From Thermosynechococcus sp. CL-1 (GTDB taxonomy: Bacteria; Cyanobacteriota; Cyanobacteriia; Thermosynechococcales; Thermosynechococcaceae), in the NCBI RefSeq assembly GCF_008386235.1, contig NZ_CP040671.1, forward strand, positions 1,614,001 through 1,678,000: a DNA stretch of 64,000 bases, in the 5' to 3' direction. Below are positions 1 to 64,000 of this stretch, one piece after another (the stretch's first letter is position 1; every line of letters starts with the position of its first letter). The position numbers and the translations under genes are program-made. The notes beneath the pieces were generated by a model. It made no database searches, was not told the origin of the DNA, and worked only from the letters and a program-made list of their open reading frames with translations.

Positions 1-2
1 AT

Positions 3-137
3 AGTCTAAGTCAATATTCCGAGTCAGAGAACTTAGCGTCGGGAAATTTGGCTGGGAATGATTTAAGTTATATTGTAAAGCCGATTTTATTGCCTGATCT
101 CTCATCAAATCAAATGAATTTACCAGTGCTCATCTAA
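3..137 (+). CDS. Possible 3' end of a plus-strand gene cut by the window edge
   Basis: An open frame of 44 codons enters from the left edge and ends at a TAA at 135-137. It contains no recognisable motif. If real, it converges on the helicase gene and overlaps its stop codon by a few bases, as several convergent pairs do elsewhere in this window. The stretch is AT-rich and the frame is short, so it could be chance. Sequence to the left would decide. Confidence 0.22.
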   Translation, partial: SLSQYSESENLASGNLAGNDLSYIVKPILLPDLSSNQMNLPVLI

Positions 138-3100
138 ACATAATCTCCGGGTCGTCGGAGGGCAATCAAAGGATTAGCATGTTCAATCTGATAGTTAGGG
201 TATCGTGTTCTAGCATCTGCCACAGCTTCTATCCATTCAGTATGCCGATCGTTCCACAAGGGATGGCGGATAATTCGAATCACACTGTTGTTTCTCTGAT
301 TTTTCACAAAACCAGTTAGATTAGCAAACTGAGTAGGACTGCCATAACCAAGGTGTTGAAAAGTTGTAGAAATTGCACCAGTTACTAAACTTTGCCAAGG
401 ATTAGGGAAATTCCCCCAATTAGAGGCTAAGTCTATAGTAACGGATGAGTCTCTGACCAATCGAGCCATATCCAAAGCCAATCGCCAGTCTAGGAGACCA
501 TGATAGGCAAGATTTCGATAATCCCGCAAACAGTCATTACAAGAAGTATCACAGTTTCTGCCGTGACCTTGAGAATTCAGCCAACGGTAGGCTATTGACA
601 GAGAATTATTAGGGTCTGATTGAGCCATGACTTTCTCAAATTGATGAGGATTGGCTAAAAAATTGCAGTAGCCTGCACCATTCTCCAAACTGTCACAGAG
701 AAACGCTTGGCCTACAACTTTGCCATCTTGAGCTAATGTACGAAATCCTGCTTGCAATTCCAGCGGATCGACATCTAAATAAGCAGAGGCGGCAATCCTG
801 AGCCAAAAAGCGAAGGAATACCATGCCGCTCTCCCTTCTACCGTCATTGGATCAGCAAATACCCCCTCACTCCACCGGGCAATGTTTACCAAGAGAATGT
901 CAGTTCTGCGCCGTGAAAGAAGTGCAATTTTATATTTCTGCCCTGAACCAGTAACACGATCGCTCCCTTCAATGGCATCGGCAACTACATAAGCTCCTGA
1001 TTTGGGGTTACCGAATACTGAGGCATTTTGAAAATCGAACCCTCCCCTCCCGCCATTATCATTGATTGAAATAATGCGATCGCTTACAGAAGAAACATTA
1101 GCGTTCAAAACTAAGATTGGATTACCAGCAGGAGAATTGATACTAACAGTGGGGCGGGTCGAGCGAGGTTGCCACTCAAACTGCCCATCATAATCCTCTG
1201 GTTTCAAATTCGTAAAAAAACCTTTTGGTTCTCTAGCATCCAAAGATCGTAAACTTTGTTGATGGCACACAGGGCATTCAAAAAGTTGATCTATTTTACT
1301 GCCAGTAATAGATTGATCAGGTTGATAGGGATAAACTACGGCTTGACAATTACTGCATAACCCCAGTGCTTGGTTAGGCTCAGATAAAGGGGGCGAAAAA
1401 CTAGGCTTAACATCAACGTAGTTACCATTGTTTTGAGGTACTAACTCCACAACTCCACAGGCGGTATGCACTGCTCTATCTCTTACAGTCTGAGAACCTG
1501 GCGCAAACTGACCGATCGCTATATCCAAATCACGATCGATGGTTTCTTTATTTGACCATTTGGTGTAGAGAAGCCTTACCCTAGTTGGAAAGCCAAACAT
1601 AGGCAAGTATCCTGCATTTGCTAATCGCTCGCTCAAATTATTTTGAGTGTAGGTAGCATCTGCCACAATACGATCAATTTCAGGAATAAGGTCATTACGA
1701 AGATAAGTCAGAAATTGAGAGTCTTCTGTGCTTAAATCAACTTGGATTTTTAATGCCTTTAAAATAGATAGAATTTTTGACTCATTAGAATTATCCTGCA
1801 ACCAAGCAATAATTTGAGGTTTGTATTTATGCCAGTCTTCAACTTTGCCAAACTCACCATGCACGCTATCAGTTAGCTCCAAAGAGCTACTAATCTCTTT
1901 TTCTTTAAATGACTGTCGTAAAACTTCCTTGATCAACACTCGCCTAAAAATCTCCTCACTACGCATATCCACATAGGGTGGGGGAGGTGGATCACCCGTA
2001 ATGCTCTCTGGACGCTGGAAATAAAAATCGTCATGACTTCTACCCCTACAGAAAGTAACCGCTAGAGAAACTCCTGCACTACGCCGTCCTGCCCGTCCTA
2101 CCCGTTGCTGATAGTTGAATCTGCGGGGGGGCATATTAGACATCATCACCGCCAATAACGCTCCAATATCAACACCAGCCTCCATTGTGGTCGTTACGCT
2201 TAAAAGATCAATGCCTTGAACCTTGGGAATTTCTTGACTGATGAATACATCTTGAAACCAGCGCTGGCGTTTTGGTCGCTCATCCTTATCCGTTTGTCCT
2301 GTGAGTTCTGCCGCATTCATCCGAAAAGGATTCCCCGACTGCTCCGAAAGATAAGTGTAGTAATCAAAATCCGATCTGCTTTGGCTAGGTTCAAGCCTTA
2401 CTATTGGCGCATTTTTATTTTTGGAAGTATTGCATTCAGGACAAATTCCACCCGCAGGATGAAGATAAAAAGCATTGCATTGGGGACAGCGATAACCGGG
2501 GCGAGTGCCATCACTATTCAATTGTGTAGGAGGAGGAGGTACAAGATAAAGTCTGTCTGGATCGAGAACAAGACTCTCACTACTAGCTATGCCTGCATTA
2601 GAGCCAGCAAGCTGTTTTAGAACATCAGCGGAAGAAACATTAGCGATACAGTTGCAATATCTTTCAGAATAGCCGGGTAAGTTTTGATTAGTCCCTGGAT
2701 GGAAATAACTGGAGTATCTATGAAGTCGGCGGATACCTAATTGGCGAATGACAGCATCCACGACTTGAACCAAAACATCAGAGGCATTCCCGACAGGTGA
2801 ATAGCTAACCCACCCTTGTCCAATATTCTCAAGTACCCTAGCTGAATGAATGAATATAGCGTACATCATCTCATCAGCTAATTTTGCTTCTAGGCGATCA
2901 CAATGATTAGTCTGTTCAGGAGTAATAGGATATACTTGAACCACTGGTTTGCCCCAGTCATCTGGCCAGTCATAGCACTCAAACCAAGGATGCCATTCTT
3001 TTCCAGCGCCCTGACCTACTGAGTAGTTTAGAGCACTGAGATCAGTCCCCCCTGGACAAATTCCATACTGCAATAAAGAGTCTCTTAATTTGCGCCTTAA

Positions 3101-5878
3101 ATCCAAGAGGGGGACACGATTTGGATAATCTCGGAGCATTCTTAGCCATTCACTTCTTGCCGATTCGTTGGCAGAAGGAAGATTCCTAATCCAAGAAAGT
3201 GCCTCTGTTGTGAGAGTAGGATAGGCATTAGCAAAGCGTTTGTACCGCTCCATGTCATCTGATGAATTAGGTAGATTCAGATCATTTCTCAGCCTAGGAT
3301 TCAAATCTTCTATTCTGTCAAGAATATCTTGGTTCGTGCAGGTTTGTTTCACAAATGATAATAAATCTCCCCAATAATCCTTAAAGGATTGAATTAGTAG
3401 TAATCGCACCATATCTCGATAGTGATCTCGCTCCATCCCCGCCGCCAGTTTTGCCGCATCTTGACGACTATCAGAAAAAATCACCAATTTACGAGGAGAA
3501 CGAATACTTTGAGGGGCAGGTGCAGGCATTTCTCTCAACAAGCCGCCTGCAATCACCTGACAAGCCTTCTGAAAACCTGTGCGATGGGTATGCAGTGGAG
3601 TTGGAAATATTTTTCTTCTGCTGTAGTCTGCATCACATCGGGGACACTTACTCGGAAAAGCGGAAGCTTCATCTGAGCCACTACCCATCACTTGATAAAG
3701 CCAACCTGGTACCTGATTTTTCCTTGGCGGTGTATTCGACTGATCAAGCATTCCAGTTACATGATCTAGTTTTGCTTTAGTCCATTTACACTTAATTCCA
3801 TTGTGAGTCCATTGCTCATCTTGAGGTTGAGTTTCCCAAGGATTGCGATCATTAGGTAGGGGCCAAAAAATGCGATAGTTGCCATACTTTTGACTTAATA
3901 TAACCGCATCTGGAATTCCTTCCAAGTCAGGTTGATCGGGAGTGAGAATTTCCACAGTAGTATTTCCTACCTTTCTTGTAGCTTTGTATCCGCCCACTAG
4001 GACTTCGCCACAGACTTCACAAACAATTAAATCTAAGACACGAGAACCGCAGGAGCAAGATAAACTATGGTTGGCATGAATTGCTCCTATAGTTGGTCTA
4101 CTTGGTTTTGGCTGACTATTTCGTAACTCTTGATCAACGGCTGGATCGGTACAATTGGGATTAGTACAAGCCCAAAGATTTTGCAAGTTATGGAAAAATA
4201 AATGACCTCTCACTGGTTGGGGCGATCGGCCGTTAGCCAAGGTACTCATTCCCAATGCCATTAAAAATCCTCGCATAGCATCAGAAGTAAGCTGTCCTAG
4301 TTCTCTAGCATTGGGAAAAAGCTGATCATCTAAATCTCTTACATCAGTAGCACGAACACTACCATTGACGGCTCTACAAGCATCTCTGATAGCATCTGCC
4401 GCTTCTATATTTTCTAGAGCTTCACCCAGTTGTCTGCGTGGGTCAGAGTCACTACTGAAAGTTCCTAAATTTTCTGCCAAAGTAGTTATGTATGGCAGTG
4501 ATGATTCAATATCAGGTGGTTGCATGGGACGAAATGGATCGGGCTGAACTGAGCGAGCAAACTGAGCAAAAACATCGCTATATTGATTGATATTTAACCG
4601 TGCTCCTTCTCTAGGTGGAGTTTGCTCCCCAGTAATCAAACTAAAGTCCCCCCGACCAAAAAACTGCCGCAGAAAGTCGTTTCCCTCTTGTCCTGCTTCT
4701 AAACTAGCTGTGGTCGTTAAGATTCTCAGTTGGGGTGAATCAGCAGTTAAACCGAGGCGATAGTATAACAGGCGAAGGATGTAGGCAACTTCTGTACCCG
4801 CTGTACCCCGATAGGCATGCAGCTCATCAATAATTAAGTAGAATTTATTTTCTGGATTACTTTCTAACCATCTCTTTGTAGCATCAAATATATTGTTTTC
4901 GATACTTCGCATCATCATGATATTCAGCATTGAATAGTTGGTGATCAAAATATCAGGGGGATGGTCTTGCATATCCCAGCGCGATCGCATTTCACCACCA
5001 TCTAATCTTGGAAAGTAGAAGCGTAAATCTGGCATGTCATTAAGCAGTGATGGATCACTTTCAATACCACTTTGAAGATTTTGATATTCCTGTTCCATAG
5101 TTCGCATGATAGTTCTTAATTCATTCAACTTGACTGAATTGGTTACCTGCTCATTTCTACGGTTTAGCCTAGTTTTTGTTCCAGGTACAGGGGTAAGCCC
5201 TGTGTAGCGTCCAAAGGTAATGCGGTTTCCTGCTCTAGTACGATCGAGCCATTCATGCACAGTAGGACTATCTAAAACTTTGCGTAATCGGCGTAATTGG
5301 TCTTCTACCAAAGCATTCAAGGGATAGAGAATCAAGGCGCGTACAGCCGCAGGACGAGTTTCATGGCTCCTTTGAGCAACCCAATCACCACGAGGATTAT
5401 CAGTTTCATCCCACCAGCGTTGATTTGCAGGTTTAGCATTAGGTGCTGTCCAGCTTTGAGATTCTTTGGCTAACTCAGCTAAAAGTGGCAAGAGAAAGCA
5501 CTCTGTTTTACCCGATCCTGTTCCCGTTGTAACCACAATATCTCTTTGATCAACGATCACCTCTCGTAAACTTTGCCATTGATGCTGATAAAGCTGAATT
5601 CCATCATCAAAGAGAGTTTGTCCAAGTTGGTCTAAGTCTTGATATTCTCTTGGTAAATTTCTTGCAGCCTCAGACAAGCTCATGCCTGATGGGGGATAAA
5701 TTGGTAATGGCTCAACTAGGGGTGGAATACTCAGGACAGGATTATGGGGATCACGAAGAAATTGCAAGCGGCGATCGCGTTCTTTGCCTAGGGCAGGATA
5801 CCGCAAGGGAAATGCACTCTTGATGTAAAGTTGATAAATGCGATCAAGTCTTTGATATGTGCCAAGTAAGTCATGCAT
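134..5878 (-). CDS. Large DEAD/DEAH-type helicase with C-terminal DUF1998/MZB region (Druantia DruE-like)
   Basis: A 1,914-residue superfamily 2 helicase, predicted to be cytoplasmic and to act on nucleic acid. Visible landmarks are a Q-type region near residues 95-105, Walker A TGTGSGKT at about 118-125, a DELH box at about 351-354, a TTTAS motif III, a motif V region (TTTMEAGVDIG), and motif VI QRVGRAGR near 1,258. Four or five CxxC zinc-ribbon pairs are spread through the middle and C-terminal half. The last quarter has the GAGYC and CDTSCNDCLRDY signatures of DUF1998/MZB helicases. It starts two bases after the upstream stop, so it is the third gene of an operon. Proteins of this size and layout include DruE of Druantia defence systems, while MrfA-type repair helicases share the C-terminus but are much shorter. 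The helicase call is secure; a defence role is inferred. Confidence 0.88.
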   Translation of the reverse strand: MHDLLGTYQRLDRIYQLYIKSAFPLRYPALGKERDRRLQFLRDPHNPVLSIPPLVEPLPIYPPSGMSLSEAARNLPREYQDLDQLGQTLFDDGIQLYQHQWQSLREVIVDQRDIVVTTGTGSGKTECFLLPLLAELAKESQSWTAPNAKPANQRWWDETDNPRGDWVAQRSHETRPAAVRALILYPLNALVEDQLRRLRKVLDSPTVHEWLDRTRAGNRITFGRYTGLTPVPGTKTRLNRRNEQVTNSVKLNELRTIMRTMEQEYQNLQSGIESDPSLLNDMPDLRFYFPRLDGGEMRSRWDMQDHPPDILITNYSMLNIMMMRSIENNIFDATKRWLESNPENKFYLIIDELHAYRGTAGTEVAYILRLLYYRLGLTADSPQLRILTTTASLEAGQEGNDFLRQFFGRGDFSLITGEQTPPREGARLNINQYSDVFAQFARSVQPDPFRPMQPPDIESSLPYITTLAENLGTFSSDSDPRRQLGEALENIEAADAIRDACRAVNGSVRATDVRDLDDQLFPNARELGQLTSDAMRGFLMALGMSTLANGRSPQPVRGHLFFHNLQNLWACTNPNCTDPAVDQELRNSQPKPSRPTIGAIHANHSLSCSCGSRVLDLIVCEVCGEVLVGGYKATRKVGNTTVEILTPDQPDLEGIPDAVILSQKYGNYRIFWPLPNDRNPWETQPQDEQWTHNGIKCKWTKAKLDHVTGMLDQSNTPPRKNQVPGWLYQVMGSGSDEASAFPSKCPRCDADYSRRKIFPTPLHTHRTGFQKACQVIAGGLLREMPAPAPQSIRSPRKLVIFSDSRQDAAKLAAGMERDHYRDMVRLLLIQSFKDYWGDLLSFVKQTCTNQDILDRIEDLNPRLRNDLNLPNSSDDMERYKRFANAYPTLTTEALSWIRNLPSANESARSEWLRMLRDYPNRVPLLDLRRKLRDSLLQYGICPGGTDLSALNYSVGQGAGKEWHPWFECYDWPDDWGKPVVQVYPITPEQTNHCDRLEAKLADEMMYAIFIHSARVLENIGQGWVSYSPVGNASDVLVQVVDAVIRQLGIRRLHRYSSYFHPGTNQNLPGYSERYCNCIANVSSADVLKQLAGSNAGIASSESLVLDPDRLYLVPPPPTQLNSDGTRPGYRCPQCNAFYLHPAGGICPECNTSKNKNAPIVRLEPSQSRSDFDYYTYLSEQSGNPFRMNAAELTGQTDKDERPKRQRWFQDVFISQEIPKVQGIDLLSVTTTMEAGVDIGALLAVMMSNMPPRRFNYQQRVGRAGRRSAGVSLAVTFCRGRSHDDFYFQRPESITGDPPPPPYVDMRSEEIFRRVLIKEVLRQSFKEKEISSSLELTDSVHGEFGKVEDWHKYKPQIIAWLQDNSNESKILSILKALKIQVDLSTEDSQFLTYLRNDLIPEIDRIVADATYTQNNLSERLANAGYLPMFGFPTRVRLLYTKWSNKETIDRDLDIAIGQFAPGSQTVRDRAVHTACGVVELVPQNNGNYVDVKPSFSPPLSEPNQALGLCSNCQAVVYPYQPDQSITGSKIDQLFECPVCHQQSLRSLDAREPKGFFTNLKPEDYDGQFEWQPRSTRPTVSINSPAGNPILVLNANVSSVSDRIISINDNGGRGGFDFQNASVFGNPKSGAYVVADAIEGSDRVTGSGQKYKIALLSRRRTDILLVNIARWSEGVFADPMTVEGRAAWYSFAFWLRIAASAYLDVDPLELQAGFRTLAQDGKVVGQAFLCDSLENGAGYCNFLANPHQFEKVMAQSDPNNSLSIAYRWLNSQGHGRNCDTSCNDCLRDYRNLAYHGLLDWRLALDMARLVRDSSVTIDLASNWGNFPNPWQSLVTGAISTTFQHLGYGSPTQFANLTGFVKNQRNNSVIRIIRHPLWNDRHTEWIEAVADARTRYPNYQIEHANPLIALRRPGDYV

Positions 5879-5880
5879 AA

Positions 5881-7248
5881 CTACTGCTCAGTTAGTGTAA
5901 TCTTGAGAGCTTCTGAAATTTCTCTAGCCAGCCGTGAACTAATTCTATTATAAATCAAGAAGCCATCTCGGTAGGTAGGTAACATGCCAGATGCCATAAC
6001 TAAATGAGATTCATAAATCTCTGGCAACCTTTGAGCCATAGGAATTGCCAAAGTTTTTTCTTGGCGATCGTAGTAAAACTCAACATTCTGCCCAAGAGAT
6101 AGAATTGCCAAAAATCTTAATCCATACCAATCTCCTTGTAACCACTGATCTCTGTTTTGATCGTAGAAAAAACTGTACCTAAGCTGTGAAGTAGAGTCCT
6201 TTGCCAAAAACTGATAAAACCCAGTTTGATTTTGAAAAGTACAATCAACAAAGTCTGTTCCATCAAATCTCTTCAGATCAAAATTAAAAGTGAGGATACT
6301 GTCAATTCTACTCAAACTATTCTGCCAATCATTAAGGCTGAGAATACTTGGAGGTTGAGTAAATTTAATAGAATATCCATAATTTTGCATCCTTTGAGCT
6401 AAAATTTCATCCGTAATTTGACTGGACAGTATCAGCTTAATTCTGCGAGGTGCTTCCCCTCTTGGCTGATGTCTTTCCTCTAGTGATCCAAATTCTCTAA
6501 GCCTCTGTAAAAAGCGATGGCTACGCTGACCATGAAGTAAAAAAGTCTGATCGCTAGGTTCAGAATCAGTACCCACATGTACTAAAGAGGGCGGATTAAC
6601 TTGCCATTTAGAGCCATTATCAGAGGTAATTAAATGATTCAGTAGTTTTAGCCGCCTTAAAATGCGCTTTGGCTCAGGGAGATCAAGAATTTCACAGGTT
6701 TTCTTAAAGGATTCCCATGTGCCGCTTCCTGAAGCAGATAGCCAATAAAGCAGATGTTCATGCTTAGTTGAGAATTGTCTAATTTGCTCATCGCTGAGGT
6801 TTTGAGTGTTTGTACTATCAACCAAGTCTAAAGGACTCTCACGAATAATTTTTTGTTGCGATCGGTATGGAATAGGATTTGTGTAATCTTGGACATCATG
6901 TGCTGCCCCAACCATTGGTTTAATATCGTCAATAGTAAATTGGTTGCGTTTCTTGTCAACAGGAAAATTAAAAAAAATTTCCTTTAAGTCTTTAATAAAA
7001 CTATCTACTTCAGATGGAATATCCCCCATTTTTATGCTCTCAATGGCAACAAAAAAGTAATATTCCCCTTTTGGTTTTTTTTCGATTCTTAATAATGGTA
7101 TGTACTGTACAAGATTTCTAGACTGAACTGACCTAGATATAACTTCGATTAGCTGTTCGGGTTTTAATTTATTTGTCCTTTGCTTAAATCCCATATACCA
7201 TCTCACTAATCTTTGTCTACTTATTCTCTCTTGTCTGGATTGGGTCAT
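5881..7248 (-). CDS. Unrecognised 455-residue protein, middle gene of the helicase operon
   Basis: I do not recognise this family. The protein is soluble, charged, and has no signal peptide or membrane segment. The N-terminus is strongly basic (RQERISRQRLVRWYMGFKQR), which would suit nucleic-acid or membrane-surface contact. The middle has a helical winged-helix-like stretch around residues 160-215, with a short GSGTW segment. The ATG is well supported by an AAGGAG Shine-Dalgarno at 7255-7260, six bases upstream. It sits 17 bases after the 595-residue gene and two bases before the helicase, so the three are surely co-transcribed. By position it would correspond to an accessory subunit of a Druantia-like set, but no residue-level evidence supports that. 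Confidence 0.72.
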   Translation of the reverse strand: MTQSRQERISRQRLVRWYMGFKQRTNKLKPEQLIEVISRSVQSRNLVQYIPLLRIEKKPKGEYYFFVAIESIKMGDIPSEVDSFIKDLKEIFFNFPVDKKRNQFTIDDIKPMVGAAHDVQDYTNPIPYRSQQKIIRESPLDLVDSTNTQNLSDEQIRQFSTKHEHLLYWLSASGSGTWESFKKTCEILDLPEPKRILRRLKLLNHLITSDNGSKWQVNPPSLVHVGTDSEPSDQTFLLHGQRSHRFLQRLREFGSLEERHQPRGEAPRRIKLILSSQITDEILAQRMQNYGYSIKFTQPPSILSLNDWQNSLSRIDSILTFNFDLKRFDGTDFVDCTFQNQTGFYQFLAKDSTSQLRYSFFYDQNRDQWLQGDWYGLRFLAILSLGQNVEFYYDRQEKTLAIPMAQRLPEIYESHLVMASGMLPTYRDGFLIYNRISSRLAREISEALKITLTEQ

Positions 7249-7265
7249 GACTAACTCCTTGCTGA

Positions 7266-9053
7266 TTAAGCACTAAAACTTGTAAAATCAATTTCATCCC
7301 ATGTTACAACTTTTATTAGTCCCTGAGCAGATTGCCCTGAACAGGTGGCACTAACTATAAAACTACCTTGAGTCAAATTGGGAATTGAATGCCGTTGATT
7401 AGTTGAAAAAGACTGATCAGAGTAAACCGTTTCGTTGGTAGTAATGTTGGTAATCTCTACCGCAACGGTTGGATGAAATGCAAATACTGTTACCTGTGGG
7501 AGATGATCACTGATCCATGTATTATTCTTCTTGGGTACTCTTAACCCTCCTGAAAAACTAATAGATAGCGATGTTTTCGGTTGTAGTTCATTTTTCAATT
7601 CTGCTGATTGAATAAATACTGCATCCCATGCTTTAGAAAGGACTTGACACTGATAAACCTCATACCAATCTGAGTTATCACCAAAAACTAGATATTTTGT
7701 ATCACGATCGCCTTCCCATTGAATTAGGTTTTCATCTCTCAATCTTTGTAAATCTGTAAATAATGATTCCCTAAAAAGGATAATAAACTGCTCTCCCAAT
7801 TTTGGACTACTCCAGCTTGCATATACCCCTGATTCAGGGTTATCTGGATCGGGTACTAATATCCAAAAGTCTCGCTTGGGTAAAATTAGCTTCTCAACTT
7901 GGGTATTGGGATTTATCTGATATGTTTTGCCTTGGGATATTTCTTGTCTCAACAAAGGTTGTCCGATCGGTAAATACCAGCCCGCTCTATCTTCTCGTAA
8001 ATCCCATCGTTCTCCATTGACTTCTACTGTTAATGAACCAAGCGATCGCCCTTTTTGTTGCTTTGGATACAGGTAGTACTCAATATTTCCCAGAAAATCT
8101 TCAGTGCGATATATCCCCGTGTACAACTGGTGACTCCATTCTCTATGCTTTGTTCCACCAGTTAAGGTGCTTGGTGATCCTTTCGCCAGCCAATCTTCAT
8201 AAGTTTCATGAATTGCCTGAGCTACTGATTCATAGCGACTACGATCATCTATTAACTTTTTGAGATGTTGAGTAAATGTTGAGTATTCACTAGCCACTTT
8301 CGCAAATAATGTTTGCTCATCCCATCTTGTTTGCCATTGCTTTTTAGTAAAGAGTCTTATTAATCGATCCTTGTCTGTATTGCGAAGTAATGATTGAGAT
8401 ATTGGATAGTTGATGTATTTTCTTTGCTTGCCAGAACCTTCTTTAGCAGTTGGAATGAAGCCCTGCTCAAGCAACCACCTATTCCATGTTTCCCATAACA
8501 CTTTCTCGGGAGCATCTTCATTTTGTTTTATGTGTAATCCCTTTGGCCTGCTGGGTTGCCCATCTTTAGGTAAATTTAATATCTGCCGAAACCTAGAGAA
8601 GTAATTAGTCTCGTCTAACTTACTGTCTTCATCTTCTGCCATTTGGTTTGCCGCCAAGACCATAATTCCTAAAAAAGCAACCCCTTTCGGATAGCCCCAA
8701 TCGTCTAAGCCTGATACAGTCTCTAAGTCTATTCCTTCACCCTTTACTACGACGTCCCTCACAGCTTGGCAGAAATTTGTGACCCATGATTCATGATTGC
8801 AGTCGCGATTGAAACTGTTGCCAATTTTCCCTAAGGTATCATCATCAAGGCTCAGGTAGATTTTTGTACCATATGGCACATTCTGGGTGAAGTAGCTGAT
8901 GATAGACGCATTCCAGTCAGAATAATTGCTCATCCTCGCCGTCACTGAATTTTGATGATATGAGAAGTTTAGCATACGATCAGGATCAGAAGTGTTGAAT
9001 CTTGCAAGAAAAATTAACATCCTAAGTGACCAGTAGCTCTGGCTGCCAATCAA
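7266..9053 (-). CDS. Unrecognised ~580-595-residue protein, first gene of the helicase operon
   Basis: I do not recognise this family. The protein is soluble, with an alpha-helical middle and a C-terminal third rich in short beta strands (from about residue 490), like a beta-sandwich or Ig-like fold. No catalytic motif is obvious. The longest frame begins with TTG at 9053. Nearer ATG codons lie at 9020 (MLIFLARF), 8975 (MLNFSYH) and 8933 (MSNYSDW), and none has a good ribosome-binding site, so the start is uncertain. The 5' end is shared with a decayed copy at 11,351-11,417, which argues that the LIFLARFN stretch is coding. It leads the operon with the 455-residue protein and the helicase. 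Confidence 0.68.
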   Translation of the reverse strand: MIGSQSYWSLRMLIFLARFNTSDPDRMLNFSYHQNSVTARMSNYSDWNASIISYFTQNVPYGTKIYLSLDDDTLGKIGNSFNRDCNHESWVTNFCQAVRDVVVKGEGIDLETVSGLDDWGYPKGVAFLGIMVLAANQMAEDEDSKLDETNYFSRFRQILNLPKDGQPSRPKGLHIKQNEDAPEKVLWETWNRWLLEQGFIPTAKEGSGKQRKYINYPISQSLLRNTDKDRLIRLFTKKQWQTRWDEQTLFAKVASEYSTFTQHLKKLIDDRSRYESVAQAIHETYEDWLAKGSPSTLTGGTKHREWSHQLYTGIYRTEDFLGNIEYYLYPKQQKGRSLGSLTVEVNGERWDLREDRAGWYLPIGQPLLRQEISQGKTYQINPNTQVEKLILPKRDFWILVPDPDNPESGVYASWSSPKLGEQFIILFRESLFTDLQRLRDENLIQWEGDRDTKYLVFGDNSDWYEVYQCQVLSKAWDAVFIQSAELKNELQPKTSLSISFSGGLRVPKKNNTWISDHLPQVTVFAFHPTVAVEITNITTNETVYSDQSFSTNQRHSIPNLTQGSFIVSATCSGQSAQGLIKVVTWDEIDFTSFSA

Positions 9054-9063
9054 AGCTCCAATG
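8997..9063. repeat. Copy 1 of a 67-bp direct repeat (5' end of the 595-residue gene)
   Basis: This 67-bp stretch matches 11,351-11,417 in the same orientation at roughly 75-80% identity by eye. It begins GAATCTTGCAA and ends CCAATG. On the minus strand both copies can read LIF(L/V)ARFN. Copy 1 is the start of an intact gene; copy 2 is broken by stops. Confidence 0.7.
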
Positions 9064-9360
9064 CACTATCGAGCAGCGACGACTGAGTTCCAGTTGCAAA
9101 TGGAGAGTAGACTGAAGAATGGTATAGTTTGATGTTCTTTTGAAGATTCCATGCGGGTTTTCCTTCGCTGGCTACTATCATTAAAACTGACCTAAATTTA
9201 CCGGTCACGCTCCTCCTTTAAGATGTGTAAATAAACAGTTTACCCCTACCATTTTTCAGCTAGATCCAGTTCCTCAGACTCCTTTAAGGGCAGCAGGGCA
9301 ATGACCTCGAACTCGAAAATCTTTAGAATAGGGTTACAGGTTTCAGAGTAGCTAATTTTA
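9064..9360. other. Divergent intergenic region between the helicase operon and the DUF3782 gene
   Basis: About 300 bases with no supported gene. It must hold the promoter of the minus-strand helicase operon and that of the plus-strand DUF3782 gene, but I see no convincing -35/-10 pair or ribosome-binding site. A 14-codon ATG frame near 9150 has no support. No methyltransferase gene, which a Druantia II set would carry upstream, is present here. Confidence 0.5.
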
Positions 9361-10224
9361 ATGGAGCGAGAGGAAATTATTGCGCTCATTCAGCGTGAGC
9401 TACCGCAGCTTGTGGCTCAAGATCCCAGCTTGAGAGATTTGATCCTGCGCATGGTCTTGGACGTTTCTCTGCCTCGCCGTGAGGCAGATATCAAGTTTGA
9501 CCGTATCCTCAGCGAACTACAGCGCGATCGCGAGGAACAGTCACGCCGTTGGCAGGAACAAGACCGCAAGTGGCAAGAACAGGTCCGGCGTTGGGAAGAA
9601 CAGGATCGCAGGTGGCAAGAGCAGGCCAAGCGCTGGGAAGAACAGGATCGCAGGTGGCAAGAGCAGGCCAAGCGCTGGGAAGAACAGGACCGCCGCTGGC
9701 AAGAACAGGCCAAGCGTTGGGAAGAACAGGACCGCCGCTGGCAAGAACAGGCCAAGCGTTGGGAAGAACAGGATCGCAGGTGGCATGAGCAACTTGCAGA
9801 GATTCGGCGTCTTGACAAGCGCTTTGACAGTACAATTGGAGCCCTTGGTGCTCGCTGGGGAATTGCTTCAGAAACCAGCTTTCGCAACGCCCTCGCGGGC
9901 ATTTTGACGGAATCCTTTGGGGTTGAGGTTTTGAACTTAACCCTCTACGACCATGAGGGTGAAGTCTTTGGTCGCCCTGATCAGGTGGAGCTAGACTTGA
10001 TTATCAAAAATGGCTTAACCATTGCCTGTGAAATCAAATCTTCTATTGATAAGGCAGGGATGTATATCTTTGACCGTAAGGTGAATTTCTATGCGCGGCA
10101 TCACCAGCGCCAAATTGACCGCAAAATTGTGATTTCGCCAATGGTTGATCCACGCGCACGACCGGTGGCTGAGGCGCTAGGGATTGAACTCTATAGTTAT
10201 GCCGACTCAGTGGAGGGCTTGTAA
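9361..10224 (+). CDS. DUF3782-like PD-(D/E)XK nuclease with a long repetitive coiled coil
   Basis: This 287-residue protein has three parts. Residues 1-55 are helical. Residues 56-150 are a Trp-, Glu-, Gln- and Arg-rich coiled coil built from 14-residue units QDRRWQEQAKRWEE, themselves two imperfect heptads. Residues 160-287 form a PD-(D/E)XK-type domain. In it D212 (ELDLIIK) is followed by E224-x-K226 (IACEIKSS), the expected catalytic spacing, and E171 may be the upstream acidic residue. Proteins of this design are common in cyanobacteria and thermophilic archaea (DUF3782). Their role is unknown, with DNA processing or defence often suggested. The gene is intact despite the repeats and lies next to a dead transposase, in a disturbed region. 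Confidence 0.8.
   Translation: MEREEIIALIQRELPQLVAQDPSLRDLILRMVLDVSLPRREADIKFDRILSELQRDREEQSRRWQEQDRKWQEQVRRWEEQDRRWQEQAKRWEEQDRRWQEQAKRWEEQDRRWQEQAKRWEEQDRRWQEQAKRWEEQDRRWHEQLAEIRRLDKRFDSTIGALGARWGIASETSFRNALAGILTESFGVEVLNLTLYDHEGEVFGRPDQVELDLIIKNGLTIACEIKSSIDKAGMYIFDRKVNFYARHHQRQIDRKIVISPMVDPRARPVAEALGIELYSYADSVEGL
9601..9768 (+). repeat. Four tandem 42-bp repeats inside the DUF3782-like gene
   Basis: Residues 81-136 are four copies of a 14-residue unit, with a fifth partial copy after them and looser heptads before. The DNA copies differ mainly at third positions (GATCGCAGG versus GACCGCCGC), and copies 1-2 and 3-4 form similar pairs. This suggests recent expansion by slippage or unequal exchange. 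Length stays a multiple of 42, so the frame is kept. Confidence 0.9.
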
Positions 10225-10227
10225 GGA

Positions 10228-10986
10228 GACTTTTGTCGCTATACGAAACTCCGTTTGATTCTCGTCAAAAAATTGAACCACGCGATATCTCTCATGATTG
10301 AGCTTCATTCTCATGTTATTCTTGATACGTACAACAAATGAGCACTTCCTCTCACTCAGTCACTCTAAAAATTGCCAGCTCGCAAACCCTCTATCCATGA
10401 TTACAACAGCGTTCTCAGGGATCATTTCTAGAATCTCCTCTTGAAAGCTCAGGTCATGTCTCTCCCCAAAAGAAATCACCGCTTTACCCATGATGTTCTC
10501 TGTTAAATCAAATCCCGTAAGTAACTTCACTTGATGATATTTATAGAACCAAAAGAGTTTACTGGTCAGGGTAATGATGGTTGAATCGATAGGAAACAGC
10601 GTCATGCTTGAAGTACGATGTCTCTTTTGAGCTTGAGACATCAGTTGAGTGTAAATCCCCTCAAATAAGCTGGTTGTCCGAGTTTTGTTGGCTTTGGAAA
10701 ACGTGGACATATCCACTGTAATCCCTGCATGATTCAAGCGATAAAATAAGGCTCTCATACTGGTTAACCCTTGGTCGAGAACGTAGGTCAACCAGATTTT
10801 GAAGAACAATTGAGAGTTCAGCACGGGGTAGTCACAGGGGCTGAGCCGATTGAGAATGGACTTGACAAGAGTTGCAAAAGATGCCATAGTAAATTGATTT
10901 TTTCTTCTTCTTTTAAGGGAAGAATATGACATTTCTTCCCTTTTTTCTAGCCTCTCAAACTATCTTTCAACACTTCTGGCATGAGA
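10228..10986 (-). pseudogene. IS4-family transposase remnant, copy 1
   Basis: A DDE transposase of an IS4-type element, no longer functional. The open part (10360-10932, 190 codons) contains the first catalytic Asp region FPIDSTIITLTSK and the second Asp in VVIMDRGFASWQFLE. It then meets a TGA. The same frame continues past that stop (SERKCSFVVRIKNNM and on to about 10228), showing a nonsense mutation. Coding similarity to copy 2 also extends upstream of the apparent ATG and is broken there by a TAG in place of Gln. The region with the third catalytic acidic residue is missing, cut where the DUF3782 gene ends. A shorter second copy lies at 59,426-59,760. Confidence 0.85.
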
Positions 10987-11184
10987 CCAATAGTTCTTTC
11001 ATTCGTATTGGTATGTTTTTCTTGCTTTACTCTTTACTTAAGAAATGTAGGCATTGATGATGAGAAACCTTAGAAGATGGATTTGAATAATCTCTAAACG
11101 GCTGACCTGATCGACTACCTTTTGGTAAATCTTGACCAGAATAAATTAGGCTGTAGCCACGGATTGATTTAGGTCGAGAAACCC

Positions 11185-11349
11185 CTACAACATTTTTTCA
11201 ACACGTTCAACATTATAGTCTACCTCTGCATAGCCCCAAAAGTTGACCAGTATAGAGCTTGGTGTTACTGAGTCATACAGTCTTAACGCTTGAAAAAGAT
11301 GTTCTAGAAAAATTCTATGGTCAAATGATCTGATTTGAGGCAGAAATAT
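11185..11349 (-). pseudogene. Decayed coding remnant of unknown family
   Basis: On the minus strand 54 codons run without a stop and read like real protein (for example ALRLYDSVTPSSILVNFWGY), ending at a TAG. Reading then continues plausibly in another frame downstream (SRPKSIRGYSLIYSGQDL). No start or complete domain remains, and I cannot name the family. Its upstream end joins the second copy of the 67-bp repeat, so it may once have begun like the 595-residue gene. Confidence 0.4.
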
Positions 11350-11350
11350 T

Positions 11351-11417
11351 GAATCTTGCAACAAAAATTAACGTATCAAGTGACAATCAGACCTACTTGT
11401 CAATCAAAGTGCCAATG
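11351..11417. repeat. Copy 2 of the 67-bp direct repeat (decayed)
   Basis: Same orientation as 8,997-9,063. The minus strand reads SLDTLIFVARFN, but it has in-frame stops both upstream and downstream. It is best explained as a decayed copy of the 5' end of a gene related to the 595-residue protein. Confidence 0.65.
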
Positions 11418-11641
11418 TTATTGTTGTATTATCGAATACCGGTTAGTACCCTAAGTAGCTGTAGCTGCTAGTTAAAGCCACTTTGTGTCAATAATTGTGA
11501 CAGTTTAATTTAAAAGAATAACTCTGACCGTTGTATGGCAAGTCACATCTTCATTGACTAGCTAAACAATTGTGCTATCCGAGGTCTGGCAATCCTATAG
11601 CTACTTCAGCCATGATATTTAGATACGTTTGGGAATAGCCC

Positions 11642-12253
11642 ATGTCCGATTGTGGTTGCCACATCGAAGCAAGAAATGCGGCGGAGCGCAAAACCCTGCG
11701 CATTGTGCTGCTGATCAACGTGCTCATGTTTTTTATGGAGGTGATTACTGGCATCCTTGCTCATTCCACAGCGCTGATTGCTGATTCTCTTGATATGCTT
11801 GCCGATGCTCTCGTCTATGGCCTCTCCCTCTATGCCGTGGGGCGTTCTCCAAGGCACAAAACCCGTGCGGCAGGTCTGAGTGGTCTTTTTCAGATGACCC
11901 TTGCAGTTTTAATTTTGGGAGATGTGATCCGTCGCTTTGTCAGCGGTAGTGCCCCAGAGGCAGATTGGATGATGGCGATCGCTCTCCTTGGACTGGTGGC
12001 CAATGGCTACTGCCTTTACTTGATTGCCAAACATCGGCAAGGGGAGGTGCACATGCGCGCCAGTTGGATTTTTACCCAAAATGACGTGATTGCCAATGTC
12101 AGCGTAATTATCGCCGGCGGGCTGGTCGCCCTCTTTCGATCCCCTTATCCTGATTTGATTGTGGGTTTTGGCATCGCCAGCCTTGTGCTCTGGGGAGGAA
12201 TTCGTATTGTGCGGGATGCAAGGCAGGCGGTGATGAACACCCCTGTAGAATAA
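11642..12253 (+). CDS. Cation diffusion facilitator-type transporter (compact)
   Basis: A 203-residue membrane protein of the cation transporter/CDF family, which exports divalent metals such as Zn, Co or Cd in exchange for protons. After a short cytosolic start with two Cys (SDCGCHIEAR) come about six membrane segments. The signature HSTALIADSLDMLADALVYG provides the Asp pair of the metal site in helix 2. The FTQNDVIANVSVIIAGG stretch supplies the second part in helix 5. It lacks the C-terminal cytosolic domain of ordinary CDF proteins (usually about 300 residues), as is usual for the compact form. It is followed 27 bases later by hisH on the same strand. Metal specificity cannot be told from sequence. 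Confidence 0.83.
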   Translation: MSDCGCHIEARNAAERKTLRIVLLINVLMFFMEVITGILAHSTALIADSLDMLADALVYGLSLYAVGRSPRHKTRAAGLSGLFQMTLAVLILGDVIRRFVSGSAPEADWMMAIALLGLVANGYCLYLIAKHRQGEVHMRASWIFTQNDVIANVSVIIAGGLVALFRSPYPDLIVGFGIASLVLWGGIRIVRDARQAVMNTPVE

Positions 12254-12280
12254 GTAGGGTTACTTTTGGGGAAGTCTCCT

Positions 12281-12934
12281 GTGAGCGGACCAGCGATCGC
12301 CATCATTGACTACGATATGGGCAATCTGCATTCCGTGAGTAAAGCCCTTGATGTCGTGGGGGCAACGCCCTTAGTGAGCGATCGCGCCAGTGACATTTGT
12401 GCTGCGGATGCCGTGGTTCTCCCCGGTGTCGGTGCCTTTGACCCCGCCATGACCCATCTCCACGAGCGGGAACTGGTGCCTGTCATTCAGCGGGTGATTC
12501 AGCAGGGGATGCCCTTTTTGGGGATTTGTCTGGGTCTGCAAGTCTTGTTTGAGTGCAGCGAAGAAGGCAGAGAACCCGGCCTTGGTATTTTTGCGGGGAA
12601 AGTCAAACGCTTTCAGTCTGAACCCGGCCTCACAATCCCCCACATCGGCTGGAACCAACTCACCCTAACGCAACCCGCCTGTCCCCTCTGGCAGAATTTA
12701 CCGCCAACCCCTTGGGTGTATTTTGTCCACTCCTACTTTGTCGCCCCTGATGATCCAGAGCTTGTGGCCGCCACCGTCCGTCATGGTCAGCAAACTGTCA
12801 CAGCCGCGATCGCCCGCAACAATATCTTTGCCTGTCAATTTCACCCCGAAAAGTCGGGCAAGATCGGCCTGCAACTACTGCGCAACTTTGTCACTCTCGT
12901 CAAACACCAGTATAGCCATTTTAATCAAGAATGA
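12281..12934 (+). CDS. hisH: Imidazole glycerol phosphate synthase glutaminase subunit HisH
   Basis: HisH is a class I glutamine amidotransferase. It hydrolyses glutamine and passes ammonia to HisF in histidine and AICAR synthesis. The glutaminase triad is visible: Cys in GICLGLQVLFE, and His and Glu in CQFHPEKSG. The N-terminus IAIIDYDMGNLHSV is typical. I take the GTG at 12281 as the start, because GGGGA lies about eight bases upstream; a TTG at 12266 is possible. The last codons (YSHFNQE) coincide with an IS630 terminal repeat found again at 58,607, so the natural C-terminus was probably replaced by insertion. The catalytic core is complete, so the enzyme should work. Confidence 0.95.
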   Translation: MSGPAIAIIDYDMGNLHSVSKALDVVGATPLVSDRASDICAADAVVLPGVGAFDPAMTHLHERELVPVIQRVIQQGMPFLGICLGLQVLFECSEEGREPGLGIFAGKVKRFQSEPGLTIPHIGWNQLTLTQPACPLWQNLPPTPWVYFVHSYFVAPDDPELVAATVRHGQQTVTAAIARNNIFACQFHPEKSGKIGLQLLRNFVTLVKHQYSHFNQE

Positions 12935-12972
12935 GATATTATCCAGTACAATAATTGTGAATCACCTCATCA
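12911..12972. mobile_element. IS630 end remnant overlapping the hisH 3' end
   Basis: The segment from TATAGCCATT to CACCTCATCA matches 58,609-58,672, the end of the IS630 element, with few differences. On the minus strand it still encodes the transposase C-terminus (DEVIHNYCTG then stop, against DEVIRKYCAG in the other copy). It is the scar of an IS630 copy that inserted at the end of hisH and was then deleted together with part of the DUF2887 gene. Confidence 0.8.
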
Positions 12973-13387
12973 GCACCTCCTCGCGACTTAGTGTGGTGAA
13001 CTTGTACAGGACAGTTGTTATGATTAACTCTATTATGGCTTGCTGCTTCAGTTCTGTTTCTGTCTGACTCCGCTGCGCAAGTAATCGATTGGGATAAATG
13101 ACCACGGCTTGCCCATCAGAGAAGGTCTGGCGATACAGACGCAAATAGAGAAAGATTTCAGCAAAGAAGCGTTCGTAGAAGGTATTATCTCTTTGAAACT
13201 GGACTTCACAAAAATAGACCACTCCTGAGGGATCAGGAGGGACAAAGACACCGTCAATGCGGAAGGCGGTTGGCTTGAGTTCAACGAAGTCGAAGCGGTA
13301 GCCTCTAGGATAGTCAATTCCGAGCAGCTCAAAGAGCGTCTGAGGCAGTTGAGCAAACAGTTGGTAAAAGAGGGAGTCGCGGCGCAT
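12962..13387 (-). pseudogene. Deleted DUF2887-family (Rpn/PD-(D/E)XK) gene
   Basis: This 141-codon frame begins like the cyanobacterial DUF2887 family (MRRDSLFYQLFAQLPQTLFE). It keeps part of the nuclease core, with Asp in FRIDGVFVPP and a Glu in YFCEVQFQRD. Members are normally about 250-290 residues. Here the sequence jumps from IYPNRLLAQRSQTE to a C-terminal-like stretch, ELIITTVLYKFTTLSREEV, indicating an internal deletion. The end then runs into the IS630 remnant. Related proteins have been linked to recombination and transposon-like spread. It is probably inactive, though a short product could still be made. Confidence 0.75.
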
Positions 13388-13417
13388 GGGCTAGGGAATA
13401 TATCACGGGAGCATGGA

Positions 13418-14077
13418 TTAAAGCAGGCCGCGATAGCGAATAAATGTCAGCACTGCCGCCCACGACCCCAAGGCCACTTTTAGGGCAATGAGGATATTCA
13501 GCCAAGGAATCCAGCCACCACTGAGGAGGGTGCCAAACTGACCCGCCGGCAAGGCCACCCCCATCAACAGGCTGGCACCGCAGAGAATGAAAACAATCAC
13601 GGAGATTTTTTCCCATGTGGCGGCATGGAAGCGACGATAGATGCTCTCTAGCCATTCTGGAGCTGAGGTAATGGCCACAAGCCCGATCGCCGTCCCGCCA
13701 GCAACGCCAGCCGCAAATCCACCCCCCGGACTCAGGTGCCCCCGCAAGGCCAACTCAATACACACAAGGGAGCAAATGGTGGCGCCAAATCTTGCCAAAA
13801 CAATCGAGGGCTGATCATTAAAGCGGCTAACGTGGCCAAGGGGTTTTTCATTGCTGAGTAGATACTGTGCCCCCATGATGGCAAGAGTGAATACCACCAC
13901 TTCAAAAATGGTGTCGTACAGGCGATTGCGCAAAATCACAGCCGTAACGGCATTGGGAATGCCACTCTGGTTAACAAGGGTTTCGACAATGGGAAGCGTT
14001 GGTACCGCAGGTAGGGTGGGGATCATCAGCATTTTCACCAGCAGCAGCACTGCCGCAATGCCATAGAGCCAAATCAT
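13418..14077 (-). CDS. mrpB: Mrp-type Na+/H+ antiporter subunit B
   Basis: A 219-residue membrane protein with six or more predicted membrane segments. The MnhB/MrpB signature is the glycine-rich GHLSPGGGFAAGVAGGTAIG after a conserved ELALRGH. The N-terminal part (LRNRLYDTIFEVVVFTLAIMGAQYLL) resembles the segment that precedes MrpB in fused forms. It is the last gene of a seven-gene minus-strand operon and overlaps the upstream DUF4040 gene by four bases. Mrp complexes exchange cytosolic Na+ for protons, and in cyanobacteria support salt and alkali tolerance and carbon supply. Confidence 0.9.
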   Translation of the reverse strand: MIWLYGIAAVLLLVKMLMIPTLPAVPTLPIVETLVNQSGIPNAVTAVILRNRLYDTIFEVVVFTLAIMGAQYLLSNEKPLGHVSRFNDQPSIVLARFGATICSLVCIELALRGHLSPGGGFAAGVAGGTAIGLVAITSAPEWLESIYRRFHAATWEKISVIVFILCGASLLMGVALPAGQFGTLLSGGWIPWLNILIALKVALGSWAAVLTFIRYRGLL

Positions 14078-14604
14078 GTCGCTGACTCCTCTTCACTGGG
14101 CAAGGGGTAATACACGAGTTCTGTGAGACTGGTGAGGTGGGGCTTGAGGATGGTGTAAAGGCGTGCTACACGGGTCATCGTTAATAATTGAGTGGTTTCT
14201 TCAGCACATAGGGCATGAATCTCGCGATCGCGGAGCGCTATTTTAAGTTGCTCAAAGGTGGGATAAATAATTAATTCAACACGCAAATGATAGGGAGCAA
14301 CGGCTTCACGAATGGCTGCCAGTAAATGATCCAAGCTATCGGTGGAGAGTGCCGAAGCTAAGATGCCCAATCGCAGCACCAAGGAAGAGCGTACTGCAAC
14401 GGCGTAGAGCATAATTGAGAGCATTGTTCCCACAAGGGCTTCGGTCAGTGCCACATCAGCAGCGCCGAGAATGGCATAGAGGAGAGCCGCCACCGCACCA
14501 ATAATGCCGCGAATGACAAGGGCGTGGTAGGGATTCTCCTGAAACACCAGCATCAGAGCTGTTAGAGGCAAGAGTGCAGTGACAGCAATGAACCAGCTAT
14601 CCAT
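14074..14604 (-). CDS. DUF4040 subunit, equivalent to the C-terminal part of MrpA
   Basis: The protein begins at the ATG at 14604 (MDSWFIAVTALL), preceded by a strong GGAGG. The longer frame would overlap the previous gene too far. The first 90 residues hold three membrane helices with the DUF4040/MbhD motif ADVALTEALVGTMLS. The remaining half is a soluble regulatory-like extension (LRVELIIYPTFEQLKIAL) ending in acidic residues. In cyanobacterial Mrp operons this small protein replaces the C-terminal segment of the large MrpA subunit. It overlaps mrpG by eight bases and mrpB by four, which implies translational coupling. Confidence 0.82.
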   Translation of the reverse strand: MDSWFIAVTALLPLTALMLVFQENPYHALVIRGIIGAVAALLYAILGAADVALTEALVGTMLSIMLYAVAVRSSLVLRLGILASALSTDSLDHLLAAIREAVAPYHLRVELIIYPTFEQLKIALRDREIHALCAEETTQLLTMTRVARLYTILKPHLTSLTELVYYPLPSEEESAT

Positions 14605-14878
14605 CAGTGTCCTCCCCTTGGGAGCAGTAGGCCAAAACATAGCCCAGAATGGTGTTCCAGAGGGCGAGGGAGATCAACGCCAAGACCAGAAGTGGCCATT
14701 CGCGGGGAATGCGCAGCAAGACGCCGATCATGATTGCCATCGAACCTAAGGTATCGGAGACTGACAAAAAATGCAGTTTATAGAGGGGCGATCGCCGACC
14801 CACCAGCGGCCATGTTCCCCACAGCCAAAGAAAGAGACCAAAACTAATACAGGCATAACTGATCCACTGTAAAATCAC
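14597..14878 (-). CDS. mrpG: Mrp-type Na+/H+ antiporter subunit G
   Basis: A 93-residue, three-helix membrane protein of the MnhG/PhaG family. It contains the conserved region PLYKLHFLSVSDTLGSMAIMIG. Translation starts at a GTG with a very strong ribosome-binding site (GGGAGGGGG, minus strand, just upstream). That site overlaps the true end of mrpF at 14890-14892. Its placement supports the view that mrpF once ended there and that the F-G pair was tightly spaced. Confidence 0.88.
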   Translation of the reverse strand: MILQWISYACISFGLFLWLWGTWPLVGRRSPLYKLHFLSVSDTLGSMAIMIGVLLRIPREWPLLVLALISLALWNTILGYVLAYCSQGEDTDG

Positions 14879-14889
14879 TGACCCCCTCC

Positions 14890-15148
14890 CTAAAGATTGG
14901 CGACATCCCGTAGTCGCCGCAGAATCTGCGCCAAGAGCATCAGGGCACCATTGCCCACACTAAGGATGATCACCCCCAATGCCAATCATCCAATCATCCC
15001 GCTGCACCGACACCAGCAAGATCATAATGGCTGCCTTTGTGGCAATACTGGCAAAGGCCAACATCTTCGACCAGATGTGCTCCCCCTTCCAAGCAGCATA
15101 GAGGGGAATGCCCAGAATCAGCAGCATGATGACTAAAAAGGCCGTCAT
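14890..15148 (-). pseudogene. mrpF: Mrp-type antiporter subunit F, disrupted by a one-base frameshift
   Basis: The first 57 codons read as a normal MrpF (MTAFLVIMLLILGIPLYAAW through VQRDDWMIGIGG). The frame then runs into an early TAG at 14960. Removing one base from the five-G run (C run at 14973-14977 on the plus strand) restores the expected third helix (VIILSVGNGALMLLAQ) and a stop at 14890-14892, giving a normal length of about 85 residues. The frameshift is therefore real in this sequence, or a homopolymer sequencing error. Without the third helix the subunit is unlikely to work. The gene overlaps mrpE by four bases. Confidence 0.85.
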
Positions 15149-15534
15149 TTTTCGGGTCTGCGCTCCACTAGTTGATGCACTTCAAACCAGCCCTCCTCGT
15201 CGTAGTGCAGCACGATCGTCTTGGGGGTGAAGGTAATCGTAAAAATATCTAGAAAAATCAGACCGGGGGCACGGGTAGGATCAACGGGTTCACGGACGAT
15301 CGCTTCATGGCGATGGGGACGCACCATCATTTCAATGGCTTCAATATAGGCACGGGGAACAGCCATCGCCACTTTTCCTAGGGTACTCAGCCACTGCCGC
15401 AGTGTTGCCATCCCCCCTCGCCCTTGGGGCAGCAGGAGCGAAACCAAAATCCCAATCGCCAGATTGACCAAGCCAAAGTCCGCCGTCAGCAGCAGCCAAA
15501 TCGTTAGGCGCAGGGCAAAGTTCAAATAATTCAT
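15145..15534 (-). CDS. mrpE: Mrp-type Na+/H+ antiporter subunit E
   Basis: This 129-residue protein starts at the ATG at 15534 (MNYLNFALRLTIWLLL), which overlaps the mrpD stop by four bases. The longer frame upstream is only a shadow of mrpD. It has one or two N-terminal membrane helices and then the cytosolic MnhE domain, with the conserved TFTPKTIVLHYDEE segment. That segment is typical of the family (TPGT in many members). It is part of the membrane antiporter complex and translationally coupled at both ends. Confidence 0.88.
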   Translation of the reverse strand: MNYLNFALRLTIWLLLTADFGLVNLAIGILVSLLLPQGRGGMATLRQWLSTLGKVAMAVPRAYIEAIEMMVRPHRHEAIVREPVDPTRAPGLIFLDIFTITFTPKTIVLHYDEEGWFEVHQLVERRPEK

Positions 15535-16955
15535 AGCGCTAACCCCACCAAGCCAAGTAAGAGTAACAGCATCACCCCTAGAAGATGTTCTAGGCGCTCC
15601 CAAGCCCCTCGCCATGGCGATTCCCAGCGGGAGACCCCCAAAGCCACTAGGCCACACCCCACCAAGGGCGGCAAAAAGGCGCGTAACAAACTCATGCCAC
15701 TACTGTAGGCTTCCATGTAGCCGGCATTGGCCAGAAATAGCCCACCCAAGAGCACCATTGTGGCGGCACTATAGCCCATAGGGGTCTTGCTAGGATAGCG
15801 AGGCAAAAAGAGGAATTTGCTGTAAATTGTGGCGGTTAAAAAGCCAGCACCATAGAGCAGTCCCTGCTGCCACGGGTCAAGGTAACTTAGGGTCAAAGCC
15901 TTAGCGGGAAATCCAGCAAGGAGGGGCACACCGACAATGCCATAACCGGCAATAATCAGGGCGATCGCCGCTGGGCGCGGCAGACCCTCTTGGCGCAATT
16001 CACTAAGACGATAGTGGCGCAGTTCCCCCACACTCAAAAAAAGGCTGGCCTTGGCTAAGCCGTGCATCAGGGCATACAAACCCGCTGCCGGTGGGGCAAT
16101 GATCACCCATCCCAATTGGCCAAGGGTACTAAAGCTGAGCATCCGTCGTACATCATCGGCCACCAAGGCAAATATTAAGCCAAAAAAGATTGAGGCGAGG
16201 GCAAACAGCCGCACAATATCGGCAATGGTGCTATAGAGCAGACTGACGCGAGCAAGGCTAAACACCCCAGCATTTTCGACAATGCCGGCTAGGAGAGCAG
16301 CAACAATGGGAGCAGCAACGACGTTAGTTTGGGGCAACCAAAGCCCACTAATGAAAATGGCGCCCTTGGCCAACAATGCCATCAAAATCAGCGCCACAGC
16401 CTCTGGCGGTGCCTGCATCAGGGCACTAAAGGCAAAGGTATGGTTTGTCTGATAGACGAGCGCCACCCCCATTAGATAAAAGAGCATGGCCACGTTGCTC
16501 ACCATCAGGTAGCGTAGGCCAATCCAGAGGGGGCGATCGCTACGGGGATAGGCAATTAACAAAAAGACAACAATCCCCAGCACCTCAATATTGACGTAGA
16601 GACTGAGGAAATCCGCTGAAATAAAGACGGTGTTGGCACAGCCGTGGAGCAGACACAGCAGCACATAGAAGAACGCTTTATAACCCTCCTGCCACGTATG
16701 TAACAGTGCTGCCAAAATGACGAGGGCATTGGTGACAATAAAGTAGCCACTGAGGGGGTCAATGCTCAGGGAAATGCCAAAGCTATCGAGTAGGACAAAC
16801 GCAGTGTTGACTTGGTTAATGGTGATGCCTAAGCCGACACAGAGGGAAACAAGGGCGATCGCTAGGGTCAGACCCCGCGCTAAGGGGGGCAGCAGATAAA
16901 GGGTTAAGCCGGCCACAAAAGGCAACAAAATCCAAGCGATCGCCAGCGCCGTCAT
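15531..16955 (-). CDS. mrpD: Mrp-type Na+/H+ antiporter subunit D (proton-conducting)
   Basis: A 474-residue, roughly 14-helix membrane protein homologous to complex I antiporter-like subunits (NuoM/NuoN). Conserved charged positions include a Glu in helix 5 (YVNIEVLGIVVF) and a Lys in ALLAKGAIFISG, both part of the proton path in this family. The DDVRRMLSFSTLGQLGW segment is the usual broken helix motif. I prefer the ATG at 16955, six bases after AGGAA, over the GTG two codons upstream. It lies nine bases after mrpC and overlaps mrpE. Confidence 0.9.
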   Translation of the reverse strand: MTALAIAWILLPFVAGLTLYLLPPLARGLTLAIALVSLCVGLGITINQVNTAFVLLDSFGISLSIDPLSGYFIVTNALVILAALLHTWQEGYKAFFYVLLCLLHGCANTVFISADFLSLYVNIEVLGIVVFLLIAYPRSDRPLWIGLRYLMVSNVAMLFYLMGVALVYQTNHTFAFSALMQAPPEAVALILMALLAKGAIFISGLWLPQTNVVAAPIVAALLAGIVENAGVFSLARVSLLYSTIADIVRLFALASIFFGLIFALVADDVRRMLSFSTLGQLGWVIIAPPAAGLYALMHGLAKASLFLSVGELRHYRLSELRQEGLPRPAAIALIIAGYGIVGVPLLAGFPAKALTLSYLDPWQQGLLYGAGFLTATIYSKFLFLPRYPSKTPMGYSAATMVLLGGLFLANAGYMEAYSSGMSLLRAFLPPLVGCGLVALGVSRWESPWRGAWERLEHLLGVMLLLLLGLVGLAL

Positions 16956-16964
16956 TGCCACTTC

Positions 16965-17306
16965 CTACAGATACTTTTGATCAATTTCTGGGGTTTCTAA
17001 AGTCGGGTTATCCCGCGCTAGCTTCATTGCCGCCACCAGCATCAGGGTTTGAATCGAAAGGCCAATCACGATTGCGGTTAAAATCACGGCTTGGGGTACG
17101 GGGTCGGCATAGGCAGCATCAAAGGCTCCGCCACGGGCAATGGGCGTGACCAGACCACTGTGGGTGGCAATGACCACAAACAAAGCCACTACGCCGGTGC
17201 TCATGACATCCATCGTCACAATCTTCATTAGCAGGTTTTTCTTGACGATCGTTGCTAGAAACCCGACGAGGATAGTGACAAAAACACTGGCTTCCAAGAA
17301 AATCAT
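16965..17306 (-). CDS. mrpC: Mrp-type Na+/H+ antiporter subunit C
   Basis: This 113-residue, three-helix subunit is homologous to NuoK/NdhE. I take the ATG at 17306 (MIFLEASVFVTILVGFL) as the start, because the upstream part of the longer frame crosses a tandem repeat and has no family similarity. The typical motif DPVPQAVILTAIVIGLSIQT is present. It is the first gene of the mrp operon; a promoter should lie in 17,310-17,550. Confidence 0.88.
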   Translation of the reverse strand: MIFLEASVFVTILVGFLATIVKKNLLMKIVTMDVMSTGVVALFVVIATHSGLVTPIARGGAFDAAYADPVPQAVILTAIVIGLSIQTLMLVAAMKLARDNPTLETPEIDQKYL

Positions 17307-17329
17307 GAGACCCCACCCCCAGACACCTT

Positions 17330-17359
17330 GGTATTTAGAACAAAGGTATTTAGAACAAA
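17330..17359. repeat. Perfect 15-bp tandem duplication upstream of mrpC
   Basis: GGTATTTAGAACAAA occurs twice in direct succession, starting about 25 bases upstream of the mrpC ATG in its leader. It could be a simple duplication or change the leader RNA. Nothing else marks it as an operator. Confidence 0.85.
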
Positions 17360-17551
17360 CTGTAACATTCTGCTTTGCCGTTACACCTTGCCTGTTGCTA
17401 TAGAACTGCACCGCCGCAACCAACGGTGAGGACCCTTAAGCCCGTCAACCCCCATCTTAACTTTATTCAGATCAATATCAATTCCCTATAGAATAGATTT
17501 TTGTCAATATCAGTGCCACAAACTTTATAATTTAGAAAAATGCTTAACAAT

Positions 17552-17580
17552 TTGCAACATTTGGCAAATAGGTATATATT
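17552..17580 (+). promoter_or_regulatory. Candidate sigma-70-type promoter for ndhD
   Basis: TTGCAA (17552-17557) and TATATT (17575-17580) are separated by 17 bases, about 55 bases upstream of the ndhD ATG. The surrounding 327-bp divergent region is AT-rich and holds two copies of TCAATATCA (near 17472 and 17504) of unknown meaning. Confidence 0.4.
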
Positions 17581-17633
17581 CTTATTCAAATACTTGAACG
17601 AATTACTGGACTCGTCCCTTGGGGGGTTGTCTG

Positions 17634-19235
17634 ATGAATGTCCAATTTCCTTGGCTGACTGTACTAACACTGCTGCCTTTAGGGGCAGCCTTTTTCATTC
17701 CCGTGTTGCCCGACCGTGAGGGGAAGACAGTCCGCTGGTATGCCCTAGCGATCGCACTCCTCGAACTTGGCCTCTCGGCAATGGTTTTCTGGCAGCACTA
17801 CGATGCCCAATCCGCCCAGATCCAAATGGTGGAAACCGTGCCTTGGCTGCCGCAAATCGGCCTGAACTGGTCCCTAGCGGTTGATGGCCTTGCCGTCCCC
17901 CTGATTTTGCTGACGGGTCTGGTCAACACAGTGGCAATCTTTGCGGCTTGGCAAGTAAAGCAGAAGCCGCGTTTATTTTATTTCTTGATGCTGGCGCTCT
18001 ACAGTGCCCAAATTGGCGTCTTTGCCGCCCAAGACCTCATCCTCTTCTTCCTGATTTGGGAATTGGAACTGGTGCCCGTCTATCTACTCATTTCCATCTG
18101 GGGGGGAGCCAAACGCCAATACGCCGCTACAAAATTCATCCTCTACACTGCCGTTGGTTCCCTCTTTATCCTCATTGCTGGCCTAGGGATGGCCTTCTAT
18201 GGGGGTGACTTTACGCTCAGCATGGCGGCCTTGGGTCTCAAGGACTATCCCTTGGCGCTGGAACTGCTGGCCTATGGTGGTTTCCTGATTGCCTTTGGTG
18301 TCAAGCTGCCGATTTTCCCGCTACACACTTGGTTACCCGATGCCCATGGTGAAGCCTCGGCGCCCGTGTCAATGGTGCTGGCAGGCGTGCTCTTGAAAAT
18401 GGGGGGCTATGGCCTGATTCGCTTCAACCTGCAAATGTTGCCGGATGCCCACATCTACTTTGCGCCGGTGCTGATTGCCCTTGGGGTCGTGAATATTGTC
18501 TATGGTGCCCTGACTGCTTTTGGCCAAGAAAACCTGAAGCGGCGGCTGGCCTACTCCTCGATTTCCCACATGGGCTTTGTGCTGCTGGGCATTGGTGCCC
18601 TCAATGGCATTGGTCTGAATGGGGCGATGCTGCAAATGCTTTCCCACGGTTTGATTGCGGCTGTTCTCTTCTTCTTGGCCGGGGTGACCTACGATCGCAC
18701 CCACACATTGGCCATGGAAAAAATGAGCGGGATTGCCCAATCCATGCCGAAAACCTTTGCCCTGTTTACCGCTGCCTCTATGGCCTCCCTGGCGCTGCCC
18801 GGTATGAGTGGTTTTGTCAGTGAACTCACTGTCTTTTTGGGCTTGACCAATAGTGATGCCTACTCCACGAGTTTCAAAGTGGGAGTGATTTTCCTTGCCG
18901 CTGTTGGGGTGATTATTACGCCCGTCTATCTGCTCTCGATGGTGCGCCGTGTCTTTACGGGCAAACAAGCGGGCGATATGTTTGACAAACTGCTGCTGGA
19001 CATCAATCCCCGTGAAACCTTCATTGCCCTGTCCCTGTTGGTGCCGATTATTGCTGTGGGGATGTATCCCAAGCTAGCCACCCAAACCTACGATGTGACC
19101 ACGACAGCGATCGCTAGCCATGTCCATGCGGCTCTGCCGGCGGTAGCGCAGCACCATCTGCCCCTCTATGCCCAACTGACCCAATCCGCCCCCAGCCTAG
19201 TCAGTGAAGCAACTGTTGCCGACAGCACCCTCTAG
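17634..19235 (+). CDS. ndhD: NAD(P)H-quinone oxidoreductase chain 4 (NdhD)
   Basis: NdhD is an antiporter-like, proton-pumping membrane subunit of cyanobacterial NDH-1, in the thylakoid membrane. The 533-residue protein has about 14 helices. Diagnostic motifs are [16 protein letters not shown] (helix 5 Glu), [20 protein letters not shown] (helix 7 Lys and following His) and [16 protein letters not shown]. The start is the ATG at 17634, seven bases after a G-rich stretch; the TTG upstream is less likely. The gene stands alone, without ndhF, divergent from the mrp operon. That fits an NdhD2-type copy of respiratory/cyclic NDH-1 better than the CO2-uptake NdhD3/D4 operons. The isoform is an inference. 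Confidence 0.94.
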
Positions 19236-19362
19236 GGGTGAGGGGTGGGGATGCACCGTCTCCAACTGGCAGTTCAGGGCATTCATTGCTAGAGTGGAGT
19301 AACGGCATTCCTGCCCTTGGGCAGATTGCATAAACTGAATACGGTGATTCAATAAAGGCTCT

Positions 19363-19590
19363 ATGAGTAATCTCGAGAAACAAATTGAACAAGCCCGCGA
19401 GGAAGCCCACAAAATCTGTGATACCGAAGGGGCAACCTCTGGACAGTGTGCCGCCGCTTGGGATGCCCTTGAGGAACTGCAAGCGGAAGCTGCCCACCAA
19501 CGTGCTGAGCAGCAAGATCACAAAACCTCCTTTCAGCAGTACTGTGATGACAACCCTGATGCTGCTGAGTGCCGCATTTACGACGACTAA
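19363..19590 (+). CDS. cp12: CP12 regulatory protein
   Basis: CP12 is a small, largely disordered redox switch. In the dark it binds GAPDH and phosphoribulokinase and shuts down the Calvin cycle. The 75-residue protein shows the two Cys pairs C19/C29 (KICDTEGATSGQCAAAWD) and C61/C70 (QYCDDNPDAAECRIYDD). It also has the central AAWDALEELQAEAAH motif, equivalent to AWD-VEEL, that contacts phosphoribulokinase. The length is typical and all four Cys are kept, so both disulfides can form. It is followed 11 bases later by the fructosamine kinase gene. Confidence 0.96.
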   Translation: MSNLEKQIEQAREEAHKICDTEGATSGQCAAAWDALEELQAEAAHQRAEQQDHKTSFQQYCDDNPDAAECRIYDD

Positions 19591-19601
19591 GGGTTGAGGG
19601 T

Positions 19602-20465
19602 GTGGGTCGCTGGCAACAGTTGTGGGATCAATTTGCCGCAGCGACGGGTCAGCGGCTCCATGAGGGTAAAGCCCTTGCGGTAGGGGGCGGCAGTATCAAC
19701 ACCACCTATGTGTGGCAACATCCTGAGCAAACCCTCTTTGTTAAATTCAATCGCCCTGAACGGCAGTCCATGTTTGCTGCCGAAGCCAATGCCCTGCGGG
19801 CGATCGCCAAGGTTCAAGCGATTCGCGTTCCCCTTCCCCTGCTATGGGGAGTGGTTGAGGACGCGAGTTTTTTAGTGTTGGAATACTTGCCCCTCACCAG
19901 TGCCGGAGATTGGTGGCAAATGGGGGTAGAGCTGGCACAGTTGCACCTCAAGGGCACTGGCGATCGCTATGGCTGGTCGGAAAATAACACCATTGGTGCC
20001 ACTCCTCAAATCAACCCTTGGTCAGACAACTGGGGGGAGTTTTTCCGCGATGCTCGCCTGCGTTATCAGCTGGAGTTGGCTCGCCGTCGGGGTGGACACT
20101 TTCCCAAGGCGGAGAAGCTCCTAGCAGCTATTCCAGAACTCCTGAACCATGAGCCAACCCCTACCCTAGTGCACGGCGATCTCTGGTCGGGAAATGCTGC
20201 CTTTTGTCGTACGGGGGAACCCGTCATTTTCGACCCCGCCAGTTACTATGGCGATCGCGAGGTGGACTTGGCCATGAGTGAACTCTTTGGTGGCTTTCCT
20301 GCGGCCTTTTATGAGGGCTACAACGCCACCTATCCCTTAGCAGTTGGCTATAGGCAACGGAAAACTATCTACAACCTGTACCACATCCTCAATCACTTCA
20401 ATCTCTTTGGCGGCAGTTATGGGACTCAAGCAGAGCAAATGATGGCTGCGATTCTTGACCAATAG
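19602..20465 (+). CDS. Fructosamine kinase family protein
   Basis: This 287-residue cytosolic kinase belongs to the fructosamine/ketosamine-3-kinase family, which phosphorylates sugar adducts on protein lysines so that they fall off. Key features are a glycine-rich loop GGGSINTTYVW, the ATP-contact Lys in LFVKFNRPER, the catalytic HGDLWSGN motif, and the metal-binding Asp in VIFDPASYYGDREVD. The frame could start at 19569 inside CP12. I prefer the GTG at 19602, just after a GAGGG stretch. A repair role against glycation by Calvin-cycle sugars is a reasonable inference next to CP12. Confidence 0.9.
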   Translation: MGRWQQLWDQFAAATGQRLHEGKALAVGGGSINTTYVWQHPEQTLFVKFNRPERQSMFAAEANALRAIAKVQAIRVPLPLLWGVVEDASFLVLEYLPLTSAGDWWQMGVELAQLHLKGTGDRYGWSENNTIGATPQINPWSDNWGEFFRDARLRYQLELARRRGGHFPKAEKLLAAIPELLNHEPTPTLVHGDLWSGNAAFCRTGEPVIFDPASYYGDREVDLAMSELFGGFPAAFYEGYNATYPLAVGYRQRKTIYNLYHILNHFNLFGGSYGTQAEQMMAAILDQ

Positions 20466-20467
20466 AC

Positions 20468-20496
20468 GCTTACCAAGCAATTCTTAGTCGGTAAGC
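20468..20496. terminator. Hairpin between convergent genes
   Basis: GCTTACC (20468-20474) and GGTAAGC (20490-20496) can form a 7-bp stem with a 15-base loop, between the convergent fructosamine kinase and DUF4388 genes. A third GGTAAGC lies at 20515. No strong T run follows, so termination is only a possibility. Confidence 0.3.
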
Positions 20497-20549
20497 CTAT
20501 GCTCCACAACTTTAGGTAAGCATCGGAAGGATGTCATGAAAGGGAACAC

Positions 20550-21431
20550 TTAATTATCTTTTGCTTTGTTTCTCAAAAAGCTAACAATTCCATTAAGGAA
20601 GGAATAACTCAATTCGGCGCCAGCCCTATTATCACTTTCCCTATTGGACAAGCCTAGGTCAATCTGCTTAGGAAAGGTAGTTGCTGGCGGAGGAGAAATG
20701 CTAATGATTTCTTCTACTAAGCCCATCACTATAAAACAAAAACAGATTTTTTGAATCTCTAAGATGGGCAAGCCTAGCGTGTTAGCAATCTCTTGAATTG
20801 TTGTTGTGCCATCAATTTGCTCCCATACCTGCCACTCCTTTGCGCTTAACTGCACAGAGGGTGGCTCATGAACTAAAGCGACAATCGTCGAGCTCTCCGA
20901 GGGCAATTTATCCATCAAGGATGTCCAGTCGCGTAATAAACGCAGACCTGCTAGGGTAATCGCTTGGGGTGAAGCACTCAGACCGGTCATTTCAGAAAAC
21001 GGCAGGGGATGACGGCCATCAAACTCGAAATAGCCTTCTTCAAGGCTAAACAGGTAAGGAACAGGCGTCAGCACTTGATGCCTGAATAGTAAACTAAGTT
21101 GCTGTGTGTCCAAGATTCCTTGGGATTTTAGGAAAATCCCCAAGGGTACATTTTGAGAATATCGGTCCATCACTCGTTGAATGGTCAAAGGGTGTAATAA
21201 TTTCCGCTGCTCAATCAATTGCCACAAACCTTGTTGGTTGAGTGTAGTGGTTGCTGCTACCACGTTTCCATAACGAAAAAAGAGGTAGTACTCTTGCGAT
21301 TGCGGTAGCACGGTTAAAATGTTTGGCATATTGATCAACTTTATGGAGAGGCATCCTGTACGCTGCCCTTGTTCCAACAACCGAAAAACCTCTCCTAGCG
21401 AAAATTCTGAAAAGTAACCGCTAATTTTCAT
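20550..21431 (-). CDS. DUF4388 domain protein, last gene of the globin/GTPase operon
   Basis: A 293-residue soluble protein. It starts with the DUF4388 signature (MKISGYFSEFSLGEVFRLLE, then TGCLSIKL), the domain found in PatA-type regulators and in motility regulators of cyanobacteria and myxobacteria. A second helical part follows (residues 90-135), and then a winged-helix-like region near 195-240 (SAKEWQVWEQIDGTTTIQEI). It lies 22 bases after the GTPase gene. DUF4388 proteins are thought to act as adaptors or effectors in signalling. A role downstream of the GTPase is an inference from the operon. Confidence 0.82.
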   Translation of the reverse strand: MKISGYFSEFSLGEVFRLLEQGQRTGCLSIKLINMPNILTVLPQSQEYYLFFRYGNVVAATTTLNQQGLWQLIEQRKLLHPLTIQRVMDRYSQNVPLGIFLKSQGILDTQQLSLLFRHQVLTPVPYLFSLEEGYFEFDGRHPLPFSEMTGLSASPQAITLAGLRLLRDWTSLMDKLPSESSTIVALVHEPPSVQLSAKEWQVWEQIDGTTTIQEIANTLGLPILEIQKICFCFIVMGLVEEIISISPPPATTFPKQIDLGLSNRESDNRAGAELSYSFLNGIVSFLRNKAKDN

Positions 21432-21453
21432 GGGAATCTCCTCTTGAATTCAA

Positions 21454-22044
21454 TCACTCAAGTTGTTGTCTTTTGACTGTAGCGGTGGCATCCGGAGAAG
21501 TGATTGGTCTAGCTTGGAATCGGACATATTCTTGAATAACTGTTGTCAACGCTGTGGCAACCGAAAAACGATCCAAGCTATTCACAGATATCATTGGTGG
21601 TCGTCTTTGGGGATCTAAATAGCCAAGGGCAACCCCAATTTCTTCCACCGGCCAAGCGTCAGGATGATCAGCATGACTGCAGCCGATGACCATGGGTATC
21701 TGAGTGCGGTGGCGCATGAAAGCAGCGATGCGCCGAGCCATCCGAAAGTCTTGGGGACGATGGGAACTCACTAGCAAAATGAAAGCGTGGGCTTTGCGAA
21801 TAAGAATGTCCCACATGAAATCAAAGCGCTCTTGGCCAGGAGTACCGTAGAGATGAAGTGCCTTATCAGCACTAAACTGTAAGCGCCCAAAATCCATCGC
21901 TACTGTTGTTGTTGGCTTCAGATCAGCAACATGATCACTAGCTTTGCGATCTGTGTCTACAGCCTCAATTTCGCTAATTTTGCGAATAAATGTAGATTTG
22001 CCAGCGCCTACTGCACCGGTCACTACGATTCGCATAATTTCCAT
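21454..22044 (-). CDS. Small Ras-like GTPase of the MglA/CvnD type
   Basis: A 196-residue G-domain protein. The P loop GAVGAGKSTF (G1) is intact. The switch II region is LYGTPGQERFDFMWD, with Tyr-Gly-Thr-Pro-Gly as in bacterial MglA and actinobacterial CvnD proteins. The G4 position reads VIGCSHADHPD in place of the usual (N/T)KxD, so guanine specificity may be altered. It lies 17 bases after the roadblock gene. In MglA/MglB pairs the roadblock protein is the GTPase-activating partner and the pair sets cell polarity and pilus-driven motility. Here the pairing is seen, while a polarity role is inferred. Confidence 0.88.
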   Translation of the reverse strand: MEIMRIVVTGAVGAGKSTFIRKISEIEAVDTDRKASDHVADLKPTTTVAMDFGRLQFSADKALHLYGTPGQERFDFMWDILIRKAHAFILLVSSHRPQDFRMARRIAAFMRHRTQIPMVIGCSHADHPDAWPVEEIGVALGYLDPQRRPPMISVNSLDRFSVATALTTVIQEYVRFQARPITSPDATATVKRQQLE

Positions 22045-22061
22045 TGGGTAGTGACCTCAGG

Positions 22062-22457
22062 CTAGAGACTAACAGTTGGACTCACACTAACGAGTTGTTG
22101 TTGCAAATCGGCAATAACGTTCTTAATCTCAAGATTGATAATCCCCAGCTTGGCTGAAGCATCGGCAAGAACCAGTAAAACTGCATCTTCGGTGCAGCTA
22201 GTCAGGATGCCATAGCCACTGTTGCCTTCCACCAAAATTCGCTCAATTTGTCCTCGACTCAGTTCCCGCCCAATCCGCTCACCTAAGGAGAGCATGGCTG
22301 CTGACATGGCGGCAACACGCTCTTCATCCATGCCGCTAGGCAAGACAGCGGCAAGCGTCAGGCCATCCGGAGAAACCAGAGCTGCCCCTTGAACATTGCT
22401 GGCAGTGGCTACAAAATTTTGCAGAATTGCTTCAATTTTGACGGCGTTAATGGCCAT
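22062..22457 (-). CDS. Roadblock/LC7 domain protein (MglB-like)
   Basis: A 131-residue roadblock/LC7 fold protein, starting at the ATG at 22457 (MAINAVKIEAILQNFV) with GGGGGT upstream. The longer frame is unlikely. The core VQGAALVSPDGLTLAAVLPS followed by ERVAAMSAAMLSLGERI is typical. These dimeric proteins regulate small GTPases, and the partner is encoded 17 bases downstream. The globin is encoded immediately upstream, so this protein could link heme sensing to the GTPase. Confidence 0.9.
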   Translation of the reverse strand: MAINAVKIEAILQNFVATASNVQGAALVSPDGLTLAAVLPSGMDEERVAAMSAAMLSLGERIGRELSRGQIERILVEGNSGYGILTSCTEDAVLLVLADASAKLGIINLEIKNVIADLQQQLVSVSPTVSL

Positions 22458-22536
22458 TTTACCCCCTAGCCCAAAATAAATCGAATAAATGATGGCAAGA
22501 GCAAATAGATACCAATGAAGATAAAGAAGAGAATTG

Positions 22537-23091
22537 CTACATCGCGGTTGCCCCTTGAGCAATTAAACGTTGAAAGAGCGCTTGTGTCCATCCGGTCTCT
22601 TGAAGAACTGCTTGGGAAGAGACTTCAAAGTAGGCCTGCTCAATAAAGGCAAGGTCAATCATGCAAATTTTGCTTAAGGCATCCCCAAGAGCCTCCGATT
22701 GATTATCTTGGCGCAGTTTTTGCCGTAGAGCGTTGACTACAACTGCCATGGCTGGTACAACATGCTGGGGTCCAATCCCAACCTTGACATGGATAAGTCC
22801 AATTCTCCAACGGCGTTCAGCGTAGCTTTTTCCCCACTGATCCATGCCAGTAAACATCTCGTAAAACCATTCCACAAACGTTTGTTTGAGGCGATGAACT
22901 CGCCCTTCGGTAGCGTTGAGAATGGCATTCATCTCTTCATCTTTGCCAAGGTAATCATAAAAGACATCTGCCATGGCGGGGGCAACTTCCTTACCCCAAG
23001 GTGCTGCTTGGGCAAGCACCGATTTGTCTTCTTCCGTCAACTGCACACGGCGAGTCATAGTTGCCATGAAGGCGGTTGGATCGATAGCCAT
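22537..23091 (-). CDS. Protoglobin-like heme sensor globin (single domain)
   Basis: A 184-residue protein of the protoglobin/globin-coupled-sensor fold. The proximal heme ligand is H101 in RRWRIGLIHVKVGIGP, matching the IGL-H signature of sensor globins. The PWGKEVAP and FYDYLGKDEEMNAIL segments fit the Z/A and B/C helices. No output domain is fused, so it must signal to a partner. The downstream roadblock and GTPase genes are obvious candidates, 79 bases away on the same strand. I take the ATG at 23091; a TTG 15 codons upstream is possible. Oxygen or NO sensing is an inference. Confidence 0.84.
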   Translation of the reverse strand: MAIDPTAFMATMTRRVQLTEEDKSVLAQAAPWGKEVAPAMADVFYDYLGKDEEMNAILNATEGRVHRLKQTFVEWFYEMFTGMDQWGKSYAERRWRIGLIHVKVGIGPQHVVPAMAVVVNALRQKLRQDNQSEALGDALSKICMIDLAFIEQAYFEVSSQAVLQETGWTQALFQRLIAQGATAM

Positions 23092-23288
23092 TGGACTTTT
23101 GATTTCAATACTAAGATGACGTGAAATTTCCGACAAAAGGCTAGCACCTTTCTTGAGGCCTGTAAATACCCTGTCGCTTCTAACTGGATTCTCAAAATTG
23201 TTGGATTCTGGCCATCGGGGCGCTGTTACCTTGGTGATGGGGTATGGTGGAGTACAGGGTTGATTTACTGTTTGCGGAGTTCCTTTCT

Positions 23289-23936
23289 ATGGCCGATGGC
23301 AAACTGCCACCCACAAATGCTTCTACCCCTGAATCCATGAGAGCCAAGGCCGAAAAGACGACAGAACCCTGGTGGCTGGAGATGGCCAAAACCTTGGGTC
23401 TGGCTGCTCTCTTGGCCTTTGGTATTCGTACCTTTGTGGCAGAAGCGCGCTATATTCCCACCGGCTCGATGGAAGAAACCCTGCTGATTAACGATCGCCT
23501 GATTATTGAAAAGATCAGCTACTATTTCCATGCTCCCCATCGCGGCGACATTATTGTTTTCAATCCAACTCCGGCCTTGCAACAGGCAGGCTTTCGTGAT
23601 GCCTTTATCAAGCGGGTGGTGGGCTTGCCTGGGGATCGCGTGGAACTCCGCCAAGGGCGCGTCTATATCAACAATCAACCCCTACCCGAACCCTATCTAG
23701 CTCCCTCGACATTGACCTCCGTCGATACCTGTGCCGGTATTCAGCCCTATCTGGCTCAACCGCAGGTGATTCCTGCCAACAGTTACTTGGTCTTGGGGGA
23801 TAACCGCAATAACAGCTTTGATGGCCGCTGCTGGGGCGTGGTACCGCGCAATTACATTATTGGTCGTGCGGCGATTCGCTTTTGGCCCCCCGATCGTTGG
23901 GGGTTGATTACCGATCCCAAGGAACCGCAACAGTGA
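23289..23936 (+). CDS. lepB: Signal peptidase I
   Basis: This membrane-bound serine protease removes signal peptides from exported proteins. One N-terminal membrane anchor (residues about 30-52) is followed by the catalytic Ser in [11 protein letters not shown] and the catalytic Lys in [11 protein letters not shown]. The C-terminal signature [13 protein letters not shown] follows. I take the ATG at 23289 (MADGKLPP); an ATG at 23244 would add 15 residues with no family match. The stop overlaps the GTG of the next gene. Confidence 0.94.
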
Positions 23937-25672
23937 GGCAAACCCTGCGCACCGAGGTACTCGTTGTGGGTGGTGGCACAGGGGGGGTAGCTGCTGCCTT
24001 AACGGCGGCTCGCATGGGAGCACAAACGGTGCTGGTCAGTGAAACCCCTTGGCTAGGGGGCATGCTCACGAGTGCTGGGGTGGCTGCGCCCGATGGCAAT
24101 GAACTCATGGCGTGGCAAACCGGGCTGTGGGGCGAGTTTCTGCGGGCGATCGCCCAGCGACAGCCGGGGGGGTTAGATCATGCTTGGGTGAGTTTCTTTA
24201 CCTTTGAGCCAAAGGTCGCCGCTGATCTTTTTGCCGAGTGGGTCAAGGCAACCCCCAACCTGACGTGGCTTGTTGGTGAAGTTCCCCAAGCGGTTTTGCG
24301 CCAAGGCGATCGCATCCTCGGGGTGGAATTGACCACCCTCACCCTCCATGCCCAAATCACCATTGACGCCACAGAACTCGGCGATCTCCTTGCCTTGGGG
24401 GAAATTCCTCATCGCTGGGGCTGGGAGTGGCAGGCAGACACCGAAGAACCCTCCGCACCGTCAGCCCCCACAGCCTTGACTCAAACCTATTCCGTTCAAG
24501 CCCCCACATGGATTGTGGTTCTACAGGACTATGGTGAGGGTGCCACTGCCCCAGAAATTCCCCCTTCCCCCCTTTGGGATGAGCACAAGTTTAACGGTGC
24601 TTGGGCAGGCTATGACCCGCTGCACTTTCTCAACTATGGCCGCCTGCCGGGAAACCGCTTTATGCTCAACTGGCCGCAGCAGGGGAATGACTATGGCGTG
24701 GGTCTGGAACGGCTGATTGGCTCTGCCCAAGAGCGACAGGCCTTTTGCCAAGAGGCGCGCTGGCACGCCCAAGATTTTGCCCGTTATGTGCAGCAACAGT
24801 TGGGTCGCCGCTATGGTTTAGCGGAGGATACCTTTCCCCAATTCCCCAGACAGCTAGGGGGGGGAGCCTATGCCCTCCATCCCTATTACCGCGAAAGTCG
24901 TCGCCTGATGGGTGTCACCACAATTCACGAGCAGGATATTCTCCCCAGTGCGCCACCGCCCGTTGATGCCCAAGGTCACTACACTGGCATTGCCATCGGC
25001 AACTATCCGAACGATCACCACTATCCGGGGATGGAACTCCCCCTGATGCCTAAGTCCATCCGTTGGGGCGGTCGTTGGACGGGAACGCCCTTCGTGATTG
25101 CCTATACGTCGTTGATTCCCCAGAGGGTAGAGGGCTTTCTAGTGGCAGAGAAAAATATCTCGGTGACCCATATTGCCAATGGTGCCACCCGCTTGCAACC
25201 GCTGGTGATGGGCATTGGGCAGGGGGCAGGGTGGTTAGCCGCCACAGCCATTCGCCAAGGGAAATCGCTGCATCAACTGGTGGGCACCCTTGATCTGAAG
25301 CCCCTGATTCAGGAGTGCCGACAGGCAATCTTTCCCTTCTTTAACCTGCCGCCGCAACATCCCGAATGGGAAGCTTGGCAACTCCAGACATTAAACACCT
25401 TTGATCCCACAATCCCCCTACCCCCAGAAGTGGCGATCGCCCAACCGACACCCATGATCGTGAGCGCCGGCATGCAAACGGTTAGCGGCGAATTTGTGAA
25501 ACTAGGGGAACAGGCGTATCAACTCCGCACGGATCAGTGGTCTTGGCCTTTGGTGACACTCCACCCCACCGTCAACGAGCAACTGCAAACCTATCAAAGT
25601 GGGCAGCGAATCACAGTAACGGGGTTTATGAACCCCTATGCCCCTTGGATGCGGGTGGCGTGCGTGGCCTAA
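23933..25672 (+). CDS. FAD-dependent oxidoreductase
   Basis: A 579-residue flavoprotein of the FAD-dependent oxidoreductase family (PF12831-like). The Rossmann motif [21 protein letters not shown] sits near the N-terminus, and GGMLTSAGV follows as the second FAD contact. [15 protein letters not shown] segment near residue 440 is the C-terminal FAD motif. The substrate is unknown. The GTG start overlaps the lepB TGA (GTGA), so translation is coupled to lepB. The stop overlaps that of the convergent acetolactate synthase gene by three bases. Confidence 0.82.
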
Positions 25673-27306
25673 GTGTCGCAGCTTAGCTCCCCAAGGCGTT
25701 GATTAAAACGCAGATTCTCACTGTAGTCCACAGGGACATCAATGATGGTGGGGACATCCTGTGCCAAGGCGGTTTTTAAGGTTGGGATAAAGTCAGCGGT
25801 GGCTTCAATGCGATACCCCTTGAGTCCCATGCTTGCGGCCAATTTAACAAAGTCGGGGTTGCCAAAGCGGACATAGGCGGATTCGCCAAAGTAACGCTGC
25901 TGCTTCCACTCAATCAGGCCATAGCCGCCGTCATTAAAGATGATGGTTGTAAAGTTGGTTCCTATGCGCAGGGCGGTTTCCAGTTCTTGGCAATTCATCA
26001 TGAAGCCGCCATCGCCGGTAACTGCCACCACATGCCGCTGCGGATAGACCAATTTCGCCGCTATTGCTCCCGGTACCGCAATCCCCATTGCGGCAAAGCC
26101 ATTGGAAATCAAGCACGTATTGGGGCGATCGCAATGGTAGTGACGGGCAATCCACATCTTGTGGGCACCCACATCAGAAATGACGATATCCTCTGGCCCC
26201 ATGACTTGACGCAGGTCATAGATAAGCTTTTGCGGCTTGACAGGAAAACCCTCATCTTGGGCATATTGGCAATAGTCTGCCACAATGTCTTGGCGCAGTT
26301 GGACGGCATAGGGGGTGGGTTTATCTTGGCGATCGGCTCGCTTGAGAATTTCATAGAGGGAGTCAGAAATATCCCCCACGACCTCAACAACAGGGATGTA
26401 GCTGCTGTCAATTTCTGCATGGGTGGCCGCAATATGGATAATGGGCAAGCGGCCATCGGGGTTCCAGCTTTTCGGGGAATACTCAATCAAGTCATAGCCA
26501 ACGGCAATCACTAAGTCAGCATGATCAAAGCCGCAGCTAATGTAATCCCGCTGCTGGAGTCCCACCGTCCACAGGGCAAGGGAGTGCTGATAGGGAATGA
26601 CCCCTTTACCCATAAAGGTATTGGCCACGGGGATATTCAGCTTTTCGGCAAAATGGGTGAGGGCAGCGGCAGCGTGGGCACGAATAGCGCCATTCCCCAC
26701 TAAGATCAGGGGGTTCTCAGCAGCATTGATCAGTTCAGCGGCCTTGAGAATGCTCTGGAACGAGGCATAGGTTTTTTCGGGCGGGCTAGGCTTGAGGGGA
26801 TAGCCCTCAGCTTCCATGGCGGCGATGTTTTCGGGCACATCAATGTGAACCGCCCCTGGCTTTTCATTCTGGGCAATCTTAAAGGCCTTGCGGACAATTT
26901 CTGGCGTAATGCTGGGGCGGACAATCTGGGCATTCCATTTGGTTACCGGGCTAAACATGGCCACCAAGTCCAGATATTGGTGGGACTCGATGTGCATGCG
27001 ATCGGTGCCTACCTGCCCTGTAATGGCCACAAGAGGAGCGCCATCGAGGTTGGCATCGGCAACCCCCGTCATTAAGTTCGTGGCACCGGGGCCAAGGGTA
27101 GAGAGACACACCCCCGCTTTACCGGTGAGACGACCATAGACATCGGCCATAAAGGCCGCCCCTTGTTCATGGCGGGTGGTGATAAATTGAATGGGGGAGC
27201 GACGCAGCGCTTGCAGGACATCAAGATTTTCTTCCCCCGGCAGACCAAAAATGTATTCTACGCCTTCATTTTCAAGACATTTCACGAGTAATTCGGCGGT
27301 ATTCAT
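25669..27306 (-). CDS. Acetolactate synthase, catabolic-type large subunit
   Basis: A thiamine-diphosphate enzyme joining two pyruvates to acetolactate. The 545-residue protein has the catalytic Glu in TTRHEQGAAFMADVYGRL, the GDGGFMMN metal/ThDP motif near residue 430, and the FNDGGYGLIEWKQ segment. Its overall look (STLGPGATNLMTGVADANLD, RDYISCGFDHADLVIAVGYD) is nearer to AlsS than to anabolic IlvB, which needs a regulatory subunit. I take the ATG at 27306. No ilvN or alsD lies nearby. It could still serve branched-chain amino-acid synthesis. Confidence 0.86.
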   Translation of the reverse strand: MNTAELLVKCLENEGVEYIFGLPGEENLDVLQALRRSPIQFITTRHEQGAAFMADVYGRLTGKAGVCLSTLGPGATNLMTGVADANLDGAPLVAITGQVGTDRMHIESHQYLDLVAMFSPVTKWNAQIVRPSITPEIVRKAFKIAQNEKPGAVHIDVPENIAAMEAEGYPLKPSPPEKTYASFQSILKAAELINAAENPLILVGNGAIRAHAAAALTHFAEKLNIPVANTFMGKGVIPYQHSLALWTVGLQQRDYISCGFDHADLVIAVGYDLIEYSPKSWNPDGRLPIIHIAATHAEIDSSYIPVVEVVGDISDSLYEILKRADRQDKPTPYAVQLRQDIVADYCQYAQDEGFPVKPQKLIYDLRQVMGPEDIVISDVGAHKMWIARHYHCDRPNTCLISNGFAAMGIAVPGAIAAKLVYPQRHVVAVTGDGGFMMNCQELETALRIGTNFTTIIFNDGGYGLIEWKQQRYFGESAYVRFGNPDFVKLAASMGLKGYRIEATADFIPTLKTALAQDVPTIIDVPVDYSENLRFNQRLGELSCDT

Positions 27307-27391
27307 AGGATAGGCGATCGCGGGCACTACTCCCTATCGTAGTTCTGTCTTTTTCGCCCAATCCTTAAATGTTGGCAAATGCTGACGAAAT

Positions 27392-27679
27392 TTATGCCGC
27401 GGCCAGATCGGAGATCACCTTGGCCAGATCAATGTCCTTTTGGGTAATGCCGCCGGCATCATGGGTGGTGAGGCAGACCGTGACCCGATTCCAAGAGATG
27501 GATAAATCAGGGTGATGCCCGGCCTGCTCAGCGGGATCCACCAGACGATTGACAAAGGCAATGGAGCCCAGAAAATCCTTGAAAACAAACGTTTGCTCAA
27601 GGCGATCGCCCGCCAATTTCCAGCCCGCTAGGTTTGCTAGTTGTGCCTCAATATCGGCTGCGGAGAGTCGCTCTGCCAT
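27392..27679 (-). CDS. 4a-hydroxytetrahydrobiopterin dehydratase (pterin carbinolamine dehydratase)
   Basis: This 95-residue enzyme dehydrates 4a-carbinolamine pterins to regenerate the cofactor. The family motif is clear: AGHHPDLSISWNRVTVCLTT, with the paired His and the downstream Trp of the active site, then a THDAGGITQKDIDLA segment. The length is typical. Cyanobacterial members have been implicated in pterin metabolism and, in carboxysome-associated relatives, RuBisCO assembly; here no such neighbour exists. Confidence 0.92.
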   Translation of the reverse strand: MAERLSAADIEAQLANLAGWKLAGDRLEQTFVFKDFLGSIAFVNRLVDPAEQAGHHPDLSISWNRVTVCLTTHDAGGITQKDIDLAKVISDLAAA

Positions 27680-27722
27680 GGTTGTGCCTCAACCCTATTA
27701 GCTCTAGGGTAGCAGAGGTAAT

Positions 27723-28025
27723 TTACCAACTGGACTTGACGACCCCCGGCAGTAGCCCTTGGTGGGCCATTTCCCGCAGGGCATTGCGGCAGAGGCCAAA
27801 ATCGCGATAGTAACCACGAGGACGACCCGTCAACCAGCAGCGATTCCGCAGCCGCGAAGGGGCACTATTGCGGGGCAACCGTTGCAGTTGACGATGGATG
27901 CTCATGATCTCTTCTTGGGTTTCGGCGCTGGCCAGTTGAGCCTTGAGTTCTTGGCGTTTGCTGGCGTATTTAGCAACAAGCCGTTGCCGCTTTTTTTCCC
28001 GTTCGATCATGCTTTTTTTGGCCAT
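27723..28025 (-). CDS. rpsN: 30S ribosomal protein S14
   Basis: This 100-residue protein starts at the ATG at 28025 ([17 protein letters not shown]). It has the conserved C-terminal core [20 protein letters not shown], ending in [11 protein letters not shown]. It is the long, zinc-free form used by cyanobacteria and chloroplasts. The gene stands alone, outside the large ribosomal protein operons. Its leader resembles that of purB. Confidence 0.96.
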
Positions 28026-28123
28026 GGGGGTGTGTTTGTCCTCGATAATGATCAATTTGGTATCCTATATCCTATCAAAGAGCGATTTGTTGCTGCAACT
28101 GTTGATCCTTGCGGGGTGTTTCT

Positions 28124-29590
28124 GTGCCCTTACATCTGTACAACACACTGTCTCGCCGCCTTGAACCCTTCTCGCCCCTGCACCCAGAGCGGGTGACGAT
28201 TTATGCCTGCGGGGTTACGGTGTATGACTACTGCCACTTGGGGCATGCCCGTTCCTACGTGGCTTGGGATGTGCTGCGCCGCTATCTGATGTTTTTGGGC
28301 TACCACGTCCACTATGTGCAAAATTTTACCGATATTGATGACAAGATTTTGCGCCGTGCCCATGAGAACGGCGAGACAATGGCCACAGTGAGCGATCGCT
28401 ACATTGCCGCCTACCACGAGGACATGGCGGCCTTGAATATCCTACCTGCCACTGCTTATCCCCGCGCGACAGAGGTGATTCCAGAAATTATTCACCTCAT
28501 CCAAGGGCTACTGGATCGCGGCTATGCCTATGTGGCCGGCGGGGATGTTTACTATGCCGTGGCACAATTTCCCAGCTATGGCAAGCTCTCTGGGCGACAG
28601 CTTGAGCAACTCATGGCCGGTGCCAGTGGCCGCATTGAGGAAGAGGAGGAGCAGCGCAAACGCCATCCCCTTGATTTTGCCCTCTGGAAAGCCGCAAAGC
28701 GGGAGGAAATGGCTGTTTATGAGCCATGGGAAGCCCCCTGGGGAAAAGGGCGCCCCGGCTGGCATATTGAATGCTCGGCGATGGTGCGGCAGGCCTTTGG
28801 CGCAACGGTGGATATCCACTGCGGCGGTATGGATTTGATTTTTCCCCACCATGAGAACGAAATTGCCCAATCGGAGGCAGTGACCCAGCAGCCCCTAGCG
28901 CGATTTTGGCTCCACAACGGCTTTGTAACCGTAAACGCCGCAAAAATGTCCAAGTCCTTGGGCAACTTCACGACGATTCGTGACCTCTTGGCTCAGGGAG
29001 TACATCCTATGGCTCTACGCCTGTTGGTTCTACAAGCCCAGTACCGCAAACCCTTGGACTTCACGCCAGAGGCACTGACCGCCGCTGCCAAGGGCTGGCA
29101 AACCCTGCAGGAGGCGCTACAGCTCAATCGGCAGCTCTCCCTGCCCGTCATTGATCCAGAGGCGGTAAAAGCTCACCCCAGTACCCAAGCCTTCTGTCAG
29201 GCCATGGATGAGGACTTGAACACCGCAGCAGCTCTAGCGGTCATCTTTGAACTGGCCAAAACCTTGAATCGTGAGCAGCATCGCTATCTCCACGGGGGAG
29301 ACTGGGGGCGATCGCCCGCTGAGGTGAGTCGCGATTGGCACACCTTGGTTGCCCTTGCTCAGGTCTTGGGTCTAGAGGCCAAAGAGGCGCCAAAACCTTC
29401 GCCAACGATGGGACTCACCGATGAGGAGATTCAAAACCTGATTGCCGCTCGCACCGCTGCCCGCCAAGCCAAGAACTATGCGGAGAGCGATCGCCTGCGG
29501 GATCTCCTTTTGGCTCAAGGGGTCAAACTCGTGGATCAAAAGGACGGCACCACCCATTGGTTTCGCGTGCCCGCTGGCTCAACCCCCTAA
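28124..29590 (+). CDS. cysS: Cysteinyl-tRNA synthetase
   Basis: A class I aminoacyl-tRNA synthetase that charges tRNA-Cys. The HIGH-type motif is CHLGHARSYVAWD, the KMSKS motif is KMSKSLGNFTTI, and zinc ligands lie in IYACGVTVYDYC, ECSAMVRQ and PHHENEIAQSE. I take the GTG at 28124 (VPLHLYNTLSRR), giving 488 residues. It lies divergent from rpsN with about 100 bases between them, and pyrE follows closely on the same strand. Confidence 0.96.
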   Translation: MPLHLYNTLSRRLEPFSPLHPERVTIYACGVTVYDYCHLGHARSYVAWDVLRRYLMFLGYHVHYVQNFTDIDDKILRRAHENGETMATVSDRYIAAYHEDMAALNILPATAYPRATEVIPEIIHLIQGLLDRGYAYVAGGDVYYAVAQFPSYGKLSGRQLEQLMAGASGRIEEEEEQRKRHPLDFALWKAAKREEMAVYEPWEAPWGKGRPGWHIECSAMVRQAFGATVDIHCGGMDLIFPHHENEIAQSEAVTQQPLARFWLHNGFVTVNAAKMSKSLGNFTTIRDLLAQGVHPMALRLLVLQAQYRKPLDFTPEALTAAAKGWQTLQEALQLNRQLSLPVIDPEAVKAHPSTQAFCQAMDEDLNTAAALAVIFELAKTLNREQHRYLHGGDWGRSPAEVSRDWHTLVALAQVLGLEAKEAPKPSPTMGLTDEEIQNLIAARTAARQAKNYAESDRLRDLLLAQGVKLVDQKDGTTHWFRVPAGSTP

Positions 29591-29604
29591 CTGTGGAGAA
29601 CCCT

Positions 29605-30174
29605 ATGCACGATTCCCTTGCTGACCTGCGTCAGGAACTCTTGGCGCTTCTGTGCCGCGATGCCTACCGTGCCGGCGAGTTTATCCTTTCCTCTGGCCAA
29701 AAAAGCCACTACTACATCAACTGCAAACCCGTGACCCTATCAGCGCGGGGCGCTTACCTTGTGGGGCGGCTCTTCTTGGCGCAGTTAGCCCCTGAAGCGG
29801 TGGCGGTGGCGGGTCTCACCCTTGGGGCAGATCCCTTGGTGGTGGCAGTGAGCGTGCTCTCCAATGTGCAGGGGCAGGATCGGGCAGCGCTGATTGTGCG
29901 CAAGGAAGCCAAAGGCCACGGCACGATGAGCTTTATTGAAGGTCCCCCCTTGCCCCAAGGGGCGGTGGTCACGGTGCTTGAGGATGTGATCACGACGGGG
30001 GGGTCTGCCCTCAAGGCGGTGCTGCGGCTCCAAGAGGCAGGCTATGTGGTCAATGAGGTTCTGGCCATTGTCGATCGCCAAGCGGGCGGGGAAGCTGCCT
30101 TTGCCGCTCAAGGAATACCCCTGCGATCGCTCTTTCGGATTAGCGACCTCGAAGCCTACCTCAATGCGGTCTAA
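29605..30174 (+). CDS. pyrE: Orotate phosphoribosyltransferase
   Basis: This enzyme makes orotidine 5'-phosphate from orotate and PRPP in pyrimidine synthesis. The PRPP-binding motif VTVLEDVITTGGSALKAV and the GAYLVGRLF and LTLGADPL segments are clear. I take the ATG at 29605 (MHDSLADLRQELLALL), after GGAG. The gene follows cysS by 14 bases, so the two are probably co-transcribed, and its stop overlaps that of the convergent purB. Confidence 0.95.
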   Translation: MHDSLADLRQELLALLCRDAYRAGEFILSSGQKSHYYINCKPVTLSARGAYLVGRLFLAQLAPEAVAVAGLTLGADPLVVAVSVLSNVQGQDRAALIVRKEAKGHGTMSFIEGPPLPQGAVVTVLEDVITTGGSALKAVLRLQEAGYVVNEVLAIVDRQAGGEAAFAAQGIPLRSLFRISDLEAYLNAV

Positions 30175-31466
30175 ATTCCCAACCGCTGGTAAATTTCCTC
30201 GAGGTGCTTGAGGTGATGTTCAGGGTTAAAGCAGGCCTCGAGTTCCTCTGGTGTCAGGTAGCGCTGAATCTCTGGATCCCCTTTGAGGTTGGCTGCAAAA
30301 TCGCCATTGGGTTGATTCCAAGCAGCATGGGCGTGTTTTTGCACCAAGGCATAGGCGGCTTCGCGACTCAGCCCCTTCTCCACCAGCGCCAAAAGCACCC
30401 GCTGACTAAAGATGACACCGCCGTAGCAGTTCATATTGCGGCGCATATTTTCGGGGTAGATCTGTAGCGTCTGCACCAAGTCAGTCATTTCCACCAGCAT
30501 AAAGTGGCTGAGAATTGAGCTATCGGGCAAAATCACCCGTTCCACCGCACTGTGGGAAATATCCCGCTCATGCCAGAGGGCAACATTTTCAAGGGCAGCC
30601 AAGGCATTCCCCCGCAGCACCCGCGCTAGACCGGTCAGTCGTTCGGAACGAATGGGATTGCGTTTATGGGGCATAGCAGAGGAGCCTTTTTGTCCCTTTG
30701 AGAAGAATTCCTCGACTTCAAGGACATCGGTGCGCTGCAGATTGCGAATCTCAACAGCAAAGCGCTCGAGACTGGCTCCCAAGAGGGCAAGGGTTTGGGC
30801 ATAGTCGGCATGGCGATCGCGGGAAATCACCTGTGTTGAAGCGGTATCGGGTTGGAGACCGAGTTTTTGGCAGGCGATCGCCTCTACACGCGGATCCACA
30901 TTGGCATAGGTGCCCACTGCCCCCGAAATTTTGCCTACGGCCACGGTGCGCTGCAATTGGCACAGGCGATCGCGATGGCGCAGCAATTCCGCCAACCAGC
31001 CAGCTAGCTTAAAACCAAACGTAATTGGCTCGGCGTGAATCCCATGGCTGCGTCCCACCATCACCGTATAGCGATGTTCTTGGGCACGGTGGCGCACTGC
31101 CTGAATGAGCTGCTCCAACTGCTCTTGGATCAGGCTGAGACTGGCCACCAATTGCAGGGCTAAACCGGTGTCGAGGACATCGGAACTGGTCAAGCCAAGG
31201 TGAATATAGCGTCCGGCATCGCCAACATTTTCGTTGACATTGGTGAGGAAGGCAATGACATCGTGCTTTACCTCTGCCTCAATTTCCAGCACCCGTTGGG
31301 GGTCAAACTTGGCCTTGGCTTTGATTTCAGCGACGGCGTCAGCAGGAATATGTCCCAGTTCGGCTTGGGCTTCGCAGACCGCAATCTCAACATCGAGCCA
31401 TGTTTTGAATTTGTAGGCATCCGTCCAGAGGTTCCCCATTGGGGCAAGGGTATAGCGTTCGATCAT
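30171..31466 (-). CDS. purB: Adenylosuccinate lyase
   Basis: PurB acts twice in purine synthesis, releasing fumarate from SAICAR and from adenylosuccinate. The fumarase/aspartase signature GSSAMPHKRNPIRSE is present. So are the catalytic-His region GRSHGIHAEPITFG and the early GLTSSDVLDT. I take the ATG at 31466 (MIERYTLAPMGNLW), giving 431 residues. It is a bacterial short-type enzyme with nothing missing. Confidence 0.96.
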   Translation of the reverse strand: MIERYTLAPMGNLWTDAYKFKTWLDVEIAVCEAQAELGHIPADAVAEIKAKAKFDPQRVLEIEAEVKHDVIAFLTNVNENVGDAGRYIHLGLTSSDVLDTGLALQLVASLSLIQEQLEQLIQAVRHRAQEHRYTVMVGRSHGIHAEPITFGFKLAGWLAELLRHRDRLCQLQRTVAVGKISGAVGTYANVDPRVEAIACQKLGLQPDTASTQVISRDRHADYAQTLALLGASLERFAVEIRNLQRTDVLEVEEFFSKGQKGSSAMPHKRNPIRSERLTGLARVLRGNALAALENVALWHERDISHSAVERVILPDSSILSHFMLVEMTDLVQTLQIYPENMRRNMNCYGGVIFSQRVLLALVEKGLSREAAYALVQKHAHAAWNQPNGDFAANLKGDPEIQRYLTPEELEACFNPEHHLKHLEEIYQRLGI

Positions 31467-31522
31467 GGGCGTGTGCTTATCTAGAGTGATCAAAAACTGC
31501 AAGCTAATCGAATGGCGATCGC

Positions 31523-32611
31523 CTATTTGCGTTCGGGATGGTACACAGTTTCCGCCGTGGCAAAGCCATTGAGGCGATAGATGAGTTGGTAAAGACGGCT
31601 GTAGTCCCGCTGGTTAAAGTGCAGGATCAATCGCGGCAGGTGGAGCGTGTGGGTCAAGGCAGGGCGGTTAATGGGTTGCTCGTCTTCCACTTCCCGAGGC
31701 AACGGTTCAGTGCGTTCAATCTGCCCCGACACGAGGATGTCTTGAAAATCGCGATTGAGTTCTGCCAAGGCGGCATCACTAATGTCTTGGTTCAACCGCA
31801 GCACCAAGCGATCGCCCACATAGCGGCTAGAGTGATAGACACGATAAAAGCCACTCAGATAGGCTAAACCTTCCTCAACACTGGTGCAGATGCGGTAGAG
31901 TTCCTGATCTTCACCGTTAATCAGTCCCTTGGCTGCCAGTTCTTCACGAATAAACCGATCCCAATGTTGCCAGTAGGTACCACCGGCAATGTCCATCAAG
32001 ACCAAGGGCTTAGGGGGGGCTTTGCCCGTTTGGCAGAGGGTCAAGCATTCAAAGGCTTCATCTTGGGTGCCAAAGCCACCGGGGAAGACGGCAATGGCAT
32101 CGGTTTCCTTGAGCAAAAAGAGCTTGCGCGTAAAGAAGTACTTAAAGTGAATCAGACGCGGATCCCCTTCAATGTAGGGATTGGCACCCTGCTCAAAGGG
32201 GAGTTCAATGTTCAGGCCAAAGGACTTATTGGGGCCTGCCCCTTTGTTGCCAGCCTCCATGATGCCACCCCCGGCACCGGTGATAATCATAAACCCCGTG
32301 GCACTCGCCGCTTGAGCAAAGCGCACCGCCATTTCATAGACTGGCGCGGTGGAGGGGGTGCGGGCGGAGCCAAAGATCGAAATTTTGCGGGTATGGCGAT
32401 AGGGGGCAAAGACCCGCAGGGCTTGGTGCATATCCCGCAGGCAGGAACGCAGAATCTTCCAATCTAGTCGTTCCAGTTCCTCATCGGCAATATCCAGAAA
32501 AAGTTGCAGGGCTTGGTAAATCACGTCGCCGTGGGGCACACTATCCAAGCGACGAATTAACTGTTCAAGGTCTTGCTGTAGGCTACTTAAAGCGACTCGC
32601 GAAAGGGTCAT
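31523..32611 (-). CDS. LOG-family (TIGR00730-type) protein, long form
   Basis: This 362-residue protein carries the LOG/lysine-decarboxylase-like nucleotide fold. The signature FPGGFGTQDEAFECLT and the TGAGGGIMEAGNKGA phosphate loop are both present. LOG proteins cleave nucleotide monophosphates to free base and ribose phosphate, some making cytokinins. The family core is about 180-200 residues. Here it is flanked by an N-terminal helical part (residues 1-75) and a C-terminal part (260-362), as in other cyanobacterial and plant-like long forms. Substrate unknown. Confidence 0.85.
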   Translation of the reverse strand: MTLSRVALSSLQQDLEQLIRRLDSVPHGDVIYQALQLFLDIADEELERLDWKILRSCLRDMHQALRVFAPYRHTRKISIFGSARTPSTAPVYEMAVRFAQAASATGFMIITGAGGGIMEAGNKGAGPNKSFGLNIELPFEQGANPYIEGDPRLIHFKYFFTRKLFLLKETDAIAVFPGGFGTQDEAFECLTLCQTGKAPPKPLVLMDIAGGTYWQHWDRFIREELAAKGLINGEDQELYRICTSVEEGLAYLSGFYRVYHSSRYVGDRLVLRLNQDISDAALAELNRDFQDILVSGQIERTEPLPREVEDEQPINRPALTHTLHLPRLILHFNQRDYSRLYQLIYRLNGFATAETVYHPERK

Positions 32612-32642
32612 GGCACCCTAAGAACGTTAGCACCCTATTTTA

Positions 32643-34790
32643 TCAGGCAGCGGGATCACCTGATGCAGTGGGTAGGCTGAGGGTAAAGGTGGTAATGCCC
32701 GCTTCACTGTCGGCGCTAATTTCACCCTGCAATTGCTCCACGAGTTTTTGGGTGAGGGCAAGGCCTAAACCTGTTCCCCCCTGTTGCCACGGATCGGCAT
32801 TGGGAATGCGATAAAACTTTTCAAAGATGCGCGGTAGCTCCTCACTAGGAATCTCTGAGGGATTACTCACTTGAATTTGCAGGCGATCGCCCCCGATTGG
32901 ATCAAAACGGACAACAATCTGTGCGCCAGCAGGGCTGTACTTACAGGCATTGTTGAGTAACTCTGCCAAGATGCGGGCTAAGGCATGGCGGTTGGAGAGG
33001 AGGGGCGGCAACGTGGCGGGGCGCAAAATCTCAAGGGATTGCTGCCGCTGTTGCATGCGGTTGCGGAAGGGTTCGAGCACCGAGGGCAGCCAACTGTCGA
33101 GATCAATCACCTCCTGTTGAATCTGGCTGCGCCCTGCCTCTAGGCGTTGCAGATCCAGCAAATCATTGATCAATTCCGTTTCGCGGTTGCACTCATTGGC
33201 GAGAATGTCGAGGTAGCGTTTCTGGCGATCGTCGGTGGCAAATTGCTTCAGCATATAGATGGCCATTTTCATATTGGCCATGGGGGTACGTAACTCGTGG
33301 GAAACGGTGCTCAAGAAATCATCCTTAATGGCATTGAGCCGCTCTAGCTCCTGCATTTTCTGTTCCAGTTCGGCAGTACGGGCGCGCACTTGGCGCTCCA
33401 AATCCGCATTGAGTTCTTGTACCTGTTGGTAAAGCTGCGCTTGGTGAATGGCGAGGGCACACTGATCGGCAATGGTTTTGACGAGGCTTAAATCTTCTGG
33501 TGTCCAAGACTTGGGCAGGGTTTGTTGCCAAAGCTGGCGATCGCTCGCCAAAACGGACGTTGCCTCACTGGGTTCCCACTCCCAATCGAGGAGCGTAATT
33601 TGGCCGAGGAGTTGGCCGAGGTAAATCAGCGGGGTGATCACCAAAGCGTTGACGTTGAAGGTTCTGAGATCCGTTTGCAGCGGCTGCGGTAAATCCGTAC
33701 AACTCGCCGCCAAGACCACCTGCTCACCGTTGCTGAGGGCGGGTTCAAAGAGGGCGATCGCCTGCTGGTTCAGCGCAATCAAGTGGTTGGGTAAGCTGAC
33801 AAATTGAGGACGGCTGGCATAGGTAGGGCTATTGGGCGCATGGGTTTGCGTAATCAGGCAGAGGGTCGATCCCAAGGCTTCTAGGAGTAAATCAGCGGTA
33901 ATTTGCAGGACTTCCGCTGCCACCATGGTGGTGCGCATGGCTTGAATGATGCGGTTAATGATGGCCTCACGGCGGGCTTGGTTGCGCAGTTGTTCCTCGG
34001 CTCGCTTGCGATCGGTGACATCCATGACATAGCTGCGGATCAGCTCACTTTCATAGATGTAGTGAATCGATTGCTCGTAGATGCGCCCTTGGTACTCCAC
34101 CTCCCGCATATGCACTTTTTCTTGGGTTTGCTTCATGTAGCGTGCGAGTTCCGGCAATCCCAGCAATAGAGGATGAGTCAACTTCTGTTGCTGTAGATCC
34201 CGAAACTGCATCACTGCCGCTGGATTGAGATACGTCACCCTCCCCTCTAAATCCACTTCCAAAATTGGGTTGGGCGTCAGCTCCGGATAGGAGGCCAAGC
34301 GCACTAAGGCCGCTTCACTAAAATTCTCGATATTGCCGTCACTGAGGGGGACAAGCGTTGCAAAGGGATTGGTGCTTTTGGAAAGAAATCCTAAGACATC
34401 AGTACTGCGGCAAAAATCCTGAAACTCCGTATCCGTCATGTTGGTCAAGGTCAAGTAGCGGGCACGCACATCGCCGCCAAACACAATCATGTCGCCGCTA
34501 CGCAAATCATGGGCAACAATCCGCTGGCCATTAACCAAAGTGCCATTCGTACTGCGCTTGCCCTGCAAATCACCATCAATGAGGCGAAAAAGATGGCTAT
34601 TGGTTTCAGGACTAGTCACCCGTAACAAAATCGCGTGCTGCCGTGAGACCATCTTGGAGTGAAGCACAATCGAATTCGTTGGATCACGGCCAATGGAATA
34701 GGTTGCCGCCTCTAGCAAAATGGGTCGCCGCCCCTCACTGTCTTCGAGGACTAACAGGTGGCGAACCGCCTGCCGCTCATGGCTCACCAT
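32643..34790 (-). CDS. Hybrid sensor histidine kinase with FHA, PAS and GAF domains
   Basis: A roughly 715-residue soluble kinase. In order it has a forkhead-associated domain (YSIGRDPTNSIVLHS, MVSRQHAIL, STNGTLVNGQ), a PAS domain (PNPILEVDLEGRVTYLNPAA), a GAF domain, a coiled coil, a dimerisation/phosphoacceptor helix with the His in STVSHELRTPMANMK, and an ATPase domain (NNACKYSPAG, GTGLGLALT). FHA domains bind phosphothreonine, so Ser/Thr kinase signals may feed into it. No response regulator lies next to it. An AAGGAGG sits very close to the ATG at 34790, so the GTG one codon later is equally possible. It follows ftsH by 11 bases. Confidence 0.9.
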   Translation of the reverse strand: MVSHERQAVRHLLVLEDSEGRRPILLEAATYSIGRDPTNSIVLHSKMVSRQHAILLRVTSPETNSHLFRLIDGDLQGKRSTNGTLVNGQRIVAHDLRSGDMIVFGGDVRARYLTLTNMTDTEFQDFCRSTDVLGFLSKSTNPFATLVPLSDGNIENFSEAALVRLASYPELTPNPILEVDLEGRVTYLNPAAVMQFRDLQQQKLTHPLLLGLPELARYMKQTQEKVHMREVEYQGRIYEQSIHYIYESELIRSYVMDVTDRKRAEEQLRNQARREAIINRIIQAMRTTMVAAEVLQITADLLLEALGSTLCLITQTHAPNSPTYASRPQFVSLPNHLIALNQQAIALFEPALSNGEQVVLAASCTDLPQPLQTDLRTFNVNALVITPLIYLGQLLGQITLLDWEWEPSEATSVLASDRQLWQQTLPKSWTPEDLSLVKTIADQCALAIHQAQLYQQVQELNADLERQVRARTAELEQKMQELERLNAIKDDFLSTVSHELRTPMANMKMAIYMLKQFATDDRQKRYLDILANECNRETELINDLLDLQRLEAGRSQIQQEVIDLDSWLPSVLEPFRNRMQQRQQSLEILRPATLPPLLSNRHALARILAELLNNACKYSPAGAQIVVRFDPIGGDRLQIQVSNPSEIPSEELPRIFEKFYRIPNADPWQQGGTGLGLALTQKLVEQLQGEISADSEAGITTFTLSLPTASGDPAA

Positions 34791-34801
34791 TGCCTCCTTG
34801 T

Positions 34802-36730
34802 CTAGGACGGCTGGGCACTCTGACGAAAGGATACTGGTGTCGCTGTCGCCTTCCAAGTGGGTTCTTTGACAGGTAGGGTAGTATATTGGCGCACCAAGGC
34901 ACGGAACTCATCACCGTCAATGGTTTCCTTCTCAAGGAGCAGCTCCACCAGCTTATCAATGGCCACCCGATGCTCGCGGATCAGTTTGCGGGCAATCTCG
35001 TAGCAGTGCATAACAATCTCGCGCACTTGGTGGTCAATTTGCACGGCCACAGCTTCAGAATATTCAGCGCGCGGCATGAGATCTCGACCCAGAAAGACCT
35101 CGTTGCCCGGCGTTTCAAGGGCTAAGTGTCCCAAATCCGACATGCCGTAACGGGTTACCATTTCCCGCGCCAGATTGGCCACTGCTCGCAAGTCGCTACT
35201 GGCACCCACGGTGACTTCAGCATCGCCAAAGATTTCCACTTCGGCAGCGCGCCCCCCCAATAGAATGGTGATCTCATCGAGGAGCCATGCACGGGTATAG
35301 AGGCCACTATCCACCCGCTCTTCATCAAAGATCTGCTGGGCAAAGCCGCCAACGCCCCCAGACCGGGGAATAATGGTCACTTTATTGAGGGGATCCGCAT
35401 GTTTCAAAAGCGTCATCAGTAGAGCATGACCCACTTCGTGGTAGGCAATCAGCCACTTTTTCTTGCTGTCGAGGAGGGGAGTGAGCGTCATGCCAATCGT
35501 CACGCGATCAATGGCATCGTCAATTTCGGCATTGGTAATGGCAGGTTTGCGACGCCGAGCAGTGAGAATTGCGGCTTCATTGAGGAGGTTGGCAAGTTCG
35601 GCACCCGAAAAGCCGGGAGTACGGCGGGCGATCGCCTCTAGGGACACCTCGGGAGCAATTTTCTTGTCCCGCGCATGGACTTGGAGAATTTGCAGGCGTC
35701 CCTTGTAGCTGGGCAAATCCACGGTAATTTGGCGGTCAAAGCGACCCGGACGCAGTAGGGCAGCATCCAAAACATCGGGGCGGTTCGTTGCCGCAATGAC
35801 AATAATGCCCGTATTCCCCTCAAAGCCATCCATTTCCGTCAGGAGTTGATTGAGGGTTTGCTCGCGCTCATCATTGCCACCGCCAATGCCGGCACCCCGT
35901 TGGCGACCGACGGCATCAATTTCATCAATAAACACCAGACAAGGGGCGTTTTCTTTGGCCTTTCTGAAGAGATCCCGCACACGGGAGGCACCGACGCCCA
36001 CAAACATTTCCACAAATTCAGAACCAGAAATGGAAAAGAAGGGAACCCCGGCTTCACCGGCGATCGCCTTGGCAAGAAGCGTTTTTCCGGTTCCTGGTGG
36101 CCCAACTAGCAGCACCCCCTTGGGAATACGGGCACCAATGGAGGTAAATTTCTCTGAATTCTTGAGAAAGGTCACGACTTCCTGCAGCTCTTCTTTGGCC
36201 TCTTCAATCCCGGCCACATCGCCAAAGGTCACCCCCGTTTGTGCCTCCATTTGAAAGCGGGCGCGGGATTTGCCAAAGTTGAGAATCTGCCCAGGGCCGC
36301 CGGGGGCATTACTTGCCCGCCGCAAAATCATCAGGAATAAAATCAGCAGAAAGAAGCCCAGCATCAAGTTAGAAATGACGCCAACCACTGCCCCATCACT
36401 GCTAGAGGGCACCACCCGCACCGTCGTGTCATAGCGGGTACTCACTTGGCGCAGCAGTTCTACGAGTTCAGGATTGCGATCAAAGAGCCGTACCTCTTGG
36501 GGGGGAGATTGTTCGGGTTGATCTTTACGGCGAAACTTGGCTAGCCCCTGTTCCTGATAGAGTTCGACGGAGCTGACTTCACCCGCCTTGAGGGCATTGA
36601 GGAATTGACTGTAGGAAACGGTGTTGTTATTGCTCGATTGCGCTAAACCAATGTGAGTGGGAGCTAACGAGAGACCCACGACCAAAGCCAGTTGACTCAG
36701 CCGTTGGGAAAGGCGTTGAGCGTATTTCAT
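34802..36730 (-). CDS. ftsH: ATP-dependent zinc metalloprotease FtsH
   Basis: FtsH extracts and degrades membrane proteins; in cyanobacteria FtsH complexes serve photosystem II repair and nutrient responses. The 642-residue protein has a signal-anchor helix at the start, a lumenal part, and a second helix near residue 115-140. The AAA domain follows, with Walker [13 protein letters not shown], Walker [13 protein letters not shown] and [20 protein letters not shown]. The protease domain reads HEVGHA, where most FtsH have HEAGHA; the two His and the Glu are kept. I prefer the ATG at 36730. The isoform cannot be fixed from sequence alone. Confidence 0.95.
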
Positions 36731-36866
36731 CGGCACCCGTTTCCGAAATTCAGTTCTAATTTCCAGTTTAACAGCGATTTTTTAGTTCCCTAGCGCCTTG
36801 GGTCAGCCACAGCCAAGAATCACCGCCCTAAATATAAAATAGGACAGCATTCTCTTTAGAACGCCC

Positions 36867-38666
36867 ATGGGACTGATTGTACAAAAGTATGGCGGCACGT
36901 CCGTCGGTAGTGTCGAGCGCATTCAAGCGGTAGCCCGCAGGGTCAAGGCAACTGTGGCAGCGGGACATCAGGTAGTGGTGGTGGTCTCGGCCATGGGCAA
37001 AACTACGGATAGCTTGGTGCAACTGGCCTATGCCATTAGCGATCGCCCCAGTCAGCGGGAAATGGATATGCTGCTTTCCACGGGGGAGCAGGTCTCGATC
37101 GCCCTATTGACGATGGCGCTCCATGCCTTGGGGGAACCCGCCATCTCCCTCACCGGTGCCCAAGTGGGCATTGTCACCGAACCGGCCCACACCCGTGCCC
37201 GCATTCTCCACATTGAGACCCAGCGCCTCGAACGGCACCTCAAAGAAGGACAAGTGGTGGTTGTGGCCGGCTTTCAGGGAATTACTGCTGCTGCGGATTT
37301 TGAAGTCACCACCCTTGGGCGGGGTGGCTCGGATACCTCGGCTGTGGCCTTGGCGGCGGCGCTGCGGGCGGATTGCTGCGAAATTTACACCGATGTCCCC
37401 GGCATTTTGACCACGGATCCGCGACTGGTGCCCAATGCCCAACTCATGAGCGAGATTACCTGCGATGAAATGCTGGAGTTGGCGAGCCTAGGGGCAAAGG
37501 TCTTGCACCCCCGCGCCGTGGAGATTGCCCGCAACTATGGCGTGGATTTGGTGGTGCGCTCCAGTTGGACGGATGATCCCGGTACCCGTGTCATTGCACC
37601 ATCGCGGCCGCCGCGTCCCGTGGAAAATCTTGAACTGGGCAAACCTGTGGATGGTGTGGCGCTGGATACGGATCAGGCGAAGGTGGCACTACTGCGGGTG
37701 GCCGATCGCCCCGGCGTTGCGGCACAGCTTTTTGGCGAACTGGCACGGCAAAACCTTGATGTGGATTTGATTATCCAATCCATTCACGAAGGGCAAACGA
37801 ACGATATTGCCTTCACCGTGCAAAAGCGCGTTCTTAAACAAGCCGAGGCTGTTGCTGTGGCCTTTTATCCCCGCTTGAATCCACGGGTTGAAGAGACGGA
37901 TGTGCTCGTGGATGCCGACATTGCCAAGGTGAGTATCACCGGTGCAGGGATGATTGGCCGACCGGGAGTAGCCGCTCAGATGTTTTCGGCCTTGGCGGCA
38001 GCGGGCATTAACCTACAAATGATTTCCACCTCTGAAGTGAATGTCAGTTGTACAGTGGCCGCAGCGGATGCAGGTCGAGCGATCGCTGTTCTCTCCCAAA
38101 CCTTTGATGTGGAAGCCGCCACCACTGTCCCCCAGGAAACCCCCGATGCCCCACCGGTGCGGGGCGTTGCCCTTGATCCCAAGCAGGCGCGGATTGCGAT
38201 TCGCGATGTGCCCGATCGCCCCGGTATGGCGGCGGCAATTTTCCAGACCCTTGCGGATGCCGCCATTAGCGTGGATATGATTATCCAATCTCAGCGATCG
38301 CGCTCCCTAGGGGGGGTGATCACCCGCGATATTGCCTTTACGGTGGCCTCTGCCGATGCCGAGCGAGCCACGGAACTGCTCAGGGGGGTTCAGAGCCAAT
38401 TGGGCTACGGCGACATCCTCATAGATACAGCGATCGCCAAAGTCAGTATTGTCGGTGTGGGGATGATCCACCGGCCGGGGATTGCTGCGCAAATGTTTGC
38501 GGCCCTCGCCCGTGAGAACATCAACATTCAAATGATTGCCACCTCGGAAATTCGCGTGAGTTGTGTGGTGGCAGAATCCGAGGGGGTGCGGGCGCTGCGG
38601 GCGGTGCATACGGCCTTTGGTTTAGATGGTGAGGCTCCCGTCGTCATTCCCGATGTCGGTAAATAG
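36867..38666 (+). CDS. lysC: Aspartate kinase with four ACT domains
   Basis: This enzyme phosphorylates aspartate, the first step to lysine, threonine and methionine. The kinase core begins [17 protein letters not shown] and includes [18 protein letters not shown] and [15 protein letters not shown]. The 599-residue length comes from two ACT pairs in the C-terminal half. Similar segments recur: [20 protein letters not shown] and [20 protein letters not shown], each followed by a [19 protein letters not shown]-like partner. This four-ACT form is usual in cyanobacteria and mediates feedback by lysine and threonine. The next gene starts inside its last codons. Confidence 0.95.
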
Positions 38667-39567
38667 ACCGCCCCATTGGCAAATTGCCCTTGTCCTCGGC
38701 GTGGGCGTGTTGGCGGTTTCTACAGCTGCTGTGCTGGTGCGCTGGGGGGTTGCTGGTTTAGCCACCGATTCCCTAGGCATGACCGTGGGGTTGAGCATTT
38801 TCTTGGCCAGTGGTCGCCTGAGTTTGGCTGCTCTCTTTTTGATCCCGCAATTTTACACGTGGCCGTGGCTAGACCTGACTCGCCAAAATCTGCGTTGGGC
38901 ACTGGCGGCCGGGGTTGCCCTTGCGGCGCACTTTAGTCTCTGGTTTACGTCACTGAACTACACCTCGGTGGCAGCCTCAACCACATTGGTGACCACAACG
39001 CCCATCTGGTCGGCGCTCGTCGGGTACCTTTGGCAGCGACAAACCCTTCAACCCCGTGCTTGGGTGGGCATGGCGATCGCCCTTGGTGGCAGTGCCCTAA
39101 TTGGGACGGCAGAACCGACCAGTGCTGTCGCAAGGAACCCCCTACTCGGAAATGCGCTGGCGATCGCGGCGGCGTGGGCGGTCAGTGCCTACTTTATTTG
39201 TGGTCAAGCGGCTCAAAAGGCGGGTCTGGCGATTCACCACTACGCCCTTGTTGCCTATGCCACTGCTGCTGTGGTGCTCCTCCCCTTGCCGCCACTGCTG
39301 GGTCTGACTTACGGAGGTTGGCCGCTGAAGCTCTATGGTGCGATTCTCCTGCTGGCTTTGATCCCCCAGTTGGTGGGGCACACCAGTCTCAATTGGGGGG
39401 TGCGTTGGCTCTCCCCCACATGGGTAACTCTTCTGGTGTTGGCAGAACCGATTGCTGCGAGTCTCTTTGCCCTGCTGCTCTTTGGTGAGGTGCCGACAAC
39501 GGCAGTGATGACGGGGGGCAGTCTGGTGCTGGTGGGTTTAAGTGTAGCACTGTGGCCTCGTCCCTAG
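38653..39567 (+). CDS. EamA/DMT-family transporter
   Basis: A 304-residue inner-membrane transporter with ten predicted helices in two EamA repeats (residues about 10-145 and 160-300). The typical [19 protein letters not shown] and GLVLVGLSV-like ends are present. The ATG at 38653 overlaps lysC by 14 bases, so it is translationally coupled to aspartate kinase. Export of an amino acid or related metabolite is a plausible but unproven role. Confidence 0.86.
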
Positions 39568-39917
39568 GGGGGTTTCGGCGATCGCCGCCGCTGTTTGAGG
39601 GTATCCAAAGCATCCCCCAAGGCGGTAATGAGTCCCTCACGGGTACGGGCATGATTTTGCCGTTCCTCCTCTAGGGCACGCCGTAGCCGTTCATTGTCCA
39701 AGAGGGCTTCAATCAGTTGTGCCTGAAGTTCGGCAACAGAGGTTTCACTGCGCACGCGGGCCTCAATCCGTGCCCGTTCATCCGCCCATTCCGGGGCTTC
39801 GGGATCTACAGGCGGTTGGGGCGGTTCAGGAACCAGTGACGGCAGTTCATTTGCTCGCGCCTGCGCCCGTTGCAGTTGCTCTTGCAGACGTTGAAGCTGT
39901 TCCTGAAAATCTGCCAC
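39564..39917 (-). CDS. Small coiled-coil protein of unknown function
   Basis: A 117-residue hydrophilic protein. Residues 1-25 and 45-110 are predicted coiled coil (FQEQLQRLQEQLQRAQARAN and AELQAQLIEALLDNERLRRA), split by a proline-rich hinge (VPEPPQPPVDPEAPEW). The C-terminus is basic. No domain is recognised. It converges on the EamA transporter, overlapping its stop by four bases, and is divergent from prmC. Codon use looks like that of the neighbours, so it is probably a real gene. Confidence 0.65.
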   Translation of the reverse strand: MADFQEQLQRLQEQLQRAQARANELPSLVPEPPQPPVDPEAPEWADERARIEARVRSETSVAELQAQLIEALLDNERLRRALEEERQNHARTREGLITALGDALDTLKQRRRSPKPP

Positions 39918-39995
39918 AGTGGATAAGGCACAGTTAGAAATTCTAGGGCTATTTTGATACGAGTATCCTCAGAAAACAAGGGTCAAGATATATTC

Positions 39996-40871
39996 GTGAG
40001 TAGCGAGGCACTCCAAGCATGGTGGCACTGGGCACAGGCGATCATTCCAGCCCCTGAGCGCGAGAGTGGCCTACGGGAGTTAAAACAATTTCTCAGTGCC
40101 TTCACACAGTTGAGTCCCCTTGACATCACCCTGCGCCGATTTCCGCCCGAGATTCCTCTAAAACTGCCCCTTGCAGAACTCCAAGAGCGTTGGCAACGCC
40201 GCTGGCAGGAGCGGGTTCCCCTGCAATATCTCATTGGTACGGTTCACTGGCACGATCTGGAATTAGTTGTCACCCCCAGTGTGTTGATTCCTCGGCCAGA
40301 AACAGAGGAACTCCTAGAAGTGGTGGCAGTAACGGTACCCCCTTGGCAACAACAGGGGCATTGGCTGGATTTGGGCACAGGGAGTGGGGCGATCGCTATT
40401 GGGTTGGCGCGGTTATTTGCGGCGGCGCTGGTGCATGCTGTAGATTGTAGCCCTGAGGCCCTAGAGGTCGCGCAAGTCAATATTCAAAAGTACGCTTTGG
40501 GCGATCGCGTGCGCTGCTATGTTGGCAGTTGGTTTGCCCCCCTTACCCATCTGCAAGGGCAGGTGCAGGGCATCGTCAGTAATCCTCCCTATATTCCCAC
40601 CAGCCTAGTGGCCACTCTCCAACCTGAGGTGCAGTACCATGAACCCCCCCTTGCCCTCGATGGTGGTGCGGATGGCTTGCAGGCGATTCGTCAGATTGTT
40701 GAGACGGCGCCAGAGTATCTTCAGCCCCAAGGCTGGCTCTTTATCGAATTGATGGCAACCCAAGGGGAAGCTGTGGCGGCGCTAGCAATGGCCACCCAAG
40801 CCTATGAACGAGTGGAAATTCTTCGGGATCTCAGTGGCCACGATCGCTTTTTGCTCGCTCAAGCAGTTTAG
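39996..40871 (+). CDS. prmC: Peptide chain release factor N5-glutamine methyltransferase
   Basis: PrmC methylates the GGQ glutamine of release factors. The N-terminal helical domain is followed by a Rossmann methyltransferase with HWLDLGTGSGAIAIGLARL (SAM site) and the catalytic GIVSNPPYIPT. The RPETEELLE motif precedes the SAM site as usual. I take the GTG at 39996, giving 291 residues; upstream in-frame starts as far as 39954 remain possible, none with a clear ribosome-binding site. Confidence 0.93.
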   Translation: MSSEALQAWWHWAQAIIPAPERESGLRELKQFLSAFTQLSPLDITLRRFPPEIPLKLPLAELQERWQRRWQERVPLQYLIGTVHWHDLELVVTPSVLIPRPETEELLEVVAVTVPPWQQQGHWLDLGTGSGAIAIGLARLFAAALVHAVDCSPEALEVAQVNIQKYALGDRVRCYVGSWFAPLTHLQGQVQGIVSNPPYIPTSLVATLQPEVQYHEPPLALDGGADGLQAIRQIVETAPEYLQPQGWLFIELMATQGEAVAALAMATQAYERVEILRDLSGHDRFLLAQAV

Positions 40872-41131
40872 CCGCGATCCCAGCGCCAGAGGGCAACCAT
40901 CAGGGCAACCACTCCGATTTGTAATGCCAGATTCCACACCAAATCGTTACCAGCAGTGCCCGCCAATCCCTTGAGGCCAAGGATAAAGGCACCCATGAGG
41001 CCGGAAGCGGCAAAAACGGCATAGAAAACGCGCCGTAGTCCCCGATAGGGAGCGGCTGCCTCGGCTCGCAGGCGATCGCGCAGGGTTGATTGAGTCACTT
41101 CAGCCGGTTGCTGCGGTTTGTGAGTAGCCAT
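40868..41131 (-). CDS. DUF3493-like (LPA1-type) small membrane protein
   Basis: An 87-residue protein with a charged N-terminal part (LRDRLRAEAAAPYRGLRRVF) and two hydrophobic helices (YAVFAASGLMGAFILGLKGL and LALQIGVVALMVALW). This matches the small cyanobacterial DUF3493 family. The same domain occurs in the plant photosystem II assembly factor LPA1. A role in thylakoid biogenesis is an inference. It overlaps the stop of the convergent prmC by four bases. Confidence 0.72.
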   Translation of the reverse strand: MATHKPQQPAEVTQSTLRDRLRAEAAAPYRGLRRVFYAVFAASGLMGAFILGLKGLAGTAGNDLVWNLALQIGVVALMVALWRWDRG

Positions 41132-41238
41132 TTTGATTTTCCCATCACCTGAAAATATCCTACGTCCCTACAATGGGGAACGGTGTGCATCAATAACGGT
41201 CTAAGGCCGTAGGCCAAAAGAGATGTGAGGAGTTTGAT

Positions 41239-41817
41239 ATGCATTGGCAGCGAATCAGTGTAGCACTGGCGATCGCCTTGGGTAGCACGGTTGCAATTCC
41301 CCAACTCAGTCAACCCTCCCAAAATACTGGTGCAGGGACACTCCGCTGGAGCGATGCTTCCTTTCCTGTGGAAAATTTCCAAGGCTATACCTCTCCCTTT
41401 GGCTACCGGCGATCGCCCACGGGGGAACCCACGACCGAATTTCACAATGGCCTTGATTTTGCCGCTCCTCAAGGGAGCTATATCCGTAATTGGTGGGTTG
41501 GGCAGGTGATTGAAGTTTCCGATCACACCGCCTGTGGCACACTGGTACGAATTCAATCGGGGGCTTGGGAACACGTTTACTGCCACATGATGGGGCGGGT
41601 TGAGCAGACCCCCCAAGGCCGAGCCATGGTCGATCGCGCCGGTGGCCTTTTCATCCTAGAGGGGCAGCGGGTACCCACGGGGGCACGTATTGGTCGCGTG
41701 GGCATGACAGGCCGCACCACCGGACCTCACCTTCACTGGACGCTCCGCCACCGAGGGCAATTGGTCAACCCTGCCGTGGTTCTACAGGCCATGTATGGTA
41801 GCCAAGCCCAACGATAA
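41239..41817 (+). CDS. Exported M23-family metallopeptidase
   Basis: A 192-residue protein with a cleavable-looking signal peptide (residues 1-22). The LytM/M23 zinc-peptidase domain follows, with the first ligands in TEFHNGLDFAAPQGS and the HLHWTLRH motif near the end. An extra His sits in EHVYCHMMGRVE. The metal site appears complete, so peptidoglycan cleavage is likely rather than a degenerate activator role. It stands alone upstream of tRNA-Asp. Confidence 0.9.
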   Translation: MHWQRISVALAIALGSTVAIPQLSQPSQNTGAGTLRWSDASFPVENFQGYTSPFGYRRSPTGEPTTEFHNGLDFAAPQGSYIRNWWVGQVIEVSDHTACGTLVRIQSGAWEHVYCHMMGRVEQTPQGRAMVDRAGGLFILEGQRVPTGARIGRVGMTGRTTGPHLHWTLRHRGQLVNPAVVLQAMYGSQAQR

Positions 41818-41836
41818 CTTTCTGATTAAAAACTAA

Positions 41837-41910
41837 CGGGACTGACGGGGCTCGAACCCGCAACTTCCGCCGTGACAGGGCGGTGCTCTAACCGATTGAA
41901 CTACAGTCCC
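41837..41910 (-). tRNA. tRNA-Asp (GTC)
   Basis: A 74-base cloverleaf on the minus strand. The acceptor stem GGGACTG pairs with CAGTCCC, and G is the discriminator. The anticodon loop CTGTCAC gives GTC, and the T arm contains GGTTCGAGCC. CCA is not encoded. Confidence 0.97.
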
Positions 41911-41973
41911 AATTTTTGAGCGATTTTTAGACTATCAGGAAAATCATAGCCTTGTCAACTGGTTAAATTTGCC

Positions 41974-42474
41974 TTGCAGGGCGATCGCCTGCGGGGCATC
42001 AATCAACTGCGTAGCCTTGACCCCAACGATGCCTTTCGGCTCATTCAACCCCTCAGCCAAGATGAAAATTCCCGTGTCCGCTACGCTGCGGTGAGTCAAA
42101 TTGCCAGCCTTAGGCACGTCAACCTTGATCAAGCCCATGACCTGTTGCGCGATCGCCTGCTCCATGACAGCGAAACGGATCACCACCTTGCGGATGCTCG
42201 CCAGGAAATTCTCACCGCCTTTTGTGCCCTTGCAGGCTTAGACCCAGAGATTCTGCATCAGGTGTGGCAAGCACCAACGGTTGAGGCTGCCCTCAAATTT
42301 TTAGCAACAATGGCTCCCCAAGCCTTACCTGAGATTCTCAGCCACATTGCCAACCGCATTAATGAGCGCGCCATTTCATTACAGGTGGGATGTGCCTTGT
42401 TTGGGCGCGATCGCCAAATTGTCGCCATCAGCGAGGCAGGAAACCTAATTTTGACAAGGATTAGGCTATACTAA
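41974..42474 (+). CDS. HEAT-repeat protein, probably N-terminally truncated
   Basis: The N-terminal half (DRLRGINQLRSLDPNDAF, NSRVRYAAVSQIASL) matches the HEAT repeats of NblB/phycobilin-lyase-like cyanobacterial proteins. Relatives have an additional N-terminal repeat. Here an in-frame TAG lies at 41948, and the only start candidates are TTG codons near 41971, right before the repeat core. Truncation is therefore likely. The C-terminal half (ILTAFCALAGLDPEILHQVW) is helical and unfamiliar. A link to phycobilisome turnover is only suggested by family. It ends where the KGK gene begins. Confidence 0.55.
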   Translation: MQGDRLRGINQLRSLDPNDAFRLIQPLSQDENSRVRYAAVSQIASLRHVNLDQAHDLLRDRLLHDSETDHHLADARQEILTAFCALAGLDPEILHQVWQAPTVEAALKFLATMAPQALPEILSHIANRINERAISLQVGCALFGRDRQIVAISEAGNLILTRIRLY

Positions 42475-42828
42475 GTGAAAGACTCAATAAAATCTGTACC
42501 AGCACTTATGAATACAAACTGCCATGTTCTTGATCGCGAAGAGGTCATTCGTTTTATCCCGAATGAAGATGATAACTCAAGGATTATTTACAAACAGCGT
42601 AATACTGATATTACTTATCCAGAAGAATTTCTAAATCTTATTTTTAATGATGCTAGATTGATTCCACCATTAGTTAGAGGTTGCTCAGCAAGAGTTATGA
42701 TGCTCGATAAGACGGGTTGGCATAAGGGTAGAGTACGATTAGAAATTGTATTCTATCCCGATGAGGAAAACCCCAATATCAATGTTAGTGATGAACTGAA
42801 CATTAACGAATATCTATCTCAGAGTTAG
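42475..42828 (+). CDS. KGK-domain family protein
   Basis: A 117-residue acidic soluble protein that resembles the cyanobacterial KGK family. The W-HKGRVRLEIVFYPDE segment near the end corresponds to the W-x-KGK core, with KGR in place of KGK. The function of the family is unknown. It starts with GTG directly after the HEAT-protein stop; an ATG at 42508 is an alternative. The base composition is more AT-rich than the neighbours', hinting at later acquisition. Confidence 0.65.
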   Translation: MKDSIKSVPALMNTNCHVLDREEVIRFIPNEDDNSRIIYKQRNTDITYPEEFLNLIFNDARLIPPLVRGCSARVMMLDKTGWHKGRVRLEIVFYPDEENPNINVSDELNINEYLSQS

Positions 42829-42861
42829 GGTTGACTCATAGAAGCTAAGGAAAGTGGTCTA

Positions 42862-43569
42862 CTAAGGATTGGAGTTTCTAAAAACGGTAAAAGATTGATA
42901 GCCAGTATCAATTAAGATATGCTCAAATAGTTCCTCTGCAATCAATTCATCAATGACCTGCTTAACGGGTGAGTTATTATTCCCTGCGGCATCATACCAG
43001 CCATAGTAGTCGTGTAAAATAAAGTATCCCCCCGGTCGTAAATACCACGGTACATAATTGAAGACATCCGCTTTGCACCCTTCATAACTGTGATCACCAT
43101 CAATGAAAATGAGATCAACTAAACCGTCAATCGTGACTTCATCTGAGCGGGTATTAATAAATTCAACATAGTTTTCAAGATTTGCTTCAAGAATTAATTC
43201 CTCAGCTTCCTTGGTTGGAAATGGATCAATTGAAAGCAGTTGTCGTTTTTTCGGCGCTTCAAATTCGTTGTAATTGATGTCAGGTCGCTGCTTATGTTGT
43301 TGTGGTTCTTGCCAGCCAATATCAATGAATCGTAGGGCACTTGCTAGACAGAGAGTTGAAAATCCCTTAAAGCGGCCAATTTCAATGATGCGAGTAGCAC
43401 GAATACTCACCGCCAGAGAAAAAAGTGTCATCCCCAACCCCAGTTCTGAGCCACCAGCAACAAGTGCCTTCCGCATCAAGCCAAAAAAATCCCCAAAATA
43501 GCTTTCCATCTTTTGCTGGTTATGGGCTAGGGGTTCTGTTGTCATTAGGTACTCTGGACTAAAACTCAT
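42862..43569 (-). CDS. Class I SAM-dependent methyltransferase (Methyltransf_24 type)
   Basis: A 235-residue Rossmann methyltransferase. The SAM loop is the modified TRIIEIGRFKGFSTLCLASA, and motif IV-like LIFIDGDHSYEGCKADV is typical of the CmcI/TylF-like group. The C-terminus has GGYFILHDYYGW. The substrate is unknown, possibly a sugar or small metabolite. AT-rich codon use resembles the KGK gene rather than the core genes. It converges on the KGK gene. Confidence 0.82.
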   Translation of the reverse strand: MSFSPEYLMTTEPLAHNQQKMESYFGDFFGLMRKALVAGGSELGLGMTLFSLAVSIRATRIIEIGRFKGFSTLCLASALRFIDIGWQEPQQHKQRPDINYNEFEAPKKRQLLSIDPFPTKEAEELILEANLENYVEFINTRSDEVTIDGLVDLIFIDGDHSYEGCKADVFNYVPWYLRPGGYFILHDYYGWYDAAGNNNSPVKQVIDELIAEELFEHILIDTGYQSFTVFRNSNP

Positions 43570-43639
43570 GGGAGTATTTCTGGCAGCGACTTCTTGTGGC
43601 TCTACCTTATCCTAGCTGAGGTTACAATATAGGATGCTG

Positions 43640-43726
43640 GGAGAGATGGCAGAGTGGTCGAATGCGCTCGACTTGAAATCGAGTGTGGCAGTGATGTCAC
43701 CGAGGGTTCGAATCCCTCTCTCTCCG
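43640..43726 (+). tRNA. tRNA-Ser (TGA)
   Basis: An 87-base class II tRNA. The acceptor stem GGAGAGA pairs with TCTCTCC, with G as discriminator. The anticodon loop CTTGAAA gives TGA. The long variable arm and the T arm GGTTCGAATCC are present. CCA is not encoded. Confidence 0.97.
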
Positions 43727-43794
43727 TTCAATCAACAAAAAGGCAGCCAGAACCTCTCCAGCCGCCTGACCCAATGATGACTTTTTAGAGTCAC

Positions 43795-44232
43795 CTATAA
43801 GCCGAGATCCGCCAAAATGTCGGTGGCGTGGGTATCGGTTTTGACGCTGGTATAGACATGGGTAATGATGCCATTGCCGTCAATGACATAGGTAACTCGC
43901 TTGGCGTAGCCGCCGCCGTCCACATCGTAGGCTTTAATAATGGATTTATCCACATCTGCCAAGAGGGGGAAGGGGAGATTGAATTTCTCGGTAAACTTTT
44001 GGTGTGAGGTTTCGTCGTCGGTACTCACCCCCAAAACGACAATATCTTTGCCCTGATAGGCAGCATAGTTGTCACGGAAGCTACAGGCCTCTTTGGTGCA
44101 GCCGGGGGTGTCATCCTTAGGGTAGAAGTAGAGCACCACAGTTTTGCCCGCAAAGTCGCTGAGGGACACCGTATTGCCGTGGGTGTCCTTGGCAGTAAAG
44201 GCGGGGGCGGGTGTACCAACGGCTAAAGCCAT
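43795..44232 (-). CDS. Thioredoxin-dependent peroxiredoxin, PrxQ/BCP type
   Basis: A 145-residue cytosolic peroxidase reducing H2O2 and organic peroxides. The peroxidatic Cys lies in YPKDDTPGCTKEACSFRD, and a second Cys five residues on is the resolving Cys of PrxQ. The ATG at 44232 has a perfect AGGAGG upstream; the longer frame is a shadow of the neighbouring permease. It differs from the exported PrxQ-like gene at 46,541. Confidence 0.93.
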   Translation of the reverse strand: MALAVGTPAPAFTAKDTHGNTVSLSDFAGKTVVLYFYPKDDTPGCTKEACSFRDNYAAYQGKDIVVLGVSTDDETSHQKFTEKFNLPFPLLADVDKSIIKAYDVDGGGYAKRVTYVIDGNGIITHVYTSVKTDTHATDILADLGL

Positions 44233-44302
44233 GGGGGATAACCTCCTAATGTTAAGTTTTATTACTTGCTTGTTCTTTATTTTATCGGCAGGTGCCAAAA
44301 AA

Positions 44303-45328
44303 TTAGTAGTGGATGCGGGGGTCAATCCAAGCATTGAGCAAGTCAACGAGAATACTGGCGGCGACCACAATCACGGCAAAGAAAACCACAATGCCCTGTA
44401 CGGTTGGATAGTCCCGCAGCGCGATCGCCTCGTAGAGTCGCTGACCCAACCCCGGCCAAGAAAACGTCACCTCTGTCAACACGGCTCCCCCCAAGAGGCT
44501 CGCAAGGGTCAGCCCCAAAACCGTGATCACCGGAATCAGGGCATTCTTGAGGGCATGGTGAATGAGAATCCGATGCTCAGGGATACCACGGGCACGGGCG
44601 GCTTCCACATAATCGGCCACTAGGGTTTGCTTGAGATTCACCCGCACAATGCGCTCAAAGATACCACTGAGGACGATCGCCAGCGTCAATGCAGGCAGGA
44701 GCAAGTAACTAAAAGCAGTTCCCAGTTGGTGGAGATTGCCATTCAGGAGCGCATCCAGCAGATACAGCCCTGTGGGACCTTGGGGGGGTGTTTCCGTGAT
44801 TGGGTAGCGGGTACCCAAGGGAAGCCAACGCAGATTCACCGCAAAGAGCAGTTGCAAGAGCATCCCCAGCCAAAAGAGGGGCAAAGCATAGGTGATGATG
44901 CCAAAGAGACGCCCTCCGATATCCCAAGCAGTGCCAGATTTGACCGCAGCCAGACTGCCAATGAGCACCCCTAAACCAAAGGCGATCGCCAGACTCGCAA
45001 GGCCTAATTCTGCCGTTGCAGGAAAATGCTGAGCAATGATACTCGTGACGGCTTCCCCTTGACTGGTGAGGGAGGTTCCCAGATCAAATCGCAGGAGTTG
45101 CCCTAAGTAAGTCAAGTATTGCTGCCACAGGGGTTGAGCCAAGCCCAATTGTTCTCGCAAGGCCTCTTTGACAGCCGCCGGAGCACGGGGACCTAAAATC
45201 GCATCCACGGGATCCCCCGGCGTGGCTCGCAGCAGCAAAAAGACGACGGTGACAATCGTCCACAGCATCAGCGGCGCCAGTAAAAGCCGCAGGAGCAGGT
45301 ACCCCTGCAATGCCCGCAGACGAGACAT
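44303..45328 (-). CDS. ABC transporter permease, dipeptide/nickel type (DppB-like)
   Basis: A 341-residue inner-membrane permease with about six helices. Family marks are the N-terminal LLRATPGDPVDAILG and the EAA loop, VEAARARGIPEHRILIHHAL. The C-terminus is the usual LNAWIDPRIHY. It would import peptides or similar solutes with a second permease, ATPases and a binding protein, but none of these is encoded nearby. Partner genes must lie elsewhere, as is common in small cyanobacterial genomes. Confidence 0.92.
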   Translation of the reverse strand: MSRLRALQGYLLLRLLLAPLMLWTIVTVVFLLLRATPGDPVDAILGPRAPAAVKEALREQLGLAQPLWQQYLTYLGQLLRFDLGTSLTSQGEAVTSIIAQHFPATAELGLASLAIAFGLGVLIGSLAAVKSGTAWDIGGRLFGIITYALPLFWLGMLLQLLFAVNLRWLPLGTRYPITETPPQGPTGLYLLDALLNGNLHQLGTAFSYLLLPALTLAIVLSGIFERIVRVNLKQTLVADYVEAARARGIPEHRILIHHALKNALIPVITVLGLTLASLLGGAVLTEVTFSWPGLGQRLYEAIALRDYPTVQGIVVFFAVIVVAASILVDLLNAWIDPRIHY

Positions 45329-45340
45329 GAATTGCTCGAG

Positions 45341-45568
45341 TTATTCTTGGGGTGGGTTCGCCGCTCGCTGGCGATCGCGCTCAATCGAGGCCAAAAGACG
45401 TTTGGGATAGCTATCCGCTGCAATTTGCAGAATTTGATCGAGGGGCGTATCATTCATAAACTTGGTGGCGGCAGCAATGTACTCACGGTTGGGACAGCGA
45501 TCGCCAAGGACACAGCCATTGACACAGGCCTCTGCACAATTAATCGTTTCTGGCGTTAGTTCGCTCAT
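45341..45568 (-). CDS. Conserved small protein with four clustered cysteines
   Basis: This 75-residue protein has four Cys near the start (INCAEACVNGCVLGDRCPN), spaced x3, x3 and x6, which could bind zinc or an Fe-S cluster. The rest is helical and charged. I do not recognise a named family. It lies 12 bases upstream of the permease gene on the same strand, so both may share a transcript. Confidence 0.68.
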   Translation of the reverse strand: MSELTPETINCAEACVNGCVLGDRCPNREYIAAATKFMNDTPLDQILQIAADSYPKRLLASIERDRQRAANPPQE

Positions 45569-45690
45569 GGCAGCTCTCCGAGGAATCCTTCAAATTTTAG
45601 CAAGGGGAAGCCACGCAAAAATTGGCAATGATTGCCCTACCCCCTAGGCTAGAATCGTACTGGCAAGGCAAACGTTGGGCAGGAGGCAGA

Positions 45691-46536
45691 ATGCGCAAGA
45701 AATGGATCACTCTTTTAGTGTTGGTGTTGGGGATGATTCCCTTCATCGCCATTTCTGTCATGCCCCTACTCACCAGTGCCTTTACGTCACCCCAAGCTAC
45801 CCCTAGCCCTGTGGCCAGTCCCCCCGCCACTGACAAAGTTGCCGAACTGCAAGCCCAAGAAAAGGGCTATCAACTGGTGCTGGAGCGTGAACCCAACAAT
45901 GCCACAGCCTTAGAAGGGTTGGTGCTGGCTCGGTTGCAACTGATTCAACTGGGCAAAGGAGAAATTGCTAGCGTCATTGACCCCCTGCGCCGCTTAGCTG
46001 CTCAGCGCCCCGAACAAACCGATTATGCGATTCTGCTGGGACAGGCACAGCAGCAAACGGGCGATCGCGAGGGGGCTGCCCAAACCTTTCAGGGGGTTCT
46101 TGCTAAATCTCCGGGGAACCTCAATGCCCTGCGGGGGCTTGTGGATCTCTACCTCAAGGAAAATCGTCCCCAAGCGGCTATTGGTTTGATTGAAGAGACC
46201 CTGCAAGGGGCAGAGCAAGCCAACAAAGTCCAACCAGGGAGCGTCGATGTCACGGCGGTACAACTTCTCCTTGGCGATGTCTATATGGCGCAAAAACGCT
46301 ACGATGAGGCGCTGACCCTCTTCCAAAATCTGGGCAAAGAAAACCCCAACGATTTTCGCCCGGTGCTTGCCCAAGCGATGGCACTGACGGAACAGGGGAA
46401 AAAGACAGAAGCTGCGCCTCTGTATGCCAAAGCCGTGGAACTTGCACCCGCCAAATATAAAGATGCCATTCAGCAGGCAGCGCAGCAGGTGCAAAAGGAA
46501 TCTCCAGCAACCCCTGAACCCCCGCCACAGCAATAG
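45691..46536 (+). CDS. Membrane-anchored TPR protein
   Basis: This 281-residue protein starts at the ATG at 45691, with AGGAGG six bases upstream. One N-terminal membrane anchor (residues 5-27) is followed by a Pro/Thr-rich linker and then at least four tetratricopeptide-like repeats from residue 45 on. Examples are YAILLGQAQQQTGDREGAAQ and LLLGDVYMAQKRYDEALTLF. It ends in a Pro/Gln-rich tail. It is probably a scaffold at the thylakoid or plasma membrane; the partner is unknown. Confidence 0.84.
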   Translation: MRKKWITLLVLVLGMIPFIAISVMPLLTSAFTSPQATPSPVASPPATDKVAELQAQEKGYQLVLEREPNNATALEGLVLARLQLIQLGKGEIASVIDPLRRLAAQRPEQTDYAILLGQAQQQTGDREGAAQTFQGVLAKSPGNLNALRGLVDLYLKENRPQAAIGLIEETLQGAEQANKVQPGSVDVTAVQLLLGDVYMAQKRYDEALTLFQNLGKENPNDFRPVLAQAMALTEQGKKTEAAPLYAKAVELAPAKYKDAIQQAAQQVQKESPATPEPPPQQ

Positions 46537-46540
46537 AGGC

Positions 46541-47080
46541 CTAAACTTGCTGTTGCAGTTCCTCTAGGCGAGCCAGTACTTCCTGACTGTGGATCGCGGG
46601 ATTCACTTTGACAAACCGCTCGCGCAATATCCCCTCAGGATCGATGATGAAACTGTGGCGCAGCGAGACAAACCCCAACCAAGAGCCATAGGCCTTGCTG
46701 ACGCGGCCATCGGGGTCAGAGAGGAGGGGAAAGGTCAAGCCTTCACTGTCACAGAAATCTTCGTGGGAGTCCACGGAGTCGGCACTGACGCCAATGACTT
46801 CAGCATTGTGGGCATGAAATTGCTCAATATCCCGCTGAAAGCGTTGGGCTTCGAGGGTACAGCCAGAGGTAAAGTCCTTGGGGTAAAAGTACAGCACCAC
46901 CCACTTGCCGCGATAATCCTTCAGGGAAATGGGCTGGCCATCGACACTGCTGGGAAGAGAAAAGTCGGGTGCTGGGGCATTGAGGGGCGGCAATTCACCC
47001 CCGAGAGCCCAAATGGGAACTGATGGGCTCAGAAACAGAATCAAACTCAAAAGGGCAACAAGTAGTGAGCGCAAGAACAT
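46541..47080 (-). CDS. Exported PrxQ-type peroxiredoxin
   Basis: This 179-residue peroxiredoxin has an N-terminal signal peptide (MFLRSLLVALLSLILFLSPS, cleavage near ALG). The catalytic Cys sits in YPKDFTSGCTLEAQRFQRD. No Cys follows five residues later, but one occurs in HEDFCDSEG, so the resolving Cys differs from the cytosolic paralogue. It is likely placed in the thylakoid lumen or periplasm. It converges on the TPR gene with four bases between stops. Confidence 0.9.
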   Translation of the reverse strand: MFLRSLLVALLSLILFLSPSVPIWALGGELPPLNAPAPDFSLPSSVDGQPISLKDYRGKWVVLYFYPKDFTSGCTLEAQRFQRDIEQFHAHNAEVIGVSADSVDSHEDFCDSEGLTFPLLSDPDGRVSKAYGSWLGFVSLRHSFIIDPEGILRERFVKVNPAIHSQEVLARLEELQQQV

Positions 47081-47155
47081 GGCTAAATCGCTAAACTGGC
47101 CTTAGGAAAGCATCTAGCTGCACTGTACCGTAGTTTTAACGATTTTTCGAGGTTG

Positions 47156-50026
47156 ATGCCGTCCCTCTCCGTTGTACAGTTTATGCCCCGTTGGTTGCGC
47201 TGGCTCTCTGGCCTCGTGCTGGCGATCGCCCTTGGGGTGGGGCTGTGCCGCTTGATTGCCGAAAGCCTCTGGTTTGATCAACTGGGCTATTTGGCGGTGG
47301 TCTGGCAGCGCTGGAGTGTCCAAGCTTTACTGTTTCTGGCGGTTGCGGGGGCATCGGCACTGTTCTATGGCTGGCAGCAACACTGGCTCCTGCGGCAACG
47401 CACCGTGACCCTCGATCCCATCCTGACCGCCCAGAGTACCTATCGGGGGCTGGGGCTGTGGCGGCTTTTGTTGTGTGCCAGTGGTCTCATTTGGTTGCTA
47501 ATTGTTGCTACTTACCACATTGGGGCGATCGCGCTGCAACTGTGGCAACAGCGTTCAGAAATCACCTTTAACAGCCCTCTGCTGCCGCAATTGAGTGTCT
47601 GGCGGGTGGCAGAGCTATCACTGCTAGTGGTGCAGAATCCTTGGCTACTGGTGCCGAGTTTGGCGGCATTGCTACTGGGGTTGTGGTTGCCCCTGCGCCT
47701 CTTTCAGGGGGTTGCAATTCTCTTGAGCGTTGCCATGGGGGCGATCGCCTGCCTGAGCTGGCCGGTGGTGCTCAAGGGACTGTTTGCCGCCAGTGATCCC
47801 CATACGGAACCGCTATTTCGCCATTCCATTAGCTTTTACCTGTTTGAAATCCCCCTGTGGGAACTGTTGCGCCTATGGCTGGTGAACCTCAGTGTTGTCG
47901 GCTTAGGGGGAACGGCCTTGGGTTATCTCCTTGCCAATGAAAGTCTCAGTCATGGCAAATTCCTCGGCTTCGTGCGATCGCAACGGCGGCATTTACAGGG
48001 CTTAAGTGCCTTTGTCTTTGCCACAGTGGCCTTTAGCTTCTGGCTAGAACGCTATAAACTTCTTTATTCGACCAATGGGGCTGCCTTTGGCGCCGGCTAT
48101 ACCGACGTCACTGTACGCTTACCCCTCTATGGTTGGCTTTCAGCCTCGGCTTTTGGCGTCGCCTGTTTACTGGCTTGGTCAGCGATTCGACGGGGCGGCG
48201 AAGGGCAGCGGCGGCTAGGACCGATCGCCCCCGGCCTCTTTGGCTTTACATTGGGCTATTTGGTGGTCATCCTGATTGCCGATTGGCTCCTGCCCACAGC
48301 CATTGAAGCGGCCATTGTTCAACCCAATCAACTGCAACGGGAACTCCCCTACATTCAACGCACCATTACCCACACCCGCGAAGGCTTTAACCTTGAAAAA
48401 ATGCGGGTCGAACCCTTTCAGCCGGAAAATAACCTCAACGCCGAGATCATTGCTGCCAACGCCGCCACCACCCGCAATATCCGCCTTTGGGATACCCGCC
48501 CCCTTTTAGAAACGAACCGGCAACTGCAACAACTGCGCTCCTACTATCGGTTTCCAGCGGCCTTTTTGGATCGCTACTATCTCAAACTATCCCCTGAGCA
48601 AGACCAATCAGAAATTCGCCAAGTCCTCATTGCCGCTCGCGAAGTGGACTACAGTGCGGTTCAGCGCTTTGCCCGTACTTGGATTAACGAGCACTTGGTC
48701 TTTACCCACGGCTATGGCTTCACCATGAGTCCCGTGAATACCGCCGAAGCCAATGGTCTGCCCAAATACTTTGTCCGCGATATTGGCGATACGGGTGAGC
48801 TACTGGTCGATCCGCCGCAAATCCGTGAAAGCATTCCCTTTTTCTACCCCCGGATCTACTACGGTGAACTCACCCATACCTATGTCTTTGCCCCTTCGGC
48901 GGTTCCAGAGCTGGATTTTCCCCGTGGCGCCGAAAATGTCTATAACCACTACGACGGTACGGGGGGGGTTCCCATTGCCAGTTGGTGGCGGCGCTTGGTC
49001 TACGGTGTCTATTTTGGTGACTGGCAACTGCTGTTGACCCCCAATTTACGACCGGACTCACGGGTGCTTTTTCGCCGCTTAATTCAAGAGCGGGTGCGGG
49101 CGATCGCCCCCTTTTTACGTTTTGACAGTGAACCCTACCTTGTGGTCGCCGATCCACGCTCTGAACAGGACATTGCCGCCAGTCCTAGCGCCACAGGGGT
49201 GAGCTATCTCTACTGGATTATTGATGCCTATACCGTCAGTCGCTACTATCCCTATGGCGATCCCGGCGAGCACTCCTTTAACTACATTCGCAACTCTGTC
49301 AAAGTGGTGGTGGATGCCTATAACGGCGATGTCACGTTTTATGTGGTGGAACCCGACGATGTCATAATTCGCACGTGGCAGCGGGTTTTTCCAACCCTCT
49401 TTCATCCCCTGAGTGCCATGCCCCACCGCCTCTACCGCCACATTCGCTATCCCATTGATTTGATGCAGGTGCAGTCGGAACAACTCCTGAAATACCACAT
49501 GACGGATCCCGTGGTCTTTTACAACCGCGAAGACCTCTGGCAAATTCCCAAGGAGATTTACCGCGAAAAACCCCAAGCCGTTGCCCCTTACTATCTCATT
49601 ACCAAGCTGCCCATTGGCTACACTGAGGAGTTTATTCTGCTTGTTCCCTTTACGCCCGTGAATCGTCCCAACCTCATTGGTTGGCTAGCGGCTCGCTCCG
49701 ATGGTCAAAACTATGGCAAGCTCCTGCTGTACGTCTTTCCCAAGCAAGAACTGGTTTTTGGCCCTGAACAAATGGAGGCGCGGATCAATCAAGACCCAAT
49801 GATTTCACAGCAAATTTCCCTCTGGAATCGCCAAGGGTCAAGATCGGTGCAGGGAAATCTTCTGATTATCCCCATCGAGCGATCGCTCCTCTACGTCGAA
49901 CCCATTTACCTCGAAGCCGATCAAAATCAACTGCCCACCTTGGCACGGGTCATTGTTATGGACAATCAGCGGATTGTGATGGCACCTACCCTAGAGGAGG
50001 CTTTGCAAAAACTGTTTCCTGATTAA
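47156..50026 (+). CDS. UPF0182 family membrane protein
   Basis: A 956-residue protein of the UPF0182 family (PF03699), whose function is unknown. The first 400 residues have about seven membrane helices, with the early ESLWFDQLGYLAVVWQRW motif. The rest is a large extracytoplasmic domain with conserved segments such as IRLWDTRPLLETNRQLQQLR and YHMTDPVVFYNREDLW. The start may be the ATG at 47156 (GAGG upstream) or at 47183. Length is typical. It is the last core gene before the foreign island. Confidence 0.92.
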   Translation: MPSLSVVQFMPRWLRWLSGLVLAIALGVGLCRLIAESLWFDQLGYLAVVWQRWSVQALLFLAVAGASALFYGWQQHWLLRQRTVTLDPILTAQSTYRGLGLWRLLLCASGLIWLLIVATYHIGAIALQLWQQRSEITFNSPLLPQLSVWRVAELSLLVVQNPWLLVPSLAALLLGLWLPLRLFQGVAILLSVAMGAIACLSWPVVLKGLFAASDPHTEPLFRHSISFYLFEIPLWELLRLWLVNLSVVGLGGTALGYLLANESLSHGKFLGFVRSQRRHLQGLSAFVFATVAFSFWLERYKLLYSTNGAAFGAGYTDVTVRLPLYGWLSASAFGVACLLAWSAIRRGGEGQRRLGPIAPGLFGFTLGYLVVILIADWLLPTAIEAAIVQPNQLQRELPYIQRTITHTREGFNLEKMRVEPFQPENNLNAEIIAANAATTRNIRLWDTRPLLETNRQLQQLRSYYRFPAAFLDRYYLKLSPEQDQSEIRQVLIAAREVDYSAVQRFARTWINEHLVFTHGYGFTMSPVNTAEANGLPKYFVRDIGDTGELLVDPPQIRESIPFFYPRIYYGELTHTYVFAPSAVPELDFPRGAENVYNHYDGTGGVPIASWWRRLVYGVYFGDWQLLLTPNLRPDSRVLFRRLIQERVRAIAPFLRFDSEPYLVVADPRSEQDIAASPSATGVSYLYWIIDAYTVSRYYPYGDPGEHSFNYIRNSVKVVVDAYNGDVTFYVVEPDDVIIRTWQRVFPTLFHPLSAMPHRLYRHIRYPIDLMQVQSEQLLKYHMTDPVVFYNREDLWQIPKEIYREKPQAVAPYYLITKLPIGYTEEFILLVPFTPVNRPNLIGWLAARSDGQNYGKLLLYVFPKQELVFGPEQMEARINQDPMISQQISLWNRQGSRSVQGNLLIIPIERSLLYVEPIYLEADQNQLPTLARVIVMDNQRIVMAPTLEEALQKLFPD

Positions 50027-50463
50027 TTTTCATCGCAGAAACGTTGAAAGATAGTTTAATTGGTATTACTTCCGTAATGGGAGCACCTGATTTCTCATCA
50101 GCAGTGACAGATTCCATGGTTTCGGAGTGGGCTTTTCCCCTTGGTTGACTAAATGGCGAGAGGAGGGGTCTGTAATAACCAATCGACTGCTGGGCTTCGG
50201 CCTGTTATTTCACCGTCTGTCTCTTGGAAGCTAGTGCAGGCTGCCAGAATCCGACCCATACTTGTTGCAGAAATGCAGGTAAAAGCGCACTCACTTTCGA
50301 TACTCAGGCCATTGTTCTGTTTGGGTATTTTGCTTAGATAGCAGGTTAAGTATGGGGTCTCTATGCTGTTTATCTTTACAAATTAAGTCCTTGCATACGT
50401 ATCTACTATTGCAGTTTAATTACTGGTTAGCTTTCAAAACCACCAATCTGCAGACAGGACTTG
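50027..50463. other. Left border of the foreign island
   Basis: About 440 bases with no supported gene. The first part is AT-rich, and no terminal repeat, tRNA or integrase is visible. AGGA lies just before the ATG of mod at 50464. The transition to high-GC foreign sequence occurs at or just before this point. Confidence 0.5.
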
Positions 50464-51731
50464 ATGGCCCGAAAAAAGAAGACCGAGACCAAGCGTCCGA
50501 TCGCACCCTACGAGTATCGGGACAAAGCGCGCGTCAACAACCCGCCCGTTGGGCTGGTCACGCCCGAAACCGACCCCGACACCGGACAGCAGAAAAAGCG
50601 CTACGCCTACGACCCGCACCTCGACCCGCAACTGGTCTGGGCGGGCAAAGCCGAGCATACCTCGTTTGAAGTTCCCACCGTCTCCCTGCACGTCCACGAG
50701 CGCATTGACCCGCGCACAATTATCGAGGCGGTGCGCAAGAAAAATGGGCAACAGGAACCGGTGCAACTGGGGTTGTTCGAGGTCGAGCGCCAAGAACCCT
50801 TGCACAAGGTCGTCGAGTTCTACCAACACAAGCACGACTGGAGCAACCGCCTGATCGCCGGCGATTCGCTGCTGGTGATGAACTCGCTGCTGGAAAAGGA
50901 GGGCATGGCCGGCAAGGTGCAGATGATCTACATTGACCCGCCCTACGGCATCAAGTACGGCTCCAACTTCCAGCCCTTCGTCAACAAGCGCGACGTGAAG
51001 GACGGCAAGGACGAGGACTTAACTAGCGAGCCGGAGCAGATCCGCGCCTTCCGCGATACTTGGGAGCTGGGCATCCACTCCTACCTCACGTATCTTCGCG
51101 ACCGGCTGCTTCTGGCGCGGGAACTGCTCACCGAGAGCGGCAGCATCTTCATGCAGATCTCAGATGAGAACGTGCACCGCGTGCGCTGTTTGATGGATGA
51201 GGTGTTCGGGGCGGGGAATTTTGTAAGACAAATATCTTTCCGCAAAACATCGCCTCTTGGGTTTGGAGAATTACCGAGAGTTCACGATATCATTAATTTG
51301 GTATGCGAAAAACAGGGAGGGCGTGAAATATAGGCAGCTTTACACGGAGAAGAGTCTTGATGAATCCTGGTTTGGATTCGTAGAGTTGCCGAGTGGAGAG
51401 GTAAAACCAATTCGTGCATTGTCAACCGAGCTTGACCAAATTGAAGGATCAAAGAGGCTGGCTTTGGGTGACCTCAAGTCTTCTGGTTACACCGAGTCTT
51501 GCACCTATGACTTTGAGTTCTCAGGAAGGATCATATCGGCACAGAGGAAAAGCTGGCGCACACATAGGGAGGGAATGCAACGCCTTATTACCGCTTGCAG
51601 ACTATACGACACCGGCAACATTCCAAGATACAAGCAATGCTTTGATGATTTTCCTCTCCAGCAGATTGACAACCTTTGGAATGATACTGCCGCTGACCAC
51701 CGACCTTGGCGACCTGGTGTTCGACCCGACC

Positions 51732-52595
51732 TGTGTGCGGAAGGGGACGAGGGTGTGGGTTTGCGGCTCCTCCCCGGCCCTCCCTACACGTGGGGAGGGA
51801 GAAGCCCTATCCCCCCGCGTGCGGGGGGATGACAGGGGGGCTACCCTCATCGCCATCGAAGACATCCACCCCGGCGACTACCTGCTGGCGCATGACGGCT
51901 TGCCCCATCGCGTCGTGCGCACGATACGGCGAATGTATCGCGGCGTGATGATCGGCATCCGGCACGACCTTAGCGGGCAAACCCTATGGCTTACGCCCGA
52001 TCACAGGGTGTTGGCCCACAGACGACCGCACAGCCTGGGTGGACATTCCGACTGGTCAGGTATTCCCAAAGCGCTGCGCGGCAGAAGCAAAATACTCCGC
52101 AAGGAAATGACTCCGCCTGAACGGAAACTTTGGAAAGTCTTGCGAGGCAATGGGTTGGGCTTTACCTTCAGACGTCAGCACCCTATTGGCCCCTATATCG
52201 CCGATTTCTATTGCCGTGAAGCTGCCTTAGTGGTAGAAGTGGACGGCGCCATGGCTCATGGCACTCCGGCCGCCATGGAACATGACCGTGTTCGCGATGA
52301 GTTCATGCACGCGCTGAATCTAAAAGTGCTGCGTGTTCCCGCCGCAGAAGTAGAGCATAATCTCGAAGGGGTTTGCACTGCTATTGAACAGGCGTGTAAA
52401 GAGCAACTTTCGCCAGAGTATGCCCAGTGGATGGAGGCAGAGCAGATACAAGAGGGAGACATCCTGTTCCACGGTCCCGACCGCGTTCCCGTGCGCGTTG
52501 TGGAGGTGGTTAGAGACTTGTCCGAGGAAGAGGTTTACGATTTAGAAGTAGAGGACGCTCACTCGTTTATAACGGAAGTCTGCGCCGTACACAAC
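51732..52595 (+). other. Intein with embedded DUF559/Vsr-like endonuclease in the mod gene
   Basis: The reading frame between DPT and CGSGTT is a complete 288-residue intein. It begins with Cys1 (CVRKGTRVW) and block A continues as TLIAIEDIHPGDYLLAHDG. Block B is LWLTPDHRVLAHRR, with the TxxH pattern. Block F is EEVYDLEVEDAHSFITEV, and the end is VHN followed by Cys+1 of the host. Between B and F lies a nuclease with RRQHPIGPYIADFYC, VVEVDGAMAH and LKVLRVPAAEV, the pattern of DUF559/very-short-patch-repair-like endonucleases. No LAGLIDADG motif is present. A palindromic insertion of about 27 residues interrupts block A. All residues needed for splicing appear to be present. Confidence 0.92.
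51778..51828. repeat. Two palindromes inserted in frame in intein block A
   Basis: CCCTCCC (51778-51784) pairs with GGGAGGG (51793-51799), and CCCCCC (51811-51816) with GGGGGG (51823-51828). Together they encode the extra low-complexity residues PALPTRGEGEALSPRVRGD between CVRKGTRVW and TLIAIED. This looks like a REP-like mobile palindrome carried from the donor genome. Confidence 0.75.
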
Positions 52596-52892
52596 TGCGG
52601 CAGCGGCACGACGGCCTATGTGGCCGAGCAGTGGGGCCGGCGCTGGATCACCTGCGACACCTCGCGCGTGGCGCTCACCCTCGCCCGCCAGCGCCTGATG
52701 ACCGCGGTCTTCGACTACTACGAGCTGGCGCATCCCGAAGAGGGGGTGAGCAGCGGCTTCAAGTACAAGACCGTGCCGCATGTGACACTCAAGTCCATCG
52801 CCAACAACCCAGAGATCGACGGCATCTACGCCCGCATGCACCCAGCCATCGAACAGGCGCTGGCGGACCTCAACGCCGCGCTGCGTCTCCCC

Positions 52893-52921
52893 TCTCCCGC
52901 TGGGAGACCCCCTGACGGGGG
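52893..52921. repeat. Second palindromic insertion in the mod gene
   Basis: TCTCCC/GGGAGA (52893-52907) and CCCCC/GGGGG (52908-52921) sit in frame after LNAALR. They encode LPSPAGRPPDGGRWAGGE, a Pro/Gly/Arg-rich run unlike the rest of the protein. It is the same type of element as at 51,778. Confidence 0.7.
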
Positions 52922-53854
52922 CAGGTGGGCCGGGGGTGAGGGCTATCCCCGTTTCAAGGTCACGCAAGGCATCCGGGCCGGGCAATTCGTGGACTTTGCC
53001 GCGCCGGACAGCGCCACCTTCACCATGCCCGCCGGCCAGGTGGTCAAGGTCAATGAGCTGGTGGAGTGGGAGGTGCCCTTTGTGTTCCCTGCCGACTGGC
53101 CGGAAGCGGCCCGCAAACCCTTTGACGCCTTCCACGCCGCCCGCCGCGCGATGCAAAAGGCCATAGATGAGGCGATCGCCCGCCACGCGCCGCAGGAAAC
53201 CCTTTACGACCAGCCCTTGGTGGACCGCAAGAAGGTGCGCGTCACTGGCCCGTTCACGGTGGAGGCCGTGCCCGCGCCGGCGGTCAAGTCGCCGGAGGAG
53301 ATTCTCGAAGCCAGATCCCAACCAGCCGACACATCCATCGCCCGCTCGGGCGAGACGCTGCGCCAAGCCGAATGGCGCGACGAACTGCTGCGCGCCGGCA
53401 TCCGCGGCAAGGCGGGGCAGTACATCCGCTTCGCGCGCCTAGAGCCGCTGCCCGGCTGCCGCTTTTTGCACGCCGACGGCGAGACGCGCCCCAGCGACGA
53501 AGGTGCCGATTCGGTGCGCGAGCCCGGCCCGGCCGACAGCCCGATGCGCGTGGTGGTCTCCTTCGGCCCTGAACACGCGCCGCTGGAACAGCGCCAAGTG
53601 CAACGGGCATGGGAAGAAGCCCAGCAGCTTGTCCCTAAGCCGAAACTGCTGGTCTTCGCCGCCTTCCAGTTCGACCCGGAAGCCGCCAAGGATATTGACG
53701 AGATGAAGCCGAAACTCGCGGGTATGCAGTTTCTGAAGGTGCAGATGAACGCCGATCTGCTCACCGACGACCTCAAGAAAAAGCGCGCCAGCAACGAATC
53801 GTTCTGGCTCATCGGCCAGCCGATCGAGAGTTTGAAGATTATGGAGATTGACAC

Positions 53855-55792
53855 ATGAAGATCAAATCCGTCCGCATTCGAAACTTCCGCTCGATAAAGG
53901 AACAGACTATCGAACTTGATGACTACACGTGCTTCGTCGGAGCCAACGGCTCAGGGAAGTCAAGTGTCCTGCATGCCCTCAACGTCTTCTTTGGTGAATC
54001 AGGGATACCCGGTCTCAACACGCGTTCGCTCAGTGAGGAGGATTTCCATGCCAAAAACACAACGGATCCTATCGAGATAACGATCACTTTTACAGACTTC
54101 TCAGAGGAAGCTAAGAATGAACTCCAGCATTATGTGCGCCATGATCAATTGGTTGTCTCAGTTGAGGCACAATTTGATCCTGTTACAAACACAGCCGAAG
54201 TAAAGCAGTACGGTCGCCGGATGGTTATCAAGGATTTCGCGCTGTTTTTTGAAGCCGAAAAAGCTGGGAAAAAGGTTGCTGATCTGAAGGATATATACAC
54301 CAGGGTGCGAGAGAAGTACCCTGATCTTCCGCATCCTGGCACGAAGGATGCAATGGTCCAAGCACTTCGTGAGTATGAAGAAAAGCACCCGGAATTGTGC
54401 GAAGAACTCCCTAGTGCGGACGAGTTCTATGGTGTATCAAAGGGTAAAAACCTTCTCGAGAAATACATCCAGTGGGTGTACGTGCCCGCAGTGAAGGAAG
54501 CGGCTAGCGAGCAGAAAGAGTCTAAGGACACAGCCCTAGGGAAGCTTTTGAGCCGCACGGTTCGGTCCAAAGTCAACCTCAACGAGTCATTTGATCCCAT
54601 CCGCAAGGAAATGCAGGAGAAGTACAGACAACTCCTTGCCGATAGTCAGGCACAGCTAACCGAAATATCTACAGCTCTGCGAAATCGGCTTGTGCAGTGG
54701 GCGCATCAAGACGCAACGCTTCGAGTGCAATGGTACCAGGACCCCGAAAAGGCGGTACGTGTTGATGAGCCTTTTGCTCAGGCCATTCTCGGTGAGGCAG
54801 GGTTTGAAGGGGAGCTTACACGTTTCGGGCACGGGCTTCAACGTTCGTTTATTCTCGCACTGCTCCAAGAACTCTCTGACAGAGACGACGCAGATCCACG
54901 GCTGATTCTCGCCTGTGAGGAGCCGGAGCTCTATCAGCATCCCCCACAAGCAAGGCATCTTTATAACGTGCTCGTGAAGCTGAGCGAACAGAACTCTCAA
55001 ATCTTGGTTACAACCCACAGTCCATACTTCATATCAGGTGAGAGATTCGAGAGTGTCCGGATGGTCCGCAAGGTCAATGGTGCTTCGTCTATTACTAGGA
55101 CCACCCATCAAGAGGTGGCAAATCAAATTGCGGCTGTGAAAGGCCAGCAACCTGTCGAACCGAGCGAGCAGTTGGCAAAGATCCATCAAGCACTCCAGCC
55201 TGAGCTCAGCGAAATATTCTTCGCGTCTAGGATCGTATTCGTCGAGGGGCTAGAGGATACTGCATATTTGACCACCTACCTTCACTTGCTCAACCGGTGG
55301 GATGAGTTCAGACGACTCGGCTGTCACATTGTCCCCACCGGTGGAAAAAGTCGGATGCTTCAACCTCTCGCGGTAGCCAGGTGCCTGCAGATCCCGACTC
55401 TCGCGGTACTGGATTCGGACGGCGACAAGCCGGACAAAAACGGAAGCAGGGAGCAACACCGCAGAGACAACAGCGCAATCCTCAAGTTATGCGGTGTATC
55501 TGATCCTGAGCCGTTCCCGACCAGTACGTTCTGGGGAGCCGCTGTAGTCATGTGGTCCTCAGACATCGGGCAGGTGGTTGAGCAAGAGATTGGAAAAGAG
55601 AACTGGGATGAGTTTCGATCTGAGGCAGATGCTAAATACGGGTCTGCCGGGAATCTACAGAAGAACGCGTTGCACATTGCATCGAGACTCCAGATAGCTT
55701 GGGATGCTGGCAAGAAATCGGATTCTCTCGAGAAGCTTTGCAATAAGATCATGGAGTTTGCTAATAAGAATGAAAATAGAGAGGAAAATTGA
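53855..55792 (+). CDS. OLD-family ATPase/TOPRIM endonuclease within the type III locus
   Basis: A 645-residue, apparently intact protein. The N-terminal ABC-type ATPase has Walker A FVGANGSGKSSVLHAL (residues 28-43), a signature-like LTRFGHGLQRSFILALL, Walker B LILACEEPELYQHP and the H loop TTHSPYF. The C-terminal TOPRIM domain has the catalytic Glu in VFVEGLEDTAYL (near 461) and the Asp pair in VLDSDGDK (near 519). OLD proteins are DNA nickases or nucleases that act in defence (P2 Old, GajA of Gabija). It overlaps mod by four bases and res by one, so it was part of the original operon. Its GC content is lower than that of mod and res. Confidence 0.9.
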   Translation: MKIKSVRIRNFRSIKEQTIELDDYTCFVGANGSGKSSVLHALNVFFGESGIPGLNTRSLSEEDFHAKNTTDPIEITITFTDFSEEAKNELQHYVRHDQLVVSVEAQFDPVTNTAEVKQYGRRMVIKDFALFFEAEKAGKKVADLKDIYTRVREKYPDLPHPGTKDAMVQALREYEEKHPELCEELPSADEFYGVSKGKNLLEKYIQWVYVPAVKEAASEQKESKDTALGKLLSRTVRSKVNLNESFDPIRKEMQEKYRQLLADSQAQLTEISTALRNRLVQWAHQDATLRVQWYQDPEKAVRVDEPFAQAILGEAGFEGELTRFGHGLQRSFILALLQELSDRDDADPRLILACEEPELYQHPPQARHLYNVLVKLSEQNSQILVTTHSPYFISGERFESVRMVRKVNGASSITRTTHQEVANQIAAVKGQQPVEPSEQLAKIHQALQPELSEIFFASRIVFVEGLEDTAYLTTYLHLLNRWDEFRRLGCHIVPTGGKSRMLQPLAVARCLQIPTLAVLDSDGDKPDKNGSREQHRRDNSAILKLCGVSDPEPFPTSTFWGAAVVMWSSDIGQVVEQEIGKENWDEFRSEADAKYGSAGNLQKNALHIASRLQIAWDAGKKSDSLEKLCNKIMEFANKNENREEN

Positions 55793-58684
55793 TGCCCAGC
55801 ACCACCATTGACCGCCTGATCATCAACTCGCCCTACGAGGAGCCGCAGCGGCACTGGCGTTACGACCGCGAGACGCGTATTTTCGAATTGGTGGAGGGCC
55901 GCCGCCCGGCGGGGTACGTGGTGGCGACGCCCGGCTCAAAAGCCTTCGATGACCCGGGCATCTTCGTCGAGATTCCGCTGGTCAACCAGATCCGCCCGCG
56001 CGTCAAGGCCTGGCGCGAGGCGGGCTATCCGGGCGTCACCAGCATCACCAAGCGGCTGCTGGAACATTGGACCGACCCCGAAAACTTTGACCGGCGGCGC
56101 TTCTTCTTCTGCCAGCTGGAGGCGGTGGAGACGCTCATCTGGCTGACCGAGGCCGCCCCCGCTGAGCGCACCGGCATCGAAATCCCCGGCGATGGCGGCG
56201 AGTACATCCGCCAATGCTGCAAGATGGCCACCGGTTCGGGCAAGACCATCGTCATGGCCTTGGTCATCGCCTGGCAGGTCCTGAACAAGGTGGCCAACCC
56301 GCAGGATGCCCGTTTCTCCAAAAACGTGCTGGTCATCGCCCCGGGGCTGACGGTCAAAAAGCGTCTGGAAGTGCTTTACCCCGCCGCGGACGGCAATTAC
56401 TACGAAGCCCTCGTCCTTGCTCGAGAAATTGCGCCAAGGCAAAGTGCTGGTGCGCAACTGGCACGCCCTCGCCTGGGAGAGCGAAGAACAGATCAAGAAA
56501 CGCAAGTCTGTGGACAAACGCGGGGTCAAAAGCGACGAGGCCTATACCCGCGAGGTGCTGGGCGAGATGGCCAATGCGCGCAACCTTCTGGTCATCAACG
56601 ACGAGGCTCACCACGCCTAGCGTGTGAACTGGGAGGCGGAAGGAAAGTATTTGCGGCAGCGGGATCTCAAGGATAGCGCCGCGGAGGCCACGGTGTGGAT
56701 CGGTGGGCTGGATCGCCTGCACCGCTCGCGGGGCATCCTCAGGTGCTATGATTTTTCCGCTACTCCCTTCACGCCTTCGGGCAAAAAGAGCAGCGAAGAG
56801 GCGCTCTTCGACTGGATCGTTAGCGACTTCGGCTTGAATGACGCCATCGAGTCTGGCCTAGTCAAGACCCCGCGCGTGGTGGTGCGCGACGATGCTGTCC
56901 CCGACGCTAAAACCTACAAGTCGCACCTTTACCACATCTACAACTACCCGGACGTGAAGAACGACTTAAACTGCAAGGCGCAGCCGGAGGAGCCGCTGCC
57001 CGACCTGGTGCTCAACGCCTACTACCTTTTAGGCTACGATTGGTGCGAGACGTGGAAGGCATGGAAGGCGGCCGGGCTGTCCACGCCGCCGGTGATGATC
57101 ACCGTCTGCAACCGCACCGAGACCGCGGCGCGCGTGAAGCACGCCTTCGATTCGCGGCGCATCCACATCGATGAACTGTGCGACCCAGAGCGCATCCTGC
57201 ATATCGACTCGAAGGTGCTCGATGAGGCGGAAACGAAAGAAGAGTTTTTCGTTTCGAGTGGTCAGTTTGTCGAAGATGAAGAAGGGGTCGAGGCAACGGC
57301 AGAAAACGCAAAACCAGCAACTCAAAACGCAAAACTCACCAAGGCCCAGCAGGCCGAGCGCTTGCGCCAGATGGTGGACACGGTGGGCAAGGTGGGACAG
57401 CCGGGCGAGAGAATCCAAAACGTCATCTCCGTCGGCATGCTCTCCGAGGGCTGGGACGCCAAGACGGTGACGCACATCATGGGACTGCGGGCGTTCACGT
57501 CGCAGCTGCTGTGCGAGCAGGTGGTCGGTCGCGGCTTGCGGCGCACTTCGTACGAAGTCAACCCGGAAACGGGGCTGTTCGAGCCGGAATACGTCAACAT
57601 CTTCGGCGTGCCCTTCACCTTCTTGCCCCACCAAACCTTCTTGCCCCACGAAGGCGGCGAGAACGACCCGCCACCGCCGCCCACGCCCAAGACCGCCGTT
57701 GAGCCAGACCCGACCAAGGCACAGCTCGAGATCCGCTGGCCGAATGTGGTGCGCATCGAGCGCGTCTTTCAACCGACGCTGACCTTGGACTGGTCGAAGG
57801 TGCGACCATTGGAACTGGACGCGGCGCAGACAGCGAAGGTCGCCGAGCTGGCGCCGATCCTCGAAGGCAAGCCAGACGTCACCCGGATCAACCGCATCAA
57901 GTTGGAGCGGCTGGCGGGGAAATTCCGCACCCAACGCATCATTTTCGAGACCGCGCGGGACGTGTTCGACCAGATGAAGCGCACTTGGCGGGGCAGCCGC
58001 GAGGTGTTGTTGGCTCAGCTCGTGCGTATCGTCGAGCAGTTCATCCGCTCCGACTGGATTGTCATCTCGCCGCTTGTTTTCCAGCAGGACGAATTGCGCC
58101 GACGGCTGATCATCACGCTGAACCTGTCGCGGGTGGTGCAGCATATATGGGAGGCGGTGCGGCAGGAAACCACCGGGCGGCTGGAGCCGGTCTTCGACCG
58201 CGATTATCCCATCCGTTCCACAGGCGAGATGCGCACTTGGTACACCGGCAAGCCCTGCGAGCGCACGGAGAAATCCCATATCAACGTCTGCGTCTACGAC
58301 AGCACATGGGAAGCGTCCGACGCCTTCGCGCTCGACAGCAGTGACGCGGTGGCTGCCTGGGTCAAGAATGACCACCTAGGCTTCGAAGTGCTCTACGTTT
58401 ATCGTGGTGTGGTGCGCAAGTATCGGCCTGATTTCCTGGTGCGGCTGAAGAACGGTGATCATCTGATTCTAGAAACAAAGGGTCAGGATACGGAGCAGGA
58501 CAAGGTGAAGCGTCAGTATCTTGCAGAGTGGTGCGAAGCTGTGAACGCGCACGGCGGCTTCGGGCGATGGCGCGCGGCAGTAGCGAAGACGCCCGGTGAG
58601 ATTCAGGATATAGCTATTCCAATAAAGAATGAGACATTATCCAGCACAATACTTGCGAATCACCTCATCAATCGAACTGTTTGA
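55792..58684 (+). pseudogene. Type III restriction enzyme subunit (Res) pseudogene
   Basis: An SF2 ATPase/endonuclease that would cleave DNA together with Mod. Walker A is CCKMATGSGKTIVMALV, the DEAH box is LLVINDEAHHA, motif III is YDFSATPFTPSG, and motif VI-like VVGRGLRRTSYEV is present. The C-terminal nuclease core is PDFLVRLKNGDHLILETKGQ. The gene is broken twice: a small deletion shifts the frame near 56,405, just before LLEKLRQGKVLVRNWH, and TGG became TAG at 56618-56620 right after DEAHHA. The last 25 codons come from the IS630 end at 58,607, so the natural C-terminus is lost. It is surely inactive as a full-length protein. Confidence 0.88.
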
Positions 58685-59374
58685 CCCTGCATACCTCCGC
58701 GCTCGCTTCAACACACTGAAGTCGTGCTCAATCACATTCAAATCAGGAGAGTATTTCGGTAAAAATAACACCGCGTGACCCGCCGCTTTCACCACTGCCT
58801 GCATCCCCCCTTGGGGATGAATCGGTGCATTATCCATCATCAACAACGACGGTCTCTTTAACGCCGGCAAACAGTACTGACTCAACCAACTCACATAACG
58901 CATTCAAATATCCTGAAAACAGCATTGGGGCGATGAAGTCTTTCTGGTATCTATACCGTCCTGCGACTCAACTCTCTCTTTTCTGACGCCTCCCCACTCA
59001 CTCTCCATCAATTCGTTGGCCTCGCGCTGACCACCCATACTCAGACTCCACTCGATCGCTGGGCACGGTCGATTAAACGGTCATCGGGATGGGTAGCAAC
59101 ATCCGCTGCTAAGGCCGCCCAATCCAGTTTCCAAGGACGACGGGGGACAACCGTGGGCGCTAAGTCCTCTCGCTTCAGCCAGCGATGGATGGTGGCGCGA
59201 CTGACCTGAAAGATTTGAGTCGCTTCACTGATTTTGCCACCTTGCTTGATGTAGGAGACAACCCGCTCTCGTCAGTCCAAGCTATAGCTCATGTTCTTGA
59301 GTAACATTCATGACGCTTTGAGTATAGCCTATCCCTCTTGAAAATATCTCACTCCCTTTCGAAATAGCTATATC
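58607..59374 (-). mobile_element. IS630-family element, internally deleted
   Basis: The ends are imperfect inverted repeats of about 35 bases: 58607-58641 (GATATAGCTATTCC...) and 59340-59374 (complement, starting GATATAGCTATTTC). I count about 28 of 35 matches, the outer 12 perfect. On the minus strand the transposase starts near 59,292 with MSYSLD, then a stop, then RERVVSYIKQGGKISEATQI and a helix-turn-helix ending in HRWLKRED. A deletion and frameshifts follow, and the open 88-codon C-terminal part (58637-58903) has LLMMDNAPIHPQGG and YSPDLNVIEHDFSVLKR. The element is dead. It truncates res. Confidence 0.88.
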
Positions 59375-59380
59375 TACCTG

Positions 59381-59477
59381 AACAGCCGTTTCCTATTCGG
59401 GTCAATATCTTGATAGGACGTAACTTTACGCCATAGCCAGACTACTGTTTCTCGTCATCCTTGTGAAAACGGCTGTT
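59381..59477. repeat. 11-bp inverted repeat between the IS630 and IS4 remnants
   Basis: AACAGCCGTTT (59381-59391) is matched by AAACGGCTGTT (59467-59477), framing about 75 bases. It fills the gap between the IS630 end and the point where IS4 similarity begins. It may be the scar of another small element; no coding sequence is seen. Confidence 0.5.
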
Positions 59478-59760
59478 ATTCCTGACTGATTGAGCCGATA
59501 AAACAAGGCTCTCATACTGTTTAAGCTGGCGTCCAAAATGTACGTCAGCCAGATTTTGAAGAGCAGTTGTGAGTTCAGGACGGGATAGTCGCAAGGGCTG
59601 AGGCGCCTGAGAATAGACTTGACAATAGCTCCAAAGGATGCCATAGTAAATTGACTGTTTTTTAATCTTTTAAGGGAAGAATACAATATTTCTTCTCTTT
59701 TTCCTACCTCTTCAAACTGTTGTTCAATACTTCTGCAAAGGAATAAGCCAATCATTTTAC
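59426..59760 (-). pseudogene. IS4-family transposase remnant, copy 2 (N-terminus only)
   Basis: The minus strand encodes IVKSILRRLSPCDYPVLNSQ, then LLFKIWLTYILDASLNSMRA, closely matching copy 1 at 10,360-10,932. Similarity stops after LFYRLNQSGIT near 59,478. All catalytic residues are gone. The true N-terminus extends to about 59,755 (MIGLFLCRSIEQQFEE). Confidence 0.85.
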
Positions 59761-59851
59761 CTTTGGAGAGAACGTTGCCTATTGACTGATAAACTTGATA
59801 GTCTCCTGAAGATTGATTTCAAAATATGGCCTATCTTTTTGGAGTGCATCT

Positions 59852-61156
59852 GTGAAGGTCGTTGTCGTTGGCAGTGGTGGTCGAGAGCACGCGATCGCTT
59901 GGAAATTACTCGATTCTCCTCGCGTGACACAGGTCTATTGTCTGCCGGGGAATGGGGGCACAGCCTGCCTGGAGCGGTGTGAGAATGTGGCCATTGCAGC
60001 CACCGACCTCACGGGTATTGGTGAATTTGCCAAAGAGAATAACGTTGATTTAGTGGTTGTCGGGCCAGAGGTTCCCTTGGCAGTGGGTTTGGCCGATCGC
60101 CTACAGGCACTAAAGATTCCTGTCTTTGGTCCTAGCCAAGCAGGGGCACAAATTGAAGCCAGTAAAGCTTGGGCAAAGGCGCTCATGCAGGCGGCTCAGA
60201 TTCCTACGGCCAAAGCAGCAGTGTTTGACAATTATGAGGCGGCCTCTCGTTATGTTCAAGCCCAAGGGGCACCCATTGTCATTAAGGCCGATGGTTTAGC
60301 GGCAGGTAAAGGAGTGACGGTAGCGGCCACCGAAGGGGAGGCGATCGCTGCCCTCGAGCGAATTTTTGGGGGTGAATTTGGCGCCGCTGGTCAACAGGTA
60401 GTCATTGAATCAGTACTAGAGGGGCAAGAGGTCTCCGTACTCGCCGTTACCGATGGCAAAACCATTCTGCCGCTGCTGCCCGCCCAAGACCACAAGCGCA
60501 TTGGCGAAGGGGACACAGGTCCAAATACTGGAGGAATGGGGGTCTATGCCCCTGTCCCTTGGGTGACACCAGAGTTAATGCAACGGATTCAACAGACGAT
60601 TCTTGAACCTGCCCTTGGGGCGTTGCAGGATCGGGGAATCCACTACTGTGGTGTGCTCTATGCCGGTCTGATGGTGACGTCCGCAGGGGATCCCTACGTG
60701 GTGGAATTTAACTGTCGCTTTGGTGATCCTGAAACCCAAGTCGTCCTCCCCCTCTTGGAAACTCCTCTGATTGAGGTGCTCTTGGCCTGTGTCGAGGGAC
60801 GCTTAGCCAGTTTGGGAGCATTGCAATGGCGCAAGGAGGTGGCTCTATCCGTCGTGATGGCAGCGGGGGGCTATCCGGGGAGTTACCGCAAGGGGGATGT
60901 GATTCACGGTATTCCCGCAGCGATCGCGCAGGGGGTTCTCGTTTTCCATGCTGGAACGCGCTGGCAGGAAGGGCAATGGTACACCAATGGCGGTCGGGTA
61001 TTGAACATTACCGCTTTGGCTCCTGATTTTGCCACGGCTCAAGCCAAGGCCTATGCTGGCGTCAGCGCTATTGAATTTGCTGACTGCTACTATCGTCGTG
61101 ACATTGGCTACCGTATTCTGGAATCATCGGCTCACAAAGGTGAATACCGTCCATGA
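59852..61156 (+). CDS. purD: Phosphoribosylamine-glycine ligase
   Basis: PurD joins glycine to phosphoribosylamine with ATP in purine synthesis. The N-terminus VVVVGSGGREHAIAWKL, the signature FNCRFGDPETQVVLPLL and the ATP-grasp motif IVIKADGLAAGKGV are all present. I take the GTG at 59852, with GGAG eight bases upstream. The 434-residue length is normal. It is the first core gene to the right of the island. Its stop overlaps the next gene (ATGA). Confidence 0.96.
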   Translation: MKVVVVGSGGREHAIAWKLLDSPRVTQVYCLPGNGGTACLERCENVAIAATDLTGIGEFAKENNVDLVVVGPEVPLAVGLADRLQALKIPVFGPSQAGAQIEASKAWAKALMQAAQIPTAKAAVFDNYEAASRYVQAQGAPIVIKADGLAAGKGVTVAATEGEAIAALERIFGGEFGAAGQQVVIESVLEGQEVSVLAVTDGKTILPLLPAQDHKRIGEGDTGPNTGGMGVYAPVPWVTPELMQRIQQTILEPALGALQDRGIHYCGVLYAGLMVTSAGDPYVVEFNCRFGDPETQVVLPLLETPLIEVLLACVEGRLASLGALQWRKEVALSVVMAAGGYPGSYRKGDVIHGIPAAIAQGVLVFHAGTRWQEGQWYTNGGRVLNITALAPDFATAQAKAYAGVSAIEFADCYYRRDIGYRILESSAHKGEYRP

Positions 61157-61446
61157 CCCTTCTCCCCCCAAAAACTAACCCATTACGCTGTTTAAGCGGT
61201 GCGCTCATTGCGGGCACCTTGGGGATTCTCCTTTATCGGCTAACAGGGGCGATCGCCTACGTCTTTGCCACTCACGCAGTGAGCTACCACAATCAACTGG
61301 TTTATAGCTTGGCCGTGGCCGTGCGCACCCTTGTGGTGGGCTTATGTACCCTCGCAACGGGGGTCTTGAGCATTATTGCCGTGGGTCTCGTGGCGCTGAC
61401 GCTGCAACTCCTTTGGGAACGCTGGGGACAACGGGAACAGGCTTAA
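61153..61446 (+). CDS. DUF3082 membrane protein
   Basis: This 97-residue cyanobacterial protein has two or three helices. The family-typical segments are NPLRCLSGALIAGTLGILLY and YSLAVAVRTLVVGLCTLATG. The function is unknown. It is translationally coupled to purD by a four-base overlap, and its stop overlaps that of the convergent ABC ATPase gene by four bases. Confidence 0.85.
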   Translation: MTLLPPKTNPLRCLSGALIAGTLGILLYRLTGAIAYVFATHAVSYHNQLVYSLAVAVRTLVVGLCTLATGVLSIIAVGLVALTLQLLWERWGQREQA

Positions 61447-62147
61447 CCGTCGCTGATTTTGCCATCTTCGATTTTGGTGAGGCGATCGGCAATGGCTGTA
61501 ATCCGTGGATCATGGGTAACAATCAACACTGTGCAGCCTTTTTGCTTTGCTAGCTCGTAGAGAATTTTGATCACCTGTTGGCCATTTTGGGAATCTAGGG
61601 AAGCCGTCGGTTCATCGGCAAAAATAATCTGCGGCTCACCCGCTAGGGCACGGGCAATGGCCACCCGCTGTTTCTGACCCCCAGAAAGATTTGCGGGCAC
61701 AAAGTTAAGGCGATCGCCCAAGCCAACGGCCTTGAGAAGCGCTGCTGCCTGTTCCTTCGCTTTTTTACCTTTAATGCCCTTAAGATTGAGGGCAATTTCA
61801 ACATTTTCCAGTGCGGTCAAGGCGGGGAAAAGATTAAAACTCTGAAAGACAAAGCCAATATTTTGCAGCCGAAATTTTGCCAGTGCAGCCTTGGACAGTT
61901 GCGTAATCTCTTGGCCTAAGACAACCACTTGGCCACTGGTGGGGGCAAGAATGCCGGCCAAAATCGAGAGCAGGGTGGTTTTCCCCGAACCCGAAGGTCC
62001 CATTAGCAGATGGATATGACCGCGCTGGACTTGCAGGTTAATGCCCTGAAGAACAGGGGTCTCGTGATGGCCAGAACGATAAACTTTAGTCAGATTGGTG
62101 GTGGCGATCGCCAGCCCAGTTGTTGTCACAGTGGCAAGTCTCATCAA
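61443..62147 (-). CDS. ABC transporter ATP-binding protein, DevA/LolD/MacB type
   Basis: A 234-residue ATPase. Walker A is LMGPSGSGKTTLLSILAG, the signature is NLSGGQKQRVAIARAL, Walker B is IIFADEPTASLDS, and the H loop is VLIVTHDPRI. The LQNIGFVFQSFNLFPALTAL Q loop and overall length match the DevA/LolD/MacB group. That group drives export of lipids or glycolipids, or release of lipoproteins. No permease gene is adjacent in this window. Confidence 0.9.
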   Translation of the reverse strand: MMRLATVTTTGLAIATTNLTKVYRSGHHETPVLQGINLQVQRGHIHLLMGPSGSGKTTLLSILAGILAPTSGQVVVLGQEITQLSKAALAKFRLQNIGFVFQSFNLFPALTALENVEIALNLKGIKGKKAKEQAAALLKAVGLGDRLNFVPANLSGGQKQRVAIARALAGEPQIIFADEPTASLDSQNGQQVIKILYELAKQKGCTVLIVTHDPRITAIADRLTKIEDGKISDG

Positions 62148-62163
62148 TCATTGATTAGCCGCA

Positions 62164-63351
62164 TTAGCCACGGGTGGCACTAGCAAAGCGGATTTTCAGG
62201 TAGTCCGCCTCCATTTTCGCGCCCACCGGTTGCAGTGCTGCTAATCCTTGGGGGAGCACCATATTACGACGATGGTTACCAATGCGGATATTCAACTCAT
62301 CTGCCGTCTTGTTCAGTTCAATTTTTTCCTTGGGTACCCCCGGTAGATAGAGTTCAAGGCTGTACTGGCCATCACTGGGCACCACCCGAATCGTTTGCTC
62401 TTGGTAATAGACCTGAGCTGGATCTTCATCAGCGTAGAGGGTCTCCTTCAGGCGGTGCAGTGCCGCTAAACCACAGAGTTCCTCAGCAAACAGGGGCACT
62501 TCCTTCACCGGTAGCGGGCGGAAATTGTCGTGAATTTCTTGACGGTATTGCTGCTGCATTTCTTTCCAGCGGGCAAAGAAGGGATCCTGTACCGTGTTCG
62601 GCAGAATACGGTTTGCAATGACTAAGTCGGTGGCCACGTTATAGAGGCTGAGATAGGCATGGGCGCGCAGCGACTCCTTAATGACCATCTTTTCTGGATT
62701 GGTGACCAAGCGCACTGAGGTTTGGGTGTTGTCGGTGAGGACTTTTTCAAGGGCTTCAATCTGCTCATAGAATTCATAGGGCGCATCCATCACCTCTTGA
62801 TCGGGCAAAGAGAACCCCACCAAGGGCTTGAAAATTGGCTCCACAATCGGTCGCAAGGCCACAGACATCCGCTGCAAAGGCTTATAGAAACGACGCATAT
62901 ACCAGCCGCTCACCTCGGGTAGGCTCAACAGCCGCAGTGCTGTGCCTGTGGGGGCAGAGTCAATAATTAAGACATCGTATTGGCCTTCGTCATAGTGGCG
63001 TTTCATGCGCACAAGGGCAAAAATTTCATCCATTCCCGGCAAAATTGCCAGTTCCTCGGCTTGAACGCCCTCTAGCCCGCGCGCTTGCAAGACTTGGGTA
63101 ATGTAGCGTTTGACAGCGCCCCAATTGTCCTCTAGTTCCATGAGGGCATCGAGTTCGGCTCCCCAGAGATTTTTGGCCACAGGCACAGGCACATGCCCCA
63201 ATTCGAGGTCAAAACTATCGGCAAGGGAGTGGGCAGGATCGGTGCTCAGCACCAGCGTTTTGTACCCCAGCTCAGCACAGCGTAACCCCGTTGCTGCCGC
63301 CACTGAGGTTTTACCAACGCCACCTTTGCCAGTCATTAAAATTACGCGCAT
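62164..63351 (-). CDS. Get3d-type ArsA/TRC40 ATPase with alpha-crystallin-like domain
   Basis: This 395-residue P-loop ATPase begins [20 protein letters not shown], with the deviant Walker A signature Lys. Switch motifs [14 protein letters not shown] and [16 protein letters not shown] follow. The C-terminal 85 residues (from about 310, [16 protein letters not shown]) form an alpha-crystallin-like sandwich. This arrangement defines the Get3d group of cyanobacteria and plastids. It lacks the Cys pair expected of eukaryotic Get3, and the client is unknown. Tail-anchored protein insertion is a guess by family. Confidence 0.9.
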
Positions 63352-63614
63352 GGGAAGGCTCTGCCCTAAACACGGTTGCTTAAAACATCTTAACCCTTGA
63401 GCTTGTCCTCAGGGGGGGCGATCGCTCGCAATCAATGGAAATAAAATCATTAAGAAAAATAAATAAATACAACTACTTATTTAGCTTTACTAACAATAAT
63501 TTAGGCCTCTCCCCGATCCCTTGGGGCAAATATTAAGTTAATGCTTAAGCCCTTGCAGTTTATAACTGTTTTCAAGGGTTTGTAACGGGAAATATATTTG
63601 GACTTATCACGACT
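63352..63614 (+). promoter_or_regulatory. Upstream region of psbA
   Basis: About 260 bases between the divergent get3d and psbA genes. The stretch is AT-rich from 63,430 to 63,510 and contains a short CCCC...GGGG hairpin near 63,515-63,530. A TTGCAG followed by TATAAC-like sequence (63,553-63,570) may be part of the psbA promoter. The leader has only a weak GGA before the ATG. I cannot fix the transcription start. Confidence 0.4.
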
Positions 63615-64000
63615 ATGACCACAACTCTCCAACGTCGCGAAAGCGCGAATTTGTGGGAGCGGTTTTGTAACTGGGTGACCAGCACCGATAACCGCCTCTA
63701 TGTGGGCTGGTTCGGTGTGATTATGATCCCCACCCTGCTGGCCGCAACCATTTGCTTTGTGATTGCTTTCATCGCTGCTCCCCCTGTGGACATCGATGGC
63801 ATTCGTGAGCCTGTTTCTGGCTCCTTGCTCTATGGCAACAACATCATCACCGGTGCAGTGGTGCCCACCAGCAACGCCATTGGCTTGCACTTCTACCCCA
63901 TTTGGGAAGCTGCTTCCCTTGATGAGTGGCTCTACAATGGTGGCCCCTACCAGTTGATTGTCTTCCACTTCCTATTGGGTGCCTCCTGCTACATGGGTCG
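63615..64000 (+). CDS. psbA: Photosystem II D1 protein, 5' part (cut at the window end)
   Basis: The first 128 residues of D1, the reaction-centre subunit that binds the special-pair chlorophylls, QB and most Mn-cluster ligands. The sequence [20 protein letters not shown] and the first two membrane helices are typical. The N-terminus resembles PsbA1-type rather than PsbA3-type D1 of Thermosynechococcus (from memory). Position 130, which separates low- and high-light forms, lies just past the edge. Thermosynechococcus has three psbA genes, so others are expected elsewhere. Confidence 0.97.

Follow-up and report, generated by a model that had tools for sequence, protein, structure and literature searches.

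To describe the locus, we refer to the 64,000-nucleotide stretch of Thermosynechococcus sp. CL-1 DNA that was analysed as the window, to its genome as G000, and to the ten Thermosynechococcus congeners used for comparison as G001 to G010. In the window, hisH runs into a short piece of an IS630-family insertion sequence (the scar), beyond which lie a DUF2887 gene remnant and a further gene, both on the opposite strand. The features are as follows.

12266..12934, plus strand: open reading frame of hisH, the glutamine amidotransferase subunit of IGP synthase
12908..12910, plus strand: Gln, the last native HisH codon
12911..12912, plus strand: TA target dinucleotide, positions 1 and 2 of what was probably the hisH stop codon (G001 has TAA), from comparison of congener hisH 3' ends
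12911..12934, plus strand: IS-coded tail YSHFNQE and its TGA
12911..12972, no strand assigned: what remains (62 nt) of an IS630-family element at its left end, where the transposase gene has its 3' end; from repeat comparison
12962..13387, minus strand: DUF2887 (Rpn-like) gene remnant, 141 aa (Pfam DUF2887, 3.1e-42)
13418..14077, minus strand: subunit gene that we take to be of mnhB type, opposite hisH only in G000 and G007
58609..59372, minus strand: IS630 copy with which an earlier note on this DNA had compared the locus, internally deleted and lacking about 190 nt of the 955-bp element

The scar is a direct repeat of positions 58609-58670, with 87% identity over 62 nt, and a reciprocal whole-genome search with the 58.6-kb copy finds the hisH site with an E value of 1.4e-14. 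When the scar was used as query against the whole 2,647,823-base genome, it returned itself and, at 81-90% identity, eight further left ends of IS630 copies (E 5.9e-17 to 3.5e-10), as well as one opposite IS630 end as a weak match (E 1.14). On the minus strand, the scar reads ...DEVIHNYCTG*, which corresponds to the transposase C-terminus (the 58.6-kb copy has ...SIDEVIRKYCAG*); the same C-terminus closes a DDE_3 match in a further IS630 copy of this genome. The earlier note had recognized this match of the hisH end and the following bases to the outer IS630 end, including the transposase C-terminus on the other strand, and had placed it at 12905-12975, only a few bases off the stretch that derives from the IS, 12911-12972.

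The scar shares its terminal repeat with longer IS630 copies, the longest of which measures 955 bp (G000:C1:1300342-1301296). The IS630 transposase domains of such copies were found in three translated pieces of the long copy L214: its first transposase frame gives a match to HTH_Tnp_IS630 (1e-34), and its second frame gives two to DDE_3, from separate pieces (1.2e-21 and 6.5e-5, the latter below the Pfam cut-off). In its TA target, its terminal repeats TATAGCTATTyC... and its HTH_Tnp_IS630 and DDE_3 parts, the element resembles the cyanobacterial IS630 family (IS630/Tc1/mariner superfamily), whereas at hisH just a 62-nt end of it remains. One internal TGA in the second transposase frame (RES*VAG) recurs in each of the three longest copies of the genome (L212, L213, and L214), and none of them therefore encodes an uninterrupted transposase. 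A second repeat, 80% identical and probably transposase-derived, is located at 10716-10978, left of the hisH block, and at 59473-59735, right of the 58.6-kb IS630 copy.

The HisH form encoded in the window has 217 residues, and the Pfam GATase match (5.3e-22) covers residues 9-204. Solved HisH chains align up to query residue 206 at most; the seven-residue tail is therefore outside the known fold. Both YSHFNQE and its TGA lie inside the 62-nt repeat. The consensus IS left end is TATAGCTATTCCAATAAAGAATGA, derived from 33 ends, those at hisH in G000 and G007 among them, and the scar differs from it at 7 of 62 positions. Within the tail, three of the seven codons (4 of 21 bases) differ from the consensus, and all three changes alter the residue. 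Gln for Lys and His for Tyr are each found in other IS copies too, so the changes in the tail have not all necessarily arisen at hisH. Over so few sites the comparison is descriptive only, with no test attached, and the tail sequence shows no sign of constraint.

The 3' ends of hisH were compared among the congeners. In G001, the gene ends with ...GTCAAACATCAG-TAA-GCATCC, and in the window the corresponding sequence is ...GTCAAACACCAG-TAT-AGCCAT. The closest element-free congener, G001, thus offers a plausible empty site, of the kind that the earlier note had proposed to look for, along with an alignment of hisH C-termini: its hisH ends with CAG-TAA, and the element in the window begins at that TA. 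A TA dinucleotide is the target of IS630 elements. We surveyed the match flanks from nine of the eleven genus genomes, which gave 69 distinct IS630 ends (71 found, two duplicates dropped), and TA was present at 57 of these 69. At hisH, it is present at the element end and in the G001 empty site; the other flank, on which a duplicated TA would show, is lost in all carriers of the scar. G001 is the only relative with TAA at the exact insertion position; G009 has CAG there, and the hisH ends of G002, G004, G005, and G006 differ. Since TAA is limited to G001 in this way, a Tyr codon could also have stood at the site before the insertion, a risk illustrated by the Dam gene described below, where joined flanks pointed to a stop but a Tyr codon had been hit. 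Within the genus, hisH products end in KHQ, KHQQPSHWE, QQPSPWH, or KD, with longer or different endings in G003 and G010.

Two congeners carry the same IS end as the window, and in the three carriers (G000, G007, and G008) the scar has the same TA and the same orientation. In G008, the TA is now TG, and the tail is CSYSNKG, followed by TGA. In G007, the codon preceding the element is TAG, compared to CAG in G000, G001, G008, and G009, so the tail is untranslated. In a hisH search of 39 genomes (38 with a match), the alignments listed for G000, G007, and G008, all with the IS end, were the only ones to reach query residue 216 or beyond. Among the matches listed in a separate scan of a genome collection, two distant loci (L099 and L138) also align to 216, and their endings, RERVAA and REKVFA, are not IS-like. 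Outside the genus, none of the 91 loci (out of 99) that were read by motif had an IS-like hisH ending; the other eight lack the motif and were left unread. Relatives with the same hisH ending but no IS630, which according to the earlier note would speak against its reading, were sought in these comparisons and not found.

Gene order indicates that the chromosome has been broken at this site. The six element-free congeners G001, G002, G004, G005, G006, and G009 all have a convergent gene X, presumably FHA/PrsW-like, after hisH, and in most of them c3 and c4 come next (with one extra gene between in G006, while the G009 contig stops there). This hisH-X adjacency is absent in all three carriers, where the rest of the element is missing at hisH along with the usual neighbour X. 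In each carrier, X instead lies next to the same ABC permease gene, which has different neighbours in all six of the element-free congeners. The scar-bearing hisH stands opposite mnhB in G007, opposite mnhB with the DUF2887 fragment between in G000, and opposite tRNA-Trp and rplS in G008. The extent of the remnant also varies, covering element positions 2-62 in G000, 2-59 in G007, and 4-44, 471-536, and 567-657 in G008. hisH and X are also apart in the deep-branching G003 and G010, and the polarity of the break therefore rests on the other genomes. As judged from gene order, the scar sits at a breakpoint common to the carriers, with later differences among them.

The cause of the break was sought in homologous recombination between two IS630 copies, which could not be shown. 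Where X meets the permease gene in the three carriers, the searches gave no IS630 match, also with E values up to 1 admitted. On the DUF2887 side, the scar is met with a one- or two-base overlap, which looks more like illegitimate joining. IS630 fragments were also observed next to mnhB in G005 and, in G000, next to the first conserved gene beyond X.

Compared to its paralogues, most of which have open frames of about 280-380 codons, the DUF2887 gene of the window lacks an internal stretch and is cut short at the C-terminus. Residues 1-107 and about 99-139 of the query match the paralogues apart from each other, and the homology stops at position 12971. Where the paralogues run ...EEVL and then RML..., the window gene runs ...EEVL and then MR*. 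The last two codons (Met-Arg) and the TGA of this truncated frame are supplied by the scar, which means that two convergent reading frames end in it. In G001 and G009, only short 3' DUF2887 fragments (42 and 30 nt, respectively) are found beside mnhB, and G006 has a trace of one by eye. Judging by these fragments, DUF2887 sequence probably stood beside mnhB before the scar arose. The earlier note had proposed that an IS was inserted and then deleted along with part of the DUF2887 gene. The hisH ending does come from an IS630 end, and the DUF2887 gene is cut at the scar; deletion, however, is an incomplete account: with X found away from hisH in every carrier, the site is a rearrangement breakpoint. 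Tandem arrays of DUF2887 (Rpn-like) genes are located at G000:C1:1578277-1581669 and 2101727-2109676; two tandem RPN gene arrays are described for the strain in PMC7005997.

These comparisons point to a single ancestral insertion at the hisH stop codon, followed by rearrangement and drift of the tail, a reading to which we assign a probability of roughly 0.8. In an ancestor common to the three carrier species, an IS630-family element would have been inserted at the TA of the stop codon in CAG-TAA. With the stop lost, translation would have run seven codons into the terminal repeat as far as an in-phase TGA, so that HisH gained a tail and lost nothing. Later, most of the element and the old right-hand neighbour of hisH would have been lost from the site through recombination and deletion, and the scar joined to sequence from elsewhere in the chromosome. 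In the window lineage, the scar would have come to abut a DUF2887 fragment, followed by mnhB, and to terminate the DUF2887 frame as well. The tail would have drifted without visible constraint, and one lineage would have acquired a stop codon before it. The remnant is an ordinary IS630 leftover, at a probable former stop codon and a rearrangement breakpoint, largely explained in these terms and with no sign of a new function.

The earlier note had gone further and claimed that the insertion replaced the HisH C-terminus and that the IS end was then domesticated as its substitute. Such a loss has a precedent in the same genome, where a Dam-type methyltransferase gene did lose native residues to an IS630 end. 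At hisH, however, the alignment with G001 holds through the Gln that precedes the TA; the G001 protein stops there (KHQ*), the TA being part of its TAA, and the solved chains do not extend into the tail. The HisH body was thus probably kept, the stop lost and seven IS-coded residues gained before the TGA; nothing need have been replaced. Neither is the tail sequence kept across carriers, as domestication would imply: it is YSHFNQE in G000, CSYSNKG in G008, and untranslated after TAG in G007, where the stop directly precedes it. There are signs that the tail is dispensable. We consider replacement followed by domestication improbable.

Another explanation is that elements of the same IS630 family entered the same hisH TA independently in two or three species. 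The differing extents of the remnant and the differing downstream junctions would fit this, as would two trees in which the carriers are not resolved as a clade and form a grade, with support of at most 65 at the relevant nodes. The nearest genomes of each carrier are nevertheless the other two (92.3-93.0% identity, compared to 87.7-90.1% to six others, over 13 genes). Identity of TA and orientation in three of three carriers argues against independent insertions, and so does the X-permease junction common to all three, which one ancestral event predicts; we regard them as unlikely. The inserted element might also have been a short IS630-derived MITE and not a full IS. A MITE-like form of about 200 bases, in which element positions 1-61 are joined to 816-955, occurs at G002:C1:1198036-1198236 and G004:C1:38320-38522; the window remnant likewise ends at position 61 in the same numbering, and, on inspection by eye, the scar breaks after the same CTCATCA as the left piece of the G004 form. 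The G008 scar, at the same site, retains inner segments between 471 and 657 that are absent from the MITE, and a single shared insertion must therefore have been longer than it. Moreover, the window scar directly meets DUF2887 sequence and not the right part of a MITE. A MITE is hence excluded if there was one shared insertion, and is improbable overall; in G000 and G007 it is possible if the insertion in G008 was a separate one. The single ancestral insertion of a longer element is the reading that we retain.

The IS630 ends of the survey were searched for further stop-codon insertions, requiring an open frame with a start codon at least 40 codons upstream that enters the junction at codon positions 1-2. 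Seven of the 69 ends have such a frame: hisH in G000, hisH in G008, the Dam gene (with a Tyr codon), L225, L213, L215, and L281. The hisH end of G007 is not included because TAG closes its frame. By look, we take L225 to be a truncated nucleotidyltransferase-substrate protein. L213 has lost the outer bases, and L215 and L281 are not gene-like by eye. Among the 69 ends, no further clear stop-codon insertion was found, leaving hisH as the only clear case.

The Dam gene (MethyltransfD12; G000:C1:2045105-2045935; L219, L305) had been suggested as a second such insertion by its joined flanks. This was rejected, as a Tyr codon stands at the TA in seven of seven relatives, followed by native residues or a stop (seven of the ten congeners were read by motif, a shorter motif included, with G002, G004, and G005 not among them). 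The last residues of the gene were replaced by the IS630 end, giving ...VVTYGHFERE*, compared to ...VVTYCC* or similar in the relatives. In a genome so rearranged, 'empty sites' deduced from joined IS flanks can mislead.

Read inward from a junction TA at codon positions 1-2, either end of the element encodes seven residues before it reaches a stop. This holds for 27 of 33 left and 22 of 24 right TA-flanked ends (49 of 57 with exactly seven codons). It is tempting to suppose that this IS630 group has terminal repeats shaped for harmless entry into TAA or TAG stops from either side, and that gene ends would be a safe harbour for the element, but we consider this very improbable.

A search of the open full-text literature for IS insertions at stop codons, judged by title and the start of the abstract, found no description of the hisH case. 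PMC2229807 treats short mobile repeats of bacteria that have become part of genes by in-frame fusion, namely RPE, ERIC-like repeats, and RUP (proposed to be mobilised by IS630-Spn1). The hisH scar resembles them in being mobile-element sequence translated within a conserved protein, and differs from them in being the end of a probably full-size IS that adds seven residues at a stop codon, as an apparently dispensable tail. The case is a clean small example of a TA-targeting IS lengthening a conserved protein through its stop codon. For CL-1 and TA-1, two strains of one species with 97.0% ANI, PMC9403480 counts 16 or more synteny breakpoints and links nearly all of them to transposase genes; compared to these, the hisH scar is probably too short to count as a transposase gene. 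The case also shows that a very short IS scar can flag a rearrangement breakpoint.

Two further observations were made left of hisH. The three large genes at the left edge of the window (134-9053, L301) have homologues between c21 and rplS in G007, and the block may be a mobile island changing place. The open reading frame at 9361-10224 contains in-frame 21-base repeats at 9505-9833 (RRWQEQAKRWEEQD repeats).
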